DNA from: Myxococcales bacterium UBA5297
GTDB lineage: Bacteria > Myxococcota > Myxococcia > Myxococcales > UBA5297
Length of the DNA: 10,264 bases
Reading direction: 5' to 3'
Assembly (NCBI GenBank): GCA_002408385.1
Contig: DHSB01000061.1
Location: 12,517-22,780 of the forward strand
The notes beneath the pieces were generated by a model. It was not told the DNA's origin. It made no database searches and saw nothing but the letters and a program-made list of their open reading frames with translations. The position numbers were made by a program, and so were the translations under genes. Numbering within the stretch: position 1 is the first letter of the stretch; every line of letters begins with the position of its first letter. Of this stretch, positions 1 through 10,264 are shown in pieces.

Positions 1-25
1 CCAGCGAACGAGGACTCAAGCAGCC

Positions 26-2863
26 GTGACAGAACCCGACAAGATCTCGGTCCGTGGTGCCAGCGAGCACAACCTCAAGAACGTCGACCTCGACATCCCG
101 AAGAAGAGCCTGGTCGTCTTCACCGGCGTCTCGGGCTCGGGCAAGAGCTCGCTCGCCTTCGACACGCTCTACGCCGAGGGCCAGCGCCGCTACGTCGAGA
201 GCCTGTCGGCCTATGCCCGCCAGTTCCTCGGGCAGATGGAGAAGCCTCGCTACGAGACCATCCGCGGGTTGTCGCCCACCATCTCCATCGAGCAGAAGGC
301 CGCCTCAAACAACCCCCGCTCGACGGTCGGCACGGTCACCGAGATCCACGACTACCTGCGCGTGCTCTTCGCCTCCATCGGCATGCAGCACTGCCCGAAC
401 TGCGGGCAGAGGGTCGGCCGCCAGTCCGCTCAGCAGATGGTCGAGGAGATCCTCAAGTTCCCGGAAGGCAAGCGCTTCACCGTCCTCGCCCCGGTCGTCG
501 TCAGCCGCAAGGGCGAGTACAAGGACCTGCTCGACGACCTGCGCAAGCGCGGCATGCCGCGGGTGCGCATCGACGGCAAGCTCTACCGGCTCGACGAGGA
601 CCGGGTCGAGCTCGACAAGAAGCTCAAGCACGACATCCACGTCGTCGTCGAACGGCTGGTGATGCGCCCAGACCTGAAGGCCCGGCTCACCGACTCGGTC
701 GAGACCGCGCTCAAGGAGGGCAAGGGCCTGCTGGTCGTCTCCGACGAGAAGTCCTCGCCGGAGAGCGACCGGGTCTTCAGCGAGCAGAACGCCTGCCCGG
801 CCTGCAACCTGTCGTTCGGCGAGCTCACCCCGCCGCACTTCTCCTTCAACAACCCGCTGGGCATGTGCCCGGACTGCCACGGCCTGGGCACCCGGCTCGA
901 GATGGACCCGGAGCTCATCGTCCCCGACCGCTCCAAGTCGCTCCGCGAGGGCGCGGTGACCCCTTGGGCCAGGGCGATCTCCCACGACTCGAGCTGGACG
1001 GGCGAGCTCATCGACCGCTTCGCCGAGGCCCACGGCATCGACCTCGACACCCCCTGGGACAAGCTGCCCAAGCGCCTCCAGGACCTCGTGCTCTTCGGCA
1101 CGCAGGGCAACGGCAAGCGCTACTACTCGGAGTTCGAGGGCGTCGTGAACCAGCTCATGCGCCGGTTCAAGGCGACCGAGTCCGAGGAGATGCGCCGCTA
1201 CTACATGCGCTTCTTCTCGACCAAGCCCTGCCCGGCCTGTCAGGGCGCGCGCCTGCGGCCCGAGAGCCGCGCGGTCTATCTCCACGGCAAGAACATCGTC
1301 GAGCTCTCGGGGATGACCATCGACGAGGCGCACGAGTTCGTCGGCGCGCTGCCGTTGTCGCAGACCGAGGAGAAGATCGCCCACGAGCTGCTCAAGGAGA
1401 TCCGCAACCGGTTGGGCTTTTTGCGCAACGTGGGCCTGAGCTACCTCGCGCTCGACCGCACGGCGTCGACGCTCTCGGGCGGCGAGAGCCAGCGCATCCG
1501 GCTCGCCTCGCAGATAGGCAGCGAGCTGACCGGGGTCATCTACATCCTCGACGAGCCCTCCATCGGCCTGCACCAGCGCGACAACGGCAAGCTGCTCTCG
1601 ACGCTCAAGCGGCTGCGCGACATCGGCAACTCGGTCATCGTCGTCGAGCACGACGAGGAGACGATGCGCGAGGCCGACTGGCTCGTCGACTTCGGCCCGG
1701 GCGCCGGCGAGCTGGGCGGCCGGGTGGTCTCGCAGGGCACGGTGCGCGAGGTGACGCGCGATCCGAATTCGCTCACCGGCGCCTATCTGTCGGGCCGCGA
1801 GGCGATCCCGGTGCCGGAGGCCCGCCGCAAGCCCGGCGCGGCCAAGCTGGTCATCGAGGGCGCGGCCGAGAACAACCTGAAGGACCTCGACGTCGAGCTG
1901 CCGCTCGGCCTGTTCGTCGCCGTCACCGGCGTCTCGGGCGCGGGCAAGTCCACGCTCGTCAACGACATCCTCTACCCCGCCCTCGCCCGCAGGCTCTACG
2001 ACTCGCGCGAGCCTCCGGGCAAACACCGGGCGATCCGCGGCCTCGAACACCTCGACAAGGTCATCGACATCGACCAGCGGCCCATCGGCCGCACGCCCCG
2101 CTCGAACCCGGCGACCTACACCAAGCTGTTCGACCACATCCGCGAGCTGTTCGCGAACACCCCCGAGGCGCGCGCCTTCGGCTACACCGCCAGCCGCTTC
2201 TCCTTCAACGTGAAGGGCGGCCGCTGCGAGGAGTGCCAAGGCGGCGGGGTGAAGATGGTCGAGATGCACTTCCTGCCGGACGTCTACGTCACCTGCGAGG
2301 CCTGCGGCGGCAAGCGCTTCAACGACGCGACGCTCCGGGTGCGGTTCAAGGGCAAGACCATCGCCGAGGTGCTCGACATGAGCGTGCGCGAGGCGCTCGA
2401 GCACTTCGCGCTCCACAAGGAGATCCACCGCGTCCTGACCACGCTCTCGGACGTCGGGCTCTCGTACATCAAGCTCGGCCAGAGCTCGACGACGCTCTCG
2501 GGGGGCGAGGCGCAGCGCATCAAGCTGTCGCGCGAGCTCGCCCGCGTCGCCACCGGCCGCACGGTCTATCTGCTCGACGAGCCGACGACCGGCCTGCACT
2601 TCGACGACATCAAGAAGCTGCTCACGGTGCTCAACCGGCTGGTGGACGCGGGCAACACCGTCATCGTGATCGAGCACAACCTCGACGTGATCAAGAGCGC
2701 GGACTGGATCGTGGACCTGGGCCCCGAGGGCGGCAACGGCGGCGGGCGCATCGTCGCCTGCGGCACCCCGGAGCAGGTCGCGCAGGTCGAGGAGAGCGCC
2801 ACCGGCGGATACCTCGCGCGCGCCCTGCCGCAGGGGAAGAAGAGCAAGCGGGCGCGTCCGTAG
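26..2863 (+). CDS. uvrA: UvrA, excinuclease ABC subunit A (damage sensor of nucleotide excision repair)
   Basis: UvrA is a DNA-binding ATPase of the ABC superfamily. As a dimer, with UvrB, it finds bulky DNA lesions in the cytoplasm and loads UvrB for UvrC incision. The 945-residue product has the family's usual length and both nucleotide-binding halves are intact. Walker A is GVSGSGKS at residues 34-41 and GVSGAGKS at 635-642. Two signatures are present, LSGGESQRI and LSGGEAQRI, and two Walker B stretches, ILDEPSIGL and LLDEPTTGL. The insertion zinc module is visible as C257/C260 with C281/C284. The C-terminal zinc finger is C734-x2-C737-x19-C757-x2-C760, with the typical glycine-rich loop. 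The tail is basic (KKSKRARP). Translation starts at GTG 26, the first in-frame start in the window, with a GAGGA sequence at 10-14. The promoter is outside the window. The next coding signal abuts the stop in the same frame. Identification is very secure. Confidence 0.98.
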   Translation: MTEPDKISVRGASEHNLKNVDLDIPKKSLVVFTGVSGSGKSSLAFDTLYAEGQRRYVESLSAYARQFLGQMEKPRYETIRGLSPTISIEQKAASNNPRSTVGTVTEIHDYLRVLFASIGMQHCPNCGQRVGRQSAQQMVEEILKFPEGKRFTVLAPVVVSRKGEYKDLLDDLRKRGMPRVRIDGKLYRLDEDRVELDKKLKHDIHVVVERLVMRPDLKARLTDSVETALKEGKGLLVVSDEKSSPESDRVFSEQNACPACNLSFGELTPPHFSFNNPLGMCPDCHGLGTRLEMDPELIVPDRSKSLREGAVTPWARAISHDSSWTGELIDRFAEAHGIDLDTPWDKLPKRLQDLVLFGTQGNGKRYYSEFEGVVNQLMRRFKATESEEMRRYYMRFFSTKPCPACQGARLRPESRAVYLHGKNIVELSGMTIDEAHEFVGALPLSQTEEKIAHELLKEIRNRLGFLRNVGLSYLALDRTASTLSGGESQRIRLASQIGSELTGVIYILDEPSIGLHQRDNGKLLSTLKRLRDIGNSVIVVEHDEETMREADWLVDFGPGAGELGGRVVSQGTVREVTRDPNSLTGAYLSGREAIPVPEARRKPGAAKLVIEGAAENNLKDLDVELPLGLFVAVTGVSGAGKSTLVNDILYPALARRLYDSREPPGKHRAIRGLEHLDKVIDIDQRPIGRTPRSNPATYTKLFDHIRELFANTPEARAFGYTASRFSFNVKGGRCEECQGGGVKMVEMHFLPDVYVTCEACGGKRFNDATLRVRFKGKTIAEVLDMSVREALEHFALHKEIHRVLTTLSDVGLSYIKLGQSSTTLSGGEAQRIKLSRELARVATGRTVYLLDEPTTGLHFDDIKKLLTVLNRLVDAGNTVIVIEHNLDVIKSADWIVDLGPEGGNGGGRIVACGTPEQVAQVEESATGGYLARALPQGKKSKRARP

Positions 2864-2995
2864 ACAGTCGTCGGCGCGCTCTTCGGCCTCGGGCTCGGCG
2901 CACGGCTGTTCTTCTCGCCCGAGTCGGTCCCTTCGATCTGCCCCGAGCGCCCGAGGTGCGAGGCCGCGCACGCGTCGGTCTCGACCCGACGCGCC
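2864..2995 (+). other. Coding-like 5' extension of the next gene, lacking a start codon
   Basis: The frame of the 2996 gene stays open back to the uvrA TAG at 2861-2863. Read in that frame, this stretch has G or C at the third position of nearly every codon. It encodes a hydrophobic segment (VVGALFGLGLGARLFF) followed by a Cys-containing region, which looks like an N-terminal membrane anchor. It contains no ATG, GTG or TTG in frame. The only near candidates are CTG 2906, which lies inside the hydrophobic segment, and ATC 2936. If the A at 2862 were absent, uvrA would end in TGA. A GTG at 2860 would then open this frame with a classic 4-base GTGA overlap. This suggests a one-base insertion or a sequence error, but that is inference. 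Confidence 0.5.
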
Positions 2996-3556
2996 GTGCC
3001 GTCGGACGCCGTCGGCGGCGAGCGGACCCAGGCCTCGACCGCGACGGCCGCAGCGCCCTCGGGCGCCGCGAGCGCCGACGAGGATCGCCGGGAGATGGAG
3101 CGCCTTCGCGAGCGCCTCGCCCAGCTCGAGGAGAGGGTGAGGGCCGAGACCCGGCAGCGGCGCGAAGCGGTCGGCGAGCCGGTCACGCCCCCGGAGAACC
3201 TCGACCGGCGCTTCGGACAGGAGGCGGTCGTCGCCGCGGTCAACTCGGCGCTTCGCGACATCGGCCTGCGAGGCGAGGTGACGGCGGCCGACTGCGCGGA
3301 GTATCCCTGCCTCGTCATCGGCGAGGCCGCCGAGCCCTTCGACCGCGACCGCTCGCAGGCGCTGCGGGCCTCGGACGCGTTTCGGCCCTACGGCGAGGAC
3401 CGGACCCTGGGCTTCGGCATCTCGGTCGGCGAGGGGCGCAAGCACGTGTTCGGCCTGGCGGTCTTCGCCCGCGTCCACGGCGAAGCTGAAGAGGCGCGGA
3501 TCCGCAAGCGCGTCGACTACCGCTTCTGGCAGCTCCAGGCGGACGAGCTGAAGTAG
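2996..3556 (+). CDS. Hypothetical coiled-coil protein, probably membrane-anchored if extended upstream
   Basis: I do not recognise this 186-residue product. After a low-complexity Ala/Ser/Thr stretch (about residues 13-27) comes a charged heptad-like helix rich in Glu, Arg and Leu (about 28-60), a likely coiled coil. A globular C-terminal domain follows from about residue 65, with a DCAEYPCL motif at 99-106 whose C100 and C105 could form a disulfide. Short Cys pairs of this kind occur, from memory, in anchored extracytoplasmic proteins of Myxococcota. GTG 2996 is the first conventional start in frame but has no convincing ribosome site. The coding signal continues upstream to 2864 and would add a membrane helix, so the true protein is probably about 230 residues. 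It lies immediately downstream of uvrA and may share its transcript. A role in DNA repair is not implied. Confidence 0.7.
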   Translation: MPSDAVGGERTQASTATAAAPSGAASADEDRREMERLRERLAQLEERVRAETRQRREAVGEPVTPPENLDRRFGQEAVVAAVNSALRDIGLRGEVTAADCAEYPCLVIGEAAEPFDRDRSQALRASDAFRPYGEDRTLGFGISVGEGRKHVFGLAVFARVHGEAEEARIRKRVDYRFWQLQADELK

Positions 3557-3591
3557 GCCGAACCGGACCGGTGTTCCGCGGGCGTTCGGCC
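3556..3591 (+). terminator. Stem-loop at the end of the uvrA-hypothetical gene unit
   Basis: GGCCGAAC (3556-3563) pairs with GTTCGGCC (3584-3591). The stem can continue with CGGA (3564-3567) and TCCG (3575-3578), leaving a 5-base bulge. It starts on the last base of the stop codon, where a terminator or 3'-end stabilising hairpin is expected. No T-tract follows, so intrinsic termination is uncertain. Confidence 0.35.
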
Positions 3592-3632
3592 CCTCGACGA
3601 GAAGCGCCGAGCCTGGGCCGTGGAGCGGCTGT

Positions 3633-3667
3633 CGGAAGGCCGCAGGCCGCGCCTCGGAGGCTTTCCG
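3633..3667. repeat. Nested inverted repeat in the 3557-3834 gap
   Basis: CGGAAGGCC (3633-3641) pairs with GGCTTTCCG (3659-3667) with one G-T wobble. A smaller hairpin, AGGC/GCCT (3644-3654), is nested inside it. There is no T-run. The rest of the 278-base gap between 3556 and 3835 shows no gene I can support. It may be a second terminator-like hairpin or an unrecognised structured element. Confidence 0.25.
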
Positions 3668-3794
3668 CGCTGGGAGTCGAGCGGCCGCCAGGCGTCGAGG
3701 ACGGGCGCTCGCGGCGGCGTCGCCCGCGGTTGGCTCGGGGTGCCGAGAGCCTTTGCTCGCCCGCTTTGCTGCCAGGGCTCCAGGCAGGCAACCG

Positions 3795-3803
3795 TGCTAC
3801 TCT
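3795..3803 (+). promoter_or_regulatory. Possible extended -10 promoter for the 95-residue gene
   Basis: TGC followed by TACTCT (3798-3803) fits an extended -10 element (TGnTAnnnT) about 32 bases before ATG 3835. No good -35 is seen 16-18 bases upstream. The nearest T-rich pieces are two CTTTGCT copies at 3751-3757 and 3764-3770, and the nearer one ends too far upstream. The assignment is weak. Confidence 0.25.
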
Positions 3804-3834
3804 GAACACTCCCACTTCACCCGCGAGGCTCGGC

Positions 3835-4122
3835 ATGGCCAAGACGGCGCAGTTCACGACGACCGAAGCTGGCGAGGCCTACTTCAAGCGCCTGATGGAG
3901 CTCGGAGTCTTCGAAGGGGTCCCGAAGACCATGGCCCTGAGCGCCGAGTGCCGCCCGCTGATCGAGGCGCTCCACCACGTCCTCGCCGGGGGCAAGGTCT
4001 CCGTCACGGTCGAGTCCGAGGGGGCCGTCTCGGTGTTCGAGGACCTGCAGGACAAGCTCGCCAAGAGCGTCGAAGAGGCCAACTCGCTCAACGCCGCCGG
4101 AACCCTGGTGGCCAGCCCCTAG
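3835..4122 (+). CDS. Hypothetical 95-residue protein
   Basis: I do not recognise this gene. The start is ATG 3835, supported by GAGG at 3825-3828 with six bases of spacing. The same frame is open further upstream but has no comparable ribosome site there. The product is soluble-looking, with no signal peptide or membrane helix. It begins with a Thr-rich stretch (FTTTEAGEAYF), has a single Cys (AECRPL, about residues 38-43) and no Trp, and ends with a short polar tail. Alternating helix (ECRPLIEALHHVL) and strand (KVSVTVES) propensities suggest a small alpha/beta fold. It lies upstream of the histidine kinase gene on the same strand, separated by 133 bases and two hairpins, so a shared transcript is possible but unproven. 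It does not look like a ComX-type pheromone precursor, because it lacks a C-terminal Trp or CaaX-like end. Confidence 0.75.
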   Translation: MAKTAQFTTTEAGEAYFKRLMELGVFEGVPKTMALSAECRPLIEALHHVLAGGKVSVTVESEGAVSVFEDLQDKLAKSVEEANSLNAAGTLVASP

Positions 4123-4142
4123 TCTTCGCCGGGGGCGGCAGT

Positions 4143-4187
4143 CGCCCACGGGTAAGAGTTCCCCGGTGGGCGCGCCAAGGGCGCGCC
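4143..4187 (+). terminator. Tandem GC-rich hairpins between the 95-residue gene and the kinase gene
   Basis: CGCCCACGGG (4143-4152) pairs with CCC and GTGGGCG (within 4161-4172) around the loop TAAGAGTT, with a small bulge. It overlaps a second element, GGCGCGCC at 4169-4176 and again at 4180-4187. Because this 8-mer is its own reverse complement, the two copies can form a hairpin around a 3-base loop. There is no T-tract. The pair may terminate or attenuate transcription before the kinase gene, or protect the 3' end of the upstream message. Confidence 0.35.
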
Positions 4188-4255
4188 GCACGAGTCGCGC
4201 GTCGCTGAAGGCTCGTGCCGCCTGCGTGTCGGCGACCCCGGGCCGCGAGGAAGCC

Positions 4256-5584
4256 ATGGTGCGCCGTTTCAGACAGTGGGCCGAGAGCATCCTGCCCAAC
4301 TTCCAAGCCGCCTCCACCCTCGGGTCCTGGGCCGCAACCGCCGCTATCGCCGGGTTGATGGTCTTCGCCGCGACCCGGTTTTTCACCGACGACTACTTTC
4401 AGCTCCGTCCTGCCTGGGCGCTGGTCGCCTTCGCGATCGCCGCGGTGCTCGATCTCATCGCCGGGCGCGTCCCCAAGCGCGGCAACGGCGTGCTCGCCTT
4501 CGGCGCCATCAACGTCATCGGCAGCTTTTTTCTTCAGCTCTTCTCCGGGCTGCTGATGGTGAGCTCGAATCCCTGGGGCGCGGCGGTCTTCTCCCCGATG
4601 CTCCTGCTGACCGCGCTCTACCACGGCCACCTTCACCGCGCGACGCCCCGGCACCCCTACCAGTCACTCGCGTCGCTGGTGGCGGTGGTCGCGACCGCCT
4701 CGCTGTGCCCCACCGGCCAGCACCTGGCCATCGTCGCCGTCTCTGGCCCGGTGGCGGTCTTCGGCTCGCTGGTCTTCGGGGTCATCTCCGTGCGCGGCGA
4801 CCGGATGCGCTCGGAATCGGAGCGGCTGCGGGCCGCGATCTCCGCGCAGATGATCCGCGAGCAGTCCACCCGCGTCGACCGGCTCGCGAACACGCTCGAG
4901 CAGCTCTCGATGTGGAACCACGACATGCGCAACGCGCTCACGGTGGTCGCCGGTCACTCGAAGCTGCTCGCGAGCATCGACCCCGACGAATACGCCAACC
5001 CCGAATCCGCTGAAGACGCCCGCAACAGCGTGGATCTCATCCGCAGCAACCTGCGGCTCGTGACCGAGGGCCTGGATCGGATGCGCGAGATCGCCAAGCA
5101 GCACAACGCCGAGCTCACCAGCGCAGAGCTCGTCGAGGTCCTGCCCATCGCGCGGGCCGTCGCGCAGGCCGCGCTCGTGCGGTTCCCCGACGCGGACATC
5201 AAAGTCATCACGCGCTCCTCGGCCTCCGCTGTGCGGGTTCGCGTCAACGGCGGCGGCGTGACGCTGCACCGCGCGCTCGAGAACCTGGTCGTCAACGCCT
5301 GCGAGGGCGACGGCAGCCGCGGCGCGCGTTGCGTCGAGGTCTGCGTCGAGCCGACCGGCGACAACGTCGTGGTCGAAGTGATCGACGACGGCCCCGGCTT
5401 CACGCGCGAACAGCTCGCGCAGGGCGTCATCGGCTTCCAGACCTCGAAGAGCCACGGGACCGGTCTCGGCCTCTACACGGTCGAGCGCCTGGTCGCCGCA
5501 AGCGGCGGCTCGCTGGCGCGCGACAATCGGGACGCCGGCGGCGCCTGCGTCGCCCTGCGCCTGCCAGCCGGTGAGGCTGCATGA
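4256..5584 (+). CDS. Membrane sensor histidine kinase with six predicted transmembrane helices
   Basis: This is a 442-residue two-component sensor kinase. It would autophosphorylate on His and pass phosphate to a response regulator that is not in this window. Hydrophobic segments lie at about residues 23-40, 53-69, 79-103, 107-122, 137-151 and 157-178, with very short loops between them, so the sensor is the membrane bundle itself and not a periplasmic domain. A charged helix leads into the dimerisation domain with the H-box NHDMRNALT; His222 is the likely phosphosite. The ATPase domain has the N-box ENLVVNAC (342-349), the G1 box DDGPGF (377-382), an F-box-like GFQTSK and the G2 box GTGLGL (401-406). 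All are intact. ATG 4256 is chosen for the AGGAA at 4248-4252. GTG 4166 would add 30 Arg/Ala-rich residues and lies in a hairpin. The stop overlaps the next start (ATGA, 5581-5584), implying coupled translation. Ligand unknown. Confidence 0.93.
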   Translation: MVRRFRQWAESILPNFQAASTLGSWAATAAIAGLMVFAATRFFTDDYFQLRPAWALVAFAIAAVLDLIAGRVPKRGNGVLAFGAINVIGSFFLQLFSGLLMVSSNPWGAAVFSPMLLLTALYHGHLHRATPRHPYQSLASLVAVVATASLCPTGQHLAIVAVSGPVAVFGSLVFGVISVRGDRMRSESERLRAAISAQMIREQSTRVDRLANTLEQLSMWNHDMRNALTVVAGHSKLLASIDPDEYANPESAEDARNSVDLIRSNLRLVTEGLDRMREIAKQHNAELTSAELVEVLPIARAVAQAALVRFPDADIKVITRSSASAVRVRVNGGGVTLHRALENLVVNACEGDGSRGARCVEVCVEPTGDNVVVEVIDDGPGFTREQLAQGVIGFQTSKSHGTGLGLYTVERLVAASGGSLARDNRDAGGACVALRLPAGEAA

Positions 5585-7152
5585 GCGGCGGGGGCGTCTT
5601 TCGCCGCGCGCTCTGCCTGGTGCGCGAGAAAGACCTGCCCCTTGAGGCCGAGCGCGATCTCGTGGCCGCGCTCGAGGCTGCGCGCTCGGGCCCGCTCGAT
5701 TTCTGCTACCGGGCCGGCGTCGATGCCGGGCTCGAACGCGACGCGCTCCTGCTGCGCTCGGCTGCCATCCTCTTCAACTTCGCCTCGGCCAACCTCGCCG
5801 ACGACCTCGCCGACGGAGACTGCGACTACCTCGCTCCGCGGGCCGCGCCGGGGGTCCAGTACGTCCTCCACTGCCTCTTCTTCGAGACGCTCGCGCGCAC
5901 GGGCTCTACTCCGGAGCAGTTGGCGTCGCTCTCCGCTCAGCTCGCCGCGGCCGCGGCGCCGCACAGCATCGAGGTGCGGACCACGGCCTGGAGCCTCGCC
6001 ACGGCGAAGCAGATAGCCTTGGGCCTCGCGGGCGAGCAGTACTCGGTCTACCTGCAGATCCTCTGGGCCGGCACCCGGCTCGAGCCCCGCGCCGCGGAAA
6101 TCGGCCGGGCTCTCGGCCTGTCGGCGCACGTCGCCATCGACCTCGCCACCGGTGACCGTCGAGCCTCCAGCCTGCCGGCCGGCGAGCGGCGCGCCCTCGC
6201 CGAGTGGGCGTTGAGGGCGGCCGAACGGCTGGGGCGCGAGCGCCTGCCCTGCCTCGCGGCGGTGCTCGGCGGGGTCGTTCACACGCTGCGCGAGGCGGCC
6301 GAATCGGCGCGACCCTTCGAGCCGGCACAGGTCGTCGCGTACTACGCCGCCAGGACCCCCTCGATCCTGCGCAAGTTCGGGCCGGGGCCGCGGGTGCACT
6401 ATCACACCGGCCTCTGGTCCGGACCCGTCTCACCGGACTGGACGACCGACGGGCTGCGACGGCACCTGGTCGCAGCCCAGGAGCGCCTGCTCGAGCACGT
6501 CGCCGAGCGCTGGCAGGCCTCCGCGGCTCTGCGCGGCGCGGTGCTCGACGCGGGGTGCGGTCTCGGCGGCGGCGCGATCTTCTGGGCCCAGCGATTCGGC
6601 GCGCGGGTCACGGCGGTGACCAACGTCCCCGAGCACCTCGAGCTCCTCCGCACCTTCGCCGCCCAGGCCGGCGTCGCCGAGCGAATCGAGCCGCTGCTCT
6701 GCGACGCCGAGCGGGTGCCGGGAGCCGCGCGCTTCGACGCCGCGGTCGCCATCGAAGCGAGCTGCTACTTCGCTCGCCAGGCTTGGTTCGAGCGCCTCTC
6801 GCACCTCTTGCGGCCGCAGGGACGCATCTTCGTCGTCGACTGCTTCCTCGGCCGCCCGGAGGCCGCCGGCTTCTTCGACGGTCATTGGCGCACCCGCATC
6901 GGCACGCTCGAGGAGTACGAGGCGGCGGCCGCCAGCGCGGGCTTTCGGACCGAGTCCATCGAGGAGCTCAACGAGCTCAGCTCGGGCTTCTGGGAGCTCA
7001 CCCTCGCCTGGACGCGAAAGGTGGCGCAGGAGCGCGGTGCTCCCGAGCCTGACCCCGCGCTCGAGCGCTCACTCCGGGCGCACGAGCTGCTGCACCGCGC
7101 CTATCTCGACCGCGGGGTGCGGCATCTCCAGCTCGTCTTCGGCCGCCGGTAA
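5581..7152 (+). CDS. Fusion of an isoprenyl-diphosphate-synthase-like domain and a SAM methyltransferase
   Basis: This is a 523-residue two-domain protein. Residues 1 to about 235 look like an all-helical trans-isoprenyl diphosphate synthase fold. A first aspartate-rich motif, DDLAD, lies at 74-78 (then GD at 79-80). A second-motif counterpart at 181-192 (SAHVAIDLATGD) keeps only one Asp of the usual DDxxD, and the usual KT pair between them is not evident. Residues from about 250 form a class I SAM-dependent methyltransferase: a substrate-side segment HYHTGLW (273-279), motif I VLDAGCGLGGG (321-331), and an acidic post-II motif AIEASCYF with E392. The end pattern (FWELTLAW, then a YLDRG and LVFGR close) resembles, from memory, geranyl/farnesyl diphosphate C-methyltransferases, whose conserved NES-type Glu would align with E392. 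The likely role is making or binding a prenyl group and methylating it; substrate unknown. Translation is coupled to the kinase through ATGA, with GAGG at 5573-5576. An alternative is a degenerate, non-catalytic N-domain. Confidence 0.85.
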   Translation: MSGGGVFRRALCLVREKDLPLEAERDLVAALEAARSGPLDFCYRAGVDAGLERDALLLRSAAILFNFASANLADDLADGDCDYLAPRAAPGVQYVLHCLFFETLARTGSTPEQLASLSAQLAAAAAPHSIEVRTTAWSLATAKQIALGLAGEQYSVYLQILWAGTRLEPRAAEIGRALGLSAHVAIDLATGDRRASSLPAGERRALAEWALRAAERLGRERLPCLAAVLGGVVHTLREAAESARPFEPAQVVAYYAARTPSILRKFGPGPRVHYHTGLWSGPVSPDWTTDGLRRHLVAAQERLLEHVAERWQASAALRGAVLDAGCGLGGGAIFWAQRFGARVTAVTNVPEHLELLRTFAAQAGVAERIEPLLCDAERVPGAARFDAAVAIEASCYFARQAWFERLSHLLRPQGRIFVVDCFLGRPEAAGFFDGHWRTRIGTLEEYEAAAASAGFRTESIEELNELSSGFWELTLAWTRKVAQERGAPEPDPALERSLRAHELLHRAYLDRGVRHLQLVFGRR

Positions 7153-7170
7153 GGGCTCCGTCCCGTTCAC

Positions 7171-7350
7171 CTCGCGCGAAGGCCGGACTCGCCAGGCCCG
7201 GAGTCGAGGTCTCTCGATTCGTCCCGGCGCCGCTGGCGTGTCGAGGGCTGCGGTCAGAGCGAACGGCAGGTGTTGGAGAGTCCGCGCCCTTCGGTCACTC
7301 GCGCGAAGGCCGGACTCGCGAGGTCGGAGTCGAGAGGCCCTTCGACTCCG
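7171..7350. repeat. Duplicated REP-like palindromic element in the 7153-7582 gap
   Basis: CTCGCGCGAAGGCCGGACTC followed by G occurs at 7171-7191 and again at 7298-7318. Each copy continues into a related CGGAGTCGAG sequence, giving an imperfect direct repeat of about 37 bases with a 127-base period. In the second copy, CGGAGTCGA (7325-7333) pairs perfectly with TCGACTCCG (7342-7350). The first copy carries a weaker version of that hairpin (CGGAGTCGAG / CTCGATTCG). This resembles dispersed repetitive extragenic palindromes and lies between two operons. I see no supported gene in the gap; small ORFs there lack ribosome sites. Confidence 0.6.
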
Positions 7351-7547
7351 CTCCCGCCGCCCTCGCGGCGAGAGCTACGCCCAGGCGTGACCGGCGCGTG
7401 GACTCCCCCCGGATGGTCGCGTAATCACAGACAGATAGCGCGCCCGCAGGCGGCGCCACAATGCCTTCGCCGCATTCCTCGGACATTCGTCGGAGCCGCC
7501 GCCAAAGGCCTCGGGCTCTTTCGCGCAACGCCTAACGCTGCGCGTCA

Positions 7548-7553
7548 GATAAT
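7548..7553 (+). promoter_or_regulatory. Probable -10 element for the propeller-amidase operon
   Basis: GATAAT sits in a locally AT-richer patch 30 bases upstream of ATG 7583, one mismatch from the TATAAT consensus. No strong -35 is found at 16-18 bases spacing (CAACGC at 7526-7531 is poor). Transcription starting about 7560 would leave a leader of roughly 20 bases containing the strong ribosome site AAGGAG (7568-7573). Confidence 0.4.
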
Positions 7554-7582
7554 GTAGGGACTTGACCAAGGAGAACCTGTCC

Positions 7583-8467
7583 ATGCGCAGAAGACGATCG
7601 ACATCACGAACGATAGGTGGAGGCCTGCTGGCCGCAGTGCTCCTCGGAGCCCTGCCCGCGGGCGCCCAGTCCATCCAGGACCGCCTGGTCTTTCACCCCA
7701 ACCTCCAGACCGATCTGCGGCCGACCCTCGAGCACCCGATGAGGCTCGGGGCCCGCGGCGAGTTGAAGGCGGCCGAGCCGGTCTGGACTCGCTCCGGGCT
7801 GTGGGCCACCCGTCCCGAGCGGCTCTGGGGGCTCGCCAAGACCGAGGCCTCCGGCCAGCCGGTCTGGGACCCGAGCACCAACGCCTGGTACGCGTGGTCG
7901 ATGGGCGCGCTGGTCGAGGTCAAGCCCGACGGCAGGCTGTCGGTGCTGCTCGACCCGATGCCCGGCTGGGACTTCGACATCCGCGCGGCCCAAGGGCTCG
8001 TCGTCTACCGGGATCCGAACAAGAACGTCATCGTCCTTCGCACCCTCGGCCCCGCCGGCGGGGAGCGCATCCTGCTGAGCGGCGAGAGCTACTTCGAGCC
8101 GCGGTTCTCTCCCAACGGCCGCCAGATCGTCGTCTCGGACAGCAGCACCACCGCCGGCACGCTGTGGCTGGTCACCGTCGCCACCGGAGAGGTGCGCAGG
8201 CTCGGGTCCGGGCACCAACCAAGCTGGCATCCCGATAGCCAAAGCATCTTCTTCATGCGCTTCGAGGACGACGGGTATCGCCTGACCGCCTCGCGCCTCT
8301 ACTCCCACAATCTCGCGTCCAACCAGCGGCGGCTGCTCGCCGCCAGCAAGTCGATCCTCATGACCCGCCCCACGGTCTCGCCCGACGGCGAGGGGATCGC
8401 GTACTACGACGAGGCCAGCTCCGAAGTTTTCGTCGCTCGTCTCCCGAACGCGGAGGGCGGACGATGA
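7583..8467 (+). CDS. Exported PD40/TolB-like beta-propeller protein
   Basis: This is a 294-residue exported protein. ATG 7583 is chosen because a full AAGGAG lies at 7568-7573, nine bases upstream; TTG 7562 in the same frame has no such site. The signal peptide has an Arg-rich start (RRRR at 2-5), a hydrophobic core (about 11-24) and a cleavage site after AGA at residue 28. The mature part carries WD40-like PD40 repeats, as in the TolB propeller: PRFSPNGRQIVV (from 173), PSWHPDSQSIFF (from 213) and RPTVSPDGEGIAYY (from 262), with at least one more degenerate blade near PVWDPSTNAWYAW. Such propellers usually serve as protein-binding platforms in the periplasm. No catalytic motif is seen, and it lacks the N-terminal domain of true TolB. 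Its stop overlaps the amidase start by ATGA, so the two are likely made in fixed ratio and may work together. The exact partner is unknown. Confidence 0.9.
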   Translation: MRRRRSTSRTIGGGLLAAVLLGALPAGAQSIQDRLVFHPNLQTDLRPTLEHPMRLGARGELKAAEPVWTRSGLWATRPERLWGLAKTEASGQPVWDPSTNAWYAWSMGALVEVKPDGRLSVLLDPMPGWDFDIRAAQGLVVYRDPNKNVIVLRTLGPAGGERILLSGESYFEPRFSPNGRQIVVSDSSTTAGTLWLVTVATGEVRRLGSGHQPSWHPDSQSIFFMRFEDDGYRLTASRLYSHNLASNQRRLLAASKSILMTRPTVSPDGEGIAYYDEASSEVFVARLPNAEGGR

Positions 8468-10140
8468 GAATGATCATCCTGCTGGCCGCGCTGCTCGTCC
8501 TTCCTTCGACGGCAACCGCACAAAAGGTCTTCCTCAACTACAGCGACCAATCGAACACGGTCTCCGGCGGCGGCCTGGAGAAGGACTACGCGACGATCAT
8601 CGCGGGGCACACGCGCGACATCCTCACCGCGAACGGTTTCACGCTCCGGCTCAACCAGAGCTTCTACGACTGCAACGCCGACGCAAACAGTTGGGGCGCC
8701 CAGGTCTTCATGAGCATCCACTCCAACGCTGGCGGAGGACACGGACCCGAGAGCTGGTTCGGCGTGCCCTCGGGCAGCCAGGCGTTCGCTTCGAAGATCC
8801 AGTCGGGGCTGACGGGCAAGCTGCCGTATCAGAGCCGGGGCGTGAAGGACGCCTCCGACGGGCGCTATCGGGTCCTGCGGCTCGCCCAGCAGCCGGCCTG
8901 CCTTCCGGAGGTCGTCTTCCACGACTGCACGGCCACCTCGGGCTACGCCGGCCACCCGCCATCGGAGTCTGCCTACTTGAGGAGCGACGCCGGCCAGAGG
9001 GCGATCGCCGCAGGCCTCGCCAACGGCGTCTGCCAGCACTTCAAGGGCGCGAACTGCTCGGGTGGCTCGACTCCCGCCAACGGCTCCATCAAGGGCGTCG
9101 TCTACAAGAACGGCGACACCACCGACCACATCGCCCCGGCCACCGTCAGACTCAACACCGGCGCGACGACGACCTACAACGGCAGCGCCGTCTGGTCCTT
9201 CGACGTCCCTCCGGGCAGCAGCTACTCGATCACCGCCAGCGCGACCGGCTACAAGACCGGCACCCGGACCTGCCCGGCCGTGGTCTCCGGCGACATCGCC
9301 TGGTGCAGCATCGAGCTCGAGCCGGACACCACGTCGCAGAAGGGCTTCATCAAGGGCGTGGTCTACAAGAACGGCGACACCACCAACCACGTCTTCCCCG
9401 CCAACGTCTCGCTCAACACCGGCGCCTCGACCACCTACGACGGCAGCGCCGTCTGGTCGTTCGAGGTCAACCCCGGGACCTACTCGGTCACCGCCTCGGC
9501 AAGCGGCTACCAGACCGCGACCCGCAGCGACTGCGAGCCGGTCGTCGCCGGGGGCACCGCCTGGTGCAGCGTCGAGCTCGTGGCGCAGGTTCAGCCGCCG
9601 CAGAAGGGCTTCCTCAAGGGCGTCGTCTACCAGAACGGCGACACGAACAGCCACGTCGCGCCGGCGACGGTGACCCTCGGGACGGGCGAGTCGACGACCT
9701 ACGGCGGGACCGCCGACTGGTCGTTCGAGCTCGCTCCGGGCAGCTACACGGTGACCGCGACCGCGAGCGGCTATCAGTCGGCGACCAAGGCCTGCCCCCA
9801 GCCGGTCGTCGCCGGACAGACCGCGCGCTGTGATGTCGAGCTCGAGAGAATCCCCGAGCCGGAGCCGGACGCGGGGATCGTCGAGCCCGAACCCGACGCG
9901 GGCGACGAGCCTCCTGTCGACGCCGGTGTCGACGCCGGTGTCGAGCCCGAGCCCGAGCCCGAGAAGGACGCGGGCATCAGCCCTCCGCCGGTGGACGCCG
10001 GGACCGAGCCCGGGCCTCGGACCGTGCCCGAAATCGAAGGTGGCTCGTGTGGCTGCAGCTCGACCTCGAGCGGGCTCTTCGGGCTGCTCGCCCTTCCCTT
10101 CTTCGCCGCGGGCCAGTTGCGCCGCCGGCGCGAGCGGTAG
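8464..10140 (+). CDS. Exported N-acetylmuramoyl-L-alanine amidase-like protein with three Ig-like repeats and MYXO-CTERM tail
   Basis: This is a 558-residue secreted, modular protein. A signal peptide (residues 1-19, cut at ATA|QK) is followed by an Amidase_3-type domain (about 20-195) of the zinc enzymes that cut the MurNAc-L-Ala bond of peptidoglycan. It keeps E39 (GGGLEKDY), the SIHSNA motif with H86, and E149 (LPEVVF), which match the family's zinc and catalytic positions. The first zinc His of the usual GHGG motif is replaced by YSDQSN (26-31), with Q29 the likely counterpart. Three tandem repeats of about 87 residues begin at 207, 294 and 382; each resembles a carboxypeptidase-regulatory-like Ig fold and carries two Cys. 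A Pro/Glu/Asp-Ala-Gly linker (about 464-519) and a sorting tail (526-558) follow. The start ATG 8464 has GGAGGG at 8452-8457 and overlaps the propeller stop by ATGA. Expected location: outer surface. Catalytic activity is likely but not certain given the missing His. Confidence 0.9.
   Translation: MRMIILLAALLVLPSTATAQKVFLNYSDQSNTVSGGGLEKDYATIIAGHTRDILTANGFTLRLNQSFYDCNADANSWGAQVFMSIHSNAGGGHGPESWFGVPSGSQAFASKIQSGLTGKLPYQSRGVKDASDGRYRVLRLAQQPACLPEVVFHDCTATSGYAGHPPSESAYLRSDAGQRAIAAGLANGVCQHFKGANCSGGSTPANGSIKGVVYKNGDTTDHIAPATVRLNTGATTTYNGSAVWSFDVPPGSSYSITASATGYKTGTRTCPAVVSGDIAWCSIELEPDTTSQKGFIKGVVYKNGDTTNHVFPANVSLNTGASTTYDGSAVWSFEVNPGTYSVTASASGYQTATRSDCEPVVAGGTAWCSVELVAQVQPPQKGFLKGVVYQNGDTNSHVAPATVTLGTGESTTYGGTADWSFELAPGSYTVTATASGYQSATKACPQPVVAGQTARCDVELERIPEPEPDAGIVEPEPDAGDEPPVDAGVDAGVEPEPEPEKDAGISPPPVDAGTEPGPRTVPEIEGGSCGCSSTSSGLFGLLALPFFAAGQLRRRRER
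9082..9846 (+). repeat. Three tandem coding repeats in the amidase gene
   Basis: Units begin at 9082, 9343 and 9607, spaced 261 and 264 bases. Each encodes the pattern KGVVY-x-NGDT near its start, then TTY-x-G, WSF, PG-x-Y, a GY and two Cys near its end. Units 1 and 2 match at about 53 of their first 60 bases. That is much closer than protein function alone demands, suggesting a fairly recent duplication or ongoing homogenisation. The third unit is more diverged. Confidence 0.92.
9853..10020 (+). repeat. Low-complexity Pro/Glu and Asp-Ala-Gly linker
   Basis: The codons here encode a rigid acidic linker with six Asp-Ala-Gly units interleaved with Glu-Pro runs and a few Pro-Pro steps. Linkers of this type precede or follow anchors in many exported Myxococcota proteins. 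It presumably spaces the amidase and Ig-like repeats away from the membrane anchor. Confidence 0.85.
10039..10140 (+). other. MYXO-CTERM-type C-terminal sorting signal
   Basis: The last 33 residues have the tripartite form of this signal: a Cys motif (GGSCGCSS, with C529 and C531), a hydrophobic helix (about 537-550) and a terminal Arg cluster (RRRRER). In the Myxococcota such tails are recognised by a myxosortase, which cleaves near the Cys so that the protein is sorted to the surface. The call is by pattern only; no profile score was computed. Confidence 0.85.
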
Positions 10141-10159
10141 TCGGGTCCACAGTCAGCAT

Positions 10160-10201
10160 CGAGGGCGCCGCGGTCGCGTTGGCCGCGGCGCCCTCGTATT
10201 T
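10160..10201 (+). terminator. Strong intrinsic terminator of the propeller-amidase operon
   Basis: CGAGGGCGCCGCGG (10160-10173) pairs perfectly over 14 bases with CCGCGGCGCCCTCG (10183-10196) around a 9-base loop. TATTT follows at 10197-10201. It lies 20 bases after the amidase stop codon. The downstream T-rich tail is short but adequate for so stable a stem. The remaining bases to 10264 show no feature I can support. Confidence 0.88.
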
Positions 10202-10264
10202 GGGATGGCAGTTCGGTTCGTCCGGAGTAGCGCGATCCATCGGTCGTCCGGAAGAGCCCACAGG

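Follow-up and report, generated by a model that had tools for sequence, protein, structure and literature searches.

A membrane histidine kinase encoded beside a prenyl-synthase-fold protein and a C6-methyltransferase relative in a myxobacterial gene cassette

ComQXPA-like loci represent the known pairing of an isoprenyl transferase with a sensor kinase and, in the excerpted text of the census that describes them, were not found outside Firmicutes (PMC4008528). ComQ is recognised by PF00348, and ComX is hypervariable (PMC4008528, same excerpt). In the excerpt of PMC5331326, ComQ has a complete first Asp motif and a pseudo second motif that keeps the second Asp only and has N or G as its first residue. 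ComX is a precursor of 52–73 aa with a Trp near its C terminus, in ComP a membrane domain is followed by PF07730 and PF02518, and ComA is encoded adjacently. The second point of comparison is homoterpene biosynthesis, where known pathways pair a prenyl-diphosphate methyltransferase with a terpene cyclase, as set out in excerpts of PMC12723460 and PMC12929941.

The DNA analysed here (the window) is a stretch of 10,264 nucleotides (G000:C26:12517–22780) from a genome of 7.65 Mb in 255 contigs. Its central genes encode a small protein (SM), a membrane histidine kinase (HK) and a fusion protein whose halves are designated N and MT. As in ComQXPA, a synthase-fold enzyme is encoded beside a membrane histidine kinase, and a small gene lies directly upstream of the kinase. 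Membership of the ComQ/ComP family, towards which the sequence-only reading of this DNA had leaned, was nevertheless rejected, given that PF00348, PF07730, ComX and a ComA-like response regulator are all absent from the window. The cassette furthermore adds a C-methyltransferase, which ComQXPA of Bacillota lacks, and is not located in Bacillota. With the homoterpene pairs it shares a prenyl-diphosphate C-methyltransferase beside a second isoprenoid enzyme; by contrast with those pairs, the second enzyme has a prenyl-synthase fold and is not a recognised cyclase, and the kinase and SM are extra. The cassette at best works like ComQ-ComP and the homoterpene enzyme pairs; taken in its entirety, it belongs to neither kind. 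Full-text searches of open-licence papers listed none whose title and start of abstract describe it.

Gene layout and the fusion protein

The HK gene (442 aa; 4256–5584, + strand) is preceded by an SD-like GAGGAA and extends from the ATG at 4256 to the TGA at 5582–5584. An ATGA overlap at 5581–5584 (+) joins it to the fusion gene, which runs from the ATG at 5581 to the TAA at 7150–7152 and encodes 523 aa. This kinase/fusion pair and its overlap had been recognised before, and both stand; the sequence-only reading had left out two upstream genes, the conserved SM gene (95 aa; 3835–4122, +), which proved important, and a 186-aa frame (2996–3556), which has no Pfam match. A DyP-type peroxidase was considered as a cassette member and dropped, since it was matched at only 14/65 loci, once partially, and not in the window.

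The N-half (residues 1–243; 5581–6309, +) carries the DDxxD previously ascribed to it, in the form of DDLAD at residues 74–78 (5800–5814, +), its Asp residues being D74, D75 and D78. A confident model and fold comparison both gave the isoprenoid synthase fold on which the sequence-only reading had depended, and assignment of the N-half to the trans-isoprenyl diphosphate synthase superfamily, by modelled fold and first Asp motif, was borne out. The structure prediction for the whole fusion had a pTM of 0.55, hence no statement is made on the mutual placement of its halves. The best Foldseek match of the N-half was MoeN5 of moenomycin biosynthesis (8.6e-5, 18% identity), an enzyme of synthase fold whose acceptor is not IPP and which is not known to lie in a kinase cassette. 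In the VIA fold comparison, prenyl synthases and no cyclases were among the 50 entries listed, and MoeN5 was not among them.

No PDB chain matched N by sequence at E ≤ 10, PF00348 gave no match at E ≤ 1 in the window fusion or in 13 A2 members, and N is without a Pfam match. Profile comparison (hhalign) with 27 myxobacterial synthases gave a local E of 0.0017 and a probability of 15%, and the residue mapping in N is accordingly drawn from this weak alignment together with the fold. On that mapping, which is of low probability and agrees with the fold, the second motif is reduced to IDLAT at residues 186–190 (6136–6150, +). The relatives of N lack the GKR IPP site and hold one Asp in the second motif, in place of the two complete DDxxD motifs of chain elongators. 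As judged from the weak profile alignment and the fold, the active-site pattern of N resembles that given for ComQ in the excerpt of PMC5331326, a complete first Asp motif with the second Asp only of the second, although the second motif opens with I in the window and, in most of the best 120 relatives listed, with E or K. DDxxD is intact at 45 of the 47 N-bearing loci, both exceptions being genomes of genus g21, and 4/120 N homologues (the list being the best 120) lie outside the DDxxD pattern used. An xDIxS/T motif was also observed in the relatives of N.

The C-half (residues 244–523 plus stop; 6310–7152, +) had been called a SAM methyltransferase. That designation was confirmed and can be made far more precise: BezA (7.8e-62) and the C6-FPP methyltransferase (3.7e-58) were the best matches by far, identifying MT as a relative of prenyl-diphosphate C6-methyltransferases. 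Similarity to 7FBH/7FBO and 9TB4 was observed in both sequence and fold, and the SAM-binding motif LDAGCGLGGG lies at 6544–6573 (+). The catalytic Glu and the aromatic Phe and Trp of BezA and the C6-FPP methyltransferase (SvaMT family) of Streptomyces are kept in MT, where, by alignment and the numbering in the excerpt of PMC12929941, Glu392 (6754–6756, +) is the equivalent of catalytic Glu165 and W471 that of the Trp. At the position of His194, which is indispensable in the C6-FPP methyltransferase (numbering of the same excerpt), the window has Cys421 in place of the FPP-specific residue; BezA, a GPP C6-methyltransferase, also lacks this His and has Val there. A Phe in MT corresponds to Ile205 in the C6-FPP methyltransferase and to Trp210 in BezA. 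Unlike the BezA/SvaMT family, MT is fused to or adjoins N, inside a kinase cassette. On family knowledge a C6-methylated product would be expected, and the cassette MTs may extend homoterpene chemistry to Myxococcota. The GCGLGG of MT is kept at 35/35 loci of g36, g24 and g25 and altered at 16/16 loci of g22, which lack N and SM; nine of these read GSVLGG, and the rest are still glycine-rich. Many MT homologues are proteins without an N domain, and in the MT tree (31 chosen rows, long branches flagged) "alone" is a label only.

We propose, tentatively and with a little less than even confidence in the full explanation with its mechanism, that the window holds an intact copy, in part fused, of an SM-HK-N-MT cassette conserved among myxobacteria. 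Family knowledge suggests that MT would use SAM to methylate a C10 or C15 prenyl diphosphate at C6 and that N would bind an allylic diphosphate via Mg2+ at DDxxD. Given that the IPP site and the full second Asp motif are absent, N would not elongate; together with SM, it may transfer the prenyl group to an acceptor or ionise it to a terpenoid. The fusion would couple the MT and N steps and is a hint of a methylated isoprenoid that the cells may produce as well as perceive. This biosynthetic part of the explanation is fairly probable. MT is absent from Archangium-type loci and N from g22, which counts against the explanation in that one enzyme does not always require the other.

The same genes could serve ordinary homoterpene biosynthesis, with N as a diverged terpene cyclase acting on the MT-methylated precursor and HK regulating expression upon an unrelated envelope cue. 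The xDIxS/T of the N relatives also resembles the start of the cyclase NDxxSxxxE motif, and SM-N and SM-N-MT exist without an adjoining HK. Such a methyltransferase is also the partner of a terpene cyclase in the pathways described in the excerpts of PMC12723460 and PMC12929941. The fold matches argue the other way, subject to the possibility of a cyclase beyond the 50 listed, as does HK, which persists in the cassette where N or MT has gone, and we consider this route rather unlikely. PF19086 (class I terpene cyclase) had no match in the genome, and control genomes were equally without match.

The small protein and its link to N

At E ≤ 0.001, 266 SM homologues were found, the best 120 of which are all unnamed or "hypothetical". 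The window SM had no match in Pfam or NCBIfam, and nothing credible was obtained against PDB sequences. Placement in a known family was rejected, the weak matches being scattered (DUF5131 in 7/27 members, best 0.0042, not significant). SM is conserved along its whole length, with Y, LG, AxHxV and GG invariant in 27 chosen members. Both SM and N are protein families without earlier description to which the cassette points.

Homologues of SM were present at 43/47 N-bearing loci, a count that excludes G131 (where a shortened SM is visible), G073, G074 and G159, compared with 0/17 loci without N; SM was also beside N at 3/3 loci outside the phylum. Given this distribution, SM is a likely partner of N or, less likely, its substrate. 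Within Myxococcota the tie is suggestive only, because the 0/17 derive mainly from one clade and few independent losses are involved. SM-N is the most constant pair, with MT and HK as variable partners.

If SM were the substrate, N would attach a prenyl group, methylated or not, to SM, and SM so modified would act either as the signal or, anchored in the membrane, as a partner of HK, a peptide-based analogue of ComX. The tracking of N by SM within and outside the phylum, the position of SM directly upstream of HK in Myxococcota cassettes and the ComQ-like motif pattern of N are all consistent with such a route. By contrast, neither Trp nor Cys is conserved in SM (Trp in 9/120 and Cys in 25/120 of the best 120 of 266), neither a leader peptidase nor an exporter was noted among the cassette genes, and the SM-N link in Myxococcota reflects few independent losses. 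Conservation along SM also differs from the hypervariability stated for ComX in the excerpt of PMC4008528. Overall, prenylation of SM is improbable. Trp content likewise led us to reject SM as a ComX-like peptide: there is no Trp in the window SM, and 0/120 of the best 120 of 266 homologues have one in the last 15 residues, in keeping with the earlier statement that the window holds no ComX-like peptide.

Distribution of the cassette in Myxococcota

Of 195 genomes searched in the phylum, 65 had a match at E ≤ 1e-20, the window's own included, and the stretches around the 64 hits other than the window were searched for the four families; homologue lists comprised the best 120 of 233, of 217 and, for SM, of 266 proteins. 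HK lies in the cassette at 60/64 non-own loci, so that homologues of the fusion mostly have a kinase neighbour, as the sequence-only reading required. The order SM-HK-N-MT was observed in 35 genomes of g36, g24 and g25 (in G131 the shortened SM was missed by the search). SM-HK-N without MT was found at 7/7 loci of g19 and g37, and HK-MT without N and SM at 16/16 of g22, perhaps Corallococcus; HK is therefore the part retained when either enzyme is absent. In G111 the order is N-MT fusion, DyP-type peroxidase gene, SM-HK, and G160, from the window's own family, has SM-HK-N near a contig end whose edge is close to N. The HK-less loci are G073 and G074 (both g21), G159, where the contig begins within N, and G022, with MT alone and partly missing. 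In a separate genome scan, 20 loci, which overlap largely with the 64 and include Myxococcus xanthus, Pyxidicoccus, Hyalangium and Archangium, had HK at 19, L071 being the exception. M. xanthus AM003 is one of the carriers of the cassette.

In Myxococcaceae, the N and MT halves are mostly separate, adjoining genes. They are neighbours at 38/47 N-bearing loci (two of the 38 in the degenerate g21), and the fused/split state changed at least twice on a tree of 32 chosen N sequences with long branches flagged. Recurrence of the gene set across many genomes places the observation beyond chance. The genomes are kin (INDEPENDENCE), so HK at 60/64 loci does not equal 60 events, and independent co-occurrence events are few. 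Up to 8 flanking genes are common within the Myxococcus type and g21/g22, which implies that the locus itself was inherited there. Across four Myxococcus-type and five Stigmatella-/Hyalangium-/Archangium-type loci only 0–2 are common, and none of the 10 window flanking genes examined recurred among 12 other loci. Given these differing flanks and the repeated change of the fused/split state, mere inherited order is disfavoured.

The kinase and its possible role

The window HK matched HATPase_c (PF02518) at 3.9e-18 and HisKA at 1.3e-5, slightly below the curated cut-off; it thus shares PF02518 with ComP but has PF00512 (HisKA) rather than HisKA_3. The phospho-acceptor His222 (4919–4921, +) and the N (N347), G1 (D377) and G2 (G401) boxes are all present. 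Hydropathy gave five peaks above 1.5 in residues 21–180, two of them overlapping, a profile on which the six-helix kinase proposed earlier is plausible. No receiver domain or response regulator was found in the window, consistent with the sequence-only reading and in contrast to the adjacent ComA of ComQXPA. A receiver-only gene occurs at 7/64 non-own loci (the seven of g19 and g37), with Ala at the expected phospho-Asp in 7/7, and the MAG locus L073 reads REC-SM-HK-N-MT with the receiver Asp present.

In aligned columns, the phospho-acceptor His is replaced in 25/60 cassette kinases (g24, 7/7; g25, 1/1; g36, 5/27; g22, 12/16), including 13 loci with intact enzymes. Such replacement counts against a simple sensing circuit, and in our reading several lineages kept the enzymes as the two-component circuit decayed. 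The replaced His, the scarcity of receiver genes and their Ala, and the lack of HK within 19 kb around both g21 loci would also suit a kinase that is a passenger, carried in inherited gene order and functionally unrelated to the enzymes. We think this improbable, given that HK stays when N or MT is missing, that the cassette persists while flanking genes vary between genera and that the window HK retains all kinase motifs. Moreover, in the HK-less g21, N lacks DDxxD and MT is degenerate.

In the cassette explanation preferred here, the co-translated HK would sit in the membrane, where a lipophilic product would partition, and might sense that product or control its production. This sensing part is its least certain step and is doubtful. 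A bolder version is a self-contained isoprenoid signalling cassette of multicellular bacteria, in which the membrane part of the co-translated HK would perceive a C6-methylated isoprenoid pheromone produced by SM, N and MT. It would parallel ComQXPA in Myxococcota without a peptide, and HK would in some lineages have lost phosphotransfer and survive solely as a membrane receptor. We judge this unlikely. Stigmolone was set aside as the product, its skeleton being a misfit for a C6-methylated terpene. The kinase is kept beside the methyl-isoprenoid enzyme pair in Myxococcus, Pyxidicoccus, Stigmatella, Hyalangium and, without MT, Archangium, and a non-peptide isoprenoid signal would be directly testable in tractable laboratory myxobacteria.

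The absence of HK beside the enzymes outside the phylum, at both g21 loci and by the G022 MT is a point against the explanation. The groundwater MAG locus L071 (genome G195) has SM-N-MT, its MT being of the sequence type without an N domain in the protein yet adjoining an N gene; in G600 and G601 the set is SM-N. The ~5, 9 and 16 kb fetched around the enzymes of G195, G600 and G601 revealed no HK, the G600 stretch ending next to SM, and the whole G195 genome gave kinase-domain matches only with the cassette HK of L073. HK, absent from beside the enzymes at 3/3 such loci, is not an obligate partner. L071 appears to come from another phylum, its sampled group comprising more genomes than the 195 from the window's phylum; N occurs in 3/148 genomes of its class and 1/395 of its phylum, as sampled. 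The window itself is of myxobacterial character: one of its proteins carries a MYXO-CTERM tail, and the named relatives are mostly from Myxococcaceae.

The reduced module of genus g22

In the loci of genus g22 (L047, L048, L049 and L086-L098), the membrane histidine kinase and the prenyl-diphosphate C6-methyltransferase of the cassette are present without the isoprenoid-synthase-fold protein and without the small protein. Given that the SAM motif of the methyltransferase is altered in all 16 of these loci and that the phospho-acceptor His of the kinase is substituted in 12, the module looks as if it were decaying or had shifted to a different role.

Receiver-only proteins

The small protein is preceded upstream by a receiver-only protein in L046 (positions 12067-12432) and in the MAG locus L073 (3979-4335). 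Ala occupies the expected phospho-Asp position in the receiver-only proteins of 7/7 loci from genera g19 and g37; Asp is kept there in the L073 protein.

Neighboring genes

A DyP-type peroxidase gene was observed close to the cassette at 14 of the 65 loci searched, genus g21, with its decayed cassette, being among them. Examples are L037:13088-14122, L043:4066-4914, L045:6776-7624 and L050:10903-11901; other loci also carry the gene.

Within the window, a complete, ordinary uvrA (26-2863) was assigned by an NCBIfam equivalog. A PD40 β-propeller protein (7562-8467) is encoded ahead of an Amidase_3 protein (8464-10140) that contains three carboxypeptidase-regulatory-like repeats and also bears a MYXO-CTERM tail. 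Upstream of the window, on the same contig, PADLOC models revealed type III-B CRISPR effector genes (L003:11-6864), comprising a partial Cas10/Cmr2, which lies at the end of the contig, together with Cmr3, Cmr4, Cmr5 and Cmr6, followed by CARF-HEPN (Csx1-like) and CARF-RelE proteins.
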